Of a DNA stretch of 64,000 nucleotides, positions 1 to 64,000 are shown one piece after another. The DNA is from Tsuneonella litorea (GTDB lineage: Bacteria; Pseudomonadota; Alphaproteobacteria; Sphingomonadales; Sphingomonadaceae), in contig NZ_JAOAMV010000005.1 of NCBI RefSeq assembly GCF_025154015.1, positions 124,001 to 188,000 of the forward strand. The letters are read 5' to 3'. Below the pieces are notes generated by a model. It made no database searches, was not told the origin of the DNA, and saw nothing but the letters and a program-made list of their open reading frames with translations. The translations under genes and the position numbers were made by a program. Every line of letters starts with the position of its first letter. Within the stretch, counting starts at the first letter, position 1.

Positions 1-2
1 GC

Positions 3-716
3 GGGCCGGTCCGGCCCCCGCGCAGGGCGGTGCTGGTGCTGCTGGCCGCGGGCGCCTTCTTCGCCGCCGACCTCGCCTGCTGGCACGTCGGGATCGAGCG
101 CACGCGCCTCGGCAATGCCACGCTGTTCGGTAACTCGGGCAGCGTCTTGCTGATGCTGTGGGGTATCGTCGCATTGCGCCGGGCGCCGCGCCGGGCGGAG
201 TGGACGGCGATCGCGGCGGCGCTGGCGGGGGCGGCGATCCTGATGGGACGCAGCCTCGAGATCTCGACCGCGACCCTGGTGGGCGACCTGTTCTGCCTGG
301 CGGCCGGCGTGTTCTACGTCTTCTACCTGATTCCCGCACAGGCGGCGCGCGCAACGATGGGGCAGTGGAGCGTGCTCGGCCTCGTCTGCGCCGCCGCCGC
401 GCCCGCGCTGCTGGCAATCGCGCTCGCGCTCGGCGAGCCGGTCTGGCCGGGCGACGCGGGCTGGCTGCCGGTGATCGGCCTCGCACTGTCGAGCCAGGTC
501 GTCGGGCAGGGCCTGCTGGTCTATTCGATGAAGCACTTCCCGGCGCTGATCGTGGGCATGGCGCTGCTGACCCAGCCCGCGATCGCGGCGGCGGTGGGCT
601 GGCTGGCTTTCGGAGAGACCCTCGGCGGTCCCGATCTTGCCGGGATGGCCCTGGTCAGCGCGGCGCTGGTGCTGGCTCGCACGCGGGCACCGGTGGGGCC
701 GCGGGTGAGGGCCTAG
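3..716 (+). CDS. EamA/DMT-family transporter, 5' end cut by window edge
   Basis: This is an inner-membrane drug/metabolite-transporter-superfamily protein. The frame stays open to the first base of the window, so the GTG at 30 is probably internal. The visible ~237 residues are almost entirely hydrophobic helices. They include the end of the first EamA repeat and a complete second one, with the typical SQVVGQGLLVYSMKH and FGETLGGPDLAGMALV segments near the C-terminus. Full family members have about 290-300 residues and ten helices, so roughly one quarter is missing. The substrate cannot be inferred. It converges with the downstream minus-strand DUF2254 gene. Confidence 0.85.
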   Translation, partial: GPVRPPRRAVLVLLAAGAFFAADLACWHVGIERTRLGNATLFGNSGSVLLMLWGIVALRRAPRRAEWTAIAAALAGAAILMGRSLEISTATLVGDLFCLAAGVFYVFYLIPAQAARATMGQWSVLGLVCAAAAPALLAIALALGEPVWPGDAGWLPVIGLALSSQVVGQGLLVYSMKHFPALIVGMALLTQPAIAAAVGWLAFGETLGGPDLAGMALVSAALVLARTRAPVGPRVRA

Positions 717-749
717 CCTTCGCTCGCGCCCCGTGCCGCGCGGCAGGCG

Positions 750-2081
750 TCACGCGGCAGCAAACGACCTGGCAAAGGCGGCGTGGCGGGCCTCGACCTC
801 GCGGATCTCGGGGCCCGAGAGGTGTATGCGCGCCTGTTCGAGCAGGAGGTCGCCCTGCCGCTCGAGGTCCTTGCGTCGGCTTTCGTCGTCGAGAGTCGAG
901 CCGGCATCGCGCAGCGCGTCGAGCATGACCAGCGCGGCGATCCGGTTCGTCGCCACCCCGCTGCGAATGGCTCCGAACCCGCGGGCGAGGAAGTGCGCAT
1001 AATCGTCGTTCATCGGGATCACCAGGTCCTCGCCCTCGTCGTCGGCGGCGTTGATCCGCATCCGCAGGTCGCGCGCGCCGATCCGCGCGGTTGCCGCGCC
1101 GAGCCAGTGAATGGCGGTGATCGCGGTGAACGGATCGTTGATGCCCGGCGACAATGCTCGCAGGCCGATCTCGACGAGTTCGTCGATCAGGAACTGGAGG
1201 TCCTGGTAGGGTGTCCGGGCGCTGCCGAGGGACAGGCAATCGCGTATGTCCTCGTGGGGCGGGTCGTGGCTTTCCCCATCCTCGCCAGGGCACCAGTAGG
1301 CGATCGTTACCAGGGGATGGATAAAGTCGCCCGCGCGCACGTCGAGCAGAACCTTGCCCCGATGATCTTCGGCGACGGCGTGCAGCCGCTTGAAGTCGAG
1401 CACCTGGACATAGCCGGTGCGCTCGGCGCGCACGGGGACGCCCCCGTTCTTCGACGTGATGCGGTCACCGGTATTGGCGTCGGGGTAGATCTCGTCGATC
1501 TCCTTGAGCAGGCGCCGCCCGATCCCGCTGAGGACCGTGTTGATGCGGATCGACGAAGGAACGTGGTTCAGGAAATAGACCAGCACCGCCACCGCAATCG
1601 CCATGAGCAGGTAGGCGACCAGCAGCGACAGCTGGGGCACGAATCCGGGCAGCGAATCCTCGCCCGGCGCGAGGAGGGTGGACTCGTCCTCGCGCCGCAC
1701 GCTGCGCAGCACGGTGATGGCGTAGACGAAGGTCCCGATGAAGGTCGCCAGGCTGATCTGGTTGCCGCGATCCTCCATGAAGTTGTTGAGCAGGCGCGGC
1801 CCGTAGTTGCCGCTCGCATAGGCGACCGCCGCGATCGTGATGGAAAACACGGTCGAGGCTACCCCGATCATCGAGCCGGCGATGATGTTGAGCATCGTGC
1901 TCGCGCTCTGCGGGCGCGCGGGCTGGATCGCCGATACCTCGCCAAGCCAGCTGGCAAAACCGTTGCGGTCGAGCCAGAGGGTGCAGATAGCCAGCGCCAG
2001 CGAGCCCAGCGCGAACAGCGAGGGATAGAACCAGTAACTGGCGTTGACCCGGTGCCAGAATGCCCCGAGTTGCGTCAGCAC
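750..2081 (-). CDS. DUF2254 family membrane protein
   Basis: This is a 443-residue predicted inner-membrane protein. The first ~170 residues hold four hydrophobic helices (around 20-40, 65-90, 110-130 and 150-170). The remainder is soluble and includes a conserved stretch around LSPGINDPFTAI that is typical of the DUF2254 family, whose function is unknown. It starts with GTG at 2081, preceded by a GGAG element. The start lies only 28 bases after the nadA stop on the same strand, so the two are probably co-transcribed. I see nothing that links it functionally to NAD synthesis. Confidence 0.85.
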   Translation of the reverse strand: MLTQLGAFWHRVNASYWFYPSLFALGSLALAICTLWLDRNGFASWLGEVSAIQPARPQSASTMLNIIAGSMIGVASTVFSITIAAVAYASGNYGPRLLNNFMEDRGNQISLATFIGTFVYAITVLRSVRREDESTLLAPGEDSLPGFVPQLSLLVAYLLMAIAVAVLVYFLNHVPSSIRINTVLSGIGRRLLKEIDEIYPDANTGDRITSKNGGVPVRAERTGYVQVLDFKRLHAVAEDHRGKVLLDVRAGDFIHPLVTIAYWCPGEDGESHDPPHEDIRDCLSLGSARTPYQDLQFLIDELVEIGLRALSPGINDPFTAITAIHWLGAATARIGARDLRMRINAADDEGEDLVIPMNDDYAHFLARGFGAIRSGVATNRIAALVMLDALRDAGSTLDDESRRKDLERQGDLLLEQARIHLSGPEIREVEARHAAFARSFAAA

Positions 2082-2109
2082 GCGCCGGCTCCGGACTTCG
2101 CCGACCCCA

Positions 2110-3096
2110 TCACACCTTGCCCAGGTCGCCCTTGCCGATCGTGCCGCTCGCCATCTCGAGCATCCGGTCGAGGCTCTGCTTGGCCTTGAGACGCAGGCCT
2201 TCCTCGATCTCGATCCGCGGTTCGAGATCGCGCAGGGCGACGTAGAGCTTCTCCATCGTGTTGAGCGCCATGTAGGGGCAGATGTTGCAGCTGCAGTTAC
2301 CGTCCGCCCCGGGCGCGCCGATGAAGGTCTTCTCGGGCAGCGCCAGCTCCATCTGGTGCATGATGTGCGGTTCGGTCGCGACGATCAGGGTGTCGCCCTC
2401 GAAGGTCTTGGCGAACTGGAGGATGCCGCTGGTCGATCCGACGTAATCGGCGTGATCGATAATCGAGGGCGGGCATTCCGGGTGCGCGGCGACCGGCACG
2501 CCGGGATGCTGTGCCTTGAGCTTGAGCAGCTCGGTTTCCGAAAACGCCTCGTGCACGATGCACACGCCCGGCCACAGCAGCATCTCGCGATCGAACTTGC
2601 GGCTGAGGTAGCCACCCAGGTGTCGGTCGGGGCCGAAGATGATCTTCTGGTCCTTGGGGATCTGGGCGAGGATCGTCTCGGCCGAGGAGCTGGTGACGAT
2701 CACGTCCGACAGCGCCTTCACCTCGGTCGAGCAGTTGATGTAGGTCAGCGCGATGTGGTCGGGGTGCGCCTCGCGGAACGCCCTGAACTTGTCGGGCGGG
2801 CAGGAATCCTCGAGGCTGCATCCGGCATCCATGTCGGGCAGCACGACGATCTTCTCGGGCGAGAGGATCTTGGCCGTGTCGGCCATGAACTTGACCCCGC
2901 AGAAGGCGATCACGTCGGCATCGGTGTCTGCCGCCTTGCGGGAAAGCTCGAGGCTGTCGCCGACGAAGTCCGCGATGTCCTGGATCTGGGGTGTCTGGTA
3001 ATAGTGCGCCAGGATCACCGCGTTGCGCTCCTTGCGCAGGCGGTTGATCTCGGCGAGCAGGTCGTCGCCGGTCGGTACTCTGGTCTCGACGCTCAT
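2110..3096 (-). CDS. nadA: Quinolinate synthase NadA
   Basis: NadA condenses iminoaspartate with dihydroxyacetone phosphate to quinolinate in de novo NAD synthesis, using an oxygen-sensitive [4Fe-4S] cluster. The 328 residues show the expected blocks: ILAHYYQTPQIQDIAD near residue 30, FCGVKFMADTAKIL near 65, PDMDAGCSLEDSCP near 90, NCSTEVKALSD, HPECPPSIIDHAD, and CSCNICPYM near the C-terminus. These blocks contain the candidate cluster cysteines. The ATG at 3096 has a GGGAG element six bases upstream. No nadB or nadC is adjacent in the window. Assignment is secure from motif content and length. Confidence 0.97.
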   Translation of the reverse strand: MSVETRVPTGDDLLAEINRLRKERNAVILAHYYQTPQIQDIADFVGDSLELSRKAADTDADVIAFCGVKFMADTAKILSPEKIVVLPDMDAGCSLEDSCPPDKFRAFREAHPDHIALTYINCSTEVKALSDVIVTSSSAETILAQIPKDQKIIFGPDRHLGGYLSRKFDREMLLWPGVCIVHEAFSETELLKLKAQHPGVPVAAHPECPPSIIDHADYVGSTSGILQFAKTFEGDTLIVATEPHIMHQMELALPEKTFIGAPGADGNCSCNICPYMALNTMEKLYVALRDLEPRIEIEEGLRLKAKQSLDRMLEMASGTIGKGDLGKV

Positions 3097-3163
3097 GTCG
3101 GCTCCCGTGGCTGGGTTCGATGATCCCTATACCCGCAACGGGCGAGAGCGCGAGCGCGTTCCG

Positions 3164-3946
3164 CTACATCTCGAAACCGGGCGGCACGTATGGCTCCAGA
3201 GGGCGCTCCGCACCGGGTGTGCCGGCGACCACCCACTCGGTGAACGCGATCCCCGGGGCGCTGTAGGCGAGCAGCATCGAAACCGCGAAGGTCGCGATGT
3301 AGATGCCCGTGCCCCACCAGTAGGCGGGGTGGACGCGGCCATGGCGGCGCTTGTCGGCGACAATGGCGATCGCCGGGAAGATCAGCGTCACCAGGAAGGT
3401 CACAGTCCACGCCTGCGGGACGAGGGGGAGCGGCATCAGGCGGCCGAGGCCGGGTCCGGTCAGGACCGACATTGCGACCAGCATCAGCCGCCGGTGCCAG
3501 CCAGAGTGCCGCGGCCGCAGCAACGCCCACAGGGCAAGCCCCCCGAAACAGGCCAGCAGCATGACGTTGCTGATCAGGAATTCATTGAGCGCGAAGAAGA
3601 ACGGACCGCCGTGTCGCCGCGCCGCCACGGTCATGATGGTGACCCCGGCCGCGAGCATTGCCGGTATCCAGAGAAATGCGAGCTTGCCCAGCGTGCGGTG
3701 CAGGGCGCGCCGCCCCGTCGCGATCGTGAATGCCTGAGTCAGGTAGAGCGCGATCCAGCCCATGAAGATCACGGCATGGACGTGATAGGCGAGCGGCACC
3801 GCGAAGGTCGAACGCCCCGTCGCGAGGTTGAGCGAGAAACCGGCGACGATCGTCGCCGCCATCGCGGTCGCCATGATCAAGAAAAACCGGCGTTCGCTGC
3901 GCTCGAGCGCCAGCGGCGGCGGCATGTCGGATGCCAGTGTGGCCAT
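3164..3946 (-). CDS. Conserved multi-pass membrane protein, unknown function
   Basis: This is a 260-residue protein with about seven predicted membrane helices and a short cytoplasmic N-terminus. It has several histidines in or next to helices (AYHVHAVIFMGW, RALHRTLGKLAF, SGWHRRLMLVAMS), an arrangement seen in small heme- or quinone-associated membrane proteins. I cannot assign it to a named family with confidence. It ends 67 bases beyond the nadA start and may share the nadA transcription unit. Its own ATG at 3946 lies upstream of a region with no recognisable regulatory sequence. Confidence 0.7.
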   Translation of the reverse strand: MATLASDMPPPLALERSERRFFLIMATAMAATIVAGFSLNLATGRSTFAVPLAYHVHAVIFMGWIALYLTQAFTIATGRRALHRTLGKLAFLWIPAMLAAGVTIMTVAARRHGGPFFFALNEFLISNVMLLACFGGLALWALLRPRHSGWHRRLMLVAMSVLTGPGLGRLMPLPLVPQAWTVTFLVTLIFPAIAIVADKRRHGRVHPAYWWGTGIYIATFAVSMLLAYSAPGIAFTEWVVAGTPGAERPLEPYVPPGFEM

Positions 3947-4029
3947 GTCCGCGATCCCCCAAATCGACAGACGGCGAACTAGCAGATCGCCTGATCGGCG
4001 CCTTGTAGATTTTTACCTGTGCGCGGGGG

Positions 4030-4731
4030 TCAGTTGGCGGGTGCCTTTTCGCCGTCGAACCGCACGATCACCTTCACGTCGCCGTAGCCCGCGACCTGCA
4101 GCGGGATCGCCAGGTTCTGGCGCACCGCCTCCTTTGCCGCCTGCCGCGCCATCGACAGGACCTGCGGGTTCTTGGCGAACTCGGCAGCCTTTTTCTCGGC
4201 CTGGAGCGAGTTGTTGCGGGAAAGGTCCTCCGATGCCTCGCGGGTCACCCAGTTGCCTTCGGTAAAGACCTTCTGTTGCGCCTCGTCGAGATTGGGCCTC
4301 GAGATCCGCAGCGGGGGCAGGACGACCGAAAGCGTGTCGGTGGCGTCGTCCCAGTCGAACCGGTCGCGGTCCATGCTGCCGAGGTCGAGGCGGTATTCGA
4401 CCGTTGCCGGAATGATCGAGGCCTGGCGGCTCTTGAGCAGGTCGAGCCCGAGCACGCCGCGGCTGTCGGTGCTTTCGGCGCCGACTTCGAACCGGCTCGA
4501 AAACACGGTCAGCGAGTTCTGCTTCTCGAACGCGAGCATCGCGCTGCCGACCGGATCGCCTTCCTCCTGGTAGAAGAACGCGCGCCAGCCAAGCCAGGCA
4601 ACCGCTGCGAGCAGGACGATGACGAGCAGCCATGGGGTCGCCTGGACCCGGGCACGCGGGCGCTCGTCGACGACGGGCCCGTCACGAGAGAGGCCGGGGT
4701 CGGCGCGGGTCTGGTCTAGTGTACTGTCCAT
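4030..4731 (-). CDS. DUF4230 domain membrane-anchored protein
   Basis: This is a 233-residue protein with one membrane helix near residues 32-50 (TPWLLVIVLLAAVAWLGW). A soluble domain follows that begins LTVFSSRFEVGAE and ends VAGYGDVKVIVRF, the layout of DUF4230 proteins of unknown function. I chose the ATG at 4731 because the frame upstream only shadows the next gene. The first 16 bases overlap the 3' end of the upstream metallo-beta-lactamase gene, so translation is probably coupled. The domain probably faces the periplasm, judged from a basic cytoplasmic N-terminus. Confidence 0.8.
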   Translation of the reverse strand: MDSTLDQTRADPGLSRDGPVVDERPRARVQATPWLLVIVLLAAVAWLGWRAFFYQEEGDPVGSAMLAFEKQNSLTVFSSRFEVGAESTDSRGVLGLDLLKSRQASIIPATVEYRLDLGSMDRDRFDWDDATDTLSVVLPPLRISRPNLDEAQQKVFTEGNWVTREASEDLSRNNSLQAEKKAAEFAKNPQVLSMARQAAKEAVRQNLAIPLQVAGYGDVKVIVRFDGEKAPAN

Positions 4732-5588
4732 GTGTCTCCTGAACGGGCGATCATCCCCCGGCGTTCCAGATCGACCAGGTGCGCGGTGACGCTCATCTCC
4801 GCCGCGCCGGTCAGGCCGGGGTCGAGGCCCTTGTACATCCGCGGCACGAACTCGGCGGCCGCATGGGGACCCTCGTTCAATATGCGCAGGATCTGGTTCT
4901 CGCGCTGGCGGCGGTGGCCGATCATCCCGCGCACCAGCTGGCGCGGGTTGTCGATCTGCGGCCCGTGCGCGGGATAATAGACCCGGTCCTCCCGGGCGTA
5001 GAGCTTGTCGAGGCTCGCCATGTAGGCACCCATGTCGCCGTCGGGCGGAACGACCACGCTGGTCGACCAGCCCATCACGTGGTCGCCGGTGAACAGCGCC
5101 CCGCTTTCCTCGAGCGCGAAACACAGGTGGTTCGAGGTGTGTCCCGGCGTCGCGACCGCGCGCAGCGTCCATCCCGGGCCGGTCATCGCCTCGCCGTCGG
5201 CCAGGACCCGGTCCGGCGCGTAGGTCCGGTCGAAGGCTGCGTCGGCGCGCGGGCCGCTGTCGTCGAGCACCAGCGGCGCGCAACCGACGATCGGCGCGCC
5301 GGTCCTTTCCGTCAGTGGCGCGGCAGCGGGAGAATGGTCGCGGTGGGTATGCGTGCACATGATCGCGGCGATCCTGGCGTCTCCAACCGCGTCGAGGATC
5401 GCTTCGATGTGGCGCGGATCGTCGGGTCCGGGGTCAATCACGGCCACGCGATCGCCGGCGCCGACCACGTAGGTCTCGGTGCCGGTGTAGGTGTAGGGCG
5501 AGGGGTTGGGCGCGAGCACGCGCTGTACGAGCGGCTCGAGCCGCTCGGCCTTGCCGGTGGGCCATGGTTTCGGAGGAGGACCTGCCAT
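4716..5588 (-). CDS. MBL-fold metallohydrolase with C-terminal winged helix
   Basis: This is a 290-residue metallo-beta-lactamase-fold hydrolase. The metal-binding motif THTHRDHSP lies near residue 95. Further ligands are expected in ATPGHTSNHLC and TGDHVMGW, and in the PAHGPQI segment. The final ~60 residues (NEGPHAAAEFVPRMY onward) resemble the winged-helix tail of the LACTB2/RNase-like subgroup. That subgroup hydrolyses thioesters or nucleic acid in known members; the substrate here is unknown. The ATG at 5588 is the first start outside the neighbouring gene, although an AGGAGG lies unusually close to it. It overlaps the DUF4230 gene by 16 bases. Confidence 0.87.
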   Translation of the reverse strand: MAGPPPKPWPTGKAERLEPLVQRVLAPNPSPYTYTGTETYVVGAGDRVAVIDPGPDDPRHIEAILDAVGDARIAAIMCTHTHRDHSPAAAPLTERTGAPIVGCAPLVLDDSGPRADAAFDRTYAPDRVLADGEAMTGPGWTLRAVATPGHTSNHLCFALEESGALFTGDHVMGWSTSVVVPPDGDMGAYMASLDKLYAREDRVYYPAHGPQIDNPRQLVRGMIGHRRQRENQILRILNEGPHAAAEFVPRMYKGLDPGLTGAAEMSVTAHLVDLERRGMIARSGDTWTVH

Positions 5589-5649
5589 GCCTCCTACTTG
5601 GGGGCGGGCGTCGGCGAAGTCGAGGGGGCGGCCTGGCCCTGCGCGCGGC

Positions 5650-6105
5650 TCAGGCCCCGCCGTACTCGCGGCCGAGCCGTTCGCGCAGGCGGTGGATGGC
5701 GGCGGGGCGGACCGCGAAACGGTCTCGCCAGGCCGCATCCAGCCGCGCGATCCGGCCGTGGAAAGCCTCGGTCTCCGCGATCAGAGCGCAGGTTTCCGGT
5801 TCGAGCAGGGCGAGCTGTTCGGGATCGGCCGGGCGATCGGGCGGCAGTTCGCCGTGACGGCGCAGCTGGTATTCGCTGAGTTCCCCGCTGAAATAGGCGC
5901 GGTGATTGAGCAGCCAGGCGAGCACGTGCATCATCCGCGTGGTCGTGCGCAGTCCTTCGACCGACAGCGCGATGCGGACCAGGTCCTCGTCCCCCGCGCG
6001 CGCGGGGGCGAGGTCGAACGCCGAGCGCACCTCGTCGGCGAGCACGAGCGCCTCGCAATAGAGCGCCTCGATGATCGGTTGGTTGATGTCGGTCGGGTTG
6101 TTCAT
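5650..6105 (-). CDS. DUF1465 (RcdA-like) protein
   Basis: This is a 151-residue, largely helical protein of the DUF1465 family. To my knowledge this is the family of Caulobacter RcdA, an adaptor that helps ClpXP degrade the cell-cycle regulator CtrA. Visible features are the N-terminal ALYCEALVLADEVRSAFD helix, the RTTTRMMHVLAWLLNHRAYFSGELS helix and an acidic middle segment. It begins at the ATG at 6105. Family membership is clear. An actual role in CtrA turnover is inferred from the family and is not shown by this sequence. Confidence 0.85.
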   Translation of the reverse strand: MNNPTDINQPIIEALYCEALVLADEVRSAFDLAPARAGDEDLVRIALSVEGLRTTTRMMHVLAWLLNHRAYFSGELSEYQLRRHGELPPDRPADPEQLALLEPETCALIAETEAFHGRIARLDAAWRDRFAVRPAAIHRLRERLGREYGGA

Positions 6106-6200
6106 CCGGCCTTTACCGCTATCGGCCCGCGAGTCGCGCCGCCACCGGCTTAACCGAACAATCCTGCGGCTTTTTCAAGGCGTCCCGTAGTGGAACGGTT

Positions 6201-6398
6201 TTACGCGATGATATCGGGCAGCAGCTGGTCCTCGACGATCGCGATCTGGTCGCGCAGGCGCAGCTTGCGTTTCTTCAGCCGGGCGATCTGCAACTGGTCC
6301 GTCGAACCGCTGGCGGTCAGGGCGTCGATCGCCGCGTCGAGATCGCGATGCTCGGTACGCAGCATGGCCAGCAGCTTCTTGAGTTCCTGCTCGGTCAC
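6201..6398 (-). CDS. YdcH-family (DUF465) small coiled-coil protein
   Basis: This is a 65-residue protein made of a helical hairpin rich in charged residues (ELKKLLAMLRTEHRDLDAAI, then LQIARLKKRKLRLRDQIAIVED). That is the pattern of the DUF465/YdcH family, whose function is not established. I chose the GTG at 6398 because it gives the usual family length and has GGGGAGG about ten bases upstream. A longer reading to 6491 adds an unconserved cysteine-rich leader. A second member of the family lies about 190 bases away in the opposite orientation. Confidence 0.8.
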   Translation of the reverse strand: MTEQELKKLLAMLRTEHRDLDAAIDALTASGSTDQLQIARLKKRKLRLRDQIAIVEDQLLPDIIA

Positions 6399-6585
6399 CG
6401 CCGGTTGGCCTCCCCTGCGACAAGGTCCACAATCGCCTCGTCGCGCGTTTCTATGCAGCCCGTCGATTAGGCATTCGTGAGGGGTTCGCAAGGCATGATC
6501 GATGTGGTTCTATAGTCCCATCGGCGGCCTCGTGCCCCCATACGGCACGAGTCGCCTCCGGGTCGCCACCTGAAAGGAGACGCAG

Positions 6586-6744
6586 ATGCTGTCATCGTCC
6601 CACGCCAATGCTCTGGAATCCAAGCACGCCAGCCTCGAGGCGCGCCTGCACGAAGAGATGAACCGGCCTCAGCCGGATGCGGCGACGGTCCAGCAACTCA
6701 AGCGCGCCAAGCTCAAGATCAAGGAAGAGCTGAACGCGATTTGA
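6586..6744 (+). CDS. Second YdcH-family (DUF465) small protein
   Basis: This short gene of 52 codons has an excellent ribosome-binding site (AAAGGAG, six bases before ATG). Its product matches the DUF465/YdcH pattern: a helix reading LESKHASLEARLHEEM, a turn rich in Pro and Asp, and a helix reading VQQLKRAKLKIKEELN. It is divergent from the other YdcH gene at 6201-6398 and precedes ptsP by about 170 bases. It is easy to miss because of its length, but codon pattern and start signal are both good. Confidence 0.85.
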   Translation: MLSSSHANALESKHASLEARLHEEMNRPQPDAATVQQLKRAKLKIKEELNAI

Positions 6745-6915
6745 TCGCCCGAACAGGATTGCTTCGCTTGCCCTAGGGAGGGTGGCGCGCACTGGTCGCC
6801 CAGGCGGGTCGACCGTGCGCATCATAGCATCCGGGGGCCGGGTGGCCGGACCGTCCGGCCCATTTTCGGCTGGGCCATTGCCAGTTCACGGCGCTCACCC
6901 TACTCGGTTCAAAGC

Positions 6916-9183
6916 ATGACTGCCGCCGCCGCCGCCCGCACGATCCTCACCCGCCTGCACGAGGTGATGGCATCGCGGCTCCATCCGCAGGGCAAGCTCG
7001 ACCAGGTCGTCCAGATCATCGGCGAGAGCCTCGATAGCGAGGTCTGCTCGATCTATCTCCTGCGCGAAGGGATGCTCGAGCTTTTCGCCACCCGCGGGCT
7101 GGAACAGAGCGCGGTCCACGTCACCCGTCTCGCAATAGGCGAGGGCCTAAACGGCATCATCGCCGAGCATATCGAGACGCTGAACCTGGCCGAGGCGGCC
7201 GCGCACCCCGACTTTGCCTATCGCCCCGAAACGGGCGAAGAGAAGTTCCACTCGTTCGCCGGGGTGCCGATCGTCTACCGCGAGCGTGCCGTGGGTACCC
7301 TGTGCGTCCAGCACGCCGATCCGCGGCGTTACGAGGACGTCGAGATCGAGGCGCTGCAGACCGTCGCGATGGTCCTCAGCGAACTGATTGCGCACGCCGG
7401 CCTGGTCGACGAGGAATCGAGCACGCTGGGCGAGGCGCTGACCGGTCCGCAGGTGGTGACCGGGCTCACCCTGGTGAAGGGGATCGCCGGCGGCATCGCT
7501 ACCTTCCACCAGCCACGGGTGCACATCGACCATGTCGTCGCGGAGGACACCGAGGCCGAGCGCCAGCGGGTCTACCGTGCCTTCGACAAGATGCGCGACC
7601 AGATCGAGGCGATGGCGAGCCAGGCGGAGTTCGGAACCGGCGGCGAGCACGACGACATCCTCGAGACGTACAAGATGTTCGCCTACGACGAGGGGTGGGG
7701 GCGACGGATCAACGAGGCGATCGATTCCGGCCTCACCGCCGAAGCGGCGATCGAGCGCGTCCAGCAGCGCACCCGGATGCGGATGCGCGAGATCGACGAC
7801 CCGCTGCTCGCCGACCGGATGCACGACCTGGAAGACCTGTCGAACCGCCTCCTGCGGATCGTTTCGGGCCAGCTCGGCACCGCGGCGACCCAGGGCCTCA
7901 AGCGCGACACGATCCTGATCGCCCGCAATCTCGGCCCCGCCGAGCTGCTCGAATACGACCGCCGCCGGCTGAAGGGCGTGCTGCTCGAGGAAGGCTCGCT
8001 CACCGCGCACGTCGTGATCGTGGCGCGGGCGATGGGCGTGCCGGTGCTGGGACGCGCGCAGGGCCTGCGCGGCGTGGTGCGCGAGGGAGACGAGATCCTG
8101 CTCGATGCCGACAAGGGCATCGCGCACGTCCGCCCGAACCAGCAGACGCAGGACCTGTTCGCCGAACGCTTCGCGCAGACGCGGCAGAAGCAGGCCGCCT
8201 ACGCCGAACTGCGCGATGTCGAGCCGTTCACCCGCTGCGGCACCCGCATCCAGGTCATGATCAACGCGGGCCTGCGCGACGACATCGCCGCGCTCAGCCT
8301 CGTCGGCGCCGATGGCATCGGGCTGTTCCGGACCGAGTTCCAGTTCCTTGTTTCGGCGACCCTGCCGCAGCGCGAGCGGCAGACCCGCCTGTACAAGGAC
8401 GTGCTCGAGGCTGCCGGCGACAAGCCGGTGATCTTCCGAACGGTCGATATCGGCGGCGACAAGGCGGTGCCCTATCTCGATTCCGAATCGGCCGACGGTG
8501 ACGAGAACCCGGCGATGGGCTGGCGCGCGCTGCGCCTGGGGCTCGAACGCGAAGGGCTGATGAAGGCGCAGGCGCGCGCACTGCTTGAAGCGGCGGCGGG
8601 CAAGCCGCTCTACGTGATGTTCCCGATGGTGTCCGAACCCTGGGAGTTCGATGCCGCGAAGGAGGTGTTCGACCAGCAGCTCGTCTGGCTGAAAGGCCAG
8701 AAGAAGCTGTTGCCCGACCAGATCCGCTACGGCGCGATGCTCGAGGTGCCGGCGCTTGCCGAGGCGCTCGACCTGCTGTTGCCGCGGGTCAGTTTCATCT
8801 CGGTCGGAACCAACGACCTCACCCAGTTCCTGTTCGCTGCCGACCGCGCGAATCCCAAGCTTGCCGAGCGATACGACTGGCTGAGTCCGGCGATCCTGCG
8901 GTTCTTGCGGCGGATCGTGCAGGGGACCGTGGGATCGGGCGTCGAGCTCGGGATATGCGGCGAGATGGGCGGGCGCCGGCTCGAGGCCCTGGCGCTGCTG
9001 GGGATCGGCTTCCGCCGTCTTTCGATCACCCCCGTCGCGGTCGGCCCGATCAAGGATCTCGTGCGCAAGGTCGACCTTGCCGAGATCACCGCCGCGATGA
9101 CCGCCTGGCTGTCATCCCCCCCGCTCTCGCTGCGCGACGAACTGTCGGCCTGGGCCGAGGCCCGCGGCATCGAGGTGGACTGA
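6916..9183 (+). CDS. ptsP: PTS-Ntr phosphoenolpyruvate-protein phosphotransferase (EI-Ntr)
   Basis: This enzyme transfers phosphate from PEP to NPr in the nitrogen-type phosphotransferase relay, which is regulatory and does not transport sugar. The 755 residues comprise an N-terminal GAF sensor (about 20-160), the EI N-terminal helical domain, a swivelling domain with the phospho-accepting histidine at residue 365 in SLTAHVVIVARAMG, and a C-terminal TIM barrel. The barrel carries the PEP-binding signatures DGIGLFRTEFQFL, GTNDLTQFLF and the cysteine-containing ELGICGEMGG. The GAF domain distinguishes it from sugar-type PtsI. The start at 6916 lacks a clear ribosome-binding site. No NPr or EIIA gene is in the window. 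Confidence 0.95.
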   Translation: MTAAAAARTILTRLHEVMASRLHPQGKLDQVVQIIGESLDSEVCSIYLLREGMLELFATRGLEQSAVHVTRLAIGEGLNGIIAEHIETLNLAEAAAHPDFAYRPETGEEKFHSFAGVPIVYRERAVGTLCVQHADPRRYEDVEIEALQTVAMVLSELIAHAGLVDEESSTLGEALTGPQVVTGLTLVKGIAGGIATFHQPRVHIDHVVAEDTEAERQRVYRAFDKMRDQIEAMASQAEFGTGGEHDDILETYKMFAYDEGWGRRINEAIDSGLTAEAAIERVQQRTRMRMREIDDPLLADRMHDLEDLSNRLLRIVSGQLGTAATQGLKRDTILIARNLGPAELLEYDRRRLKGVLLEEGSLTAHVVIVARAMGVPVLGRAQGLRGVVREGDEILLDADKGIAHVRPNQQTQDLFAERFAQTRQKQAAYAELRDVEPFTRCGTRIQVMINAGLRDDIAALSLVGADGIGLFRTEFQFLVSATLPQRERQTRLYKDVLEAAGDKPVIFRTVDIGGDKAVPYLDSESADGDENPAMGWRALRLGLEREGLMKAQARALLEAAAGKPLYVMFPMVSEPWEFDAAKEVFDQQLVWLKGQKKLLPDQIRYGAMLEVPALAEALDLLLPRVSFISVGTNDLTQFLFAADRANPKLAERYDWLSPAILRFLRRIVQGTVGSGVELGICGEMGGRRLEALALLGIGFRRLSITPVAVGPIKDLVRKVDLAEITAAMTAWLSSPPLSLRDELSAWAEARGIEVD

Positions 9184-9257
9184 TTTCACCGGGCTGATTT
9201 CGTCGTGCGCGGGGCGCGCTTCATCGCTGGCCCGCGGACGCTTTCGCGTCGGAAAGC

Positions 9258-9286
9258 TTGACAGTTGTCCGGCACGTCTCTTGAGT
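9258..9286 (+). promoter_or_regulatory. Possible sigma-70-type promoter upstream of the rodZ-like gene
   Basis: A perfect -35 hexamer TTGACA lies at 9258-9263. Seventeen bases later is a weak -10 (TTGAGT at 9281-9286). It sits 40 bases before the chosen ATG at 9325, in the gap after ptsP. The poor -10 makes this tentative. Confidence 0.35.
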
Positions 9287-9324
9287 CGCCCGCGGGGGCG
9301 GTAGGAACTAATTCGGGACGCCGC

Positions 9325-10200
9325 ATGGAAATGGAAACGGGTTCGCTCGACGAACAGCTGCCGCTGCACGGCGTCGGCGACAAGCTGCGCATGGCGCGCG
9401 AGGAAGCCGGGATGACGCTCGCGCAGCTCGCGGCCGAAACGCGCATCCCGCAGCGCCATCTCGAGGTGATCGAAGCGGGCGACTGGAACGAGCTTCCGGC
9501 GCGCACCTACGCCACCGGCTTCGCGCGCACATATGCCAAGGCGGTCGGGCTCGACCCGCGCAAGACGGTCGACGAGGTCCGCGCCGAGCTTGCCGCGAGC
9601 GAGCCGGGCGACAGGATGCGGGGCAGCGGGTTCGAACCCGGGGATCCCGCGCGGGTGCCGTCGCGGGGACTGGCGCTGTTCAGCCTCTTCGCGGTGATCG
9701 TCCTGCTGGTCGGAGGGTTCATGTTCTATACCCGGGTCCTGGCGCCCGGCGCCGGGCCCGGTTCGCTGCTCGACCAGCAGCGCGCGGCCGAGCGCCAGGC
9801 CGCGGCGGCCGTGCCGGCCGCATCGGCACCCCCGGTTGCCGCGCCGACAGGCGGCCCGGTAATCTTCACCGCGCTCGAGGAGGGGGTCTGGGTCAAGTTC
9901 TACGATGCCAGCGGGAGCCAGCTGATGCAGAAGCAGATGGCAAAGGGCGAAACCTACACCGTCCCCGCCGACGCGGACGGGCCTCAGGTCTGGACCGGAC
10001 GGCCCGACGCCTTCGCGATCACCGTCGGCGGCCGCCCGGTCCCCAAGCTTGCCGATACCGACACGGTGATGAAGGACGTGCCGGTGACCGCCGAGGCGCT
10101 GCTGGCGCGCACGTCGGATGCCGCGCCGCGCGCGAGCGGGCCGGTGACGAGCGCGACGGCGAGCGCCACGGCGGGAGCGCAGGACACGGCGGGGACCTGA
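9325..10200 (+). CDS. RodZ-like HTH/DUF4115 membrane protein
   Basis: This is a 291-residue single-pass inner-membrane protein. The N-terminal cytoplasmic helix-turn-helix (GDKLRMAREEAGMTLAQLAAETRIPQ and onward, about residues 17-85) is of the RodZ type. A membrane helix lies near residues 115-135 (LALFSLFAVIVLLVGGFMFY). A proline/alanine linker leads to a periplasmic DUF4115 beta domain (VIFTALEEGVWVKFYDA onward). RodZ couples MreB to the elongation machinery in rod-shaped bacteria, so a cell-shape role is inferred. The ATG at 9325 is preferred over a TTG at 9265 that lies inside the probable promoter. It is followed by cpoB and tilS. Confidence 0.82.
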   Translation: MEMETGSLDEQLPLHGVGDKLRMAREEAGMTLAQLAAETRIPQRHLEVIEAGDWNELPARTYATGFARTYAKAVGLDPRKTVDEVRAELAASEPGDRMRGSGFEPGDPARVPSRGLALFSLFAVIVLLVGGFMFYTRVLAPGAGPGSLLDQQRAAERQAAAAVPAASAPPVAAPTGGPVIFTALEEGVWVKFYDASGSQLMQKQMAKGETYTVPADADGPQVWTGRPDAFAITVGGRPVPKLADTDTVMKDVPVTAEALLARTSDAAPRASGPVTSATASATAGAQDTAGT

Positions 10201-10341
10201 TCGCTGTCCCCACCTTTGCGGCGGCGCTCGCTCGACAAGGCGGAGCGCGCGGAATTAACCTTGCGGCCACGTTCATCGGCGGTTCGACCGCCGCGGGCGA
10301 GATGGCCTGAAGACGACATGCAGACGACGGGAACAGGTTTG

Positions 10342-11304
10342 ATGGGGAACACGACGCTTCGCGCTCTGGCCGCGCCGCTGGCGCTTCTGGCGATGGCCGG
10401 AGGCGCCGCCGCTCCGGCGTTCGCGCAGGACGCAAATACCGAAGCGCGGCTGAAGAAGGCCGAGGCCGAAATCCGCGCATTGCAGCGCAAGGTTTTCCCG
10501 GGCGGTGACGGCAAGTATTTCGAGCCGCAGATTTCGCCCGCGCAGCCGACCGGCACGACGGCCACCGGCGCGCCGTCGACCACCGCGGTGACCGACATCC
10601 TCGCCCGGCTGGATGCGATGGAATCGCAGATCGCCCGGCTCACCTCGCAGACCGAGGAGAACACCAACGCCATCCGCCAGATGGGCACGCGGCTGGCCGC
10701 GCTCGAGGTCACGGCCGGCGCGGCGGCGTCCGCGGACAGGCCCGCGGCGGCCGACGCCAATCTGTCGGCGATGACCGGCGGTGCCTCGCGCCCGACCCCC
10801 GCGCCGGCGGCAAGCAAGCCCGCGCCCACCCCCTCTCCTCCGGCGGCGCGTCCGGCGGGGCCGACCGCCGAGCGGCTGGCCGCGGTGCAGGCGATCGCCA
10901 AGCCGCAGACCGACGATCCGGGCGACGACGAATACAGCTACGGCTTCCGGCTGTGGGACGCGGGGTTCTTCCCCGAGGCGCAGCAGCAGCTGTCGCTGTT
11001 CGTCGAGAAATACCCGCGCCATTCGCGGATCAGCTATGGCCGCAATCTCCTGGGACGCGCCTACCTCGACGACGGCAAGGCCAAGGAAGCCGCGCCCTGG
11101 TTCCTCAAGAACTACCAGACCGACAAGCAGGGTGCCCGCGCGCCCGACAGCCTGCTCTATCTGGCCGAGACGATGATGGCGATGAAGGATACCAAGCGCG
11201 CCTGCATCGCGCTTGCCGAGTTCGCCGAGACCTATCCGGCGATCGCGTCGGGCCGCCTCAGGAGCCAGTACGAAGCCGACCGGGCGAAGGTGAAGTGCAA
11301 TTGA
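10342..11304 (+). CDS. CpoB/YbgF-type periplasmic TPR protein
   Basis: This is a 320-residue exported protein. A signal peptide (MGNTTLRALAAPLALLAMAGGAAAPAFA) is followed by a short coiled coil (ARLKKAEAEIRALQRKVF), a second helical segment with heptads (ILARLDAMESQIARLTSQ), and an Ala/Pro-rich linker. A C-terminal TPR domain starts with YSYGFRLWDAGFFPEAQQQL. This matches CpoB, which in E. coli binds TolA and coordinates outer-membrane constriction with septal peptidoglycan synthesis. An alternative ATG at 10318 would add eight residues. Here it is next to a RodZ-like gene rather than tol-pal. Confidence 0.8.
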   Translation: MGNTTLRALAAPLALLAMAGGAAAPAFAQDANTEARLKKAEAEIRALQRKVFPGGDGKYFEPQISPAQPTGTTATGAPSTTAVTDILARLDAMESQIARLTSQTEENTNAIRQMGTRLAALEVTAGAAASADRPAAADANLSAMTGGASRPTPAPAASKPAPTPSPPAARPAGPTAERLAAVQAIAKPQTDDPGDDEYSYGFRLWDAGFFPEAQQQLSLFVEKYPRHSRISYGRNLLGRAYLDDGKAKEAAPWFLKNYQTDKQGARAPDSLLYLAETMMAMKDTKRACIALAEFAETYPAIASGRLRSQYEADRAKVKCN

Positions 11305-12298
11305 TACGGACGTCGCTCCCGAACTGACTGCACGCTTTCTCGCCGATCTCGCGCGGCTCTGGCCCGGGATCGGCGGCGGCGGACGCATCGGCGCCGCGGT
11401 GTCGGGCGGACCCGACAGTCTCGCGCTGCTCCTGCTTGCGAACGCAGTGCTGCCCGGCCGGGTGATCGCCGCGACGATCGACCACGGACTGCGCCCGGAA
11501 AGCGCGCAGGAAGCGGCGTTCGCAAGTGCCGTATGCGGGCGGCTCGGGATCGATCACGAGGTCGTGCGGGTGGCGGTGACGCCGGGCAACGTCCAGGACC
11601 GTGCCCGGGCGGCGCGGTATGACGCGCTGTTCCGCTCGTTCGGCAGCCGTGGCTGCGATGTCGTGGCGACCGCCCACCACGCCGACGACCAGGCAGAAAC
11701 CGTGCTGATGCGCCTCGCGCGGGGCAGCGGCCTTGCCGGCCTTGCCGGCATTCGCGAACGGCGCGTCGAGATCGCCGGAGAACCCCCCGGCGAATTCCTG
11801 TTGCTGCGGCCGCTCCTGCATTGGCGGCGGGCCGAACTGGCCGATGTCATCGCGCGGGCCGGGATCGATCCGGTGCGCGATCCCTCGAACGCGGACGCGC
11901 GGTTCGATCGCGTCCGCATCCGCGCACAGCTTGCCGCGCTCCCTGACCTCGACCCGCTGGCGATCGCCCGCAGCGCCGACCTGCTGCAGCAGGCCGAGGC
12001 GGTCGTCGAGACAGCCGTCGCCCGCGCGATCGAAGCCAGCGTCCATCGCGAGGGCGGGCGGACCTGGTTCCACTTCGGCCATCCGCGCATGATCGAAGTC
12101 GAGGCGGTGACCGCGATCCTGCGGGATCTCGGCGCCGATGCGCCCCGCTCGGCGGTCGCGAGGCTGATCGACCAGCTCAACGGCGACGGTCACGCGACAC
12201 TGGCGGGGATCATGGTCCGGCGCGCGTGGCACCGGACAGGAGAGCGAAGCGAAGTCGACGCGTGGCTGTTCGAGCGCGAACCGCCGCGCCGCGGCTGA
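11300..12298 (+). CDS. tilS: tRNA(Ile)-lysidine synthetase, probable ATT start
   Basis: TilS converts the wobble cytidine of tRNA-Ile(CAU) to lysidine with ATP. The PP-loop SGGPDSLALLLLA is present, with DHGLRPES, TAHHADDQAETVLMRLARGSGLAGLAGI and the RPLL and FDRVRIR segments further on. The first conventional in-frame start (GTG at 11399) falls inside the ATP loop and would delete the first beta strand. The frame is open back to 11294, and ATT at 11300 overlaps the cpoB stop (ATTGA) with AAGGTGA six bases upstream. I therefore infer an ATT start and 332 residues. CTG at 11324 is the alternative. Confidence 0.88.
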   Translation: MDTDVAPELTARFLADLARLWPGIGGGGRIGAAVSGGPDSLALLLLANAVLPGRVIAATIDHGLRPESAQEAAFASAVCGRLGIDHEVVRVAVTPGNVQDRARAARYDALFRSFGSRGCDVVATAHHADDQAETVLMRLARGSGLAGLAGIRERRVEIAGEPPGEFLLLRPLLHWRRAELADVIARAGIDPVRDPSNADARFDRVRIRAQLAALPDLDPLAIARSADLLQQAEAVVETAVARAIEASVHREGGRTWFHFGHPRMIEVEAVTAILRDLGADAPRSAVARLIDQLNGDGHATLAGIMVRRAWHRTGERSEVDAWLFEREPPRRG

Positions 12299-12316
12299 TG
12301 CCGGATCGCCCGGATT

Positions 12317-12985
12317 TCAGACGATCTTGTCGCCCATCCCGATCGTTTCGCCGCGGGTGATCACCACCCGGTCGCCCGGCTTGGCGATCGCGAAGATCTT
12401 CGACACGAACGCGTCGGGTCCGGAAATGCAGCCGTGGCTTGCATAGCCGTTCTCGACCACGCTGCCGCCGTGGATGGCGACCCCGTCGCGGGTCAGGAAC
12501 ATCGACCAGGGCATCGGTGCGTTGTCGTACTTTTCCGAAACGTTGTGGCGCTGCTTGAACAGGATCGGGAACGTGCCGAGCGGGGTCGGATACTCGTCGG
12601 TCCCGATGAGCACGGCCGCCGCGCCGATTTCGTAGCCGCCCTTGAACACCGACAGGACCCGCGCGTCGAGGTCGACGGTCATGACGAGCGGTCCGTCGGG
12701 TACGCCCTTGTCGTCCCAGTGCCATTCGCCGTACTTGATCGGCCCGTCGATCGGCAGGATGCGCTTGACGGTGAAGCGGGTGTCGGCCGCGGCCGTAGGG
12801 GGCGCCTTGCCCGCCTCCGCAGCAGGTCCCGCCGCAGCCTTGGACTTTGCGGCCGGTACGACCTTTGCGGACGCGGAGCGGTCGGTTGCACTGCGCCCGA
12901 CGGCGCCTGTCGCAAGTGCAGCCCCGCCGAGGCCGAGCAGCACCGCGGCCACCCCTCCGCCCAGCCATTTCAGTATCGAATCCAT
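12317..12985 (-). CDS. L,D-transpeptidase (YkuD domain)
   Basis: This is a 222-residue membrane-anchored or secreted enzyme that cross-links peptidoglycan stems or attaches proteins to them. The N-terminus has one hydrophobic helix (WLGGGVAAVLLGLGGAALAT), then an Ala/Lys-rich linker. The YkuD domain runs from about residue 95 and carries HGGSVVENGYASHGCISG, with the catalytic cysteine in SHGC. ATG at 12985 is chosen; a GTG at 13021 would add twelve residues. It converges with tilS, 18 bases away, and is followed at its 5' side by another minus-strand envelope or peptidase-like gene. Confidence 0.88.
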   Translation of the reverse strand: MDSILKWLGGGVAAVLLGLGGAALATGAVGRSATDRSASAKVVPAAKSKAAAGPAAEAGKAPPTAAADTRFTVKRILPIDGPIKYGEWHWDDKGVPDGPLVMTVDLDARVLSVFKGGYEIGAAAVLIGTDEYPTPLGTFPILFKQRHNVSEKYDNAPMPWSMFLTRDGVAIHGGSVVENGYASHGCISGPDAFVSKIFAIAKPGDRVVITRGETIGMGDKIV

Positions 12986-13067
12986 CGCCCGTTCATGCCG
13001 CCAACCGGCGCCGGGTTCCACCCCTGTCGGCCCCGCGTCCCCCCGCGGGACGCAGCCGCGGGAAAGA

Positions 13068-13868
13068 TTAACCCGCGCGGGTGACGGTCACCGACTTGTC
13101 GCCGAAATGCGAGGGGCCGAAGCTGGTGAGGAAGCTGACGTCGGCTGCGTCGCGGCCGACCCCGATCTTCACCGTCTCACCCGGCGTCGCCATGCCGGTC
13201 GCATCGACGATGTACCACGCGCCGCCTCCAGGCGTGGTGCGGTCGGCAAGGAAAACCTCGGCCACGGCATGGAAATCGGGCGGTTCGACGCCCGGCGCGA
13301 AGCACGAGACGTAGCGCGCCGGAATCGTCGACGCGCGCGCCAGGGTAATAAGGACGTGCGCATAGTCGCGGCAGATGCCGCGCCGCTCGACGAAGCTGTC
13401 GAGCGCGGTCGTGGTCGGCGTGCTGCTGCCCGGCTCGTAAGTGAAGTGCTGCGCGATCCAGTCGTGGATCGCGACGATCCGGTCGCCGCCGCTGGTGCCG
13501 CCGAATTCGTCCTCGGCGAACGATTGCAGCCGGTCGGCCGGGCAATAGCGCGAATCGAGCAGGTATTCGAGCGGATCGCCGGGCAGGTCGTGCGGGGCGA
13601 GCTGCTCGAGGCCAGCGAGCTCGGGCGCGAGCCGGTTCACGTCGACCGTGGCTTCGTAGGCCACCTCGAAGCGGCCCTCCGCATGCACCAGGATGCGCTC
13701 TCCGATCGCCTCGTGCGCGGGCACGCGGACGCAATCGTCGCCGCAGGTCATGCTCGTGCGGGCGGATCGGATCGCCTGTTCGGGTATGGCCGCCGCCTCG
13801 AACTGGAGGATCAGGTCGGTCGGCGCGTCGAGCCGGAAATCGAATCGCGTGGAGATGGATATGGTCAT
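13068..13868 (-). CDS. Transglutaminase-like cysteine peptidase-fold protein
   Basis: This is a 266-residue protein with an N-terminal beta-rich domain (TISISTRFDFRL onward) and a transglutaminase-like core. The presumed catalytic triad is visible: cysteine in RRGICRDYAHV, histidine in PDFHAVAEV and aspartate in WYIVDATG. Bacterial members act as proteases, amidases or cross-linking enzymes, and the substrate cannot be told here. The ATG at 13868 has no strong ribosome-binding site; a longer reading to 13922 is less typical. It is divergent from the MaoC gene, with about 100 bases between them. Confidence 0.85.
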   Translation of the reverse strand: MTISISTRFDFRLDAPTDLILQFEAAAIPEQAIRSARTSMTCGDDCVRVPAHEAIGERILVHAEGRFEVAYEATVDVNRLAPELAGLEQLAPHDLPGDPLEYLLDSRYCPADRLQSFAEDEFGGTSGGDRIVAIHDWIAQHFTYEPGSSTPTTTALDSFVERRGICRDYAHVLITLARASTIPARYVSCFAPGVEPPDFHAVAEVFLADRTTPGGGAWYIVDATGMATPGETVKIGVGRDAADVSFLTSFGPSHFGDKSVTVTRAG

Positions 13869-13968
13869 GGTGTGGCCCGAACGGTTCGCGGTCGCGACGG
13901 TTTCAGCCGCGCCCCCTGTCATTTGAAGGTTCGCCGCGCTAGTCGCTTGCGCGACAGAGGAGAAGCCT

Positions 13969-14421
13969 ATGCCGGGCCTGTGGTTCGATGAATTATCCGT
14001 GGGGCAGACTTTCGATCACCCGATCCGCCGGACGGTGACCGAAACCGACAACCTGCTGTTCACGACGCTGAGCCACAACCCCGCCGCGCTGCACCTCGAT
14101 GCCGAGGCGATGAAGGACAGCGAATATGGCCGGATCCTCGTCAATTCGTGCTTCACGCTGTCGCTGATGGTCGGCGTATCGGTCGGCGACACGACGCTGG
14201 GCACCGCGATCGCCAACCTTGGCTGGGACGAGGTGCGTTTTCCGGCGCCCGTGTTCGTGGGCGACACGCTGCGGATCGAGACCGAGGTGATCGACCTGCG
14301 CGAGAGCAAGTCGCGACCCAATGCCGGGATCGTGACCTTCGCCCACCGCGCCTACAACCAGGACGGGAAACTCGTCGCCCAGTGCAAGCGCAGCGGGCTC
14401 CAGCGGAAGAAACCGGCATGA
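13969..14421 (+). CDS. MaoC-family acyl-CoA dehydratase
   Basis: This is a 150-residue hot-dog-fold protein of the MaoC dehydratase family, which hydrates or dehydrates enoyl-CoA-type thioesters. It has a central helix region (TTLSHNPAALHLDAEAMKD) containing the N-x5-H/D-type catalytic arrangement, and a C-terminal beta sheet. The start has a strong GAGGAGA element. Its stop overlaps the next gene (ATGA), a CoA-ester lyase of the malyl-CoA type. That pairing suggests a mesaconyl-CoA or methylmalyl-CoA type reaction sequence, which is inference from context. Confidence 0.87.
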   Translation: MPGLWFDELSVGQTFDHPIRRTVTETDNLLFTTLSHNPAALHLDAEAMKDSEYGRILVNSCFTLSLMVGVSVGDTTLGTAIANLGWDEVRFPAPVFVGDTLRIETEVIDLRESKSRPNAGIVTFAHRAYNQDGKLVAQCKRSGLQRKKPA

Positions 14422-15302
14422 CCCTGCGCAGCCTTCTCTTCATCCCCGGCGACAGCGACAAGAAGCTGGCAAAGGTGGCCGGATGCGGCGCCGACGCGGT
14501 GATCCTCGACCTCGAAGATTCGGTCGCGCCCGCGGCCAAGCCGGCGGCGCGCGACAAGGTCGCCGAGTTCCTCCACGGCTTCGACCGGGATGCGCAGGGC
14601 GCACCGGCGCTGTGGGTGCGGATCAACCCGCTGGACAGCGGGCTTGCGGAAACCGACCTCGCCGCCGTCGTCCCGGTGCGGCCGGACGGGATCATGCTGC
14701 CCAAGCCCGACGGGCCGGCCGACTGCGCGAAACTGTCGGACCTGCTCGATCACATGGAACTCGCCCACGGCGTCACGCCCGGATCGATTGGTGTGATCCC
14801 TGTAGCGAGCGAGACCGCGATCGCGCCGTTCCGGCTGGGCGAATACGCCACCGCCGACCTGCCGCGGCTGCGCGGGATCACCTGGGGGGCGGAGGATCTG
14901 GCCGCCGCGCTGGGGGCGACCGGAAATCGCGGGCCGGACGGTGAGTTCCTGTTCACATTCCGCTTGGTCCGCTCGCTCGCGCTGATGGCGGCGCACGCGG
15001 CGGGCGTCCCCGCGATCGAGACGCTCCACGCTGACTTCCGCGACGAAGCGGGACTCGCCGCGAGCAGCCGTCAGGCGTTTTCCGAGGGCTTTTCGGGCCG
15101 GCTCGCGATCCATCCCGCCCAGGTCGCACCGATCAACGCGGCGTTCACGCCAAGCGCCGAGGAAGTCGCCTTCGCCCGCCGCGTGGTCGCCGCCTTCGCG
15201 GCTGAGCCCGGTGCCGGGGTCGTCGGCCTCGACGGCAGGATGCTCGACATCCCGCATCTCAAGGCTGCCAAGCGGACGCTTTCGCTCGTCGGCGAAGAAT
15301 GA
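14418..15302 (+). CDS. HpcH/HpaI-family CoA-ester lyase (malyl/citramalyl-CoA type)
   Basis: This is a 294-residue TIM-barrel lyase related to citrate lyase beta subunit and malyl-CoA lyase. Family marks are RSLLFIPGDSDKKLAK at the N-terminus, ILDLEDSVAP with the acidic metal ligand, VRINPLDSG, MLPKPDGP, VASETAIAPF, and ITWGAEDLAAALGA. The C-terminal GRLAIHPAQVAPINAAF is typical. It probably cleaves or hydrolyses a beta-hydroxyacyl-CoA. The start overlaps the MaoC stop and its own stop overlaps the YjbQ start, so these three genes form a translationally coupled unit. Confidence 0.87.
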   Translation: MTLRSLLFIPGDSDKKLAKVAGCGADAVILDLEDSVAPAAKPAARDKVAEFLHGFDRDAQGAPALWVRINPLDSGLAETDLAAVVPVRPDGIMLPKPDGPADCAKLSDLLDHMELAHGVTPGSIGVIPVASETAIAPFRLGEYATADLPRLRGITWGAEDLAAALGATGNRGPDGEFLFTFRLVRSLALMAAHAAGVPAIETLHADFRDEAGLAASSRQAFSEGFSGRLAIHPAQVAPINAAFTPSAEEVAFARRVVAAFAAEPGAGVVGLDGRMLDIPHLKAAKRTLSLVGEE

Positions 15303-15715
15303 GGGTCGAACACGGCCAGCTGGCGATCGAGACCCCGGGCGCGGGCCTCACCGACATCACCGCGCAGGCCGCCTCGTGGCTCGCCGCGACGCGGCTCGTC
15401 GCCGGCACCCTGACGCTGTTCTGCCGCCACACGAGCGCCGGACTGCTGATCAGCGAGAACGCCGACCCCGCCGTCCGGCGCGATCTCCTGCGGTGGCTGG
15501 GCCGCATCGCGCCCGAAGGTGACCATTACGAACACGATTGCGAAGGGCCAGACGACATGCCCGCGCATATCAAGGCGATGCTGACCGGAAGCGCGCTGAC
15601 AGTCCCCTTTGCCGGCGGTCGGATGCTGCTCGGCACCTGGCAGGCGATCTACCTTGCCGAGCACCGGGCGCGGAACCATCGGCGGGAGATCGCCGTAACC
15701 GCCATGGGCGCATGA
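15299..15715 (+). CDS. YjbQ family protein (UPF0047)
   Basis: This is a 138-residue YjbQ/UPF0047 protein, sometimes called a secondary thiamine-phosphate synthase because members show weak activity in that reaction. Conserved blocks are CRHTSAGLLISENADP, HYEHDCEGPDDMPAHIKAML and GTWQAIYLAEHR, which together form the metal-binding site. It overlaps the upstream lyase gene by four bases (ATGA). An 82-base gap separates it from zwf, and no terminator is visible there. Confidence 0.9.
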   Translation: MRVEHGQLAIETPGAGLTDITAQAASWLAATRLVAGTLTLFCRHTSAGLLISENADPAVRRDLLRWLGRIAPEGDHYEHDCEGPDDMPAHIKAMLTGSALTVPFAGGRMLLGTWQAIYLAEHRARNHRREIAVTAMGA

Positions 15716-15797
15716 ATAAGTATGCCCGCGCTATCCTCGCCGCCGCCGCATCGCTAGGCAAAACCCACGAACTTTCGTCGATCGCCCCTGGAGCGCA

Positions 15798-17258
15798 ATG
15801 ACCGAAGCCCGAACCAGCGCCGACTTTACCGCCGACAGGCTGCTCCTGTTCGGCGCGACCGGCGATCTTGCCCAGCGAATGCTGCTGCCGTCGCTGTGCG
15901 GGCTTGCGCACGACGGACTGCTGGCGCCCGACCTGCGGATCGTCGGGACCGCCCGCAGCGAGATGAGCGACGCCGAATTCCGCGATTTCGCGCGCAAGGC
16001 ACTCGAGACATACCTGCCCCCCAACCGCCGGGGCGGGATCGCGGAATTCCTCAACCGGCTGACATACCAGGCGCTCGACGCTTCGACTGTCGAGGGCTTC
16101 GATGCGCTGGCCGCGAAGGTCGGCAAGCCCGACAGGGGGCTGGCGATCTTCCTGTCGACCGCGCCGAGCCTGTTCGAGCCGACGATCGCCGGCCTCCAGG
16201 CGGCGGGACTGACCGGGCCCGAGGTGCGGATCGGCCTTGAGAAACCGCTCGGCACTGACCTCGAATCGAGCTGCGAGATCAACGACGCGGTCGCCGCCGC
16301 GTTCAGCGAGGACCGGATCTTCCGGATCGATCACTACCTCGGCAAGGAGACGGTGCAGAACCTCCTCGCGCTGCGTTTTGCCAACGTGATGTTCGAGCCG
16401 ATCTGGAACGCCAACTACATCGACCACGTCCAGATCACGGTGGCCGAGACGGTCGGCCTCGAAAGCCGGGTCGCCTACTACGACGACAGCGGCGCGCTGC
16501 GCGACATGGTGCAGAACCACATGCTCCAGCTGCTCGCGCTCACCTGCATGGAGCCGCCGACGAGCTTCGACGCCACCGCGGTGCGCGACGAGAAGGTCAA
16601 GGTGCTGCGCTCGCTGCGCCCGGTCGGTGACGGCGAGACGGTGACGGGCCAGTATCGCGCCGGCGCCGTCGACGGTAAGGCCGTGCCCGGTTACGACGAG
16701 GAACTGGGCAAGGATTCGGACACCGAAACCTTCGTCGCGATCAAGGCCCACGTCGACAACTGGCGCTGGAAGGGCGTGCCGTTCTACCTGAGGACGGGCA
16801 AGCGCCTGCCCGAACGGGTGACGGAGATCGTCGTCCAGTTTCGCTGCATTCCGTTCTCGATCTTCGAGGGGAGGGGCGCGAAGACCGTCCCCAATCGGCT
16901 CGTCATCGGCATCCAGCCCGAAGAGAACATCTCGCTTCGCCTGATGGCCAAGGTGCCCGGCCTCGACCGCGAGGGGCTGCGCCTGCGCCCGGTGCCGCTC
17001 GACATCTCGATGCCCGACGCCTTCGCCGGTGCGGTCAAGCGGATCGCCTACGAGCGGCTGCTGCTCGACCTCGTCGAAGGCGACCAGACGCTGTTCGTCC
17101 GCCGCGACGAGGTCGAGGCGCAGTGGGAATGGGTCGACGCGATCCGCGCCGGGTGGACCGAAGCCGGCGTGCAGCCGCGCACCTATACCGCCGGGTCGTG
17201 GGGGCCGAGCGCGGCGATCGCCCTCGCCGAACGCGATGGGGTAAGCTGGCATGAGTAA
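15798..17258 (+). CDS. zwf: Glucose-6-phosphate 1-dehydrogenase
   Basis: Zwf oxidises glucose-6-phosphate to 6-phosphogluconolactone and is the entry step of the Entner-Doudoroff route. The 486 residues show the nucleotide-binding GATGDLAQR near residue 18, GLEKPLG, and the substrate-binding/active-site segment [13 protein letters not shown] near residue 176. The length is normal. Its last eight bases overlap edd. Together with edd, glk and eda it makes a complete set for taking glucose to pyruvate and glyceraldehyde-3-phosphate, except that a 6-phosphogluconolactonase gene is absent from the operon. Confidence 0.97.
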
Positions 17259-19056
17259 CCTTCACGACACCATTCACCGCGTCACCCAGCGGATCGTCGC
17301 CAACAGCCGCGACAGCCGACGGCGCTATCTCGACCTGATGGACCGCGAGCGCGATCGCGCGCCCGACCGCAATTCGCTGGGCTGCTCGAATCTCGCGCAC
17401 GGATTCGCCGCCGCGCTCGAGGACCAGCCCGCGATCAAGAGCGGGCGCGGGCCGAACCTCGCGATCGTCACCGCCTACAACGACATGCTCTCGGCGCATC
17501 AGCCCTATGGCGCCTACCCGCCGCAGATGAAGGTCTGGGCGCGCGAGGTCGGGGCGACCTGCCAGGTCGCCGGCGGCACCCCGGCGATGTGCGACGGGGT
17601 GACGCAGGGGCAGGACGGCATGGAGCTGTCGCTGTTCAGCCGCGACGCGATCGCGCTCGCGACGGCGATCGCGATGAGCCACGCGATGTACGACGGCATG
17701 GCGCTGCTCGGCATCTGCGACAAGATCGTGCCCGGCCTCGTCATGGGGGCCTTGCGCTTCGGCCACCTGCCGGGCGTGTTCGTCCCCAGCGGCCCGATGC
17801 CGACCGGGATCGCCAACAAGCAGAAGCAGAAGGTCCGCCAGCTATATGCCGAGGGCAAGGCGACCCGCGCCGAGTTGCTCGAAAGCGAGAGCGCGAGCTA
17901 TCATTCGCCGGGCACCTGCACCTTCTACGGCACCGCAAACTCCAACCAGATGATGATGGAGATGATGGGGCTCCACGTCCCCGGCGCCGCCTTCGTGCCG
18001 CCCGGCACGCCGCTGCGGCAGGCACTGACTCGCGCGGCGGTGCACCGGCTGGCCGAGGTCGCCGACGATCCCGCATTCGCGATGGCGAAGACCTGCGACG
18101 AGAAGGCCTTCGTCAACGCCGTCGTCGGCCTGCTCGCGACGGGCGGCTCGACCAACCACGCGATTCACCTGCCGGCGATGGCCCGGGCGGCGGGAATCGC
18201 GATCGACTGGAACGACATGTCGGAGTTGAGCGGCGCGGTCCCGCTGATCGCGCGGGTCTATCCCAACGGGTCGGGCGACGTGAACCACTTCCAGGCCGCC
18301 GGCGGCATGGGGTACGTCATCGGCGAACTGCTCGAGGCGGGCCTCGGCCACCGCGACATCCGCACGATCTGGGGCGGCGACCTTTCCGACTACGCGAAGG
18401 AGCCCTGGCTCGACGGCGAGACGCTCGCCTGGCGCGAGGTCGGGGCGAGCGGAGACGACACGATGCTGCGCCCGGCCAGCGCGCCCTTTCAGCCCGACGG
18501 CGGGATGCGGCTGGTGGAGGGCAACCTGGGCCGCGCCTGCTTCAAGACGAGCGCGGTCGAGGAGGAGCGCTGGACGATCGAGGCCCCGTGCCGCGTGTTC
18601 GACAGCCAGCGCGCCGTCGCCGAGGCCTTTGCCCAGGGCGAGCTCGACCGCGACGTGGTGGTCGTGGTGCGGTTCCAGGGGCCGCGCGCGAACGGGATGC
18701 CCGAACTCCACAAGCTGACCCCGCCGCTGGGCGTGCTGCAGGACCGCGGGTACAAGGTCGCACTGGTGACCGACGGGCGGATGAGCGGCGCGAGCGGCAA
18801 GGTGCCCGCGGCGATCCACTGCACCCCCGAGGCGCTCGGCGGAGGCCCGCTCGCCCGCCTGCGCGACGGCGACGTGGTAAAGCTCTGCGCGAACACCGGC
18901 GCGCTCTCGACAGATGCCGACCTGTCGGCCCGCGCGCCGGCAGCGATGGGCGAGGACGAGCACGGCATGGGCCGCGAACTCTACGCCATGTTCCGCTTGG
19001 GCGCCGACAGCGCCGAGCGCGGCGCGAGCGCGATGCTGGCAGCGGGAGGACTCTGA
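17251..19056 (+). CDS. edd: Phosphogluconate dehydratase
   Basis: Edd dehydrates 6-phosphogluconate to 2-keto-3-deoxy-6-phosphogluconate. The 601 residues are full length for the IlvD/Edd family. Visible marks include [40 protein letters not shown] and GICDKIVPG with candidate iron-sulfur cysteines, [19 protein letters not shown], and the C-terminal [18 protein letters not shown]. It overlaps zwf by eight bases and its TGA overlaps the glk ATG (TGATG). Confidence 0.97.
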
Positions 19057-20051
19057 TGGCGAAGAAGGCGAGCGAACTCGTCGCGGTCGACATCGGCGGC
19101 ACCCACGCCCGGTTCGCGATCGCCACGATGGCGAAGGACGGTTCGATCACGCTCGGCGAACCCGAGACACTCCACACCGAGGACCACGCGAGCTTCCAGA
19201 CCGCATGGGAGGATTTCCGCGAGCGGCAGGGCGGCACCTTGCCCGGTGCCGTCAGCATGGCGATCGCGGGTCCGGTGGGGGGCGAGGTGATCCGCTTCAC
19301 CAACAACCCGTGGATCATCCGCCCCGCGCTCGTGCGCGAAAAGCTCGGCGTCGAACGCTATACCATCGTCAACGACTTCGAGGCGGTGGCGCACGCCGTC
19401 GCCCGCGCGCCGGACGAGCAGTTCGTGCATCTGACCGGGCCCGAGGGTCCGCTGCCCGCGACCGGCCGGCTGACGGTGCTGGGACCCGGTACGGGGCTTG
19501 GCGTCGCGCACCTCTACCGCGAGCCCGACGGCACCTACCGCGTCTCCGCGACCGAGGGCGGGCACGTCGACTTCGCCCCGCTCGACCAGATCGAGGACGC
19601 GATCCTCGCCCGGCTGCGCAAGCGCCACACCCGCGTGTCGGCCGAGCGCGTGGTCTCGGGTCCGGCAATCTCGGACATCTACCAGACGCTCGCCGCGCTC
19701 GAGGGGCGGGCGGTCCACGAGGAGGACGACATCGCGATCTGGACCCGGGGAATGGACGGGTCCGACAGCCTGGCGGCCGCAGCGGTTGACCGGTTCTGCA
19801 TGTCGCTCGGCTCGGTGGCGGGCGACATGGCGCTCGCCCACGGGGCCAAGGGCGTCGTCATCGCCGGGGGATTGGGATACCGCATCCGCGACACGCTGCT
19901 GAAGTCCGCCTTTGCCGAGCGGTTCCGCGCCAAGGGCCGCTTTGCCGAGATGATGGCGGGCATTCCCGTCAAGCTGATCGTTCACCCCCAGCCCGGCCTG
20001 TTCGGGGCCGCAGCCGCATTCACCTCAGAGTATCCGGGGAAGCGCAAGTGA
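19056..20051 (+). CDS. glk: Glucokinase
   Basis: Glk phosphorylates cytoplasmic glucose to glucose-6-phosphate using ATP. The 331-residue protein has the N-terminal phosphate loop VDIGGTHARFAIA, the NDFEAVAHAVA segment with the catalytic aspartate, LGPGTGLGVAHL, and EGGHVDFAP with a sugar-contacting glutamate. It starts with the ATG inside TGATG, preceded by GGGAGGA. Its presence implies that free glucose is the substrate of this route and that uptake is not through a sugar PTS. It overlaps eda by four bases. Confidence 0.96.
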   Translation: MAKKASELVAVDIGGTHARFAIATMAKDGSITLGEPETLHTEDHASFQTAWEDFRERQGGTLPGAVSMAIAGPVGGEVIRFTNNPWIIRPALVREKLGVERYTIVNDFEAVAHAVARAPDEQFVHLTGPEGPLPATGRLTVLGPGTGLGVAHLYREPDGTYRVSATEGGHVDFAPLDQIEDAILARLRKRHTRVSAERVVSGPAISDIYQTLAALEGRAVHEEDDIAIWTRGMDGSDSLAAAAVDRFCMSLGSVAGDMALAHGAKGVVIAGGLGYRIRDTLLKSAFAERFRAKGRFAEMMAGIPVKLIVHPQPGLFGAAAAFTSEYPGKRK

Positions 20052-20662
20052 GAGACATTGCAGCCATCATGCGCGCCGCGCCGGTGATCCCGGTGATCGT
20101 GATCGACGACCTCGCGCACGCCGTCCCGCTGGCCGAGTCGCTCGTCGCCGGCGGCCTGCCGGTCCTCGAAGTGACGATGCGCACCCCCGCCGCGCTCGAC
20201 GCGATCCGGGCGATGAAGGCGGTCGAAGGCGCGATCGTCGGCGCGGGAACGGTGACCAATCCCGACCAGCTTGCGCAGGCGCTCGACGCGGGCAGCGAGT
20301 TCGTCGTCTCCCCGGGACTGACCGAGCGGCTCGGCCGCGCCGCGATCGACAGCGGCGTCCCTTTCCTGCCCGGAATCGCCAACGCGGGCGACATCATGCG
20401 CGGGCTCGATCTCGGGCTCACGCACTTCAAGTTCTTCCCGGCGATGGCGGCCGGCGGGTTGCCCGCGCTGAAGGCGCTCGCCGCGCCGTTCGGCCAGTGC
20501 CGCTTCTGCCCCACCGGGGGCATCGGGCTCGACACCGCGCCCGCGTGGCTGGCGTTCGATCCCGTCCTCTGCGTCGGCGGAAGCTGGGTGTCGCCAAAGG
20601 GAGCGCCCGATCGCGCACAGGTGGAGGCGCTGGCGCGCGAAGCCGCGGCGCTCAGGTCGTGA
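20048..20662 (+). CDS. eda: KDPG aldolase
   Basis: Eda cleaves 2-keto-3-deoxy-6-phosphogluconate to pyruvate and glyceraldehyde-3-phosphate by a class I (Schiff-base) mechanism. The 204-residue TIM barrel shows VLEVTMRTPAALDAI, GAGTVTNPDQ, FLPGIANAGDIM, the Schiff-base lysine in THFKFFPAMAAGG, and CPTGGIG. It starts with GTG overlapping the glk stop (GTGA), and its own TGA overlaps the GTG of the following PEPC homologue. It lies in the middle of a fully overlapping gene chain. Confidence 0.97.
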   Translation: MRDIAAIMRAAPVIPVIVIDDLAHAVPLAESLVAGGLPVLEVTMRTPAALDAIRAMKAVEGAIVGAGTVTNPDQLAQALDAGSEFVVSPGLTERLGRAAIDSGVPFLPGIANAGDIMRGLDLGLTHFKFFPAMAAGGLPALKALAAPFGQCRFCPTGGIGLDTAPAWLAFDPVLCVGGSWVSPKGAPDRAQVEALAREAAALRS

Positions 20663-23421
20663 GGACCGTCGCCGACCTCGTCGAGCGACTGCGCGTCCAC
20701 CATCGGCAGACCGCCAACACCCCGCTGTTCAATCCGGTGTTCCAGCTCTCGCTCGACCTCTCGCGCGAGCTCGAGTCGGGCGATCTCGACCTGGCTGGCC
20801 TCGGCGCGATGATCGCCGAACTCGAATGCTCGGGCCTCAAGAGCCGCGCGGAGCGGCTGCGCCGGCTGGTCGATCCGGCAAGCGCGGCTGCCCGGCTCGC
20901 CAGGATCGTCGACGAGGAGGACGATTTCGACGCGTTCGCGGCGCGCTGGTCGCATCCGCAGCTCCACGCGGTGTTCACCGCGCATCCCACCTTCCTGCTG
21001 CCGCCCGCGCAGTCGGACGCGGTGGCCGCGGCTGCCAGCGGACCCGACGGCATCGACGAAGGCGTCTGCGTCGTCGCAGGCGAACGCCCGGCGATCACGC
21101 TCGACTACGAACATGGCCGGGCGATGCGGGCCATCGGCCACGCCCAGGACGCGCGCGACCGCATCGTTCACGACCTTCTCGCCGCGGCGAGGGACCGCTG
21201 GCCCGACCGCTGGACCGAGGTCGATCCGCTGCCCTTCCGCTTCGCCACCTGGGTCGGCTACGACATGGATGGCCGCACCGACATCAAGTGGCACACCTCG
21301 ATCGCCTATCGCCTCGCCGAAAAGGCGATGCGGCTCGCGCGATATGCGGGCACGCTCGAGGAAATCGCGCCGGACCACGAGCTTGTCGGCGTCCTGCGCC
21401 GCGCGGGCGATCATGCAGCCCGGCACGCCGAGGCGTTCTCGCATGACCTGGCGGACCCCGCCGCGCTGTCCGCAGCCGCCAACCACCTGACGGCCGACGA
21501 TCCCGACAAGCTGCTTTCGCTCGCCCCCGTGATCGAGCGGCTCGAACGCGAAGCGACCGGCAGTGACGCGGTTGCGCTGCGCACGCTCGCCGCCGCGATG
21601 CGGGCAGACGGGCTGGGCATGGGCTGGATTCATTTCCGGGTGAATGCCAGCCAGCTCCACAACGCGATCCGCCGCCGGCTGCCCGAGGGGCAGGAGATCG
21701 ACATCGGAAGCCGCGGCGCGCTCGCGACGCTGCGCGCGATGCTTGCCGAGACCGAGCCGCTCAAGGCGAACTTCGCCGCGCTCGCGGTCGAGAGCTCGAC
21801 CGCGATCCGGCAGTTCCTGGCGATGGCGCAGATCATCCACCACGTCGACGCCGACGCGCCGATCCGGATGCTCATCGCCGAGTGCGAGCAGCCCGCGACG
21901 GTGCTGGCAGCGCTCTACTTCGCCCAGCTGTTCGGGATCGCCGACAAGGTCGACGTATCGCCGCTGTTCGAGACCGAGAGCGCGCTGGAACACGGCGGGC
22001 GCCTGCTCGATGCGCTGCTCGCCGAGCCGGCGTACCAGGACTATGCCCGCAACCGCGGGCGGGTCGCGGTCCAGACCGGTTTTTCCGACGCGGGTCGGTT
22101 CGTCGGGCAGATCCCCGCGAGCCTTGCCATCGAGCGCCTTCAGGGCCGCCTTGCCGCCGCGATGGAGGCGAATGGCCTGACCGACGTGGCCGCGCTGATC
22201 TTCGACACCCACGGCGAGAGCATGGGCCGCGGGGCGCACCCCTCGGGCTTCGCCGACCGGCTCGAATGGCCGCTTTCGCCGTGGGCGCGGCGGCGGTTCG
22301 TCCGGGCCGGGATCACGCTCGAACCCGAAGTCAGCTTCCAGGGCGGCGACGGCTACCTGTTCTTCTTCACGCCCGAACTGGCGCTCGCCACGCTCACCGA
22401 GATCGCCTCGTTGCGCCCGGCCGACGCCGATCCGGATGCGCCGACCGATCCCTTCTACCGACGCACCGACCTCAGCCTCGACTTCTACCGCGCGGTCAAG
22501 GAGCACCAGCGCGATCATCTCGAGAGCCGGACCTACAGCCGCGCGATCACCGCGTTCGGGCTCGGGATGCTGGTGTCGACCGGCAGCCGCGTGTCGCGCC
22601 GCCAGTCGGACCTGTCGGCGGACCGGGAGATGAGCCTGCGGCAGATCCGCGCGATCCCGCACAACGCGATCCTGCAGCAACTCGGCTACCCGGTGAACGT
22701 GATCGCCGGGGTCGGCAGCGCGGCCGACGGCAACCTCGACGACATGGCCGCGCTCTTGCGCGAAAGCCCGCGCGGGCGCCAGATCGTGCGCCTCGTGCGC
22801 GCGGCGAACGCGCTCGCCAGCATCAAGACGGTCGCCGCCTATGGCGAGCTGTTCAACTCGGCCTACTGGGCAAGCCGGACCTATCGCGGCACCGAGGAGC
22901 ATCTTGCGCCCGCCTGCGCGGCGCTCGCCGAATACCTCACCAAGGACGATCGCAACGGCGTGTTCCGCCGCCTCGCCTCGCGCCTGCGGGTCGATGCGCT
23001 AAAACTGCACCGGCTGCTCGACCTGGTCCCCGACGACAGCCCGCTCGCCACGCGCGAGCAGGTCCGCCGCGAGATCGGGGTGCTGCAGGCGCTACGCCTC
23101 GCGCTGCTGCAGCACATGTTCCTGAAGGCGGTGAGCATTCCCGCATTCGCCCGCGCCAACGACATCAGCCGCGACGACGTGCTCGAAATGGTCTTCACGC
23201 TGCGGATCGACGATGCGCTGGCGCAGCTGCGGCGCGCCTATCCGGCGCAGGTCAGCCGGGCGAGCGACTACGCGGTCGACGAACCCGGCTCCTATCCCGA
23301 TGGCGAGGGCGAGGGCTACGCGGCGATCCACCGCGACTACATCGAACCGATCGAGGACGCCTACGATCTCTCGCTGCGGGTGTCGGTTGCGATCGCCAAC
23401 CTGTTCGGCGCGCACGGCTGA
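20659..23421 (+). CDS. Divergent phosphoenolpyruvate carboxylase homologue
   Basis: This is a 920-residue protein with the overall layout of phosphoenolpyruvate carboxylase, which carboxylates PEP to oxaloacetate. The block corresponding to TAHPTE reads FTAHPTFLL (His109). The GDRDGNP-like block reads GYDMDGRTD. The GYSDSxKDAG block reads GFSDAGRF (474-481) with the lysine missing. The FHGRGGxxGRGG block reads THGESMGRGAHP (His518 kept, the following Arg changed to Glu520). The C-terminus keeps a terminal glycine. It starts with GTG overlapping the eda stop. Either it is a PEPC with an altered site or it has a different activity. I compared motifs from memory, not by alignment. Confidence 0.8.
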   Translation: MRTVADLVERLRVHHRQTANTPLFNPVFQLSLDLSRELESGDLDLAGLGAMIAELECSGLKSRAERLRRLVDPASAAARLARIVDEEDDFDAFAARWSHPQLHAVFTAHPTFLLPPAQSDAVAAAASGPDGIDEGVCVVAGERPAITLDYEHGRAMRAIGHAQDARDRIVHDLLAAARDRWPDRWTEVDPLPFRFATWVGYDMDGRTDIKWHTSIAYRLAEKAMRLARYAGTLEEIAPDHELVGVLRRAGDHAARHAEAFSHDLADPAALSAAANHLTADDPDKLLSLAPVIERLEREATGSDAVALRTLAAAMRADGLGMGWIHFRVNASQLHNAIRRRLPEGQEIDIGSRGALATLRAMLAETEPLKANFAALAVESSTAIRQFLAMAQIIHHVDADAPIRMLIAECEQPATVLAALYFAQLFGIADKVDVSPLFETESALEHGGRLLDALLAEPAYQDYARNRGRVAVQTGFSDAGRFVGQIPASLAIERLQGRLAAAMEANGLTDVAALIFDTHGESMGRGAHPSGFADRLEWPLSPWARRRFVRAGITLEPEVSFQGGDGYLFFFTPELALATLTEIASLRPADADPDAPTDPFYRRTDLSLDFYRAVKEHQRDHLESRTYSRAITAFGLGMLVSTGSRVSRRQSDLSADREMSLRQIRAIPHNAILQQLGYPVNVIAGVGSAADGNLDDMAALLRESPRGRQIVRLVRAANALASIKTVAAYGELFNSAYWASRTYRGTEEHLAPACAALAEYLTKDDRNGVFRRLASRLRVDALKLHRLLDLVPDDSPLATREQVRREIGVLQALRLALLQHMFLKAVSIPAFARANDISRDDVLEMVFTLRIDDALAQLRRAYPAQVSRASDYAVDEPGSYPDGEGEGYAAIHRDYIEPIEDAYDLSLRVSVAIANLFGAHG

Positions 23422-23439
23422 GCAACGCGGGCCAGTCCG

Positions 23440-24216
23440 TCAATCCATGTCGTCGAGTTCGTCCGCGACGTAGAGCGGTCCGTGGCCGTAGAGATAGCTG
23501 GGGTCGAAGTCGCCGTGGCGCTCGAGCTTGGCCCGGTCACGCACGATCACGAGCCCGCGGCGAAACTCGGCGATGTCCTCGCGCCTCAGCTCGGACAGCG
23601 CGCGGTTCATGTGGATCGCGGTCGTCCCGCACATGTCGGCAAGGTCCGACTGGGTGAGCGGGGAGCGAAACCCGTTGCTCCGCCCCAGGCCCACCATCTC
23701 GAGCCGGCGCCAGATCTCAGAAAGCCTGTGCGAGACGCGGCGGCTGGCCTTGAGCTGCTCGAGCTTGAGCGTCCATTGCCGGTGGATCGCCGCGTCGAGC
23801 AGGGTGGAAAACCAGAACAGCCGCGACAGGTGCGGTTCGTGCGCATGGATGTGGCCGATCCGGTCGTGCGAAATCTGGCCGACCCGCGTCGGCCCCAGCG
23901 TGACGACGTCGTGATCGAGGCGCTTGAGCGCATAGGCGTGCAGGTCCACGAAATCGCCCGGCACCTGGATGCCGACGATATAGCGGCGCTCATGCTCGGT
24001 GATCGTGCGCAGGATGAACCCGTCGATCAGCATGGTCGAACGATCGGTCGGCTGGCCGCGGGCCAAAATGCAGGTCTGGGTGTCGTAACGGATCACCTGC
24101 TCGATCGACTGCTCGAGCAGATCCTTTTCCCGCTCTTCCATCGCGTGGCGCGACCGTCCCATGAGGAAGCGGCCCGTCAGCGGGTATCGTTCGGCATCGT
24201 CCACCACGTCGATCAC
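23440..24216 (-). CDS. Crp/Fnr-family transcriptional regulator
   Basis: This is a 258-residue regulator with an N-terminal cyclic-nucleotide-type beta barrel (about 20-140, including IQVPGDFVDLHAYAL) and a C-terminal winged helix. Its recognition region is SPLTQSDLADMCGTTAIHMNRALSELRR. The Fnr-type N-terminal cysteine cluster is absent, so a direct iron-sulfur oxygen sensor is unlikely; the ligand is unknown. It starts at GTG 24216; an internal ATG is possible. It converges with the PEPC homologue with 18 bases between, so it is not in that operon. Whether it controls the sugar operon is not shown. Confidence 0.88.
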   Translation of the reverse strand: MIDVVDDAERYPLTGRFLMGRSRHAMEEREKDLLEQSIEQVIRYDTQTCILARGQPTDRSTMLIDGFILRTITEHERRYIVGIQVPGDFVDLHAYALKRLDHDVVTLGPTRVGQISHDRIGHIHAHEPHLSRLFWFSTLLDAAIHRQWTLKLEQLKASRRVSHRLSEIWRRLEMVGLGRSNGFRSPLTQSDLADMCGTTAIHMNRALSELRREDIAEFRRGLVIVRDRAKLERHGDFDPSYLYGHGPLYVADELDDMD

Positions 24217-24289
24217 CTATCGAATGGGAGGGGGATTCGGTTCCGCCGCGGCTTGAAAAAAGCCTCGCTTGGGTGGACGCTGCCAGGCG

Positions 24290-26818
24290 ATGATGGAACT
24301 CGTCGTTCTGGCCCTGATGGGGGCGGTGGCTTTCGTCTGGCGGCGGGTCGACGGGCTTGAGCGGGAACTGGCGGCGCTGCGCGGCCGGTTGCAGATGGGC
24401 GATCTGTCTCGCGCCGAGCCGGTTGCTGCGACAGCCGCGGCGCCTCCCGCTGCCGTCCAACTCGGCGCGGAAGATACGGGCCCGCAGGGGCTTGAGATCG
24501 CGCCGGCTTCCGGCCCGACAGAACTCTATCAGGAATCGGGGCGGCCCCGGCGATCGCTGCCCCGGTTCGATTTCGAGGACCTGTTCGGCCGGTTGCTGCC
24601 GATCTGGGCGGGCGGGGTCACGCTGGCAGCGGCCGGGTTCTTCCTCGTGCGGTGGTCGATCGATGCCGGCCTGCTCACCCCGGTGGTGCGGGTGCTGCTG
24701 GCGGGCCTGTTCGGGATCGCGCTGGTTGCCGGCGCGGAAGCGGCGTTCCGCTGGCGCGAACTGGTGGCCGACCCGCGGGTGGCACAGGCGCTTGCCGGGG
24801 CAGGGCTCGCGACGCTCTACGCCGCGTTCTACCTCGCCGGGAGCGCCTATGGCCTGATCGGCTCGGGCTTCGCGTTCCTTGGCCTCGCCGCGGTGACCGC
24901 GGGAGCGATCGGGCTGTCGTTCCGCTTCGGCCTGCCGAGCGCGGTGCTCGCACTTGTCGGCGGATTCGCCGCCCCCGCGCTGGTCGGCGGCGAGGACGCG
25001 AACCTCCCGCTCCTCACGCTTTATCTCGCCCTCGTCACGACCGGCCTCGCGGTAACCGGGCGGCGCCAGGATCGCGCGTGGATGGGTGTCGCGGCGCTGG
25101 CGGGCGGGATCGGATGGGGCGCCTTGCTGATCGCGGGCGGAACCACCGACGTGCCCGATGTCGCCGTGCTCGGTGCCTACCTCGTACTGCTCGGGGCGGT
25201 CGTGCCCGCGCTGTCCGGCGGCGGCGGCCGGCCGCATTGGCTGGTCCGGGTCAGTGCCGCGGGCCTCGCCGCGCTGCAGCTGGCGGCGCTCGTCCAGCAG
25301 GGCGGCTTCGGCACGCTCGAATGGGGGCTGTACCTCATGCTCGGCGTGGCGCTGGCGTGGTTCGGATGGCGCGAGCCGGCAATGCGCGAGGCCAATGCGG
25401 TGGCTGCCGCGGTGGGGGTGGCGCTGCTGGCGTTGTGGCCGCAGGCGGGGGCGCAACCGTTCGCGGTCGTCGCGGCCGGCATCGCGGCGATCTTCGCGCT
25501 GGTCCCGCTTGGCCAGCTGTGGCGCGGGCACGGGCGGGCGGTCGACGTCGCGCAGGCGTCCGGCGTGAGCCTCGGCCTTGCGGCAGCGACGCACCTTCGG
25601 TTCATCGACGGGTTGGCCGACGTTCCGTCTCCGGCCGCCGCGCTGGCCCTCGCCGCAGCGGCGGCGCTCGCCGCCTGTGCCGCCGCGCTCGCCCAGCGGG
25701 CAATGGGCGCCGACCGGCGATGGGCGTGGGCCGCGCAGGCGGCTGCGGCGCTGGTGGCCTATGATGCGCTTGCGCAAGTGCTCCCCGAAAGCGTGCTGCC
25801 CTGGGCGGTCGCGATCGCCGCGGCTGCCCTGGCGTGGCGCATGGGACAGGTCATTGGCGCGATCGCCACGTTGTGGGCGATTGCGGCGCTGTGGGCGCTC
25901 GATCCGCTTGGCCACTGGGCGGGGGCCGGGCTCGATGGACTCGTCGGCCAGCCGATCATGCGCGCCGATCTGCCATCGCTGCGCGCGCTGGCATTGTACC
26001 TGCTGCCGTTTGCCGCGGCTTCGGCGGCCTGGCGGGGGGCGGGGGTTTCGGCCGTGTCGTTCCGGCGGATCCTCGAGACAGCTTCGCTCGCCGGTTTCCT
26101 GGTGATCGTCCACGTGACCTACCGAGCGGCATTTGCGGGTGCGGCGGGAAGCGACTTCGTTCGCACCGGGGTTGTCGAGCGCGCCGGGTGGGAGGCGCTG
26201 CTTTTCGCCGGGGCATGGCTCGCCCGGGGTCGAGGCTGGACCCGCGCGGCGCTCGTGCTTGCGATTGGGGCGCTGGCGCACTTCGTCTGGTTCGCGTTCG
26301 CACTCCACAACCCCTTGTGGAGCGCGCAGGCCGTGGGGCCGCTGCCGCTCGCGAACGCTCTCGCGGCGATGTACGCGGCGGGCATCGCCGCGCTCGTGCT
26401 GGTGCGCCGACTGCTGCCGGATGATCCGCCCTGGCTGCGCTGGGCGGTCGATGGGGCCACGATGGTGGTCCTGGCCTTCCTCGCGGTCTCGGAACTGCGA
26501 CAGGCCTTCGCCGGATCGCTCCTCGCCGGTCAGCCGGTAACCCCGGCGGAGGCGCTGCTGCGCTCGCTCACCGGCATCGTCCTCGCGGTCGGCTTCCTGC
26601 TGTGGGGATCGCGGGGGCGCGGAGGACGGGCCTGGCGGGTCGGTTCGCTCGTCGCGATGCTCTTCGCCGTGCTCAAGGTGTTCCTCGTCGACGCGGCCGG
26701 GCTCGCGGGCCTGGGCCGGGTGGCCTCGTTCATGGCGCTCGGGTTCAGCCTGATCGGCATCGGGTGGTTCTACAACCGCCAGTTGTGGGGGCGAAGCGAG
26801 GCAACAGCCCTGCCGTAA
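24290..26818 (+). CDS. DUF2339 multi-pass membrane protein
   Basis: This is a very hydrophobic 842-residue protein. It has a short N-terminal helix/coiled coil (WRRVDGLERELAALRGRLQ), an Ala/Pro-rich linker, and then about twenty or more membrane helices beginning with LLPIWAGGVTLAAAGFFLVRWS. This is the DUF2339 arrangement, whose function is unknown. Two adjacent ATGs (24290 and 24293) are possible starts, both with a weak AGG element. Only 62 bases separate its stop from the next regulator gene. Confidence 0.85.
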   Translation: MMELVVLALMGAVAFVWRRVDGLERELAALRGRLQMGDLSRAEPVAATAAAPPAAVQLGAEDTGPQGLEIAPASGPTELYQESGRPRRSLPRFDFEDLFGRLLPIWAGGVTLAAAGFFLVRWSIDAGLLTPVVRVLLAGLFGIALVAGAEAAFRWRELVADPRVAQALAGAGLATLYAAFYLAGSAYGLIGSGFAFLGLAAVTAGAIGLSFRFGLPSAVLALVGGFAAPALVGGEDANLPLLTLYLALVTTGLAVTGRRQDRAWMGVAALAGGIGWGALLIAGGTTDVPDVAVLGAYLVLLGAVVPALSGGGGRPHWLVRVSAAGLAALQLAALVQQGGFGTLEWGLYLMLGVALAWFGWREPAMREANAVAAAVGVALLALWPQAGAQPFAVVAAGIAAIFALVPLGQLWRGHGRAVDVAQASGVSLGLAAATHLRFIDGLADVPSPAAALALAAAAALAACAAALAQRAMGADRRWAWAAQAAAALVAYDALAQVLPESVLPWAVAIAAAALAWRMGQVIGAIATLWAIAALWALDPLGHWAGAGLDGLVGQPIMRADLPSLRALALYLLPFAAASAAWRGAGVSAVSFRRILETASLAGFLVIVHVTYRAAFAGAAGSDFVRTGVVERAGWEALLFAGAWLARGRGWTRAALVLAIGALAHFVWFAFALHNPLWSAQAVGPLPLANALAAMYAAGIAALVLVRRLLPDDPPWLRWAVDGATMVVLAFLAVSELRQAFAGSLLAGQPVTPAEALLRSLTGIVLAVGFLLWGSRGRGGRAWRVGSLVAMLFAVLKVFLVDAAGLAGLGRVASFMALGFSLIGIGWFYNRQLWGRSEATALP

Positions 26819-26824
26819 CACTAG

Positions 26825-26842
26825 TCACGTGCGCGTCACATG
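26825..26842 (+). promoter_or_regulatory. Direct-repeat site of OmpR/PhoB type before the response-regulator gene
   Basis: The sequence TCACGTGCGCGTCACATG consists of two 7-base repeats (TCACGTG and TCACATG) separated by four bases, an 11-base period typical of OmpR/PhoB-family binding sites. It ends 38 bases before the ATG of an OmpR-type regulator, so autoregulation is a reasonable inference. No promoter elements are evident beside it. Confidence 0.4.
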
Positions 26843-26880
26843 GCGCCGCCATCTCGGGATGACATTTCCCGGGGGCACGA

Positions 26881-27555
26881 ATGGACGTGGTCAACATATT
26901 CCTCACCGATCCAGCAGCCGACAAGATGGACGACTTTGTCCACGCGGGGCGGCGGTACACGTTCGCGCGCATTTCACGCGAGGGACCGCAACGGCTTGTC
27001 GAGGGTCCGGTCTGGGCCTTCGTCGACTGGGTGCTCGACGATCTCGCCGGCCTCGAAATGTGCCGCCGCCTGCGCTCCGACCCGCGCACGAGCGAGGCGC
27101 ACATCACGATGGTGCTCGAGGAAGACGATCTCGAGGATCGCCGCCGCGCATTGAAGGCGGGCGCGGACGATTACATGCTCGGTCCGGTCGATCGCACCGC
27201 AGTTCTAGACCGGGTGATGGCGGTCGATCCGCAGCAGCGCCAGCGCGCGGTCGGCCAGCGGTTCGAGATCGGTCCGCTGACGATCGACATGGCCGCATTG
27301 CAGGCGCGCTGGGCGGGCAAGCCGGTCGTCCTGCCGCCCAACGAGTTTCGCCTGATGCTCTATTTCGCGGAAAATCCCAATCGGGTGCTGACCCGCGAAC
27401 AACTGATCGCCGGCCTGGGCAAGCGAGAGCCCCAAATCGACGCCCGCACGGTCGACGTCTGGATCGGTCGCTTGCGCCGGGCGCTCAAGTCTGCCGGCGC
27501 GGGCAATCCGCTGCGGACAGTCCGAACGCTCGGCTACGTTCTCGATATTCCCTGA
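26881..27555 (+). CDS. OmpR-type regulator with degenerate receiver domain
   Basis: This is a 224-residue protein with an N-terminal receiver-like domain (1-110) and an OmpR/PhoB winged helix (about 125-224, with NEFRLMLYFAENPNRVLTRE and RTVDVWIGRLRRAL). In the receiver an aspartate that could be phosphorylated remains (D49 in AFVDWVLDDLAG). The conserved lysine of the YxxKP motif is replaced (YMLGPV, glycine at 101), and the usual switch Thr/Ser is not evident. No histidine kinase is nearby. It probably works without classical phosphorylation. Confidence 0.85.
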   Translation: MDVVNIFLTDPAADKMDDFVHAGRRYTFARISREGPQRLVEGPVWAFVDWVLDDLAGLEMCRRLRSDPRTSEAHITMVLEEDDLEDRRRALKAGADDYMLGPVDRTAVLDRVMAVDPQQRQRAVGQRFEIGPLTIDMAALQARWAGKPVVLPPNEFRLMLYFAENPNRVLTREQLIAGLGKREPQIDARTVDVWIGRLRRALKSAGAGNPLRTVRTLGYVLDIP

Positions 27556-27568
27556 GCTGCGAAGAAGC

Positions 27569-27627
27569 CTTCACAAAAGAGAGTCAGGGCTGCTTCCCTT
27601 CGGACGGCAACCCTGTCCTCTGTGAAG
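27569..27627. terminator. Imperfect stem-loop between convergent genes
   Basis: CTTCACA at 27569-27575 pairs with TGTGAAG at 27621-27627, and CAGGG at 27585-27589 pairs with CCCTG at 27611-27615. The structure lies between the convergent regulator and TonB-receptor genes and could serve as a bidirectional transcription stop. There is no T-tract on either side, so this is tentative. Confidence 0.35.
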
Positions 27628-27642
27628 TGCAGGGTGGCGGGT

Positions 27643-30405
27643 CTAGATTTTCACCGACAGCGAAAGCGCCAGCGAGGTGCCGAGGTCATAGCTGTTCACG
27701 TCGATCCGGTTGCCTTCGTACTGCTGGAACTCCTGGTGACGCGTTCCAAGGATGTTACGCGCCTCGAATTTCGCTTCCATCTCCTTGCCAAGCAGGTTGA
27801 ACCCCTCGCGCCAGACGAAGTCGAGGTTGAGGCCGGGTTTCTCGATCACGTCGGGCTGAGGCGGCGTCCCGTTGAGGCCGCGGCTGACCACCCGCTCGCT
27901 GGCATAGGCGAGCAGGAGGGTCTGCTGCGACAGCCGGTCGGTGTTCTCGAGGCCCAGCTGCAGGTTGACGATATGGTCCGACTGCCCGGTCAGCGGTGAG
28001 CCGTCGATGAAGTAGTCGGTCGCCAATCCCGTCTGCTGGTCGATCATCGTGGTATCGCCCGCGGCGACCGACAGCTTGGAACGGGTGAAAGTGTAGTTGG
28101 CGATCGTCACCACGCGGCGCGGGGCGAAGAACCCCCCGCCGAGGTCGCTCAGCGGCCAGTACTTCACCGCCTCGAACTCCGCGCCATAGAGGCTCGCTTC
28201 GGGGGCGTTGGCGTAGGAGGTAACGAAGTCTCCGCCGAAGTTGCGGACATAGGCCTCGATCGGGTTCTCGATCCGCTTGTAGAAACCGGCGAGCGAGATG
28301 CGCTGTTGGGGAGCGAAGTAGTATTCGACCCGCGCCTCGGCATTGTACAGCTGGCTGTCGACCAGCCCGCTGTTGCCCCGGTACGAACGGTTGTCGTCCG
28401 GGTCGTAGTAGGGTTGCGCGATGAGTTCGCGAAACTGCGGGCGGGCGATCGTCTTCGAAGCGTTGAGCCTCAGCTGCAGGCCGTTCTGGACCTCGAAGGT
28501 CAGCGTGGCCGCCGGTAGCCAGTAGCTGCGATCCAGCTTGGTCGGCGAAACGGAAGGCGGGACAGAAAGGAAGGTGACCTGCGGCGTCGTCGATTCGACC
28601 GCGTCCTCGTAGCGCACGCCCGCATCGACCGACACCGGGCCGAGCGCCCAGTTGCCCTTGAGGTAGCCCGCCTTGATCTCGAGTTCCGCGTCGAATGCGG
28701 GGGTGCCTGGATCGCTTTCGATCAACTGCAGGCCGCCCGCGCCGGGCGAGTTGGCGGCGACGAACGCAGGGTCGGTCAGCGTGGCCACGAGGTTGTCGAT
28801 CCGCTGCAGCCCAAGCGCAGTGATGACGTCGCTGTTACCCTGAAAGTTGTTCGGCGCGGCAAACAGGAAGTTGCGGCGGGTGCTCGAACGCAGCGTGTCC
28901 GAATAGGCGCCGCCGACGGTGAACGCGAGATTGGGCAGGGCGCGCCAGGTCAGGTCCGCGCCCCCGGCGAACAGGTCCTCGTCGAGGTACGAATAGGTCA
29001 CGTCGCCGTCGCCGAGCGCCCCGTTGTTCAACCGGTTGAAGAACTGGCCGCCGAATGGCCCGGAATCGGTGCGGACGTATTCGAAGAACAGGTCGGATGG
29101 CGCGTTGCGCTGGGTGTTCGCATAGCTCATCCGTGCTTCGAGCGAGATCGTGTCGCTCATCTTCATCTCGCCGACGATCTGGCTGTCGATCAGCTGGCGT
29201 TCGAACCAGGACGTGCGCTGGCGCAGGAAATCGGTCCCCGCTCCGCTCTGTGCTGGCTTCGTGCCGATCCCCAGGGAAGCCTTCTTCACCGTGTCGTGGA
29301 TGTAGAGGTTGGTCCAGCGCAGCTTGCCGTTGCTGCCTTCCAGCCCGAGGCCGAGCAGCCCGTTCACGAGGATTCGCTGGTCGGTGTTCACCGTGCGGAA
29401 ATCGCGCTCGACCGAGGTCAGGTCGAATCCCGATGCGTTCTGCTGGGTAATGTCCTTGGTGAGCCACTTGTTGCTGTAGCCGGCGGCCGCGATCACGCCG
29501 AAGTCGAGATCGCCGAGCGGGAAGGTCTTGCCGGCGGAAAGCGATCCCGAGAAGTTCGGCTGAATGTGATAATCGCGCTGCACCACCGCATTGCGCGCAC
29601 CAACGAGCTGGCGTGCGATGGGCGTGGTGTCGACATTGTCGGTACCGATCAGCTGCTTGCTGTCGAAATACTGTTGCAGCAGGGGCGGGACGTCGCGATT
29701 TCCGTTGTCGTAGCCGGTCCAGTCGGTGCCGCTACCGCAGTAGGTGAAGCCGAGGTTGTTGGTCGTCTCGGTATCGCCCGAAACCCCGAAGCCGATCGAG
29801 ACGAACGCGTCGTCGGGCGTGGTCCGGGTGGTCAGGTTGATCACGCCGCCGCCGAATTCACCCGGGTAGTTTGCTGCGTAGCTCTTCTGAACGAGCGAGG
29901 ATGCGACGACGCCGGTCGGGAACAGGTCGAGCGGCACGACGCGCTTGAGCGGCTCGGGGCTGGGGAGCGGTGAGCCGTTGAGCAGCGCGAGGCTGTAGCG
30001 ATCGCCGAGTCCGCGGACGTAGACGAACCCGTTGCCCACGACACTCAAGCCGGTCACGCGTGCCAGCGCACCGGCGATGTTGCCTTCGCCGGTGCGGGCG
30101 ATCTCGGCGGTGCTCAGGACGGAAACGACTTGCGCGGAGGCGCGCTCGACGTTGCGCTCGCGGCGGCCGGTGACGATGATCTCGCCCGCACCGCCGGGGA
30201 CCGAAATCTCCACGCGTTCCTGCGGTGGCTGTTCCGGCCCTGGCTCGTTGGCCGGGGGGCTTTCCGGCAGGGGATCAGCCACCTCTTCGCCGCTTGTCGG
30301 CATGGCGGCCGGCGGTGCCGCAGTGGTCTGCGCGTGGGCGATGCCGGGTGCAGTAAGCGCACTGGTGATCAGCAAGGCGCCGGCAAGCCGCGATTGAGTG
30401 GACAT
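27643..30405 (-). CDS. TonB-dependent outer-membrane receptor
   Basis: This is a 920-residue outer-membrane active transporter. The signal peptide (LLITSALTAPGIAHA) is followed by a proline-rich stretch, a TonB-box-like segment (GEIIVTGRRERNVERASAQVVSVL) and the plug domain with VYVRGLGDRYSLALLNGSPLPSPEP and YPGEFGGGVINLTTR. A 22-strand barrel then runs to the end. It is unusual in ending in isoleucine rather than an aromatic residue. The ribosome-binding site AGAGGGA lies upstream of ATG 30405. It is the second gene after a lipoprotein on the same strand, so the pair probably captures one substrate, which cannot be named. Confidence 0.92.
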   Translation of the reverse strand: MSTQSRLAGALLITSALTAPGIAHAQTTAAPPAAMPTSGEEVADPLPESPPANEPGPEQPPQERVEISVPGGAGEIIVTGRRERNVERASAQVVSVLSTAEIARTGEGNIAGALARVTGLSVVGNGFVYVRGLGDRYSLALLNGSPLPSPEPLKRVVPLDLFPTGVVASSLVQKSYAANYPGEFGGGVINLTTRTTPDDAFVSIGFGVSGDTETTNNLGFTYCGSGTDWTGYDNGNRDVPPLLQQYFDSKQLIGTDNVDTTPIARQLVGARNAVVQRDYHIQPNFSGSLSAGKTFPLGDLDFGVIAAAGYSNKWLTKDITQQNASGFDLTSVERDFRTVNTDQRILVNGLLGLGLEGSNGKLRWTNLYIHDTVKKASLGIGTKPAQSGAGTDFLRQRTSWFERQLIDSQIVGEMKMSDTISLEARMSYANTQRNAPSDLFFEYVRTDSGPFGGQFFNRLNNGALGDGDVTYSYLDEDLFAGGADLTWRALPNLAFTVGGAYSDTLRSSTRRNFLFAAPNNFQGNSDVITALGLQRIDNLVATLTDPAFVAANSPGAGGLQLIESDPGTPAFDAELEIKAGYLKGNWALGPVSVDAGVRYEDAVESTTPQVTFLSVPPSVSPTKLDRSYWLPAATLTFEVQNGLQLRLNASKTIARPQFRELIAQPYYDPDDNRSYRGNSGLVDSQLYNAEARVEYYFAPQQRISLAGFYKRIENPIEAYVRNFGGDFVTSYANAPEASLYGAEFEAVKYWPLSDLGGGFFAPRRVVTIANYTFTRSKLSVAAGDTTMIDQQTGLATDYFIDGSPLTGQSDHIVNLQLGLENTDRLSQQTLLLAYASERVVSRGLNGTPPQPDVIEKPGLNLDFVWREGFNLLGKEMEAKFEARNILGTRHQEFQQYEGNRIDVNSYDLGTSLALSLSVKI

Positions 30406-30438
30406 CCGATGTTCCCTCTGGGGTAATTCTCTTGGGAG

Positions 30439-30474
30439 AAGGGGGCCGGCCCCTGTTCGACGGCCGGCCCCCTT
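30439..30474 (-). promoter_or_regulatory. Strong GC hairpin in the lipoprotein-receptor intergenic gap
   Basis: Twelve bases AAGGGGGCCGGC (30439-30450) are perfectly complementary to GCCGGCCCCCTT (30463-30474), with a 12-base loop. The hairpin lies in the 87-base gap between the lipoprotein stop and the receptor start, both minus strand. Without a T-tract it is unlikely to be a full terminator. It may stabilise the upstream message or partly reduce receptor expression. Confidence 0.55.
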
Positions 30475-30492
30475 CGGTCAGTTCGATGCCGT

Positions 30493-32142
30493 TCAGGTCG
30501 TCGGCAGCGAAGTGCAGGCGCTGCCGCCCGAAAGGTTCGCGAAGGAACTGTTGCAGGTCCAACCAGCGTACCAGGCGGTGTTGCCCGCCCACGCCGCGCC
30601 GATCCGGTAAGGGGTGGGGCTGGCGGTGAAGAATCCGGCGGCAATGACCGATCCGGTCGCAAGACTGCCCGGGTCGGTGGGATTGACCGCGTTCTCGTTT
30701 GCCCCGTTCACGAAGGTCATCGTCAGCGTGTTGACGAAGCTTTCGTTGTTCGACGCGTCGCCGGTGATGAAACCGCGCACCTGCGCCGCGGTGAACGGTG
30801 CCGAGCCCGAACCGTCACCGATATACTTGGCATCACCGGTGCCCGAGCACTGCAGCACGACCGACTTTGCTGTCAGCGTCGCCCGGTTCGCCGCATCGGT
30901 GTTCGATGTCATCCGGATGCACTCGTTGTTCGGCGAGATGATCATGCCGTTGTACAGGGTCGTGTCCGAATTCCCGCGAAACAGCGTCGAGGCCTTGTCG
31001 CCGGTCGAATTGTTCTGGTTGCTTGCGAGCGGCTGGATCGCGGTGAAGTTGACTACCTTCAAGTCGGTTCGCGGAGTGTTGGACTCGTTCCCGTTGGAGT
31101 CGATCTCCATCAGCGCGTCCCCTTCACCCGGACGCTGGATCAGAAGAGCATATTGCACGCTCATCCGCGCGCCCGTGTCGACATCGAGGCTGTCGTCGTC
31201 GGCGCCGGTGGAGATGTAGTATTTCATCTTTGGTGCGCCGCCGAACCATTCGGACCCGTCGTCCGAACTGTTGTGCGACTGGATATGGTCCAACTGCGTG
31301 CCCGTTCCGATGGCCTCGCCGGTAAGCGCCTGTAATTCCTTGTCGGCGCTGAGCACGAAGCCCGAGTAGCGGATCTGCACGTAGCTCATCCGGCCGGCGT
31401 TGTAGCTGTCGTCGTTGCCCCCGAAGTAGGCCTTGTTGACCGCGCCTTCGGTGTCGCGCTCGCACGTGCCCGCAGCCACGGAGCCCAATACGCAGTCGGT
31501 GACCTTGCCACGACCGAGCAGCACGACGCCGCCCCACTGGCCGATCGAGTTGTCGGTGTTGAGGCCGGCGACGTTGTCCTGGCTGGTGAATATGATCGGC
31601 GCGCTGGCTGTGCCGACGGCGTTGATCTTGTTGCCGCGGTTGACCGCCAGCCACGACTGGCCGGTCCGGGCATAGAGGATCACGCCCGCGTCGATGTTGA
31701 GCGTGACGTTCGTGTCAGCGGTCAGCGTGCCGCAGCCGACCGTGGTCGAGGCATGGGGCGCGCCGGTGGTCGGGGCCGAGAAACCGCCGTCGCAACCGAC
31801 GTCGACGCGACCATTCATCGCGTAAAGGAGACCGGTGATCTTGGGCAGGGTAACGGTCTTGGCAATGAGGCTCGGCAACTCGCAGATGCGGTAGCTGCCC
31901 GTCGGGCCGCTGATCGTGCCGCGGTCGGTAAGCGTCACGCTGCCGTCGTTGGTCAGCGTCGGGCAGGCGCCCGCGGCCACGACAGTCGGGGTGCCGGTTG
32001 GGGTCGGGGTCGGCGCGGGCGCGGGGTTGTTGATGGTGATGTCGACACCGGTGCCCGGCGAAGCGATGTCGTCGGCGCCGCAGGCTGACAGGGTCGCCAG
32101 GCTCGCGCCCAGCGCGAGAATGCGCTTGAAAGTGGTGGTCAC
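30493..32142 (-). CDS. Secreted lipoprotein with repeat-rich beta structure, receptor partner
   Basis: This is a 549-residue predicted outer-membrane lipoprotein. The GTG at 32142, with GAGGGGA upstream, gives a clean signal peptide ending in the lipobox LATLSAC. After a Pro/Thr linker the protein is rich in Gly, Asn, Asp, Ser and Thr with many short beta repeats (IIFTSQDNVAG, GQWGGVVLLGR, GADDDSLDVDTGARM), suggesting a right-handed beta helix. Several cysteines are spaced as if disulfide-bonded. It is followed by a TonB-dependent receptor and probably acts as its surface substrate-binding or processing partner. I do not recognise a catalytic motif. Confidence 0.8.
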   Translation of the reverse strand: MTTTFKRILALGASLATLSACGADDIASPGTGVDITINNPAPAPTPTPTGTPTVVAAGACPTLTNDGSVTLTDRGTISGPTGSYRICELPSLIAKTVTLPKITGLLYAMNGRVDVGCDGGFSAPTTGAPHASTTVGCGTLTADTNVTLNIDAGVILYARTGQSWLAVNRGNKINAVGTASAPIIFTSQDNVAGLNTDNSIGQWGGVVLLGRGKVTDCVLGSVAAGTCERDTEGAVNKAYFGGNDDSYNAGRMSYVQIRYSGFVLSADKELQALTGEAIGTGTQLDHIQSHNSSDDGSEWFGGAPKMKYYISTGADDDSLDVDTGARMSVQYALLIQRPGEGDALMEIDSNGNESNTPRTDLKVVNFTAIQPLASNQNNSTGDKASTLFRGNSDTTLYNGMIISPNNECIRMTSNTDAANRATLTAKSVVLQCSGTGDAKYIGDGSGSAPFTAAQVRGFITGDASNNESFVNTLTMTFVNGANENAVNPTDPGSLATGSVIAAGFFTASPTPYRIGAAWAGNTAWYAGWTCNSSFANLSGGSACTSLPTT

Positions 32143-32225
32143 GGAAACGGTCCCCTCATGGTCCGATTGAGTCGGAAAGAAAGCGTTGCGAACGCTCGTC
32201 GCGACTCGCCGAGTAGGACCGGCGC

Positions 32226-32243
32226 ATGACAGTTTATTGGCAA
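32226..32243 (-). promoter_or_regulatory. Pho-box-like direct repeat upstream of the lipoprotein gene
   Basis: On the minus strand the site reads TTGCCAA-TAAA-CTGTCAT. The second half matches the PhoB half-site CTGTCAT exactly and the first half matches at four of seven positions, with the correct four-base spacer. It lies 84-101 bases upstream of the lipoprotein GTG. This would fit phosphate-starvation control of the lipoprotein-receptor pair, but a single site match is weak evidence. Confidence 0.3.
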
Positions 32244-32324
32244 GATTGCGGCTTTGAGAAAGCAACTAAAATATGACGGATAAATGAATTTTTCGTCGCA
32301 CAGCGAAGCGGCGCCAAGGGCCAA

Positions 32325-32352
32325 TGTTACGGAAAAGCGACAGTGTTACGGA
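32325..32352 (+). repeat. Two direct repeats TGTTACGGA, 19-base period
   Basis: TGTTACGGA occurs at 32325-32333 and again at 32344-32352 in the 280-base divergent gap between the lipoprotein gene and the TPR gene. The 19-base spacing places both copies on nearly the same face of the helix, as for a regulator-binding site. The rest of this gap (32143-32422) is AT-rich for the region; apart from the Pho-box-like element I see nothing else in it. Confidence 0.5.
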
Positions 32353-32422
32353 TTTGTTGCGGCAAGCCGTTCGATGGGCAATGCTGGCGACATTAAAGAC
32401 AGTTCGAGTGGGAGAATTCGCC

Positions 32423-32785
32423 ATGTCCATCGCCCTTTTCGCCCTGGCGGCGCTCGCACAGGCCCCGGCGGGCACGTCGGTCGACGTCGCCTACGAAGCG
32501 CTGGCGGCGGGTGACGACGCGGCTGCTGTCGCGCAGCTCGAGCCGAACTTTCGGGCGAGCGATCCCGCAGCGCTGATCAACCTCGGCGTGGCCTATGCCC
32601 GCCAGGGGAATACGGCGCGCGCCCGCGCGATGTTCGAACGGGTGATCGGGGCAAGCGACCGGTACGACCTCGAAACAGCCGCGGGTGCCTGGGTCGACAG
32701 CCGCGCTCTCGCCTTCAAGGCACTTGCCGCGCTCGATCGCGGAGCACTTGCGCCGACCACCACGACTCGCACCGCGCTGCGCTGA
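32423..32785 (+). CDS. Small exported TPR protein
   Basis: This is a 120-residue protein with a short hydrophobic N-terminus (MSIALFALAALAQAPA, a possible signal peptide) and one to two TPR units (AALINLGVAYARQGNTARARAMFERVI). The ATG at 32423 has GGGAG about eight bases upstream; a TTG at 32324 would give an unconserved leader. It is divergent from the lipoprotein gene and ends just before a terminator-like hairpin, so it is probably monocistronic. The function is unknown. Confidence 0.75.
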   Translation: MSIALFALAALAQAPAGTSVDVAYEALAAGDDAAAVAQLEPNFRASDPAALINLGVAYARQGNTARARAMFERVIGASDRYDLETAAGAWVDSRALAFKALAALDRGALAPTTTTRTALR

Positions 32786-32807
32786 CTCTTCCTAAGTCGC
32801 GGAGATT

Positions 32808-32842
32808 TCAGCCCGTCGGGTCGCTCCGGCGGGCTGATCTTT
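32808..32842 (+). terminator. Probable intrinsic terminator after the TPR gene
   Basis: TCAGCCCG at 32808-32815 pairs with CGGGCTGA at 32830-32837 across a 14-base loop, and is followed by a short TCTTT. It separates the TPR gene from the type IV secretion operon. Confidence 0.6.
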
Positions 32843-32930
32843 ACGTGATGATTTGCCGATCTCGGTTCAGGAATCTGTCACCCCCGTGTCATTTAGTGTA
32901 GGCACGGGGACCTGGATGGAGGGTTGTGCG

Positions 32931-33557
32931 ATGATTCTGTCCCGGATGGGCGGACTTGCGGTGCTGGCGCTGACGTGCGCCGCCGTGCCCGCGCACGCCG
33001 ACGTGATGGAGATCGGTCCGCAAGGGCCGCGCTGGATTTCCGGCGCGCTCGCGGCCGCTCCCGCCGCTGATCCCGCCGCGACGTCCGCCGTGGTCGAACT
33101 TTCCGCCGATTTCGCCGTCCCGCCGCAGGCGATCGCCGACGCGGCCGCGCAGGCGGGCGTCGTTCCCGCGCTCTACGCCGCCAAGGTGCAGGAACTCGCC
33201 CGGCGGTTCGACCTTTCGCCCACCCTGATCGAGGCGGTGGTCTGGCAGGAAAGCCGCTGGAATGCCGCCGCCCGCTCGCCGGTCGGCGCGCGTGGGCTGG
33301 CCCAGCTGATGCCGGGCACAGCCAGCTATCTCGGAGTCGATGCTGACGATCCCTTCGCCAATCTCGAGGGCGGCGCGCGCTACCTGCGCGAGCAGATGGA
33401 CCGTTTCGACGGCGATATCGAAAAGGCGCTCGCCGCCTACAACGCCGGCCCCGGGCGCGTGATCGCGGCCGGCGGCATCCCGCGCATACGCGAAACCCAG
33501 GGGTACGTGGCCGCCATCATGGGCCGCCTCTCCGATCACTCACGAAAGCCGAACTGA
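32931..33557 (+). CDS. virB1: VirB1-like lytic transglycosylase
   Basis: This is a 208-residue exported enzyme that cleaves peptidoglycan glycan strands, in this context to let a secretion apparatus through the wall. The signal peptide (MGGLAVLALTCAAVPAHA) is followed by a lead-in region and an SLT domain. The domain has IEAVVWQESRWNAAARSPVGARGLAQLMPGTA divided over two helices, the catalytic glutamate being in WQESRWN, and AYNAGPGRV. The ATG at 32931 has TGGAGGG upstream. It opens the virB operon five bases before virB2, which supports the VirB1 reading over a free-standing transglycosylase. Confidence 0.87.
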   Translation: MILSRMGGLAVLALTCAAVPAHADVMEIGPQGPRWISGALAAAPAADPAATSAVVELSADFAVPPQAIADAAAQAGVVPALYAAKVQELARRFDLSPTLIEAVVWQESRWNAAARSPVGARGLAQLMPGTASYLGVDADDPFANLEGGARYLREQMDRFDGDIEKALAAYNAGPGRVIAAGGIPRIRETQGYVAAIMGRLSDHSRKPN

Positions 33558-33562
33558 CCCGT

Positions 33563-33859
33563 ATGATCCGCTTCACTCGCTTCCTTCCTCTGTCCCTGGC
33601 CGCCGTCTCCAGCGCCGCTTTCGCGCAGGATCCGCAAGGGTCGGGTCCGATCGTCGCCGCGCTTTCGTGGCTGCAGGGCACGCTGCTCGGCAACGTCGCC
33701 ACCGCGGTCGCGGTGATGGCGGTCGCGGCGGTCGGGTTCATGATGCTCACCGGCCGGCTCAACTGGCGCTTCGGCGCGACCGTGATCATCGGCGTGTTCA
33801 TCCTGTTCGGTTCGGCGAGCATCGTCGCCGGCATCCAGGGCGCCGCGGCGGCGAGCTGA
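33563..33859 (+). CDS. virB2: VirB2-type pilin
   Basis: This is a 98-residue precursor with a signal peptide (FLPLSLAAVSSAAFA) and two hydrophobic helices (TAVAVMAVAAVGFMMLTG and GATVIIGVFILFGSASIVAGI) joined by a short basic loop. That is the shape of VirB2/TrbC pilins that polymerise into the type IV secretion pilus. It is placed correctly between virB1 and virB3. Confidence 0.88.
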   Translation: MIRFTRFLPLSLAAVSSAAFAQDPQGSGPIVAALSWLQGTLLGNVATAVAVMAVAAVGFMMLTGRLNWRFGATVIIGVFILFGSASIVAGIQGAAAAS

Positions 33860-33862
33860 GCG

Positions 33863-34144
33863 ATGGAACTCGCCCGTCATCCCGTCCATCGCGCGCTCAC
33901 CCGCCCGCAGATGTTCGCGGGCGTGACGTACAACTATTTCATCATCAACTTCGCGCTCACGACCGAGCTGTTCCTGATCACCGGCAGCTGGTGGGCGCTG
34001 CCCGCCGCGGCGGTGTTCCACCTCGTCGGCTATTTCGCCTGCCTGCGCGAACCGCGCATCTTCGACCTCTGGCTGACCAAGGTCAGCAAGTGTCCCCGCG
34101 TTCCGAACTGGAAACGATGGGGCTGCAACAGTTACGCCGCCTGA
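33863..34144 (+). CDS. virB3: VirB3 inner-membrane component
   Basis: This is a 93-residue protein with a short N-terminal segment (HPVHRALTRPQMFAGV, the typical VirB3 opening), two hydrophobic segments around residues 20-60 and a basic C-terminus. VirB3 assists assembly of the pilus with the VirB4 ATPase. It begins three bases after virB2 and ends 17 bases before the chosen virB4 start. Confidence 0.9.
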   Translation: MELARHPVHRALTRPQMFAGVTYNYFIINFALTTELFLITGSWWALPAAAVFHLVGYFACLREPRIFDLWLTKVSKCPRVPNWKRWGCNSYAA

Positions 34145-34161
34145 CGGAAGGATTGGCGAGT

Positions 34162-36594
34162 ATGAGTAAATGGATCGGTGCCGCCGCCTGGAGCGCGAAG
34201 GAAGCCCGCGCGGGTGACCGGCTGCCCTATGCGCGCCTGATCGACGGCAGCACCCTGCTGCTGCGCGACGGCAGCGTGATGACCGCGCTGCAGGTCCCCG
34301 GCCTGCTGTTCGAGACCGAGGATTCGGACGCGCTCAACCACCACGCGGCGACCCGCGAGGTCATGCTGCGCTCGACGCTCGACGCGCGCTTCGTGCTCTA
34401 CCACCACGTGATCCGCCGCCGGGTCGAGATCGAACTCGAGGCCGCGTTTCCCGATCCGCTGACCGCGCACATCGATCGCCGCTGGAAGGAGCGGCTCGCG
34501 GGCGGATCGCTGTTCGTCAACGACCAGTTCGTCACGCTCATCCGCCGTCCTGCGCGGGGCAAGGCGGGGCTGGCCGAACGGGCGAGCAAGATGTGGTCGC
34601 GCAAGGGCCGCAGGGAGATCGAGGCCGATCCGCGGGACGTGCGTTCGCTCAAGGCCGCCGCCACCGGGCTGGTGGCGTCGCTCCAGGCCTACGGCGCGGC
34701 GCTGCTCGATGACTACCAGGGGCCGAGCGGGGCGACCAACAACGAGATCCTCGAGCTGCTCTCCGCGCTATACAATGGCGAGATGCGCCCGGTGCGCCGT
34801 CCGGCCGAGGACACCGACATCGGCCAGATGCTGCCCTATCGCCGGGCGAGCTTCGGGCTCGACGCGATGGAACTGCGCGGCTCGGGCGAGCCGGACTTCG
34901 CCGCGATCCTGTCGCTCAAGGACTATCCCGAGGCGACCAGCCCGGGCCTGCTCGACGCGCTGCTGCGCCAGCCGTTCGAGATGATCGTGTCGGAAAGCTA
35001 CGCGCCGTCGGAACGGACTACCGCACGCGAGCGGATGGACCTCGCGATCCGCCGCCTCAAGTCGGCCGACGAGGAAGCGATGGCCGAGCGCGCCGACATG
35101 CTCGCCGCGCGCGACGCGCTGGGCAACGGGGCGGTCGGCTTCGGCGACCATCACCTGACGGTGCTGGTGCGCGAGGCGACCCTGCCCGAGCTCGACGAGG
35201 CGACCGCCGCCTGTGCCGCGGCGCTTGCCGATACCGGCGCGATCGTCGTGCGCGAGGATACCAACCTTGAGCCGGCGTTCTGGGGCCAGTTCCCGGGCAA
35301 CGAAAGCTATATTGCCCGCCGCGCGATGATCTCGAGCGCCAACATGGCGAGCTTCGGTTCCCTGCACGGCATGGCGCTCGGCCAGGCTGAAGGTAATCAC
35401 TGGGGCGAGGCGGTCACGCTGCTCCAGACGACGAGCCGCACGCCGTTCTTCGTCAACTTCCACACCGGCGACCTCGGCAACTTCACCGTCATCGGCCCCT
35501 CGGGCTCGGGCAAGACGGTGGTGATGAACTTCCTTGCCGCGCAGGCGCAGAAGTTCAGCCCCCGCACGATCCTGTTCGACAAGGACCGCGGTGCCGAACT
35601 GTTCATTCGCGGCATCGGTGGGCGCTACGACCGCATCGCCAGCGGCGAGCCGACCGGGTTCAACCCGCTCGCGCTGCCGGACACGCCGACCAACCGGGCG
35701 TTCCTGCGCGACTGGCTGGCGGTGCTGCTCAAGGCCGACGGTCCGGAGGAGCTGGCGACGATCGCCGGCGCGGTCGATGCGGCCTATGCCAACGACGCCT
35801 CGCTGCGGCGCCTGCGGCATTTCCGCGAGCTGCTGTCGGGCGCCAGGCGTCCGCAGCCAGGTGATCTCGCCGACCGGCTCTCGGCGTGGATCGCCGGCGG
35901 CGAGCACGCGTGGCTGTTCGACAACGAACGCGACGAGCTCGACCTCGGAGCCCGCGTGCTCGGCTTCGACATGACCGCGCTGCTCGAGAACCCGCGGCTG
36001 CGCACGCCGACGATGATGTACCTGTTCCACCGGATCGAGGAGCGGCTCGACGGCAAGCCGACGATGATCCTGATCGACGAGGGGTGGAAGGCGCTCGACG
36101 ACGAGGTATTTGCCGCGCGCATCCGCGACTGGCTCAAGACGCTGCGCAAACGCAACGCACTGGTCGGGTTCGCGACCCAGTCGGCCCGCGACGCGCTCGA
36201 GAGCCGGATCGCCACCGCGCTGGTCGAACAGACCGCGACGATGATCTTCATGCCCAATGCCCGCGCCCGGGCCGAGGACTATTGCGACGGGTTCGGGCTG
36301 ACCAACCACGAGCTGGCTCTGATCCGCAGCCTGCCCGCGCACAGCCGCGCGTTCCTGATCCGCCAGCCCGATGCGAGCGTCGTCGTACGGCTCGACCTCT
36401 CGGGCGCGCCCGAGGTGCTGGCGGTCCTGTCAGGCCGCGAAAGCTCGGTGCGGCGGCTCGATCTCTTGCGCGAGGCGGTCGGCGACAACCCGGCCGACTG
36501 GTTCCCCGCGCTCACCGGCCATGCCTGGCCCGGCGGTTCGGGAATCGAACAGGAAGGCGGCGACCATCCATCGTTCCGCCTCGCGGCCGAATGA
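34162..36594 (+). CDS. virB4: VirB4 type IV secretion ATPase
   Basis: This is an 810-residue ATPase that powers pilus assembly and substrate transfer. The N-terminal CagE/VirB4 domain begins ARAGDRLPYARLIDGSTLLLRDG. The C-terminal RecA-like domain has Walker A GPSGSGKTVVM near residue 450, DKDRGAELFIRGIGGRYD, Walker B MILIDEGWKALDD and the FATQSARDAL motif. The ATG at 34162 is preferred; an in-frame ATG at 34117 would overlap virB3. Its stop overlaps virB6 (ATGA). All nucleotide-binding motifs appear intact, which argues against decay of the system. Confidence 0.95.
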   Translation: MSKWIGAAAWSAKEARAGDRLPYARLIDGSTLLLRDGSVMTALQVPGLLFETEDSDALNHHAATREVMLRSTLDARFVLYHHVIRRRVEIELEAAFPDPLTAHIDRRWKERLAGGSLFVNDQFVTLIRRPARGKAGLAERASKMWSRKGRREIEADPRDVRSLKAAATGLVASLQAYGAALLDDYQGPSGATNNEILELLSALYNGEMRPVRRPAEDTDIGQMLPYRRASFGLDAMELRGSGEPDFAAILSLKDYPEATSPGLLDALLRQPFEMIVSESYAPSERTTARERMDLAIRRLKSADEEAMAERADMLAARDALGNGAVGFGDHHLTVLVREATLPELDEATAACAAALADTGAIVVREDTNLEPAFWGQFPGNESYIARRAMISSANMASFGSLHGMALGQAEGNHWGEAVTLLQTTSRTPFFVNFHTGDLGNFTVIGPSGSGKTVVMNFLAAQAQKFSPRTILFDKDRGAELFIRGIGGRYDRIASGEPTGFNPLALPDTPTNRAFLRDWLAVLLKADGPEELATIAGAVDAAYANDASLRRLRHFRELLSGARRPQPGDLADRLSAWIAGGEHAWLFDNERDELDLGARVLGFDMTALLENPRLRTPTMMYLFHRIEERLDGKPTMILIDEGWKALDDEVFAARIRDWLKTLRKRNALVGFATQSARDALESRIATALVEQTATMIFMPNARARAEDYCDGFGLTNHELALIRSLPAHSRAFLIRQPDASVVVRLDLSGAPEVLAVLSGRESSVRRLDLLREAVGDNPADWFPALTGHAWPGGSGIEQEGGDHPSFRLAAE

Positions 36595-37790
36595 GCGCGG
36601 CCTGCGACCGGGCGGCCGAGGGCGTCGGCAACGGCGTCGCCGCGGCGCTGCAAGCGGTCGATTGCGTCGCCGGCGAGACGATGGCGTCGGCGTTCGGGCG
36701 CCTGTTCGCGCCGGGCGGGGCGATGGTCACCACGCTGACCATCCTGCTCGGGCTGTTCGTCGCGTGGTTCGGGATCAACCTGCTGCTCGGCCGCGCCAAT
36801 CTCTCGGTCCGCTCGCTCACCCCGCGGATGATGACCATCGGCGCGGTGCTGACGGTGGTGACGAGCTGGGTCGCCTACAGCACGCTCGTGCTCAACTTCA
36901 CCGTCGCGGGGCCTGACTGGGTCGCAGGGGTCATCACCGGAAGCCGCGAGAGCGCGACGCAGGTCTTCGCGCAGAAGATCGACGTGGTGTTCCAGGCGCT
37001 CCAGCAGGCGAGCCCCGGCCAGGCCGAGGGGAAGGACATTTCCGCCTTTTCGCCCGAGGGCATGATGTGGCTGGGCGCGATGCTGTTCCTGCTCGGCACG
37101 GTGGGCGTGCTCGTCACTGCGCGCATCGCGCTCGCGGTGCTGGTGGCAGCGGGGCCGATCTTCGTGGTCATGGCGCTGTTCGGCAGCACCCGAGGGCTAT
37201 TCACCGGGTGGCTCAAGGGGCTCGTGATGCTCGCCCTGGTGCCGCTGTTCGCGGTTCTCGGGGGCAGCGTCATGCTCGAACTCGCGGTGCCGATCCTCGC
37301 CGTTCTGGTGCAGACTCCGGGACAGATAGACCCGCAGGCGGCGATGGCGTTCTTCCTCGTCGGCGCGGTCCACATGGCGTTGATGGCGATGGTGCTGAAG
37401 GTCGCTGCCACGATGGTCGGCGGCTGGCGCGTGTTCGGGCTTGCGAGCGACCGGAATGAGCGGAGTGAGGGCGTCTCGACCGCGGCCGCGCCCACTGTCG
37501 TACCAGCCGCGGCGACCGCCGCCTCGTCCGCAGCCGCGCAGCCCTCCGCGGGCGGTGAACGACGCATTCCCGTGACCGCCTTCGCCACCGCGCCCGCCGC
37601 GAACGACGTGGGGGCGGGATCGGCGTCAGGCGGACTGCGCGACACCCGCGTCGTCACTGCCACCGCCGCTTCAGCCCCCGGTCAGGTGGGGTCGCCGATG
37701 ATCGGGTCGACGCGCGCCAGGGGTATCGGCAGCCGCTACAAGTCGCCGCCGCCCCGTCTTCAGGCGCGCCAATCGGAGAAAGTGACATGA
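36591..37790 (+). CDS. virB6: VirB6/TrbL inner-membrane channel component
   Basis: This is a 399-residue protein with about six membrane helices between residues 40 and 290 and a long periplasmic loop around 115-150. The final ~130 residues are a low-complexity Ala/Thr/Ser-rich tail. This is the VirB6/TrbL pattern. The family forms part of the inner-membrane channel through which substrate passes. The start overlaps virB4 by four bases and its stop overlaps virB9 by four bases. The tail is longer than the minimal family and may carry contacts normally made by missing components; that is speculation. Confidence 0.88.
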   Translation: MSAACDRAAEGVGNGVAAALQAVDCVAGETMASAFGRLFAPGGAMVTTLTILLGLFVAWFGINLLLGRANLSVRSLTPRMMTIGAVLTVVTSWVAYSTLVLNFTVAGPDWVAGVITGSRESATQVFAQKIDVVFQALQQASPGQAEGKDISAFSPEGMMWLGAMLFLLGTVGVLVTARIALAVLVAAGPIFVVMALFGSTRGLFTGWLKGLVMLALVPLFAVLGGSVMLELAVPILAVLVQTPGQIDPQAAMAFFLVGAVHMALMAMVLKVAATMVGGWRVFGLASDRNERSEGVSTAAAPTVVPAAATAASSAAAQPSAGGERRIPVTAFATAPAANDVGAGSASGGLRDTRVVTATAASAPGQVGSPMIGSTRARGIGSRYKSPPPRLQARQSEKVT

Positions 37791-38581
37791 TCCGCGCAAG
37801 CCTTGCGCTCACCCTGCTGGCCGCCTCGACCGCTGCGTTCGCCGACGATTCGCGGATCGTCGAGAGGATCTACGATGCGGGCAAGGTCGTCCGCATCGAG
37901 GGGCGGACCAAGGTCCAGGCGACGATCCAGTTCGGCGAGGACGAGCATATCGAGAACGTCGCGATCGGCGACAGCGAGGCATGGCAGGTCACGCCGAACA
38001 AGCGGGCGAACCTGCTGTTCGTGAAGCCGCTGAGCCCGGGCGCGGCCACCAACATGACGGTAGTGACCGACCGGCACACCTACCTGTTCGATCTCGTCGC
38101 CTCGGCGAGGGCCAACCCGCTGTACGTGTTGCGCTTCACCTATCCGAACGAACCGAAGCCGTCGCCGCAGCTGGCGACCACTGACGGGCCGACCGAAGAG
38201 GAGTTCGCCGCGATCACCGACCCGCGGGCGGTCACCGACCCGGCCGAGCTCAACTTCGCCTGGGAGGGCAAGGGCGATCGCAAGCTCCTCCCCGCGCGGA
38301 CGTACGACGATGGCGCCGCGACCTTCCTCGCGTGGCCGGCGGACAGCCCGGTGCCGGCGATCCTCGTCAAGGACGCCAAGGGCATGGAAGGGCCGGTCAA
38401 CTTCACCGTTCGCGGCGACGTGATCGTGGTCGACGGGGTCCCGCGCGAGATCGTGCTGCGCTCGGGCAAGGATGCGGCCACAATCGTCAACAACGGACCC
38501 GTGCGTGCCGCCCCGGCCCTGGCCGCGCCGCAGGCCGCGCTCGCCCGTACGGACACCCAGATCAAGGAAGGGAACCGCTGA
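37787..38581 (+). CDS. virB9: VirB9/TrbG outer-membrane complex protein
   Basis: This is a 264-residue periplasmic/outer-membrane-core subunit. The signal peptide (ASLALTLLAASTAAFA) is followed by the N-terminal beta domain with IQFGEDEHIENVAIGDSEAWQV and a linker. The C-terminal domain (ELNFAWEGKGDRKLLPARTYDDG onward) binds VirB10 and normally VirB7. No VirB7-like small lipoprotein is seen between virB6 and virB9. The ATG overlaps the virB6 stop, and its TGA overlaps the virB10 ATG. Confidence 0.93.
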   Translation: MIRASLALTLLAASTAAFADDSRIVERIYDAGKVVRIEGRTKVQATIQFGEDEHIENVAIGDSEAWQVTPNKRANLLFVKPLSPGAATNMTVVTDRHTYLFDLVASARANPLYVLRFTYPNEPKPSPQLATTDGPTEEEFAAITDPRAVTDPAELNFAWEGKGDRKLLPARTYDDGAATFLAWPADSPVPAILVKDAKGMEGPVNFTVRGDVIVVDGVPREIVLRSGKDAATIVNNGPVRAAPALAAPQAALARTDTQIKEGNR

Positions 38582-39687
38582 TGCGACTCGCCATGCGCCT
38601 GCCGGCGAAGAAGGCCGGAGAACCCGCCTCGGGCGATCTTGACCCGCGCGAGGGCGAGAGCGCTGAGATCATCGATCTTGCCAGCCGCAACGCCTTTCCG
38701 GCGGTCACCCAGCGCAAGGGCAAGTCCGACGGGCTTGGTCTTGCCGCCGGCGTGGCGGTGATCGGGCTGCTCGGCGCGGTCACGCTGTGGAGCATGAACG
38801 CCGCGCGGACCGAGAAGGCGGACGGCGCGACCCCGCAGGCGGGCGTGCAGCAGGCGCCGGCGGTACCGTCGCAGGCGGTGACCGAAGTCGCGACGCCGGC
38901 TCCCGGGGCCGCCATGGCGCCGCGACCCGACCCCGCTCCGCAGCCGGTCTATGCGCAGCCGGTCCAGCCGGTACAGGGCGTGCGGGCCAATCCCTATGCG
39001 AACCCGACGGTTGTGTTCGACGCCAGCAACCTGCCGGGCGGCGGCCTGGGCGAAGCCGCCCCGGGACCTGCGGGCGAGGCGGGCGGTACGACCGGTACCG
39101 CGAACGATTTCGCCAGCAAGATCGGCGGCGTCGGCGGCGCACCGGCGCAGGCGCGCGCGATGGTCAACCCGCAGACGACGGTGACGCAAGGCACGCTGAT
39201 CCCGGCCGTGCTCGAAACGGCGATCAACACCGACGTGCCCGGCTACGTGCGCGCGGTGGTGAGCCAGGACGTGCGCAGCTTCGACGGCACCCGCGTCCTC
39301 GTGCCGCGCTCCAGCCGGTTGATCGGCCAGTACCAGTCGGGCCTGCAGGGCGGGCAGAAGCGCGCCTACGTGATCTGGACCCGGCTGATCCGGCCCGACG
39401 GCGCGTCGGTCAACCTCGCCTCGCCCGCGGTCGGATTCGACGGAACCACGGGGCTCGAGGGCAAGGTCAACAGCCACTTCTTCCGGCGGTTCGGATCGTC
39501 GATGCTGCTGTCGGTGATCGGCGGCCTCGCGACCGGCGGCGCCTCGGTGATCCTCGGCGGCGGGTCGAGCGCGGCGCAGACCGCGGCGCAGCAGGACGGC
39601 CAGATCCCGCCGACCGTGCGGGTCCGGGCGGGCGAGCCGATCCGCGTGTTCACTGCCCGCGACCTCGACTTCTCGACGGTCAAGTAG
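38581..39687 (+). CDS. virB10: VirB10/TrbI scaffold protein
   Basis: This is a 368-residue envelope-spanning scaffold. It has a cytoplasmic N-terminus, one membrane helix (LGLAAGVAVIGLLGAVTLWSM, about 57-77), a long Ala/Pro/Val-rich periplasmic region, and the C-terminal beta barrel. The barrel contains TLIPAVLETAINTDVPGYVRAVV and RLIGQYQSGLQ, and an antenna-like hydrophobic segment MLLSVIGGLATGGASVILGG. It is complete relative to the family. The start is inside the TGATG overlap with virB9. Confidence 0.95.
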   Translation: MRLAMRLPAKKAGEPASGDLDPREGESAEIIDLASRNAFPAVTQRKGKSDGLGLAAGVAVIGLLGAVTLWSMNAARTEKADGATPQAGVQQAPAVPSQAVTEVATPAPGAAMAPRPDPAPQPVYAQPVQPVQGVRANPYANPTVVFDASNLPGGGLGEAAPGPAGEAGGTTGTANDFASKIGGVGGAPAQARAMVNPQTTVTQGTLIPAVLETAINTDVPGYVRAVVSQDVRSFDGTRVLVPRSSRLIGQYQSGLQGGQKRAYVIWTRLIRPDGASVNLASPAVGFDGTTGLEGKVNSHFFRRFGSSMLLSVIGGLATGGASVILGGGSSAAQTAAQQDGQIPPTVRVRAGEPIRVFTARDLDFSTVK

Positions 39688-39693
39688 GCCGCC

Positions 39694-40686
39694 GTGGCCG
39701 ACGTGCATCCCCTTCCCACGAGCGGTGGCGCGGCCGAACGCAGCGTCTATCTCGACGCCTACCTCGCGCCTTTCCAGCGCTGGCTCGACGTCGACACGGT
39801 TACCGAGATCCTCGTGAACCGGCCGGGCGAAGTATGGATCGAGGATGCCGCGCAAGGGGGCATGGTCCGGGTCGATGCACCTGAGATCGACGACCGGCTC
39901 GTCCAGCGCCTCGCCGAACAGGTCGCCCGCGTCAGTCACCAGGGGATCAACCGCGAGCACCCGCTGCTCGGCGCGACGCTGCCCGACGGCGCGCGGGTGC
40001 AGTTCTGCGGCCCGCCCGCGGCGCGCCGGCACTGGGCGATGGCGATCCGCCGCCATCGCCGGCTCGACCTGCCGCTCGACGCCTACGACACCGGGCCGCT
40101 CGGCGGCGAGCAGCGCCCCCCGATGCCCGATGCGCAAGGCCAGCCGATCGCATTCCTCCGCGAGGCGATCCGCCAGCGCCGCACGATCCTGATCTCCGGC
40201 GGCACCAGCACCGGCAAGACGACCTTCCTCAACGCCATGCTGGGCGAAATCCCGAAGGGCGAGCGGGTGATCCTCGTCGAGGACACCCCCGAGCTGCGCC
40301 TGCCGGGCGAAAACGGCGTCGGTCTTGTCGCCGTGAAGGGCGAGCTGGGCGAAGCGAAAGTGACCGCGAACGAGCTGCTCCAGGCGGCGCTGCGGCTGCG
40401 GCCGGACCGCATCGTGCTGGGCGAACTGCGCGGGGCGGAGAGCGTCAGCTTCCTGCGCGCGATCAATACCGGCCACCCGGGCAGCTTCTCGACCATCCAC
40501 GCCAACTCGCTGACAGGCGCGCTCGAACAGCTCGCGCTGATGGTCATGCAGACCGGCATTGGCCTCTCCCGCAGCGACACGATCGCCTATGCCGCTGGCG
40601 TGATCGACGTGATCGTCCAACTGGGTCGCGACGGCGAAGGCAAGCGCGGGATCACCGCGATTGCCGAGAGCGCCGCGCTCGTCTGA
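39694..40686 (+). CDS. virB11: VirB11 secretion ATPase
   Basis: This is a 330-residue hexameric ATPase of the VirB11/PilT superfamily that switches the type IV apparatus between pilus building and transfer. The N-terminal domain has VTEILVNRPGEVWIE. The C-terminal domain has Walker A SGGTSTGKTTFLN, the Asp box ILVEDTPELRL, Walker B LRPDRIVLGELRGAE, and the His box INTGHPGSFSTIHANS. It starts with GTG six bases after virB10. It ends the operon, its stop abutting the stop of the convergent transporter gene. No virD4 or relaxase follows. Confidence 0.95.
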   Translation: MADVHPLPTSGGAAERSVYLDAYLAPFQRWLDVDTVTEILVNRPGEVWIEDAAQGGMVRVDAPEIDDRLVQRLAEQVARVSHQGINREHPLLGATLPDGARVQFCGPPAARRHWAMAIRRHRRLDLPLDAYDTGPLGGEQRPPMPDAQGQPIAFLREAIRQRRTILISGGTSTGKTTFLNAMLGEIPKGERVILVEDTPELRLPGENGVGLVAVKGELGEAKVTANELLQAALRLRPDRIVLGELRGAESVSFLRAINTGHPGSFSTIHANSLTGALEQLALMVMQTGIGLSRSDTIAYAAGVIDVIVQLGRDGEGKRGITAIAESAALV

Positions 40687-41424
40687 TCAGGACGCGCGGC
40701 CGAACGGCGAGAAGTCCGTTCCGCGGTCGAACACCTCGACCCCCTCGCGCCGCTTCAGGAAGCCGACCACGGCGTAGGTCACCGGCGTCAGCAGGGCTTC
40801 CCACGCGGTCTTGATCGCCCATTGCGAGATCACCACCATCGCAAGCTGCTCGATCGGCCAGCCCGCGAGGCCGTAGAATGCGAGCGGGTAGAAGATCAGG
40901 CTGTCGAGGCCCTGCCCGACGAAGGTGGAGCCGATCGTCCGCATCCACAGATGGCGACCCTCGGTCATCAGCTTCATCTTGGCGAGCACGAAGCTGTTGG
41001 CGAACTCGCCCACCCAGAACGCGGTGATCGAGGCGAGCACGATCCGCCACGAATTGCCGAAGACGAACTCGTACGCCTCCTGGCCCGGCCATCCGGCGGC
41101 AGGCGGCAGAGCCACCACCACCCAGGCCATGAACGCCATGAAGGCGAGCGCCGCGAAACCCGCCCAGATCACCCGCCGGGCGCGGGCATAACCATAGACC
41201 TCGGTCAGCACGTCGCCGATCACGTAGCTCAGGGGGAAGAACAGCACGCCCGCGCCGAACGCCCACTGGGTCCCGCCCGGCAGCACGACGTAGCTCGGCT
41301 TCGATGCGCCGATCACGTTCGACAGCAGCAGGATGGCCACGAAGGCCGCCATGATGAGGTCGTAATAGCGGAAGTGCCGCGGCGCGGCGGCTCCCCCCTC
41401 GATCGCTGCCACCTGCTCGCTCAT
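40687..41424 (-). CDS. Queuosine precursor transporter (YhhQ family)
   Basis: This is a 245-residue inner-membrane protein of the YhhQ/QPTR vitamin-uptake-like family, which imports 7-cyano-7-deazaguanine-type precursors for tRNA queuosine. It has about six helices and the family blocks FFPLSYVIGDVLTEVYGYARARRVIW, split over a helix boundary, and AFWVGEFANSFVLAKMK. ATG 41424 is the true start; a longer reading would run antisense through the tRNA gene. It abuts virB11 stop to stop. Confidence 0.87.
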   Translation of the reverse strand: MSEQVAAIEGGAAAPRHFRYYDLIMAAFVAILLLSNVIGASKPSYVVLPGGTQWAFGAGVLFFPLSYVIGDVLTEVYGYARARRVIWAGFAALAFMAFMAWVVVALPPAAGWPGQEAYEFVFGNSWRIVLASITAFWVGEFANSFVLAKMKLMTEGRHLWMRTIGSTFVGQGLDSLIFYPLAFYGLAGWPIEQLAMVVISQWAIKTAWEALLTPVTYAVVGFLKRREGVEVFDRGTDFSPFGRAS

Positions 41425-41484
41425 GGACGATCCGATATCCCGATTTGTGCCCCGCGAAAAGCACGCTATGCGCGTTGCCGCAGC

Positions 41485-41561
41485 GCGCCCGTAGTTCAAC
41501 TGGATAGAGCACGAGCCTTCTAAGCTTGGAGTTGCAGGTTCGAGTCCTGCCGGGCGCGCCA
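41485..41561 (+). tRNA. tRNA-Arg(UCU), CCA encoded
   Basis: The 77-base cloverleaf is complete: acceptor GCGCCCG/CGGGCGC, D stem GTTC/GAGC, anticodon stem CGAGC/GCTTG around the loop CTTCTAA (anticodon TCT), variable GAGTT, and T arm GCAGG-TTCGAGT-CCTGC. G is the discriminator and the 3' CCA is encoded. It reads AGA/AGG arginine codons. Its 3' end borders the lower-GC patch described next, a common integration target. Confidence 0.97.
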
Positions 41562-41578
41562 CTAAATCAGAACTTTAG

Positions 41579-41618
41579 GCGTTACCTCTGCGGTTGTCAG
41601 GTAACGCATAGGTAACGC
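41579..41618 (+). repeat. Inverted and direct GGTAACGC repeats next to tRNA-Arg
   Basis: GCGTTACC at 41579-41586 faces GGTAACGC at 41600-41607, which is repeated directly at 41611-41618. The cluster starts 17 bases after the tRNA 3' end and just before a small accessory-looking gene. Such arrays occur beside tyrosine-recombinase attachment sites, but no integrase gene is left here, so the interpretation is tentative. Confidence 0.5.
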
Positions 41619-41631
41619 GCGGGGAATGGGC

Positions 41632-42015
41632 ATGGACCTCAAGAGCTTCGTCTCAGAGACACTCACTCAAATTGTTACCGGAGTTGAGGATGCGCGAAAC
41701 AGGCTCAAGGAGATCAATCCGGGCGCGAGAATAAACCCTGAGTGGACAACTTCAGAGAACCCGGACCACCGACACGCAAGTCCTACCCCAGTTGAGTTTG
41801 ACGTAGCTGTCGTGGTGGTCGACGAAAGGGGCAACACTAGCGGAGAGAAGTTGTCCGCAAGTGCCGGCATCCTATCGGTGGTGACAGCGAAGATGTCAGC
41901 GGAAGCCCAAAGCGGGGCGACCGGCTCTCAAAGAAACGAAACGGTGAGCAGGGTTAAGTTCTCTGTGAATGTCGCGCAGCCCGCCGACCTCAAGCATTCA
42001 CCTCCGAGCTACTGA
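41632..42015 (+). CDS. Hypothetical protein in tRNA-associated patch
   Basis: This is a 127-residue soluble protein. It has a helical N-terminus (LKSFVSETLTQIVTGVEDARNRLKEI divided by a turn), then PVEFDVAVVVVDERG and a C-terminal beta strand (VSRVKFSVNVAQP). I have a general recollection of similar short hypothetical proteins in other bacteria but cannot name a family. The codon use and GC content are visibly lower than neighbours (many A/T third positions). With its position after tRNA-Arg this suggests horizontal acquisition. ATG 41632, six bases after GGGGA, is preferred over 41626. Confidence 0.65.
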   Translation: MDLKSFVSETLTQIVTGVEDARNRLKEINPGARINPEWTTSENPDHRHASPTPVEFDVAVVVVDERGNTSGEKLSASAGILSVVTAKMSAEAQSGATGSQRNETVSRVKFSVNVAQPADLKHSPPSY

Positions 42016-42168
42016 TCGGTTGCTCTGCTGACAGTGCCAGCACAATCTCCGGGCACATATTCCGCAGTTCCAGCAACGCCAGATAGGCATCACCGCGCAC
42101 CATGAAGAACGCGCCCTGCTTGCCCGCTTCGGGGAACGCCTTGCAGCGATCGAAGGCAACATGGGCAC
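41990..42168 (-). pseudogene. Possible truncated gene fragment
   Basis: On the minus strand a frame with no start codon near its 5' end reads HVAFDRCKAFPEAGKQG, then FFMVRGDAYLALLELRNMC and IVLALSAEQPISSSEVNA before a TGA at 41990-41992. An in-frame TAA lies directly upstream of 42168. Residue composition looks protein-like, as if the 3' end of a gene survived. It overlaps the tail of the plus-strand hypothetical gene. The rest of 42016-42261 shows nothing else. Confidence 0.3.
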
Positions 42169-42261
42169 TTTACCGGGATTCACGAAAGCGCCGCGGTTCG
42201 CCATCTGCCCGCGAGGGCAAGCGGCAGGAAGGAACCGGCGACCGTTGCGCGGCAGGGCTGG

Positions 42262-42771
42262 TCAGCCGCCGCCGGCGGGCAGGTCGCTGTTGAAGATGTC
42301 CGCCGCTGCCTTCCATTCGCCGCCGACGTTGCGCCAGACGACCACGTATTTCCCCGTGTCGGTGACCGGGGTGCCGTCGGGCGCAACCGTCAGCCGGTAG
42401 GTCCCCCGGTCCAGCGCGAGGTCGCCCGAGGCTGCAACGAGGATTTCCTCGGGCTCGAAGGTCAGCGCGAAGCCAGGCGTCTGCATCATCGCTGCCCAGG
42501 TTTCTTTGATGGCTGCGCGCCCTTTGCCGATCGGCGCATTGGGCGGCATCACCGCGCCGTCTTCGGTGTAGAGGCCGGCGATGGTTTCGGCATCCTTGGC
42601 TTCGACGAGCTGGAGCCAGCGGTCGACCTGCTGGCGGATGGCTTGCTCTTCCGCTCCGGTGTCGGCCGTGGCGGCCGCACTCGCGCCGGCCGGATCGTCG
42701 GCCGGCGTTTCGCTCGCCTGGCACGCGGTGAGCAGTGCCGGCACAGTCAGCAGCAACAACGATTTCCTCAT
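42262..42771 (-). CDS. SnoaL/DUF4440-like lipoprotein
   Basis: This is a 169-residue lipoprotein with signal peptide MRKSLLLLTVPALLTAC (lipobox LLTAC) and an NTF2-like alpha+beta barrel. The barrel shows AIRQQVDRWLQLVEAKDAETIAGLY, split at a helix end, GAVMPPNAPIGKGRAAIKETW, and a C-terminal VVVWRNVGGEWKAAADIFN. Such domains bind small molecules or act as non-specific scaffolds, and no catalytic residue set is recognisable. The ATG at 42771 has a strong AAGGAGGG. Confidence 0.82.
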   Translation of the reverse strand: MRKSLLLLTVPALLTACQASETPADDPAGASAAATADTGAEEQAIRQQVDRWLQLVEAKDAETIAGLYTEDGAVMPPNAPIGKGRAAIKETWAAMMQTPGFALTFEPEEILVAASGDLALDRGTYRLTVAPDGTPVTDTGKYVVVWRNVGGEWKAAADIFNSDLPAGGG

Positions 42772-42896
42772 CGCTCCCTCCTTCTCTAGCGGCGCGGTTC
42801 TTACCACCGCAGGCCGCTCCCGCGAAGCGAAAGCGTGCGTCCTTCGAACCGAACGCATTGGCCGCCCGCCCGGGGGGCGAGGGCCTCACGCGAGGG

Positions 42897-43673
42897 TCAT
42901 CCCCGCGCCGCTGTCGTGAGCGGTTCTCCAGCTACCGGGTATCCGGCATCGTCGGGTATCCGCAGCCAGCGTACGCCGCCGCGTTCCTCCATCCACGGAG
43001 TGATGGTTCTGACCGGGGTCGCTTCGGCGTGGGCGCGCGCTTCCGCGAACGAACCGAACTGCGCAAGGCGTTCGAGGTTGCGGCGGGTCGGGAAGATCAC
43101 CGAAAGGTCGCCCCGAGAGGCCATGTCGAGCGCGCCGGACGCGCTGGTCCAGAACAGGTGCGTGTTCTCGCTGCCGTCTATCTCGAGCTCGACGGCCCCG
43201 GTGCCGAGATCGGCAAGGTAGAAGCGCGTGTCGAAGATCCGCGGAATGCGCTCGTTCTTGGGGTGCCAGCGCGCGAAAGGGACCACCGAGCCGAGGTCGA
43301 GCGACCAGTCCATCGCAGCCAGCACCGGAGCGAGCGCGCCTTCCCGTTCGAGCAAGGCGCGTGCCTCGCGCGCGGTGTCGGCCGACACGTCGCCGACAAG
43401 CCCGATTGCGAGGCCGGTTTCCTCCAGCGTCTCGCGCACCGCGGCGATCCTGTGCGCGGCTTCGTCGCTGTCGAACTCGGTGTCGAGCGTGGCGGCCAGC
43501 GCATGATCCTCCGGGTCCACGCGCCCGCCGGGAAACACCGCCATGCCGCCGGCAAAGGTCATCGCGTTGTGGCGGGTGACCATCAGGATTTGCGGCGACC
43601 CGCCGGCCGGATCGTTGCGGAACACGATTACCGTCGCGGCGGGGATCGAGGGTCGATCGGATGTCTCGGTCAT
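42897..43673 (-). CDS. NUDIX hydrolase (NUDT19-like)
   Basis: This is a 258-residue NUDIX protein. The Nudix box is split by an insertion: GGMAVFPGGRVDPEDH, about 25 residues, then AAHRIAAVRETLEETGLAIG with the catalytic RExxEE core. This long-insert type resembles NUDT19, whose members hydrolyse CoA derivatives; the substrate here is not certain. The C-terminus has PFARWHPKNERIPRIFDTRFYLAD. ATG 43673 is chosen over an upstream GTG-like extension because of conserved MTETS start spacing. Confidence 0.85.
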   Translation of the reverse strand: MTETSDRPSIPAATVIVFRNDPAGGSPQILMVTRHNAMTFAGGMAVFPGGRVDPEDHALAATLDTEFDSDEAAHRIAAVRETLEETGLAIGLVGDVSADTAREARALLEREGALAPVLAAMDWSLDLGSVVPFARWHPKNERIPRIFDTRFYLADLGTGAVELEIDGSENTHLFWTSASGALDMASRGDLSVIFPTRRNLERLAQFGSFAEARAHAEATPVRTITPWMEERGGVRWLRIPDDAGYPVAGEPLTTAARG

Positions 43674-43811
43674 TGCGGCGACTGTGGCGCGCAAGGGGTT
43701 GCATGCCAAGACCGATTATCGCCGCCGAGGCTGTCGGTTTTCCTTACAACCGCGCGGAGGGGTTAAGGGTGTTAACCATCGCAATCCGCGCGAATCCGCG
43801 GTCGCTGCGAC

Positions 43812-43827
43812 TTGGCACGTTCCGTGC
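43812..43827 (+). promoter_or_regulatory. Sigma-54-like or palindromic promoter element
   Basis: TTGGCACGTTCCGTGC resembles the sigma-54 consensus (GG at -24 and GC at -12 with correct spacing, one mismatch at -12). It is also nearly palindromic (GCACG-TTC-CGTGC), so it could instead be an operator. It lies about 95 bases upstream of a strong terminator with no protein gene between. Confidence 0.3.
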
Positions 43828-43837
43828 AATGTCGCGG

Positions 43838-43957
43838 ACACCCCAACGGTCTTCCAACGAGGCGGGACCACCGGTCTCCCGGTTCTGCCTCCCCGACCCG
43901 AGAACCCATGAAGAAACAACCCGTCCGGCCTACCCAGCCGGACGGGATTTCTTTTTG
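43838..43957 (+). ncRNA. Candidate small RNA of about 120 bases
   Basis: The 306-base gap between the divergently lying Nudix gene and the grx gene (both minus strand) contains, on the plus strand, a promoter-like element at 43812-43827 and a near-perfect intrinsic terminator at 43921-43957. Between them there is a small hairpin (ACCGG/CCGGT) and an unpaired CCTCCCC that could contact ribosome-binding sites. The start is inferred as 11 bases after the -12 element. No convincing ORF is present. All boundaries are predictions. Confidence 0.35.
43921..43957 (+). terminator. Strong intrinsic terminator, plus strand
   Basis: CCCGTCCGGC (43921-43930) pairs perfectly with GCCGGACGGG (43938-43947) around a seven-base loop. 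It is followed by ATTTCTTTTT. There is no plus-strand protein gene ahead of it, which is the main reason to suspect a small RNA here. On the minus strand it lies just downstream of grx's stop, and the A-rich flank could allow bidirectional use. Confidence 0.8.
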
Positions 43958-43979
43958 CCGAACGGACCGGACTTGCGCC

Positions 43980-44309
43980 TCAATCGGCGGTGGCCACGCC
44001 CTTCTCGTTCATGAGGGTCTGCAGTTCGCCGGCCTCGAACATCTCCATCATGATGTCGCTGCCGCCGACGAACTCGCCCTTGACGTAGAGCTGGGGGATC
44101 GTCGGCCAGTCGCTGTACGACTTGATGCCCTGGCGGATCTCCATGTCCTGCAGCACGTCGACGCTCTCGTAGGAGACGCCGCAGTGGTCGAGGATCGAGA
44201 CCGCGCGGTTGGAAAAGCCGCACTGCGGGAAAAGCGGGGTGCCCTTCATGAAGAGCACGACATCGTTCTGCTCGACGATGTCGGCGATGCGTTGTTTGAC
44301 GTCGGACAT
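43980..44309 (-). CDS. grxD: Monothiol glutaredoxin Grx4
   Basis: This is a 109-residue CGFS-type glutaredoxin. The active-site motif is CGFS in GTPLFPQCGFSNRAV, followed by the glutathione-binding WPTIPQLYVKGEFVGGSDI. Monothiol glutaredoxins carry [2Fe-2S] clusters and usually act with BolA proteins in iron-sulfur trafficking and iron sensing. The BolA gene is the next gene upstream on the same strand, which supports that role. Confidence 0.96.
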   Translation of the reverse strand: MSDVKQRIADIVEQNDVVLFMKGTPLFPQCGFSNRAVSILDHCGVSYESVDVLQDMEIRQGIKSYSDWPTIPQLYVKGEFVGGSDIMMEMFEAGELQTLMNEKGVATAD

Positions 44310-44369
44310 GGCCGGACCTTGCTTGTTATCGGGGCTTTGTACCAGGCGTTCGCCCGGTTGCGTGGGGAT

Positions 44370-44603
44370 TCAGTTGGGGACGGCGGTGGTCAGTTGCAAG
44401 GCGTGCAGTTCCCCGCCCATCCGGTCCCCCAGGGCATCGTAGACCCGCTTGTGCTGCCGCACCCGGGGAAGTCCGGCGAACGATGCGCTGACCACGTGGG
44501 CCGCGTAATGATCGCCGTCGCCGGCGAGGTCGCGGATCTCGACCTCGGCATCGGGAATCGCGGCGCGGATCAGCGCCTCGATCTCGTTCGCCTGCATCGG
44601 CAT
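44370..44603 (-). CDS. BolA-family protein
   Basis: This is a 77-residue BolA protein (EIEALIRAAIPDAEVEIRDL, then a conserved HYAAHVVSASFAGLPRVRQH and LQLTT). BolA proteins bind [2Fe-2S] together with CGFS glutaredoxins, and the grxD gene follows 60 bases downstream. The start is ATG 44603; a second ATG at 44597 is equally possible. It is four bases from the DUF1476 gene. Confidence 0.93.
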   Translation of the reverse strand: MPMQANEIEALIRAAIPDAEVEIRDLAGDGDHYAAHVVSASFAGLPRVRQHKRVYDALGDRMGGELHALQLTTAVPN

Positions 44604-44607
44604 TCGA

Positions 44608-44931
44608 TCAGCTTTCGCTCATGAGCTGGCGGCGCGCCTCGACGGCCTTTTCCTCGAGCGCGGCGCGCACCTCGGCCTCGCTGACGTCGCAGCCAGCCTG
44701 GGTGAGATCGCCCAGCACCTTGCGGATCACGTCCTCGTCGCCGGCTTCCTCGAAGTCGGCCTGGACCACCGCCTTGGCATAGGCATCGGTTTCCTCGGGG
44801 GTCAGGCCCATCTTGTCGGCCGCCCAGTGGCCGAGCAGCCGGTTGCGCCGCGCGGCAACGCGAAAGGCTGCGTCCTCGTCCATCACGAACTTGCGTTCCT
44901 CGCCGCGCTCGCGATCCTTGAAATCGGTCAT
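44608..44931 (-). CDS. DUF1476 protein (F1-ATPase inhibitor zeta)
   Basis: This is a 107-residue, highly charged helical protein matching DUF1476. In Paracoccus this family is the zeta subunit that inhibits ATP hydrolysis by F1FO-ATP synthase. It has the inhibitory-type N-terminus MTDFKDRERGEERKF, the helix DAAFRVAARRNRLLGHWAADKMGL, and a C-terminal bundle. The start overlaps the stop of the cytochrome gene (ATGA). Confidence 0.9.
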   Translation of the reverse strand: MTDFKDRERGEERKFVMDEDAAFRVAARRNRLLGHWAADKMGLTPEETDAYAKAVVQADFEEAGDEDVIRKVLGDLTQAGCDVSEAEVRAALEEKAVEARRQLMSES

Positions 44932-45422
44932 GTCGTGTCTGCCTGCCTATTGAGCTGGTATGTATCGTGGCACGCTTTGCACGCGGCCTTCGTGCTGGCA
45001 AGGGCGGCCTCGATCGCGGCGGTATCATCGGACGTGACCGCGGCGAGGAGGCGCTCGGTCGCCGCGCCGTACTGGTCGACGCGCGCGGCGAAACCGGCCG
45101 GATCGCTCCAGATCGCGGGCGAAGCCTTGGACATCGCGTCCCCCTGCGTGCGCGGATCGAACAGCGCGGGCAGCGACTGCGCGAAATGCGCAAGGCCATC
45201 TGCCGGCAGGCGATACGACTTCGTCGGGGCCTTGCTCGCGAGGCCGTTCGAAATGGCGCCGAGCGCCGCCACCGACATCGCCATGCCGCCTTTGCGCGCA
45301 TCCACCAGCTTGTGCGCATCGATCGTGGAAGGTGGCGGCGGGGCGTGGTTTTCCACGTTGACGGCGCAGGCGGCAAGCGCCGCACTCGTCGCGGCGGCCA
45401 GGACAACGGCATTCTTGCGCAT
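44928..45422 (-). CDS. Cytochrome c'-like (class II) lipoprotein
   Basis: This is a 164-residue exported heme protein of the cytochrome c' / class II family. A lipobox-like LAAC near residue 18 suggests a lipid anchor. The four-helix bundle ends in CKACHDTYQ, which is the C-terminal CXXCH heme motif. The role (electron transfer or NO binding) is not resolved. It lies five bases from the quinone oxidoreductase gene and overlaps DUF1476 by four bases. Confidence 0.8.
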   Translation of the reverse strand: MRKNAVVLAAATSAALAACAVNVENHAPPPPSTIDAHKLVDARKGGMAMSVAALGAISNGLASKAPTKSYRLPADGLAHFAQSLPALFDPRTQGDAMSKASPAIWSDPAGFAARVDQYGAATERLLAAVTSDDTAAIEAALASTKAACKACHDTYQLNRQADTT

Positions 45423-45427
45423 AGGGT

Positions 45428-46426
45428 TCACTCCATCGTGACGACCAGCTTGCCCACGGCTTCGCGATTTTCCAGCTTGGCGATCGCGTCGCCCCCGCGT
45501 TCGAGCGGGAAGGTTTCCGAGATCAGCGGGTCGATCTTGCCCGCCTTCATGAGGTCGAACAGCTCGGCCGCCTGGGCGCGGAACTTCTCCGGTTCGCGCG
45601 CGGTGAAGGCCCCCCAGAACACGCCGCAGATGTCGCAGCTCTTCAGAAGCGTCAGGTTGAGCGGCATTTTCGCGATCCCTGCCGGGAAGCCGACCACCAG
45701 GAAGCGGCCTTCCCACGCGATCGCGCGCAAGGCCGGCTCCGAATACTGGCCGCCTACGATGTCATAGACGATGTTCGCGCCCTCGGGCCCGCAGGCCGCC
45801 TTGAACCTGTTCGCCAGATCCTTGCTTTCGTCCTTCGACATCTCCCCCTTGGGGTAGATCACGACGTCGTCGGCACCGGCCCGCCGCGCCACTTCGCCCT
45901 TCGCCTCGCTCGACACGGCGGCGATCACCTTCGCCCCGAACGCCTTGCCGAGTTCGACCGCCGAGAGGCCCACGCCGCCGGCCGCGCCGAGGACCAGCAT
46001 CACGTCGCCGGCCTTGATGTGGCCGCGATCCTTGAGGCCGTGGATTGTCGTGCCGTACGTCATCATCAGCGACGCGGCCTTTTCGAACGGCACCCCTTCG
46101 GGCACCGGGAAAAGCCGCCGCGCGTCGACCGCGACCTTTTCGACCAGGCCGCCGTTGCCGATCCCGCCGAACACCCGGTCGCCGACCTTGAACTGGTCGA
46201 CGCCCTCGCCGACCGCCTCGACCACGCCGGCGATCTCGCCGCCGGGCGCATAGGGACGCTCGGGCTTGAACTGGTAGAGATCGCGGATCATCAGCGTGTC
46301 GGGAAAATTGATCGCGCAGGCCTTTACCGCGACGACGACCTGTCCCTTTCCGGGGACGGGATCGTCCACTTCGTCGAGGGTCAGGGTGTCGGGTCCGCCG
46401 ACGGCGTGGGTGCGTAGGGCTTTCAT
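45428..46426 (-). CDS. NADPH:quinone oxidoreductase family protein
   Basis: This is a 332-residue medium-chain dehydrogenase/reductase of the zinc-independent quinone-reductase (QOR) type. It has the N-terminal GroES-like domain (VPGKGQVVVAVKACAINFPD), the catalytic-domain start YAPGGEIAGVVEAVGEGV, and the nucleotide-binding loop GAAGGVGLSAVELGKAFGA. No structural zinc cysteines are seen. It probably reduces quinones or enones with NADPH. It lies 13 bases after leuD in the same direction. Confidence 0.9.
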   Translation of the reverse strand: MKALRTHAVGGPDTLTLDEVDDPVPGKGQVVVAVKACAINFPDTLMIRDLYQFKPERPYAPGGEIAGVVEAVGEGVDQFKVGDRVFGGIGNGGLVEKVAVDARRLFPVPEGVPFEKAASLMMTYGTTIHGLKDRGHIKAGDVMLVLGAAGGVGLSAVELGKAFGAKVIAAVSSEAKGEVARRAGADDVVIYPKGEMSKDESKDLANRFKAACGPEGANIVYDIVGGQYSEPALRAIAWEGRFLVVGFPAGIAKMPLNLTLLKSCDICGVFWGAFTAREPEKFRAQAAELFDLMKAGKIDPLISETFPLERGGDAIAKLENREAVGKLVVTME

Positions 46427-46439
46427 CGGGTAGGGGCCT

Positions 46440-47042
46440 TCATGCAGCTATTTCGGTTCCGTGTGCCAGCCATGGCATGTCGCGTGCCTGCCGGTCTTCG
46501 TACGTGGCGATCGCTTCGTCGCGCGCGAGCGTGAGCCCGATCTCGTCCAGTCCTTCCATCAGGCACGCCTTGCGAAACGGGTCGATGTCGAACCCGAAGC
46601 GGTCCTGGAAAGGGGTGGTCACGACCTGGTGTTCGAGGTCGATCGCGATGGGATCGGTCTGCGCCACCGCAAGCAGGCGGTCGACCTGTTCCTGCGGCAG
46701 CGCGACGGTGAGGATGCCGTTCTTGAACGCGTTGCCGGCGAATATGTCGGAAAAGCTCGGCGCGATGACCGCCCGAACGCCAAGGTCGAGCAGCGCCCAG
46801 GCGGCGTGCTCGCGGCTCGACCCGCAGCCGAAATTGTCGCCCGCGATCAGGATCGGGGCGCCCGCGTATGCGGGATCGTCGAACACGTTGCCGGGCTGCG
46901 CGCGCACCGTTTCAAAGGCGCCGCGGCCGAGTCCTTCGCGGGTCACCGTCTTGAGCCAGTGGGCGGGGATGATCACGTCGGTGTCGACGTTCTTCGCGCC
47001 GAACGGGATCGCCCGCCCCTCTACCTCGCGGATCGGCTCCAT
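46440..47042 (-). CDS. leuD: 3-isopropylmalate dehydratase small subunit
   Basis: LeuD pairs with LeuC to isomerise 2-isopropylmalate to 3-isopropylmalate in leucine synthesis. The 200-residue protein has [19 protein letters not shown], the phosphate/substrate loop [15 protein letters not shown], and [18 protein letters not shown]. The length is standard. It is separated from leuC by a glycosylase-type gene and a 52-codon gene. Its ATG overlaps the latter's TGA. Confidence 0.96.
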
Positions 47043-47200
47043 CAGTCGGTTTCGGGCGCTTCGCCCGACGGGATCGGCGGCAGCTGTTCGGGCTTGTGCT
47101 TGTCCTTGCGCTTGGTCGCGTAGAGGAGCGCAGCGGCGATGGCCGCCGAGCCGATCGCCGCGCCGGCGGCCACGGCCTTGCCAGTAAGCTTTTTCGTCAT
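47042..47200 (-). CDS. Small membrane-anchored protein between leuC and leuD
   Basis: This is a 52-residue protein with an N-terminal membrane helix ([20 protein letters not shown]) and a Lys/Pro/Glu-rich tail ([20 protein letters not shown]). I chose ATG 47200; an ATG at 47212 would add four residues. It overlaps the leuD start by one base, so it appears co-translated with leuD. I do not recognise a family. Confidence 0.6.
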
Positions 47201-47240
47201 GTGCCCATCCATGCGGCGGGGCGCGGTGCCGCGCAAGGGG

Positions 47241-47735
47241 TCAGCTCAGGAAATCGGCTAGCCCGGCCCAAAGGCGCTCTTTGTCGGCCAGCGGCATCGC
47301 CGCGAAGGCAGGAGACGACGAGGGCAGGTCGACCAGCGCGAGGTTGCTCTGGGCCAGTTGCGGCCGCCCGATGGCGCTCGCCTTGCGCCCGTTGAAGGCG
47401 ACCGCCCGAAGCGCGGGTAGGGTGGCGACGAGGTCTGCCAGCGGGGCGTGCTCGGCCTCGCGGATCGCCGAATCGAGGCTGCCCGCGCGGCGCGCCGAGG
47501 CGACCGTGTCCCACAGTGCGATGCGCGCCTTCTGGAGAGCCGCCAGACGCGCTTCGTATTCGAGCGCGGACAAGTCACGGCCGATCGCGCCGCCGACGAG
47601 ATGCCAGAACCGGTTCTGCGGATGGGCATAATAGCGCCGCGCCGCGAGCGAGGCCTCGCCGGGCAGGCTGCCGAGGATCAGGACCCGCGCGTCCGCGGCG
47701 GCGACGGGCGCGAAGGCGGTCTTGCGGCCGGTCAG
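47241..47735 (-). CDS. Hypoxanthine-type DNA glycosylase, probable CTG start
   Basis: This is a 164-residue protein of the uracil-DNA-glycosylase superfamily, hypoxanthine/deoxyinosine subgroup, which removes deaminated bases. The family signature is [27 protein letters not shown], split over a strand and helix, with [12 protein letters not shown] and the C-terminal [12 protein letters not shown]. Between the leuC reading and the first conserved residues there is no in-frame ATG, GTG or TTG. A CTG at 47735 overlaps the leuC stop as CTGA and gives the expected N-terminus, so I infer a CTG start. Confidence 0.82.
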
Positions 47736-49165
47736 CTCACCAGCTCGCGAACATCGGTGAGCTTGCCGGTCACCGCCGCAGCCGCAGCCATCGCCGGGCT
47801 GACGAGATGCGTGCGCGCGCCGGGACCCTGGCGGCCGACGAAGTTGCGGTTGCTCGTGCTCGCGCATCGTTCACCGGGCGGGACCTTGTCGGGGTTCATC
47901 GCGAGGCAGGCAGAGCAGCCCGGCTCGCGCCATTCGAGCCCGGCGTCGGTGAACACCCTGTCGAGGCCCTCTTCCTCCGCCTGGCGCTTCACGAGGCCCG
48001 AACCGGGCACGACGATCGCCCACTTTACCTGCGGGGACTTGCGGCGGCCGCGCAGCACCTCGGCCGCGGCGCGCAGGTCCTCGATCCGGCTGTTGGTGCA
48101 GCTGCCGATAAAGACGTTCTCGATGGCGATTTCGGTCATCGGCTGGCCGGGGCGCAGCCCCATGTAGTCGAGGCTCCGGCGGGCGGCGTCCTGCTTCGAA
48201 GGGTCGGCAAAGCTGTCCGGGACGGGCACGCTGCCGCCGATCGGGACGACGTCTTCAGGGCTGGTGCCCCAGCTGACGGTCGGCTCGACGCGGGCCGCGT
48301 CGATGACGACCGACTTGTCGAAGGCCGCTCCCGCGTCGGTGGCCAGCGAGCGCCACCAGGCGACAGCGCGGTCCCACTCCGCGCCGCGCGGGGCGAAGGG
48401 ACGTCCCTCGAGATAGGCGAACGTCGTTTCGTCCGGCGCGATCAGGCCCGCGCGGGCGCCCGCCTCGATGCTCATGTTGCAGACGGTCAGCCGGCCCTCG
48501 ACGCTCATCGCCTCGAACACGGGGCCGCGGTACTCGATCACGTGGCCGGTGCCGCCCGCGGTGCCGACGACGCCGATGATGTGGAGGATGAGGTCCTTCG
48601 CGGTGACGCCGGGGCCGAGTTCGCCCTCGACCCGTATTTCCATCGTCCTCGACTTGCGCAGCAGCAGGGTCTGCGTGGCGAGCACGTGCTCGACCTCGCT
48701 CGTGCCGATCCCGAACGCAAGCGCGCCGATCCCGCCGTGCGCGGCGGTGTGGCTGTCGCCGCAAACGATCGTCGCGCCCGGCAGCGAGAAGCCCTGCTCG
48801 GGGCCGACGACGTGGACGATGCCCTGCTCGCGGTCGGTCGCGCCGATGTAGCGGATGCCGAAAGCAGGGGCATTCGCCTCGAGCGCGGCGAGCTGGGCGG
48901 CGCTTTCGGGGTCGTCGATGGGAAGCTGGCTGCCGTCTGGCGCACGGCGCGCCGTGGTCGGCAGGTTGTGATCGGGAACCGCCAGCGTCAGGTCAGGACG
49001 CCGCACGGTGCGGCCCGCGGCCCTGAGCGCCTCGAACGCCTGCGGACTGGTCACTTCGTGAACGAGGTGGCGGTCGATGTAGAGCAGCGCCGTCCCGTCG
49101 TCGCGGGTCTCGACGACGTGGGCGTCCCAGATCTTCTCGTACAAGGTGCGCGGGCGGCTGGCCAT
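47732..49165 (-). CDS. leuC: 3-isopropylmalate dehydratase large subunit
   Basis: LeuC is the [4Fe-4S] subunit of isopropylmalate isomerase. The 477-residue aconitase-fold protein shows [43 protein letters not shown] and the cluster motif [15 protein letters not shown]. The ATG is at 49165, with a 161-base gap to the divergent thioesterase gene (49166-49326) in which I see no clear leader peptide or attenuator. Confidence 0.97.
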
Positions 49166-49326
49166 GGGGCGGGGCTAGGCGCGCGGCCCCATGGGGGACA
49201 AGATGGATAATCTTGTCCGTGGTCTGGCTGCGCGTTTAGCGGTGCCGGCAGGTGTCAGGGGCGCGGCCGAAAATAAACCCGGCGGCGGTCATGGAAATGC
49301 AAGGGTCCATGCACTAACTGACAGGC

Positions 49327-49728
49327 ATGTCAGCAGCGGCTCCCTTCCACTTTCCGATTCGCATCATGCCCAGCGACATCGACTTCATGGGCCACGTGAA
49401 CAATGCGCGGTACTTGGGCTGGGTGCAGGATGCCGTTCTTGCGCACTGGAACAAGCTCGCCCCCGCGGACGCGGTGGCCGAGCGGCTGTGGGTCGCGCTC
49501 AAGCACGAGATCACCTATCGGCGTCCCGCGTTTCTCGAGGACGACGTGATCGCCAAGACCGTGCTCGAGAAGATCCACGGGGCGCGGGCGTTCTACCGCA
49601 CGGTGATCCAGCGCGGCGAAGACGTGCTCGCCGAGGTCAGTTCGAGCTGGTGCTGCGTGGATGCGACCAGCCTGCGCCCGGCGCGCATCGGCGAAGAGAT
49701 CTCGCGGTTCTTTTTCCCCGGCGACTGA
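49327..49728 (+). CDS. Acyl-CoA thioesterase (4HBT family)
   Basis: This is a 133-residue hot-dog-fold thioesterase. The motif PSDIDFMGHVNNARYLGWVQDA contains the catalytic aspartate and the HVNNxxY helix of the 4-hydroxybenzoyl-CoA thioesterase/YbgC group. The substrate is unknown. It ends 16 bases before crtZ on the same strand, so the two may be co-transcribed. Confidence 0.9.
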   Translation: MSAAAPFHFPIRIMPSDIDFMGHVNNARYLGWVQDAVLAHWNKLAPADAVAERLWVALKHEITYRRPAFLEDDVIAKTVLEKIHGARAFYRTVIQRGEDVLAEVSSSWCCVDATSLRPARIGEEISRFFFPGD

Positions 49729-49744
49729 CCTATATTGGCCGTCG

Positions 49745-50263
49745 ATGGACTGGCTCTTGCCCTCGCTGATCGTGCTTGCGACCGTGCTCGCGATGGAAGG
49801 CGTTGCGTGGTCGAGCCACAAGTACATCATGCACGGTTTCGGATGGGCCTGGCACCGCGACCATCACGAACCGCACGACGGTTTCCTGGAAAGGAACGAC
49901 CTCTACGCGCTCGTCGGCGCGGCACTCAGCATATCGATGTTCGCGATCGGCAGCCCGATGATCATGGGCGACGGCGCGTGGTGGCCGGGAACCTGGATCG
50001 GCCTCGGCGTGCTTGCCTACGGGGTCATCTACACGCTCGTTCACGACGGGCTGGTCCATCAGCGCTGGTTCCGCTGGGTGCCCAAGCGTGGCTACGCCAA
50101 GCGTCTGGTGCAGGCGCACAAGCTCCACCACGCGACGATCGGCAAGGAGGGCGGCGTCAGCTTCGGCTTTGTTTTCGCGCGCGATCCGGCGAAGCTCAAG
50201 GCCGAGCTGAAGCGCCAGCGCGAAGCCGGCATCGCCGTCGTGCGCGAGAGCGCCGGGGCCTGA
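49745..50263 (+). CDS. crtZ: Beta-carotene hydroxylase
   Basis: CrtZ hydroxylates the rings of beta-carotene to give zeaxanthin, a pigment step typical of sphingomonads. The 172-residue membrane di-iron enzyme has the four histidine clusters HKYIMH, HRDHH, HDGLVH and HKLHH, with helices between them. ATG 49745 gives the usual length. No other carotenoid genes are in the window. Confidence 0.95.
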   Translation: MDWLLPSLIVLATVLAMEGVAWSSHKYIMHGFGWAWHRDHHEPHDGFLERNDLYALVGAALSISMFAIGSPMIMGDGAWWPGTWIGLGVLAYGVIYTLVHDGLVHQRWFRWVPKRGYAKRLVQAHKLHHATIGKEGGVSFGFVFARDPAKLKAELKRQREAGIAVVRESAGA

Positions 50264-50314
50264 TCCTTCGACGACGCTGGACTTGATTGCCGCAATCGGG
50301 AAAACAGCCGGCAG

Positions 50315-51256
50315 ATGGGTCGCGATCAGTCCGATGTCAGCCAGAACGCGGTGCCTGACCAGGCCCGGCTGACCCGCGCCGACCTCCTGCGCATGGAACT
50401 CATCGCACCGCCGGACGAAGCGGCGGGACTTGCCACGACCTTCTACCGGGTGCGGTGCGATGAAGCCCACATCCGCGACGTCCAGCCCTCCTCGATCGGG
50501 ATACTCATCCTGCTCGGCAAGGGCACGGGCACCCTGCGGTTCCTCGACGACCGGGTCGAGCGCGGACCCGGGTTCACCCTCGTCACGCCGACCTCGGCGG
50601 CGACGACTCTCGAGATGGAAGGGCCGTGGGATGCTTTCGGCGCGATGCTGAGCCCGGTCGGCTGGGCGAGCCTGACGGGCCTTTCAGCCGCGGAACACGG
50701 CAACCGCGTGCGGGCCGCGGCGGAGGTCGTCCGCGCCCCGCTGGCCGACGCCGGGGAGGCGATCCTGCGCGACTACGATTCGCTGTCCGACGGCGACAAG
50801 GCCGCAATCCTCGCGCGCGGCATGGCCGCCGCGGCGAGGCCTTTGCCGCCGCGCCACGTCGCGTTCATTCGCACCGTTGCCGAGTGGCTCGCGCGCTCAC
50901 TGTCGCCCCCGCTCGCCGACCTCTACGACAGTTCCGGGTACGGACCGCGCCAGGTGCAGCGCCTGACCGAGCGATACTTCGGACTCGCCCCGGCCACGCT
51001 CGTGCGCAAGTACCGCGCCCTGCGCGCGGCGGTGCTGCTTGCGAAGCCCGGCCTTTCCGACGAGGACCTGGGCGCGATCCAGGACCACTTCTACGACCAG
51101 TCGCACATGATCCGCGAAATCCGCATGTTCGCCGGGCGCACGCCCGCGCGAATCGCCGACCCGGACATGCCGTTCCTTTCGCGCTTCCTCGACCTGCGCA
51201 ATTTTCGCCAGGCAGGACCGCGTCTGGCCCCGATTCCGGCCGACCTGCGGGCCTAG
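50315..51256 (+). CDS. AraC-family transcriptional regulator
   Basis: This is a 313-residue regulator with an N-terminal sensor region and a C-terminal AraC-type double helix-turn-helix (DLYDSSGYGPRQVQRLTERYFGLAP and SHMIREIRMFAGRTPARI). No known effector can be inferred. It converges with sufE; the two stop codons overlap on opposite strands. The gene upstream is crtZ, 51 bases away, so carotenoid control is possible but unproven. Confidence 0.85.
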   Translation: MGRDQSDVSQNAVPDQARLTRADLLRMELIAPPDEAAGLATTFYRVRCDEAHIRDVQPSSIGILILLGKGTGTLRFLDDRVERGPGFTLVTPTSAATTLEMEGPWDAFGAMLSPVGWASLTGLSAAEHGNRVRAAAEVVRAPLADAGEAILRDYDSLSDGDKAAILARGMAAAARPLPPRHVAFIRTVAEWLARSLSPPLADLYDSSGYGPRQVQRLTERYFGLAPATLVRKYRALRAAVLLAKPGLSDEDLGAIQDHFYDQSHMIREIRMFAGRTPARIADPDMPFLSRFLDLRNFRQAGPRLAPIPADLRA

Positions 51257-51666
51257 CGGCGTCCGCCTGCGATCCGCGTGGCGTGCTCCTGCACCAGCGC
51301 GATCATGTTCGGCACGCCCTGCGTGCGGTTGCTGCTGAGCTGGTTCCTGAGGTCGAACGGGGCGAGCGCCGCGGCCACGTCCATCCCGGCGACCTCGGCC
51401 GCCGGGCGGTCCTGCACGGCCGCGATGACGAGCGCGACGATCCCCTTGGTGATCGCGGCGTTGCTGTCGGCCAGGAAGTGCAGCCGGTCGGCGTCGCCCG
51501 TCGGATAGACCCATACCGCCGCCGAGCATCCGCGCACCAGCGTGGCGTCGGTCTTGAGCGCCTGGGGCATTTCCTCGAGCTCGCGGCCGAGCTCGATCAG
51601 CAGGCGGTAGCGATCGTCGGGTTCGAGGAACGAGTATTCCTCGGCAATGTCTTGCAGGCTCCGCAT
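51253..51666 (-). CDS. sufE: SufE-family cysteine desulfurase activator
   Basis: SufE accepts sulfur from SufS during iron-sulfur cluster assembly. The 137-residue protein shows EYSFLEPDDRYRLLIELGRELE and the loop VRGCSAAVWVY with the acceptor cysteine, then ADSNAAITKGIVALV. It begins at ATG 51666, about 25 bases after the last psp-operon gene on the same strand, so it may be read through from that operon. Confidence 0.94.
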   Translation of the reverse strand: MRSLQDIAEEYSFLEPDDRYRLLIELGRELEEMPQALKTDATLVRGCSAAVWVYPTGDADRLHFLADSNAAITKGIVALVIAAVQDRPAAEVAGMDVAAALAPFDLRNQLSSNRTQGVPNMIALVQEHATRIAGGRR

Positions 51667-51692
51667 GGCGCGCGCCCTTAGCGCGCAGCGGC

Positions 51693-51869
51693 CTATCCTG
51701 CCAGCCCGCCCGGGCGCGTCAGCGCGTAGTACAGGACATAGAACCAGCCGAAGAAGCCCTGGATCGCGGCCCAGAGGATCGACTTGTGGAGCGACCAGCT
51801 GATCGCCACGGCGATCGCGCTGCCAAGGCCGATGCCGGCCTTGGTGGCCTCGACGCGGACAGCAGCCAT
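51693..51869 (-). CDS. 58-residue membrane protein at the end of the psp operon
   Basis: This is a short gene of 58 codons. The product has two hydrophobic helices (AGIGLGSAIAVAISWS and ILWAAIQGFFGWFYVLYYAL) joined by a short basic turn. It begins directly after the stop of the preceding gene in the operon. No family is recognised. Tight spacing and helical pattern support a real gene, presumably part of the envelope-stress set. Confidence 0.65.
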   Translation of the reverse strand: MAAVRVEATKAGIGLGSAIAVAISWSLHKSILWAAIQGFFGWFYVLYYALTRPGGLAG

Positions 51870-52136
51870 CTAGAGATCGACTCCGCTGGCGATCGCTTCA
51901 AGCCGGCGAATGCGTTCCTTGAGGTCTGAAAGCTCGATCCGCGCCGCGCCGAGTGCGCTGCCGGTGTCGGTTTCGCGCGCGGATTCGCCCCGACTAAGGG
52001 TCGCGCCCCCGGCCGTCCGCTCGAGTTCGCGCTCCTTCAGGGTGAGCCAGCCCTGCCAGCCGCGCAACATGGCGAAAGCCACGATGGCGATGGCCGTGAG
52101 CGAGGCGGCGGCGGTGACGATCTGGTCGCTCGGCAT
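51870..52136 (-). CDS. PspB-like membrane/coiled-coil protein (copy 5)
   Basis: This is an 88-residue protein with one N-terminal membrane helix (IVTAAASLTAIAIVAFAML), a short polar segment and a coiled coil ending in DLKERIRRLEAIASG. This is the shape of PspB, and the C-terminal LxxRIxxLE pattern recurs in four neighbouring gene products. It lies 27 bases from the next PspB-like gene and abuts the 58-codon gene. Family assignment is by shape and context, not by strong identity. Confidence 0.65.
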   Translation of the reverse strand: MPSDQIVTAAASLTAIAIVAFAMLRGWQGWLTLKERELERTAGGATLSRGESARETDTGSALGAARIELSDLKERIRRLEAIASGVDL

Positions 52137-52163
52137 TGCAGGATCTCCCAGTGCTGAAGGAGG

Positions 52164-52436
52164 TCAGGAGTCTTCGCGGGTGCGCAGCGCCTCGATCTCG
52201 GCCGCGACGCGGCGCGATTCGATTGCTTCGCTGGTGTTGCTGTCGGTCGTGATGCGTTCGAGCACCTTGATGCGTTCACGCAGGTCCTCGACCTCGCGGC
52301 GCAGCGCGGTCGTCTCGCCGTCCTGCGGCGGGGCGGCGAGGTTACGCCCGTGCCCTTGCGTGTTGTACTTGACGATCCGCAGGACCATGAACGCGATGAT
52401 CGCGATCGTCGCGACGATGGCGGTGCCCACGCTCAC
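52164..52436 (-). CDS. PspB-like membrane/coiled-coil protein (copy 4)
   Basis: This is a 90-residue protein with an N-terminal membrane helix (GTAIVATIAIIAFMVLRIV) and a charged coiled coil containing LRERIKVLERITTD. It starts with GTG 52436, overlapping the stop of copy 3 (GTGA), with GGAGAAGG upstream. The C-terminus ends VAAEIEALRTRED, echoing the tails of copies 2 and 3. Confidence 0.68.
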   Translation of the reverse strand: MSVGTAIVATIAIIAFMVLRIVKYNTQGHGRNLAAPPQDGETTALRREVEDLRERIKVLERITTDSNTSEAIESRRVAAEIEALRTREDS

Positions 52437-52765
52437 TGCACCTTCTCCCTGCCATCGCGCAGCCGCTCGATCTCGTGCGTCAGCCGATAGCCGCTGTCGG
52501 TCACGATCCGCTCGACCGTTTCGAGCCGTTCGCGCATGGCGCCCATCTCCGCCTTGAGCTGGGCGTTCTCCTGGGTCAGCAGCTTGAGCCGTTCCTTCGC
52601 CTCGGCATCGGTCTTGGGATAGACCGCCTGGCCCCACGCCCCGTCGAGCGGGTAGCCGTTCTTGATCCGCAGCCAGGTAGTCGTGACCCAGCCGAGGCTG
52701 ATGGCCACCACGCCCACCGCGATCATCGGTGCGAGCGCTTCGAACATCGCGATCTTTTCCATCAT
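52433..52765 (-). CDS. PspB-like membrane/coiled-coil protein (copy 3)
   Basis: This is a 110-residue protein with a membrane helix near residues 10-28 (LAPMIAVGVVAISLGWVTT), a linker, and a long coiled coil. The coiled coil (AEAKERLKLLTQENAQLK, then RLETVERIVTDSGYRL and HEIERLRDG) repeats the LERIVTD plus LTHEIERLRD layout of copy 2. It starts with ATG 52765 after AAGGAGCG and overlaps copy 2's stop. Confidence 0.68.
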   Translation of the reverse strand: MMEKIAMFEALAPMIAVGVVAISLGWVTTTWLRIKNGYPLDGAWGQAVYPKTDAEAKERLKLLTQENAQLKAEMGAMRERLETVERIVTDSGYRLTHEIERLRDGREKVQ

Positions 52766-53076
52766 GCACGCTCCTTGCGCAGGCTCTCGATCGACACGCC
52801 GCTATCGGTATCGTCGACCCGGCGCTGGTCGCGCAGCGCCTCGATCTGGGTCGCCACGTCGTAGCCCTTGTCGGTGACGATCCGCTCGAGCACCCGGACG
52901 CGGTCTTCGAGCGCCTGGACCTGGCTCGAATACTGGGCGGCCTTTTCGGCAGTCGCGTCGGCGGTGGCGCTGATCTGCATTCTCGCCACGTCGCGCTGGT
53001 GCTTGGTCCAGATGCGCACGATCGGGATCGACAGCGCGATGATCGGGATCAGAAGGGCGAGCGTTCCATTGTCCAT
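52762..53076 (-). CDS. PspB-like membrane/coiled-coil protein (copy 2)
   Basis: This is a 104-residue protein with an N-terminal membrane helix (GTLALLIPIIALSIPIVRIW) and a coiled coil with VQALEDRVRVLERIVTDKGY and the tail VATQIEALRD. It is similar in plan to PspB but not identical. Its stop overlaps the ATG of copy 3. It lies 27 bases after pspC on the same strand. Confidence 0.68.
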   Translation of the reverse strand: MDNGTLALLIPIIALSIPIVRIWTKHQRDVARMQISATADATAEKAAQYSSQVQALEDRVRVLERIVTDKGYDVATQIEALRDQRRVDDTDSGVSIESLRKERA

Positions 53077-53103
53077 CGATTTATTCCCCCTCGGTTCAGC
53101 GGA

Positions 53104-53481
53104 TCAGCGCAGCCGCTCGATCTCGGCGTTGAGGCGCGGGTTGCTGGTGACGTAGTAGGTCTCGACCTCGGCGAGCCGGCGATCGATCTCGCGGAACTTG
53201 CCGCGGATCTCGCGCGCGGTGCGCTTGGGGCTTTGCCGAACGCGCTGCCAGTACTTCGATTCCTCCTGGTCGACGTAGAGGTGCGGCGGCTTCTTGTTGA
53301 GAAGCAGTCCGGCAATGAAATAGGCCGGCAGCAGGATCGGCGCGATCGTCAGCAAGAGGACGATGAAGCCGAGCCGTATCCAAAGCGCGTTCACCCCGGT
53401 GTAGTCGGCGATCCCGGCGCAAACGCCCATCAGCTTGGCGTTCTGCTTGTCGCGGTAAAGCGTGGTGCGCGGGCTGTTCAC
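53104..53481 (-). CDS. pspC: PspC envelope-stress membrane protein
   Basis: This is a 125-residue protein with a PspC domain. The opening LYRDKQNAKLMGVCAGIADYTGVNALWIRL, split at a turn, is followed by membrane helices IVLLLTIAPILLPAYFIAG. The C-terminal half is a coiled coil ending EVETYYVTSNPRLNAEIERLR, which resembles the tails of the PspB-like proteins. PspC with PspB senses membrane damage and releases PspA from PspF in E. coli. It starts with ATG 53481, overlapping pspB. Confidence 0.88.
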   Translation of the reverse strand: MNSPRTTLYRDKQNAKLMGVCAGIADYTGVNALWIRLGFIVLLLTIAPILLPAYFIAGLLLNKKPPHLYVDQEESKYWQRVRQSPKRTAREIRGKFREIDRRLAEVETYYVTSNPRLNAEIERLR

Positions 53482-53786
53482 TTCGAGGCTCCCTTCTTCT
53501 CGGCAATCATGCGGTCGAGTTCGCGCAGCGATTCGGTGTCCTCCTCGCTGTCGTGCACGAGGCGGGCAGGGCGGAAGCTCGGATCGTCGCTGGCGACCAG
53601 GCGCTCGACGGTCTCCATCCGCGTGTCGAGGCGCTTGGCAAGGTGGTAGAGCTCATCGAGCAGCGACTCGTCGTCATTCGTGATCGACGAGGCGGTCTTC
53701 CACTTCGTGACGTAATGCATGATCAGCCACGGCAGGGCGATGAACAGGATGGGGACGATGATGATTTCGCTTGGAAAGTCGGACAC
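53478..53786 (-). CDS. pspB: PspB envelope-stress membrane protein
   Basis: This is a 102-residue protein with a membrane helix (IIIVPILFIALPWLIMHYVT) directly followed by KWKTASSITNDDESLLDELYHLAKRLDTRMETVERL, split at the helix turn; this is the characteristic PspB layout. PspB sits in the inner membrane and contacts PspC. It lies three bases downstream of the pspA stop. Confidence 0.88.
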   Translation of the reverse strand: MSDFPSEIIIVPILFIALPWLIMHYVTKWKTASSITNDDESLLDELYHLAKRLDTRMETVERLVASDDPSFRPARLVHDSEEDTESLRELDRMIAEKKGASK

Positions 53787-53789
53787 GGT

Positions 53790-54491
53790 TTATTCCCCCT
53801 TGGTCTTGTCTGCATCTTCGTCGGTTATCCCGAGCGCGCGTTTCATCTCGGCGAGTTCCTCGTCGATCTTGTCCGCACCGGCGAGGGCGGCGATCTCGTC
53901 GGCGAGGGTCGGCTTGCCGGTCCCGTCGGCGATGCTCAGCGCGTCGGCCCTGCCTTCGGCATAGTCGACCCGGCGCTCGAGCTGGTCGAACCGGGCGAGC
54001 GCCTCGTCGGCGCGCTCGTTGGTCATCAGGCTGCGCAGCTTCACGCGGTTCTCCGCGCTCTCGAGCCGCGCGGCGATCGCCGTCTGGCGGCTGCGCGCCT
54101 CGCGCAGGCGGACCTGGAGCTTTTCGATGTCCTGCTCGTAGGCGCGCAGGGCGTCGTCGAGCACGGCGATCTCCTGTCGCAGCTGCTCGGCCATGTCGCC
54201 GGCCTTCTTCTTCTCGACCAGCGCGGCGCGGGCCAGGTCCTCGCGGTCCTTGCTCAGCGCCAGCTGCGCCTTCTCGGACCAGTCGGACTGGAGCCGCTCG
54301 AGCTTGACCGTGTGGCGGTGCATCTCCTTCTGGTCGGCGATCGTGCGCGCGGCGCTTGCACGGACCTCTACGAGGGTTTCCTCCATCTCGAGGATGATCA
54401 TTCGGATCATCTTCGACGGGTCGTCCGCCTTGTCGAGCATGTCGTTGAAGTTCGCCGCGATGATGTCCCGGGTGCGGCTGAAGATTCCCAT
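53790..54491 (-). CDS. pspA: PspA membrane-stress effector (core start)
   Basis: PspA binds stressed membranes and, when free, inhibits PspF. The 233-residue coiled-coil protein begins with the amphipathic helix MGIFSRTRDIIAANFNDMLD and DPSKMIRMIILEMEETLVE, then long heptad helices to the end. The core ATG 54491 has CGGAG upstream. However, the frame continues upstream without a stop to an ATG at 54707 that overlaps the preceding gene. PspA may therefore be translated as two forms; see the separate extension entry. Confidence 0.9.
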   Translation of the reverse strand: MGIFSRTRDIIAANFNDMLDKADDPSKMIRMIILEMEETLVEVRASAARTIADQKEMHRHTVKLERLQSDWSEKAQLALSKDREDLARAALVEKKKAGDMAEQLRQEIAVLDDALRAYEQDIEKLQVRLREARSRQTAIAARLESAENRVKLRSLMTNERADEALARFDQLERRVDYAEGRADALSIADGTGKPTLADEIAALAGADKIDEELAEMKRALGITDEDADKTKGE

Positions 54492-54707
54492 GAAGGCGAC
54501 TCCGTAGTTGGCGATGTCCCGCTGGGCGGCGGACTGGGTGGGCGTGGGGCTGCGGCGCAGACGCTCGACTTCCTCGTCGAGCCGGCTGGCGCGCGCGAAC
54601 GACTGGGGGTGGGCCGGAGCGTCTGACGCGCGGGGGGACTGGGTCCCGCGCGAGGGGGACTCATCGCGCTCCGGCCCTAGGGGGTCGTTGGAAGTGGGCT
54701 TGTTCAT
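54492..54707 (-). other. In-frame 72-codon upstream extension of pspA
   Basis: From ATG 54707 the pspA frame is open for 72 codons before the core start. The extension begins MNKPTSNDPLGPERDESP and includes RLDEEVERLRRSPTPT. About 89% of its codons end in G or C, as expected for coding sequence here. Its ATG overlaps the stop of the preceding 50-codon gene (ATGA) with GGAG five bases upstream. Without this start, the operon would have an unusual 212-base gap. Confidence 0.5.
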
Positions 54708-54856
54708 GCCAGCTCCACGGTGGCGACCGCGCCGCTGGCGGCAAAGGCCGGGGTGGCCTGGATCTGCGCGCTCAATGCGACGAACAGCGCCATCGCAGCG
54801 ACACTCGCCATCGCGGCGTGGCCGAGGCGGGTCTGCAGGAAACGACGGTCGAACAT
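54704..54856 (-). CDS. Small secreted or membrane peptide leading the psp operon
   Basis: This is a 50-residue product with a basic N-terminus (MFDRRFLQTRLGH), a hydrophobic helix (AAMASVAAMALFVALSAQI) and a signal-peptidase-like ATPAFA site near the end. After cleavage only about ten residues would remain, so it may act as a short membrane peptide. It has GGGAGG upstream of ATG 54856 and is the first gene after the sigma-54 promoter. Confidence 0.65.
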   Translation of the reverse strand: MFDRRFLQTRLGHAAMASVAAMALFVALSAQIQATPAFAASGAVATVELA

Positions 54857-54868
54857 GGATACCTCCCG

Positions 54869-54883
54869 GTGAATGACATTCAC
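54869..54883. promoter_or_regulatory. Palindrome at the psp transcription start
   Basis: GTGAATGACATTCAC is a 7-1-7 perfect inverted repeat. It covers the position where transcription from the sigma-54 promoter should start (about 54878). It could be an operator or form a hairpin at the very 5' end of the message. Confidence 0.5.
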
Positions 54884-54889
54884 CACACA

Positions 54890-54905
54890 GCAAGGTGCGT
54901 GCCAA
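54890..54905 (-). promoter_or_regulatory. Sigma-54 (-24/-12) promoter of the psp operon
   Basis: On the minus strand the sequence reads TTGGCACGCACCTTGC. It matches the sigma-54 consensus TGGCACG-N4-TTGC exactly, with GG at -24 and GC at -12. It lies 34 bases upstream of the first psp-operon ATG and between divergently oriented psp and pspF genes. This agrees with PspF being a sigma-54 activator. Confidence 0.9.
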
Positions 54906-54994
54906 TTGCCGATTTACGGATGGCTGGCGCTTTTCGACGAACGGCATTGTGGTTTCTGTTGCCGAGAGTTGGTGATTTTCGCTATTCGTTGGGC

Positions 54995-56017
<1,023 letters not shown>

Positions 56018-56139
56018 GCGGCTTGCTTTTGAGGGCGCGCGCGCCTATCTGGCCCTTCATCCCGACATCGCGAGACTGGAGGGGCTGGCGCCGCGAGGGG
56101 CCGGCACCACCGGCGCATGGCGGATGAAACGGAGACCGA

Positions 56140-56718
56140 ATGGCCGATATCGCGCGCCTTAGAGAACTGATCGAACCCGAAGCCGCCGCGCTCGGGCTCG
56201 ACCTCGTGCGCGTGAAGATGATGCCGTCCGAAGCCGGCGACGGGGGCGAGGCGCTGCAGGTCATGGCCGAGGATCCCGCGACCGGCCAGCTGATCATCGA
56301 TCAGTGCGCCGCGCTGTCGCGCCGCATTTCGGACATGATGGACGCGCGCGAGGAAGCCGGCGAGGTGCTGATTGCCGGCGCCTATCACCTCGAGGTGTCC
56401 AGCCCCGGCATCGACCGCCCGCTCACCCGCGAAAGGGACTTCGCGAACTGGGCCGGGCACGAGGCGCGGATCGTGATGGACAAGGCCTATGACGGCCAGC
56501 GCGTGCTCAAGGGCGAGCTCAGGGGCATCGAAAACGGCCAGGTCACCATCGCCGATCGCAAGGCGGGCGATGTTACTGTCCCGCGCGACCAGATTCATTC
56601 GGCGCAGCTCGTCCTGACCGACGCGCTGATCGCCGCGACCAGACCGCTCGACATGACCGGCGCCGAAGAGGTGTCGGGGGGTGCCGGGGAAGAATCTCTC
56701 GAGACAGAGGAAGAGTAA
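56140..56718 (+). CDS. rimP: Ribosome maturation factor RimP
   Basis: RimP assists 30S subunit maturation. The 192-residue protein has the N-terminal LRELIEPEAAALGLDLVRVKM domain, the conserved LEVSSPGIDRPLTRERDF segment and a C-terminal SH3-like domain, followed by an acidic tail longer than in E. coli. It is the first gene of the conserved rimP-nusA-infB-rbfA cluster. The 121-base gap to pspF holds GC hairpins but no clear promoter. Confidence 0.95.
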   Translation: MADIARLRELIEPEAAALGLDLVRVKMMPSEAGDGGEALQVMAEDPATGQLIIDQCAALSRRISDMMDAREEAGEVLIAGAYHLEVSSPGIDRPLTRERDFANWAGHEARIVMDKAYDGQRVLKGELRGIENGQVTIADRKAGDVTVPRDQIHSAQLVLTDALIAATRPLDMTGAEEVSGGAGEESLETEEE

Positions 56719-56724
56719 GGACCA

Positions 56725-58365
56725 ATGGCCAGTTCGATTTCCGCCAACAAGGCAGAACTGCTCGCGATCGCCAATTCGGTCGCTTCGGAGAAGATGATCG
56801 ACAAGGCGATCGTCATCGAGGCGATGGAAGAAGCGATCCAGAAGGCCGCCCGCGCGCGCTACGGCAACGAGAACGACATCCGCGCCAAGCTCGACCCGCA
56901 GACCGGCGACCTGCGCCTGTGGCGCGTCGTCGAGGTGGTCGAGGAAGTCGACGACTACTTCAAGCAGGTCAACCTCGAGCAGGCAAAGAAGCTGCAGGCC
57001 GACGCCAAGGTGGGCGACTACATCGTCGACCCGCTGCCGCCGGTCGATCTCGGCCGGATCGACGCGCAGTCGGCGAAGCAGGTGATCTTCCAGAAGGTTC
57101 GCGACGCCGAGCGCGAGCGCCAGTTCGAGGAGTTCAAGGACCGCGCGGGCGAGGTCATCACCGGCGTGATCAAGTCGGTCGAATTCGGCCACGTGATCGT
57201 CAACCTCGGCCGCGCCGAGGGCGTCATCCGCCGCGACCAGCAGATCCCGCGCGAGGCCGCCCGCCCGGGCGAGCGCATCCGTGCGCTGATCACCAAGGTC
57301 GAACGCAACAACCGCGGGCCGCAGATCTTCCTCAGCCGCGCGCACCCCGACTTCATGAAGAAGCTGTTCGCGCAGGAAGTGCCCGAGATCTACGACGGCA
57401 TCATCACGATCCAGGCTGCCGCCCGCGACCCGGGCAGCCGTGCCAAGATCGGCGTGATCAGCCGCGACAGCAGCATCGATCCCGTCGGCGCCTGCGTCGG
57501 CATGAAGGGCAGCCGCGTCCAGGCGGTCGTGCAGGAACTGCAGGGCGAGAAGATCGACATCATCCCGTGGAGCGAGGACACCGCCACCTTCGTCGTCAAC
57601 GCGCTCCAGCCCGCCACGGTCAGCCGCGTCGTGCTCGACGAGGACGACGGCCGGATCGAGGTGGTGGTGCCCGACGACCAGCTCAGCCTCGCGATCGGCC
57701 GCCGCGGCCAGAACGTGCGCCTGGCGAGCCAGCTGACCGGCCACCAGATCGACATCATGACCGAGGAGGAAGCCTCGGAAAAGCGCACCAAGGAATTCGC
57801 CGAGCGCTCCAAGATGTTCGAAGAGGAACTCGACGTCGACGAGACGCTGTCGCAGCTGCTCGTGGCCGAGGGCTTCGCGGAACTCGAGGAAGTGGCCTAC
57901 GTCGAGCTTGCCGAACTGGCGACGATCGAGGGCTTCGACGAGGAACTGGCCGAGGAGCTGCAGAGCCGCGCGATCGAGGCGCTCGAGCGCCGCGACGCCG
58001 CCTATCGCGCCGAGCGCCAGGCGCTGGGCGTCGAGGACGCGCTGGCGGAGATCCCGCACCTCACCGAAGCGATGCTGGTCACGCTCGGCAAGGCGGGGAT
58101 CACCACGCTCGACGACCTCGCCGACCTTGCGACCGACGAGCTGATCGCCAAGAAGCGCGAGGCGCCGCGCCGGCGCCAGGCGCCGACCGACGGGCCGCGG
58201 CTGCGCTCGGATCGCCCCAAGCCCGAGGACAAGGGCGGCGTGCTCGGCGAGTACGGCCTGACCGAAGAGCAGGGCAACGAGATCATCATGGCCGCGCGCG
58301 CTCACTGGTTCGAGGACGAAGAACCCGCATCCGAGGAGGCCGCGCATGCGGACTCCGAACAATGA
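56725..58365 (+). CDS. nusA: Transcription termination/antitermination factor NusA
   Basis: NusA binds RNA polymerase and nascent RNA. The 546-residue protein has the N-terminal polymerase-binding domain, an S1 domain ([23 protein letters not shown]), two KH domains ([25 protein letters not shown], and [22 protein letters not shown]), and C-terminal helix-hairpin-helix repeats with an acidic end. It is six bases after rimP. The last 20 bases overlap ylxR. Confidence 0.96.
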
Positions 58366-59068
58366 GCGCCTGACGCCCGACATCGCTGAAGCGCCCAAGG
58401 CTCCCCGCAAGGCGGAGCCGGAGCGCAGGTGCATCCTCTCCGGGGAGCATGGCGGGCGCGCCACGCTCGTCCGGCTGGCGGTATCGCCCGACGGCGACGT
58501 GCTGCCCGACGTCCACGCCAAGGCGCCCGGCCGCGGCGCATGGATCGGCGTTTCGCGCGCCGCGCTGGAGGAGGCGATGGCCAAGGGCCGACTGAAGGGC
58601 GCGCTCGCGCGGGCCTTCAAGGGAGCCCCGCTTTCGGTGCCGGGCGACCTGCCGCAGCGGATCGAGGATGGCCTCTCGCGGGCGCTGCTCGATCGGCTGG
58701 GACTCGAACTGCGCGCCGGGCACCTTATCTTGGGATCCGACAGGATCGCCGAACACGCCCGCGGCGGGGCGGTGGACCTGCTGCTCCATGCCGCAGATGC
58801 GAGTGCGGACGGCGCCCGCAAGCTCGACCAGGCGTGGCGCGTCGGGCGCGATGCCGAAGGTTCGGGCGAGACCGGCACGCGCTTGCCACTGGACCGGGCG
58901 GCTCTGTCTGTGGCAATGGGCCGCGACAACGTCGTCCATATGGCGCTGGCCGACCCGGCAGCAGCCGAGCGTGTATCGCTCGCGCTCGAGCGCCTGATGC
59001 ATTTCCTGGGGCCGCAATCGGCGGCTGAGACTGGCGGTGGGATCGAACCCGCCGTGCTGGACGACTGA
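58346..59068 (+). CDS. YlxR (DUF448) / L7Ae-like RNA-binding protein
   Basis: This is a 240-residue protein. An N-terminal YlxR domain ([43 protein letters not shown], split by a turn) is followed by a helical part and a C-terminal domain ([23 protein letters not shown] onward) like the L7Ae/L30e-type RNA-binding fold. The fusion of the two is common in alphaproteobacteria. It overlaps nusA by 20 bases, as in many genomes. The exact role is not established. Confidence 0.87.
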
Positions 59069-59090
59069 TCGAAGGACGAAGACGAGTTTT

Positions 59091-61613
59091 ATGAGCGACA
59101 GCACCGACACTCCGCGCGAACGCAAGCCGCTTGGCCTCAAGCGGTCGATCGACGCCGGCGAGGTCAAGCAGACCTTCAGCCACGGCCGCACCAACAAGGT
59201 CGCGGTCGAGGTCAAGCGGCGCCGCAAGCTCGTCAAGTCGGGCGAGGAAGCCGCCGCACCGCCGCCGCCGCCCCCGCCGCCCCCGCCGCCGCCGCCGGCT
59301 GCTGCGCCCGCGCCGAAGAAGAAGGCCGCGCCCTCGGGCGAGACGCCGCAGGAGCGCGTTGCCCGGCTCCAGCGCGAGGCCGAGGAAGAGCGGCTCCGGC
59401 TCGCCGAGGAAGCCCGCGTGCGCGAGGAGGCCGAAAAGGCCGCCGCGCTCGAGGAAGAAAAGCGCCGCGCCGAGGCCAACCGCGAAGCCGAGGAAGAAGC
59501 CGCGAAGCGCGCCGCAGAGGAACCCGCGGCCCCGGCCGCTGACCCCGCCAGCGACGAGCAGGGCGCTGAGGCCGACGCCGCCGGAAGCGCCGAACCGGAC
59601 GCCGGCACGCCTGCGCCCGCGCCGCGGCGGTTCACCCCGGTCGCCCGGCCCGAGCCCAAGAAGCCCGAGCCGAAGAAGAAGGACGACAAGCGCGGTGCCC
59701 CCGCGCCCGAACGCGGCGGCGACCGCCGCTCGGGCAAGCTGACCGTCACCCGCGCGCTCAACGAGGACGAGGGCCGCCGCGCCCGCAGCCTCGCCGCGCT
59801 CAAGCGGGCGCGCGAGAAGGAGCGCCGCCTCCACGGCGGTCCGGCGCAGAAGCGCGAGAAGCAGGTGCGCGACGTTGTCGTGCCCGAGGCGATCACGGTC
59901 CAGGAACTCGCCAACCGCATGGCCGAGAAGGGCGCCGACCTGGTGAAGGCGCTGTTCAACATGGGCATGATGGTCACCGTCAACCAGACGATCGACCAGG
60001 ACACCGCCGAGCTGCTGGTCGAGGAATTCGGCCACAACATCCAGCGCGTGTCCGAGGCCGACGTCGACATCGACCGGACCGAGGACAAGGACCCCGAGGA
60101 CACGCTGAAGCCGCGCCCGCCGGTCGTGACGATCATGGGCCACGTCGACCACGGCAAGACCAGCCTGCTCGACGCGCTGCGCGGGACCGACGTGGTGAAG
60201 GGCGAGGCCGGCGGCATCACCCAGCACATCGGCGCCTACCAGATCCAGACCAAGGGGGGCGACAAGGTCACCTTCCTCGACACCCCGGGCCACGCCGCGT
60301 TCACCGAGATGCGCGCGCGCGGCGCGAACGTCACCGACATCGTGATCCTGGTGGTCGCGGGCGACGACGGGATCATGCCGCAGACGATCGAGGCCATCAA
60401 TCACACCAAGGCCGCGGGCGTGCCGATGATCGTCGCGATCACCAAGTCCGACCGCGACGAATACAACGCACAGAAGATCCGCGAGCGCCTGCTCGAGCAC
60501 GAAGTCATCGTCGAGGCCATGAGCGGGGACGTGCAGGACGTCGAGGTGTCGGCCAAGACCAAGGCCGGTCTTGACGAGCTGATCGACAAGATCCTGCTCC
60601 AGGCCGAGCTGCTCGAGCTCAAGGCCAACCCCGACCGCGACGCCGACGCGATCGTCGTCGAGGCGCAGCTCGACAAGGGCCGCGGCCCGGTCGCGACGGT
60701 GCTCGTCACCCGCGGCACGCTGAAGCGCGGCGACACCTTCGTGGTCGGCACCGAGAGCGGCCGCGTGCGCGCGCTGGTCGACGACAAGGGCAAGCAGGTG
60801 AAGGAAGCCGGTCCGTCGGTCCCGGTCGAGGTCCTCGGCCTCGGCGGCGTGCCGATGGCGGGCGACCAGCTCACCGTGGTCGAGAACGAGCAGCGTGCAC
60901 GCGAAGTCGCCCAGTACCGCCAGGAAAAGGCGACCGAGAAGCGCACCGCGCTGGCGCCGACGAACTTCGACACGATGTTCGCCGGCCTCCAGTCGAATGT
61001 CGTCGAGTTCCCGGTGCTGGTGAAGGCAGACGTGCAGGGTTCGGTCGAGGCGATCGTCACCGCGCTGCACAACCTGTCGAACGACGACATCAAGGTGCGC
61101 GTGCTTCATGCAGGCGTGGGGGCGATCACCGAAAGCGACGTCACGCTGGCGGCGGCGTCGAACGCGCCGATCATCGGCTTCAACGTGCGCCCGAACCCGA
61201 AGGCCCGCGATCTCGTTAAGCGCGACAACGTCGAGATGAAGTACTTCGACGTGATCTATCACCTGACCGAGGAGATCGGGAAGGAGATGGCCGGCGTGCT
61301 CGGCCCGCTCAAGATCGAGAACGTGCTCGGCCGCGCCGAGGTCAAGCAGGTCTTCCCTGCGGGCAAGAAGGACAAGGCCGCCGGCCTGCTGGTGGTCGAG
61401 GGCACGATCCGCAAGGGCCTCCACGCCCGCCTCACCCGCGAGGACGTCATCGTCTCGGCCACGACGATCCAGTCGCTGCGCCGCTTCAAGGACGACGTCG
61501 ACGAGGTCCGCGCAGGGCTCGAGTGCGGCGTCGTGCTCGCCGACACCAACGACATCAAGCCGGGCGACCAGCTCGAGGTGTTCGAGGTCGAGGAGCGCGA
61601 GCGGACCCTCTAG
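59091..61613 (+). CDS. infB: Translation initiation factor IF-2
   Basis: IF-2 is the GTPase that brings initiator tRNA to the 30S subunit. The 840-residue protein has an N-terminal region with a polyproline stretch (residues 57-69), a charged helical region, and then the G domain with [27 protein letters not shown] and ITKSDRD. Domains II to IV follow, ending [25 protein letters not shown], split over strands. ATG 59091 is the conserved-looking start; the upstream frame shadows ylxR. Confidence 0.97.
59259..59297 (+). repeat. CCG/CCC microsatellite coding polyproline in infB
   Basis: Thirteen proline codons in a row (nearly all CCG or CCC) form a 39-base simple-sequence tract inside the disordered N-terminal part of IF-2. 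Such tracts may vary in length between strains and can slow ribosomes without EF-P. Confidence 0.9.
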
Positions 61614-61616
61614 CGA

Positions 61617-62156
61617 ATGCCGCGCTGCGCCGCGTTTCTCGGCTCGATCAACGTCGGGGGAAACCGGCTGGCGATGGCCGATCTGCGCGCGGCGCTCGTG
61701 GGCGCGGGTTTCGCGGGCGTCGAGACGGTTGCCGCAAGCGGCAACGTGCTGCTCGATCTTGACGACGCGGACCGCGCCGGCGCCGCGGGCGAAATCGCCC
61801 GTGTCGTGAAGGCGGAGTTCGGCATCGACAGCCTGGTCGTCGTGCGCAACCGGGCCTCGGTCTGGTCCGCAATCGAGGACAACCCGTTCCACGGCGACGG
61901 GCAGGACAGGTTCGTCCATTCGATCTTTCTCGACCGCCTGCCGCCGGCGGAAAGGTTCGAGGCCCTGCTCGCCGAACACCGCAGCAGGGGCGGCGAACGG
62001 CTGGCGCTGGGGCCGGGCGTCCTCTACCTCGACTACGTGCACGGGGTGGGGGTATCGAGCCTGACCGGCGCCTTCCTGCAGCGCCGCCTCGGCGTGCGCG
62101 GAACGGCGCGCAACATGACCTCGTTGAAGCGTATTCTTGCGAAAATGGATTTCTGA
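61617..62156 (+). CDS. DUF1697 family protein
   Basis: This is a 179-residue protein of the DUF1697 family, unknown function. Conserved features are [22 protein letters not shown], split at a turn, [10 protein letters not shown], and the C-terminal [13 protein letters not shown]. It lies three bases after infB and its TGA overlaps the rbfA ATG, so it is translated with these ribosome factors. Confidence 0.9.
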
Positions 62157-62554
62157 TGGCCCGCAACCAGTCCACTCCCGAACAGCAGTCGGTCCGCGTG
62201 CTCAAGGTGGGCGAGCGGGTGCGGCACATCCTGTCCGAACTGCTCGCGCGTGGCGAGGTGCACGACGAGGTGCTGACCGCGCATTCGGTCTCGGTGACCG
62301 AGGTGCGGATGACCCCCGACCTCAGGAACGCCAACGCCTACGTCAAGCCGTTGCTCGGCGAGGACGAGGCGGTGGTCCTGAAGGCGCTGCGCACCAACAC
62401 CGCGTTCTTCCAACGTGAGGTGGCGAAACGCCTCGGCCTCAAGTTCGCGCCGAAACTCCAGTTCAAGTTCGACGAGAGCTTCGACGAGGCCGCGCGGATC
62501 GAGCGGCTGCTCAACGATCCCAAGGTCGTGCGCGACCTCGGGGAGGAGGAATAG
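62156..62554 (+). CDS. rbfA: Ribosome-binding factor A
   Basis: RbfA is a cold-shock-type factor for late 30S maturation. The 132-residue protein has the KH-like pattern [23 protein letters not shown], split at a turn, [21 protein letters not shown] and [27 protein letters not shown]. It is the last gene of the nusA-infB cluster; a minus-strand transporter converges right after it. Confidence 0.95.
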
Positions 62555-62560
62555 CGGGTC

Positions 62561-64000
62561 CTAGCCCGGAGCGGCTGGCGCGAGAGGTGCGACCGTCGCG
62601 CCGGGTTCGATGAATACGCCTGCTCCCGGCCCCAGGGGCAGGTCCAGCACCACCCACCCGATCGTCAGCGCGGTCGCCGCGACCAGGATCGCGCCCGCGT
62701 AGGGCAGCATGATCGCGACGAAACTACCGAACCCGTAGTCGTGCACCCAGCGGCGGCAGAAGATCAGCATGATCGGCAGGTAACCGACCGGCGTGATCAT
62801 GTTGGTGGCGCTGTCGCCGGCGCGATAGGCAGCCGTGGACATCTCGGGTGAAATCCCCAGCAGCATCAGCATCGGCACCAGCGCCGGCCCGATCACCGCC
62901 CACTTCGCCGAGGCCGAGCCGATGATCATGTTGAGCGCGGAGCCGAAAACCACCACCGATCCCACCATCGCCCACGCGGGCAGGCCGCTTTCGCGCAAGG
63001 CGTCCGCCCCGTTCACCGCGATCACGATTCCCAAGTTGGACCAGGCGAACATCGCCACGAAATGCGCCGCGACGAAGACGAGGACGAGGTAATAGCCCAT
63101 GTCCTGCATCGCGCCGGTCAGCATCTTCACCAGGTCGCGGTGGTCGGCAATCGCGCCGGTCGCCTTGCCATAGGTCCAGGCCGGCACGAGGAATATCAGC
63201 ATGAACAGGGCGAGCAGGCTGTTGTAGAGCGGGCTCAGGCGGCCTTCGCCTGCGGTCTCGTCGATCAGCGGCGTCCCGGGGCCGAAGATGCACAGCAGCC
63301 AGGTCGCCAGCACGGCCAGCAGCGCCAGGCCCGCGCGCCGCAACCCCGTTTTCTGCCCGCGTTCGTCCGGTGTCTGATTGAGGGCGGCCACGTCGGAGCT
63401 TTCGCGCAGGGCTGGGTCGTATTTGCCCAGCCTCGGTTCGACCACGCGATCGGTGACATACCAGATGATCGGCAGGTAGAGGACCGTCATCGCCGCGATG
63501 AAATACCAGTTGCCGGCAATGTTGGCGGTATAGACGTCGCCGAAGGCAGAGGTCACCGCCGCTTCGGTCAGGCCCAGCAACAGGGCATCGAGCTGGCCGG
63601 GCAGCAGGTTGGCGGAAAAGCCGCCGGCGATGCTGGCGAAGCTGGCGCCCACGCCAAGCAGGGGATGGCGGCCGGCGGCGTGGTAGATGATCCCGCACAG
63701 CGGCACGAACACCACGAAGGCCGCGTCGGCGGCGTGGTTGCCCATCATCGATACCAGCGCGACCGCCGGGGTCATCCAGCGGCGGGGCACGTTGGCCATG
63801 CTCAACCGCATCGCGGTCGACAGCAGTCCCACGCGCTCGGCCACGCCGGCGCCGAACATCACCACCAGCACGTAACCGAGCGGCGCGAAGGCGGTGAAGG
63901 TGCGCGGGGTCTCGGTCCACAGCAGGCGGATGTTCTCTGCCGAAAGCAGGCTCGCCACCATCACCAGTCGCGGCTGGCCGGTCGCGGCGTCGAGCTCCGT
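62561..64000 (-). CDS. AbgT-family transporter, 5' end outside the window
   Basis: This is an inner-membrane protein of the AbgT family, some members of which export or import p-aminobenzoyl-glutamate or antifolates. The visible 480 residues comprise many helices with the family blocks NFTGFAPLG-like TFTAFAPLGYVLVVMFGAGVAE and GNHAADAAFVVFVPLCGIIYHAAGRHPL, split at a turn. A C-terminal SATNMITPVGYLPIMLIF is also present. The frame is open to 64000 beyond a GTG at 63964 that is internal by homology, so the true start is outside. The substrate is unknown. Confidence 0.88.
   Translation of the reverse strand, partial: TELDAATGQPRLVMVASLLSAENIRLLWTETPRTFTAFAPLGYVLVVMFGAGVAERVGLLSTAMRLSMANVPRRWMTPAVALVSMMGNHAADAAFVVFVPLCGIIYHAAGRHPLLGVGASFASIAGGFSANLLPGQLDALLLGLTEAAVTSAFGDVYTANIAGNWYFIAAMTVLYLPIIWYVTDRVVEPRLGKYDPALRESSDVAALNQTPDERGQKTGLRRAGLALLAVLATWLLCIFGPGTPLIDETAGEGRLSPLYNSLLALFMLIFLVPAWTYGKATGAIADHRDLVKMLTGAMQDMGYYLVLVFVAAHFVAMFAWSNLGIVIAVNGADALRESGLPAWAMVGSVVVFGSALNMIIGSASAKWAVIGPALVPMLMLLGISPEMSTAAYRAGDSATNMITPVGYLPIMLIFCRRWVHDYGFGSFVAIMLPYAGAILVAATALTIGWVVLDLPLGPGAGVFIEPGATVAPLAPAAPG

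Follow-up and report, generated by a model that had tools for sequence, protein, structure and literature searches.

A probable divergent phosphoenolpyruvate carboxylase closing an Entner–Doudoroff operon in Tsuneonella litorea

The locus and its overlapping genes

The window, the whole 64,000-nucleotide stretch of Tsuneonella litorea DNA analysed here, carries on its forward strand an overlapping operon, zwf-edd-glk-eda, whose last gene encodes a PEP carboxylase (PEPC) homologue. The genes of the Entner–Doudoroff (ED) route were identified by profile: zwf, for glucose-6-phosphate dehydrogenase (15798..17258), lies 554.3 bits over the TIGR00871 cut-off, and edd, for phosphogluconate dehydratase (17251..19056; 890 bits over the TIGR01196 cut-off), overlaps it by 8 nt. 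The glucokinase gene glk (19053..20051; 232.2 bits over the TIGR00749 cut-off), with its start taken as an ATG within a longer mechanical open frame, overlaps edd by 4 nt, as the KDPG aldolase gene eda (20048..20662; 228 bits over the TIGR01182 cut-off) overlaps glk. The open frame of interest (20659..23421, same strand) starts with GTG and encodes 920 aa, which were studied by profile, alignment, fold model and structure search.

The stop of eda and the start of the PEPC gene have the four nucleotides GTGA in common (20659..20662), and this arrangement is kept in relatives. An overlap of 1, 4 or 8 nt was found in 49 of 55 relatives' loci with eda upstream and in 23 of 24 with glk upstream, the window being included, some genomes being present twice, and an overlap being scored if any of the three candidate starts nearest the aligned start overlapped the upstream stop. 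The first-pass annotation had described the gene as fused by overlap to the operon and translationally coupled to eda. The gene overlap is real and there is no protein fusion; in 24 loci it is glk that lies next upstream, so the partner of any coupling is glk or the ED operon and not eda itself. A candidate flanking gene shared beside zwf (cluster 0) was discarded, being an open frame that runs antisense to the ED genes, which are GC-rich.

Family membership and fold

The window protein scores 62.8 bits against Pfam PF00311 (curated cut-off 22.4), the single Pfam family it matches when E values up to 1 are allowed, and 68 bits against the NCBI PEPC equivalog PRK00009 (cut-off 815), which places it within the superfamily and outside the canonical enzymes. 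Median identity between the divergent family and canonical PEPCs is 17%. The predicted fold (pLDDT 85.3, pTM 0.89) is that of bacterial PEPC, as in E. coli Ppc (PF00311; PDB 1jqn/1fiy): the 50 Foldseek PDB matches listed are all PEPCs, aligned over 960–1066 columns with query-normalised TM of 0.52–0.64, and the fold thus extends over the full length. These results bear out the original description of a PEPC-like protein. Three active-site loops of the model (202–207, 478–480 and 641–654) have pLDDT <50, which counts against the reading as a working PEPC.

When a sample from the window's phylum was searched with a family profile, members stayed within the Alphaproteobacteria, and one beta-proteobacterial plasmid copy was found besides. 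Some relatives already bear the RefSeq name phosphoenolpyruvate carboxylase. Plasmid proteins so named from Phyllobacterium zundukense (43.5% identity) and Burkholderia pyrrocinia (34.6%), each aligned over 99% of the query, belong to the same family and have the signature residues of the window protein, with different operons. Among openly licensed PMC papers, we found none that treats the divergent family as a class. A passage in PMC8100219 gives 55–60 kDa for archaeal-type PEPC and 90–110 kDa for the bacterial and plant type; the archaeal type would catalyse the same reaction if our preferred reading is right, but the window protein, with its 920 aa and PF00311 as sole match, is not of that type.

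Active-site residues

Residues were mapped onto E. coli PEPC numbering by two alignment methods and counted in 97 family members, some of them near-identical, and in a canonical reference set of 32. Eight residues are kept in 97/97 members: His109 (E. coli His138) in TAHPTF (residues 107–112; 20977..20994), Arg327 (Arg396) in HFRVN (21631..21645), the Mg ligands Glu438 (Glu506) in PLFET (21961..21975) and Asp477 (Asp543) in GFSDAGRF (residues 474–481; 22078..22101), Arg524 (Arg587) in FDTHGESMGRGAHP (22201..22242), Arg644 and Arg648 (Arg699 and Arg703) in GSRVSRR (22582..22602), and Arg664 (Arg713) in RAIPHN (22648..22665). The catalytic histidine and both acidic metal ligands expected of the PF00311 superfamily are therefore present throughout.

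Six positions that are invariant in canonical PEPCs (32/32 each) are replaced. Arginine stands at the position of Lys546 (Arg480) and phenylalanine at that of Glu141 (Phe112), both in 97/97 members. The position of Arg581 holds His in 89 members (His518 in the window) and Gly in 8; that of His579 holds Asp, Asn or Ser (Asp516 in the window, in the same FDTHGESMGRGAHP stretch as His518 and Glu520); that of Arg253, in GYDMDGRTD (21256..21282), mostly Leu, Met, Thr or Val (Met203); and that of Trp717 His or Asn (His668). The family has acquired constants of its own, namely Arg206 at Asn256 (97/97), an invariant Thr517 and Glu520 at Gly583 (96/97). Its C-terminus mostly reads GAxG, against RNSG or RNTG in 28/32 canonical enzymes. 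The window protein accordingly lacks the canonical Lys546, Arg581, His579 and Arg253.

The motif letters first reported, TAHPTF, GFSDAGRF and THGESMGRGAHP (residues 517–528), are correct, and their interpretation needs revision. Glu520 had been taken as the successor of the first arginine and is rejected in that role, as both methods align His518 with Arg581 and Glu520 with Gly583. The lysine said to be lost is indeed absent, its position being occupied by an arginine that never varies in the family.

Distribution of carboxylases

A search for a second ppc, proposed in the first-pass annotation, revealed no other PF00311 protein in the window's genome, and neither a canonical PEPC nor a full-length pyruvate carboxylase (PYC) was found there. 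The same genome has matches to ATP-PEPCK, isocitrate lyase and malic enzyme, which count against our preferred reading.

The order was sampled with 147 genomes: the divergent form occurs in 75, a canonical PEPC in 24 and the two together in none. Full-length PYC is present in 0/75 genomes with the divergent form, 1/24 with a canonical PEPC and 14/48 with neither. The exclusion between the divergent form and canonical PEPC or PYC is strong (Fisher p about 2e-15, genomes treated as independent). Class-wide exclusion is weaker: in 289 genomes (divergent form in 45, canonical PEPC in 31, PYC in 43), one genome has both PEPC kinds and one has the divergent form with PYC (p 0.00025 against canonical PEPC or PYC, genomes treated as independent), and for canonical PEPC alone the overlap of 1 against 4.8 expected is not significant (p 0.06, on the same assumption). 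Two more observations count against our preferred reading. In genus g63, all five genomes examined have both PEPC kinds, and ten genomes of the order possess edd without either PEPC kind or full-length PYC; a strict requirement for one of these carboxylases in all relatives with ED genes was consequently dropped.

Operon slots shared by both PEPC kinds

In each of two operons, zwf-edd-glk-PEPC and the serine-cycle operon mcl-like-mtkA-mtkB-PEPC, a single slot is filled by one or the other PEPC kind. At least one ED gene lies within 7 kb in 23 of 45 loci of the order, and the linkage persists with different gene order at 32–34% identity (L040, L042, L045, L046, L059, L062). In L193 and L200, which are together sister to 66 ED operons with the divergent form, zwf-edd-glk is followed by canonical ppc.

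The serine-cycle slot holds canonical ppc in L248 (CitE-like-mtkA-mtkB-ppc) and in L235 (mtkA-mtkB-ppc-CitE-like), and the divergent form in L269 (CitE-like-mtkA-mtkB-PEPC), where the malate-CoA ligase beta subunit reaches 716 bits (cut-off 604) and the divergent form is the only PF00311 protein of the genome (G497). The CitE-like proteins fall under every listed cut-off, which counts against our preferred reading. A SucCD/MtkAB-like pair also precedes the divergent form in L218, L253 and L254 (one genus) and in L250; with beta subunits below the cut-off of 604 (555.4 bits in L218, 554.7 in L254, 501.9 in L250), the ligases of these three loci may be succinate-CoA ligases. Some relatives have other neighbours: in L249 the gene sits beside those for an RraA-like protein and a D-glycerate dehydrogenase, and in L252 near those for enolase and an FAA-hydrolase protein.

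Function, mechanism and regulation

We consider it very probable that the window protein is a working PEPC of a divergent, mainly alphaproteobacterial class. Besides the points noted above, the six replaced canonical positions and the low equivalog score count against it. The suggestion of a lineage-specific PEPC is well supported by residue conservation, by the order-wide exclusion with canonical PEPC and PYC and by the common slots of two operons. The alternative offered with it, an enzyme repurposed for a C3 acid, is improbable. In a wider form of this alternative, the PEPC fold would act on another C3 acid or an enol phosphate, and the altered Arg581 and Lys546 positions would read a different group. 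It would account for the replacement of Arg581, His579, Arg253, Trp717 and Lys546, for the constancy of Arg206, Thr517 and Glu520 and for the neighbours in L249 and L252, but the enolase near L252 would itself supply PEP, and both the order-wide exclusion and the family's place in the PEPC slot of ED operons and of serine-cycle operons speak against it. The serine-cycle operon needs conversion of PEP to oxaloacetate, and G497 has no other PF00311 protein for the task.

That requirement for oxaloacetate also makes it very unlikely that the enzyme mainly hydrolyses PEP to pyruvate and phosphate as a pyruvate-kinase bypass beside eda. Certain active-site mutants of PEPC do switch to bicarbonate-dependent PEP hydrolysis, yet the second-step residue His109 is retained in every member. 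Finally, the departure from textbook motifs could mean that the protein is an inactive paralogue serving the operon in a regulatory or structural capacity, a reading to which we give the slightest of chances: catalytic and metal residues are invariant, and the family occurs without an accompanying canonical PEPC in 75/75 genomes of the order, 44/45 of the class and 8/12 further genomes, the remaining four belonging to genus g63.

A working divergent PEPC would convert PEP and bicarbonate to oxaloacetate, refilling the TCA cycle while the ED route burns glucose to pyruvate. From the kept residues and the known PEPC cycle, we infer that Glu438 and Asp477 would hold Mg2+ and that Arg327, Arg524, Arg644/648 and Arg664 would hold PEP, each arginine in the role commonly ascribed to it. 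Attack of bicarbonate on PEP would give enolate and carboxyphosphate, from which His109 would release CO2 for addition to the enolate. What sets the class apart is an arginine (Arg480) at the bicarbonate-site position of Lys546, a histidine (His518) at that of Arg581, and the invariant Arg206.

Activity, kinetics and regulation are all deduced from comparison. Lys773 and Asn881, which we take to be the aspartate/malate inhibitor residues of PEPC, are each found in 29/32 canonical enzymes and align, in a weak C-terminal alignment, with Leu719 and Ala918 of the window protein. As none of the 97 members has Asn at position 918, under the same weak alignment, feedback inhibition by aspartate and malate is predicted to be weak in the divergent class. 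The serine-cycle ('non-regulated') PEPCs, which in some genomes occupy the same place after mtkA-mtkB, offer a parallel: L235 (Met/Ala) and L248 (Leu/Trp) have other residues at these two positions, but unlike the divergent form they keep Lys546, Arg581, His579, Arg253 and Trp717, and in the tree they branch with the canonical enzymes. Methylosinus trichosporium Ppc1, another of these serine-cycle PEPCs, is described, in a passage of PMC3615186, with Leu805 and Ala912 at the aspartate/malate-site positions. Different kinetics are plausible, as a Lys-to-Arg change at the bicarbonate site of a plant PEPC raises the Km for PEP and bicarbonate (excerpt of PMC6363079).

Going further, a mechanistically distinct type of PEPC can be envisaged, with a rewired pocket (Arg480 for Lys546; His518, Arg206 and Glu520 for Arg581 and Arg253), freed from aspartate/malate feedback, suited to ED and C1 metabolism and exchanged with the textbook enzyme on more than one occasion among alphaproteobacteria. 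We hold this fuller proposal tentatively, with chances short of even.

Implications

PEPC is a central CO2-fixing enzyme that refills the citric acid cycle, and our results suggest that many alphaproteobacteria use the divergent form instead of the textbook enzyme. As the window protein reaches 68 bits in NCBI's strict PEPC model, whose cut-off is 815, metabolic models relying on that profile would report no PEPC, and the annotation of the PEP-pyruvate-oxaloacetate node in many of these bacteria would change. Metabolic engineers could find the predicted absence of aspartate/malate feedback useful to know of. A natural class seemingly working without Lys546, Arg581 and His579 would also allow a direct test of what these residues do.

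A divergent PEPC at the end of the Entner-Doudoroff operon

The divergent phosphoenolpyruvate carboxylase (PEPC) gene of the window (20659-23421, + strand) is an open frame of 920 aa with a GTG start, preceded by zwf, edd, glk and eda, each recognised above cut-off by one or more NCBIfam models of the same name. Every junction of this Entner-Doudoroff (ED) operon is an overlap, of 8 nt for zwf/edd, 4 nt for edd/glk, 4 nt for glk/eda and again 4 nt (GTGA) between eda and the divergent PEPC gene. With a Crp-type regulator gene (HTH_Crp_2; 23440-24216, - strand) lying convergent downstream, the operon seems to end with the divergent PEPC gene. The overlap of zwf and edd leaves no gene between them in the window's operon (15798-20662), unlike in the relatives L040 and L193, where the intervening gene, matched by no search, is likely a pgl. 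A CitE-like/HpcH-HpaI lyase gene located 5' of zwf (14421-15302, + strand) passes its Pfam cut-off and stays under those that NCBIfam sets for RipC and CitE.

The closest named relative found for the protein, from Tsuneonella troitsensis, is 85% identical. PF00311 matches residues 307-690 with 62.8 bits (Pfam), and the strict NCBI PEPC model gives 68 bits for a cut-off of 815. A global profile-profile alignment (hhalign) of 45 divergent against 25 canonical sequences, E. coli included, paired the stretch 1-816 of the window protein with 1-883 of the E. coli enzyme (E 2e-26); beyond the core that holds the motifs it is unreliable. The AlphaFold model (71 sequences; pLDDT 85.3, pTM 0.89) has uncertain active-site loops; a structure search with it gave 61 matches at E <=0.001, and the 50 PDB matches listed were all PEPCs (best E 2.9e-16, query-normalised TM 0.52-0.64). 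In a tree of 73 divergent and 32 canonical sequences the two sets split cleanly with a support of 1.0, the median identity over trimmed columns being 35% among divergent PEPCs, 63% among canonical ones and 17% across the sets.

A conserved catalytic core with a putatively modified subsite

The mapping of the motif residues onto E. coli PEPC was the same with hhalign and MAFFT. His138 (His109 in the window protein), Arg396 (327), Glu506 (438), Asp543 (477), Arg587 (524), Arg699 (644), Arg703 (648) and Arg713 (664) are retained in all 97 divergent PEPCs counted, some of them near-identical. Six residues invariant in 32/32 canonical PEPCs are changed: Lys546 to arginine (Arg480) and Glu141 to phenylalanine in 97/97, Arg581 to His (89; His518 in the window protein) or Gly (8), His579 to Asp (53), Asn (42) or Ser (2), Trp717 to His (65), Asn (29) or Gln (3), and Arg253 chiefly to Leu (41), Met (27) or Thr (15). 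The divergent family has its own constant positions, Arg206 and Thr517 being invariant and Glu520 present in 96/97. The first-pass annotation had taken Glu520 for the substitute of the first arginine of the glycine-rich motif; both alignments instead pair Glu520 with Gly583 and Arg581 with His518.

Lys600 of Flaveria PEPC is presumably maize Lys606, the residue tallied in this analysis, given a six-residue offset between the two plants. Changing this bicarbonate-site lysine to Arg or Thr raised the Km for PEP and bicarbonate, according to the Flaveria study (PMC6363079). A natural arginine at the bicarbonate site would therefore be compatible with activity. The position aligned with Asn881, in a weakly aligned C-terminal region, holds alanine in 83/97 divergent PEPCs and asparagine in none, and the serine-cycle canonical PEPC of locus L235 likewise has alanine there. 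Ppc1 of Methylosinus, which PMC3615186 places in a 'non-regulated' group, likewise departs at two of four inhibitor positions.

Distribution and exclusion

In a phylum sample of 398 genomes, the divergent PEPC profile matched 29 genomes strongly (best 613-1387 bits), all of them in the window's class, and the remaining 46 matches reached at most 59.2 bits. A plasmid of the betaproteobacterium Burkholderia pyrrocinia carries a 34.6%-identical copy (L249), flanked by genes for an RraA-like protein and a D-glycerate dehydrogenase; this occurrence beyond the Alphaproteobacteria may reflect transfer and a different pathway.

Among 147 genomes of the window's order, the 99 with a PEPC match separate into two groups by score: canonical PEPC accounts for the 24 that reach 898-955 bits, and divergent PEPC for the 75 at 35-70 bits (45 checked by sequence, 30 assigned by score). 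None has both kinds. Full-length pyruvate carboxylase (PYC; TIGR01235 above cut-off) occurs in 15/147, namely 0/75 divergent, 1/24 canonical and 14/48 remaining genomes, and edd in 64/75, 23/24 and 13/48, respectively. ATP-PEPCK is present in 127/147 and absent in 11 of the 75. Some near-complete order genomes, including G094, G103 and G112 of genus g13, hold edd with neither PEPC kind nor full-length PYC.

Across 289 genomes of the class, 45 have divergent PEPC, 31 canonical PEPC (>=500 bits) and 43 PYC. Both PEPC kinds meet only in G173 (4.8 genomes expected, p 0.06), divergent PEPC and PYC only in G751 (6.7 expected, p 0.006), and canonical PEPC and PYC in two genomes; divergent PEPC with either alternative was seen twice for 11.2 expected (p 0.00025), all p-values treating genomes as unrelated, some of them incomplete. 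Within the order the exclusion is thus clear-cut, and across the class as a whole it is less strong. In genus g63, 5/5 genomes examined have both kinds, the divergent one clustering with the Methylobacterium bullatum copy (L251). Methylobacterium-like genomes hold both kinds (L234, L235 and L263-L265 of genus g63, and L251); in G173 the canonical gene belongs to a cluster of serine-cycle type (L235), with the divergent gene at a separate place (L234). PMC5784242 reports no upregulation of M. aquaticum ppc2 on methanol.

Six further class genomes have a PF00311 protein matching neither kind. The 1.9-Mb genome G208 contains a further PEPC-like variant that matches neither kind, a 1062-aa open frame (L247, 3523-6711, - strand) with TAHPT, in which a simple text search did not find the canonical later motifs.

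Genomic contexts

The divergent PEPC gene has one or more ED genes within 7 kb in 23/45 order loci, in 63/80 named loci (a biased sample, as those nearest to the window) and in 0/28 loci from the rest of the class; canonical ppc has them in 2/24 order and 0/7 class loci. In another 20 class loci the count is one, L256, whose glk-like gene lies some 2 kb off on the opposite strand. In L193 and L200 a zwf-edd-glk run leads directly to canonical ppc, where relatives have zwf-edd-glk-(eda)-divergent PEPC. As the two group together in the zwf/edd/glk tree, sister to 66 operons with divergent PEPC, they were counted as one PEPC replacement event.

A second slot, belonging to the serine cycle, was surveyed at 52 divergent loci (28 and 20 class loci outside the order, and four plasmid records, one from Sphingobium). 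A SucCD/MtkAB-like pair stands directly 5' of divergent PEPC in five (L218, L253 and L254 of one genus, L250, L269) and of canonical ppc in 2/7 class loci (L235, L248); none was found 5' of PEPC among 45 order and 80 named divergent loci and 24 order canonical loci. L269 reads CitE-like lyase, mtkA, mtkB, divergent PEPC, its mtkA scoring 716 bits as malate-CoA ligase beta (cut-off 604). L248 has the same order but canonical ppc (mtkA 724 bits), and L235 reads mtkA-mtkB-canonical ppc-CitE-like (760.5 bits). The ligases of L250, L218 and L254 score under the malate-CoA ligase cut-off and may be succinate-CoA ligases. The CitE-like proteins score below the cut-offs of all models they match and, from gene position, are putative malyl-CoA lyases. 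Divergent PEPC is the sole PF00311 protein of G497 (L269) and the only PEPC kind shown in G154, G667 and G757 (L218, L253, L254). On the Sphingobium plasmid, an enolase and an FAA-hydrolase protein lie 5' of it.

Predicted function and prior annotation

Section 11 of PMC10176493 names as requirements of the PEPC cycle a loop His and Mg2+ coordinated by a Glu and an Asp, and the window protein retains all residues aligned with these. From its sequence, the window protein is predicted to be a working PEPC, and the divergent family would perform the same chemistry with a rewired bicarbonate/phosphate subsite. Against this stand ten order genomes that have edd and lack divergent PEPC, canonical PEPC and full-length PYC, and the window's own genome, whose ATP-PEPCK and matches to isocitrate lyase and malic enzyme indicate further routes to C4 acids.

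Of four plasmid relatives, two are named 'phosphoenolpyruvate carboxylase' in RefSeq, one 'hypothetical protein' in GenBank and the fourth has no feature, so the domain assignment itself was already known. In its section 9, a 2020 review (PMC8100219) distinguishes four PEPC types without setting this one apart, and searches of openly licensed PMC papers found no description of the class.

ED metabolism bypasses fructose bisphosphate, and a PEPC free of control by this metabolite would suit it.
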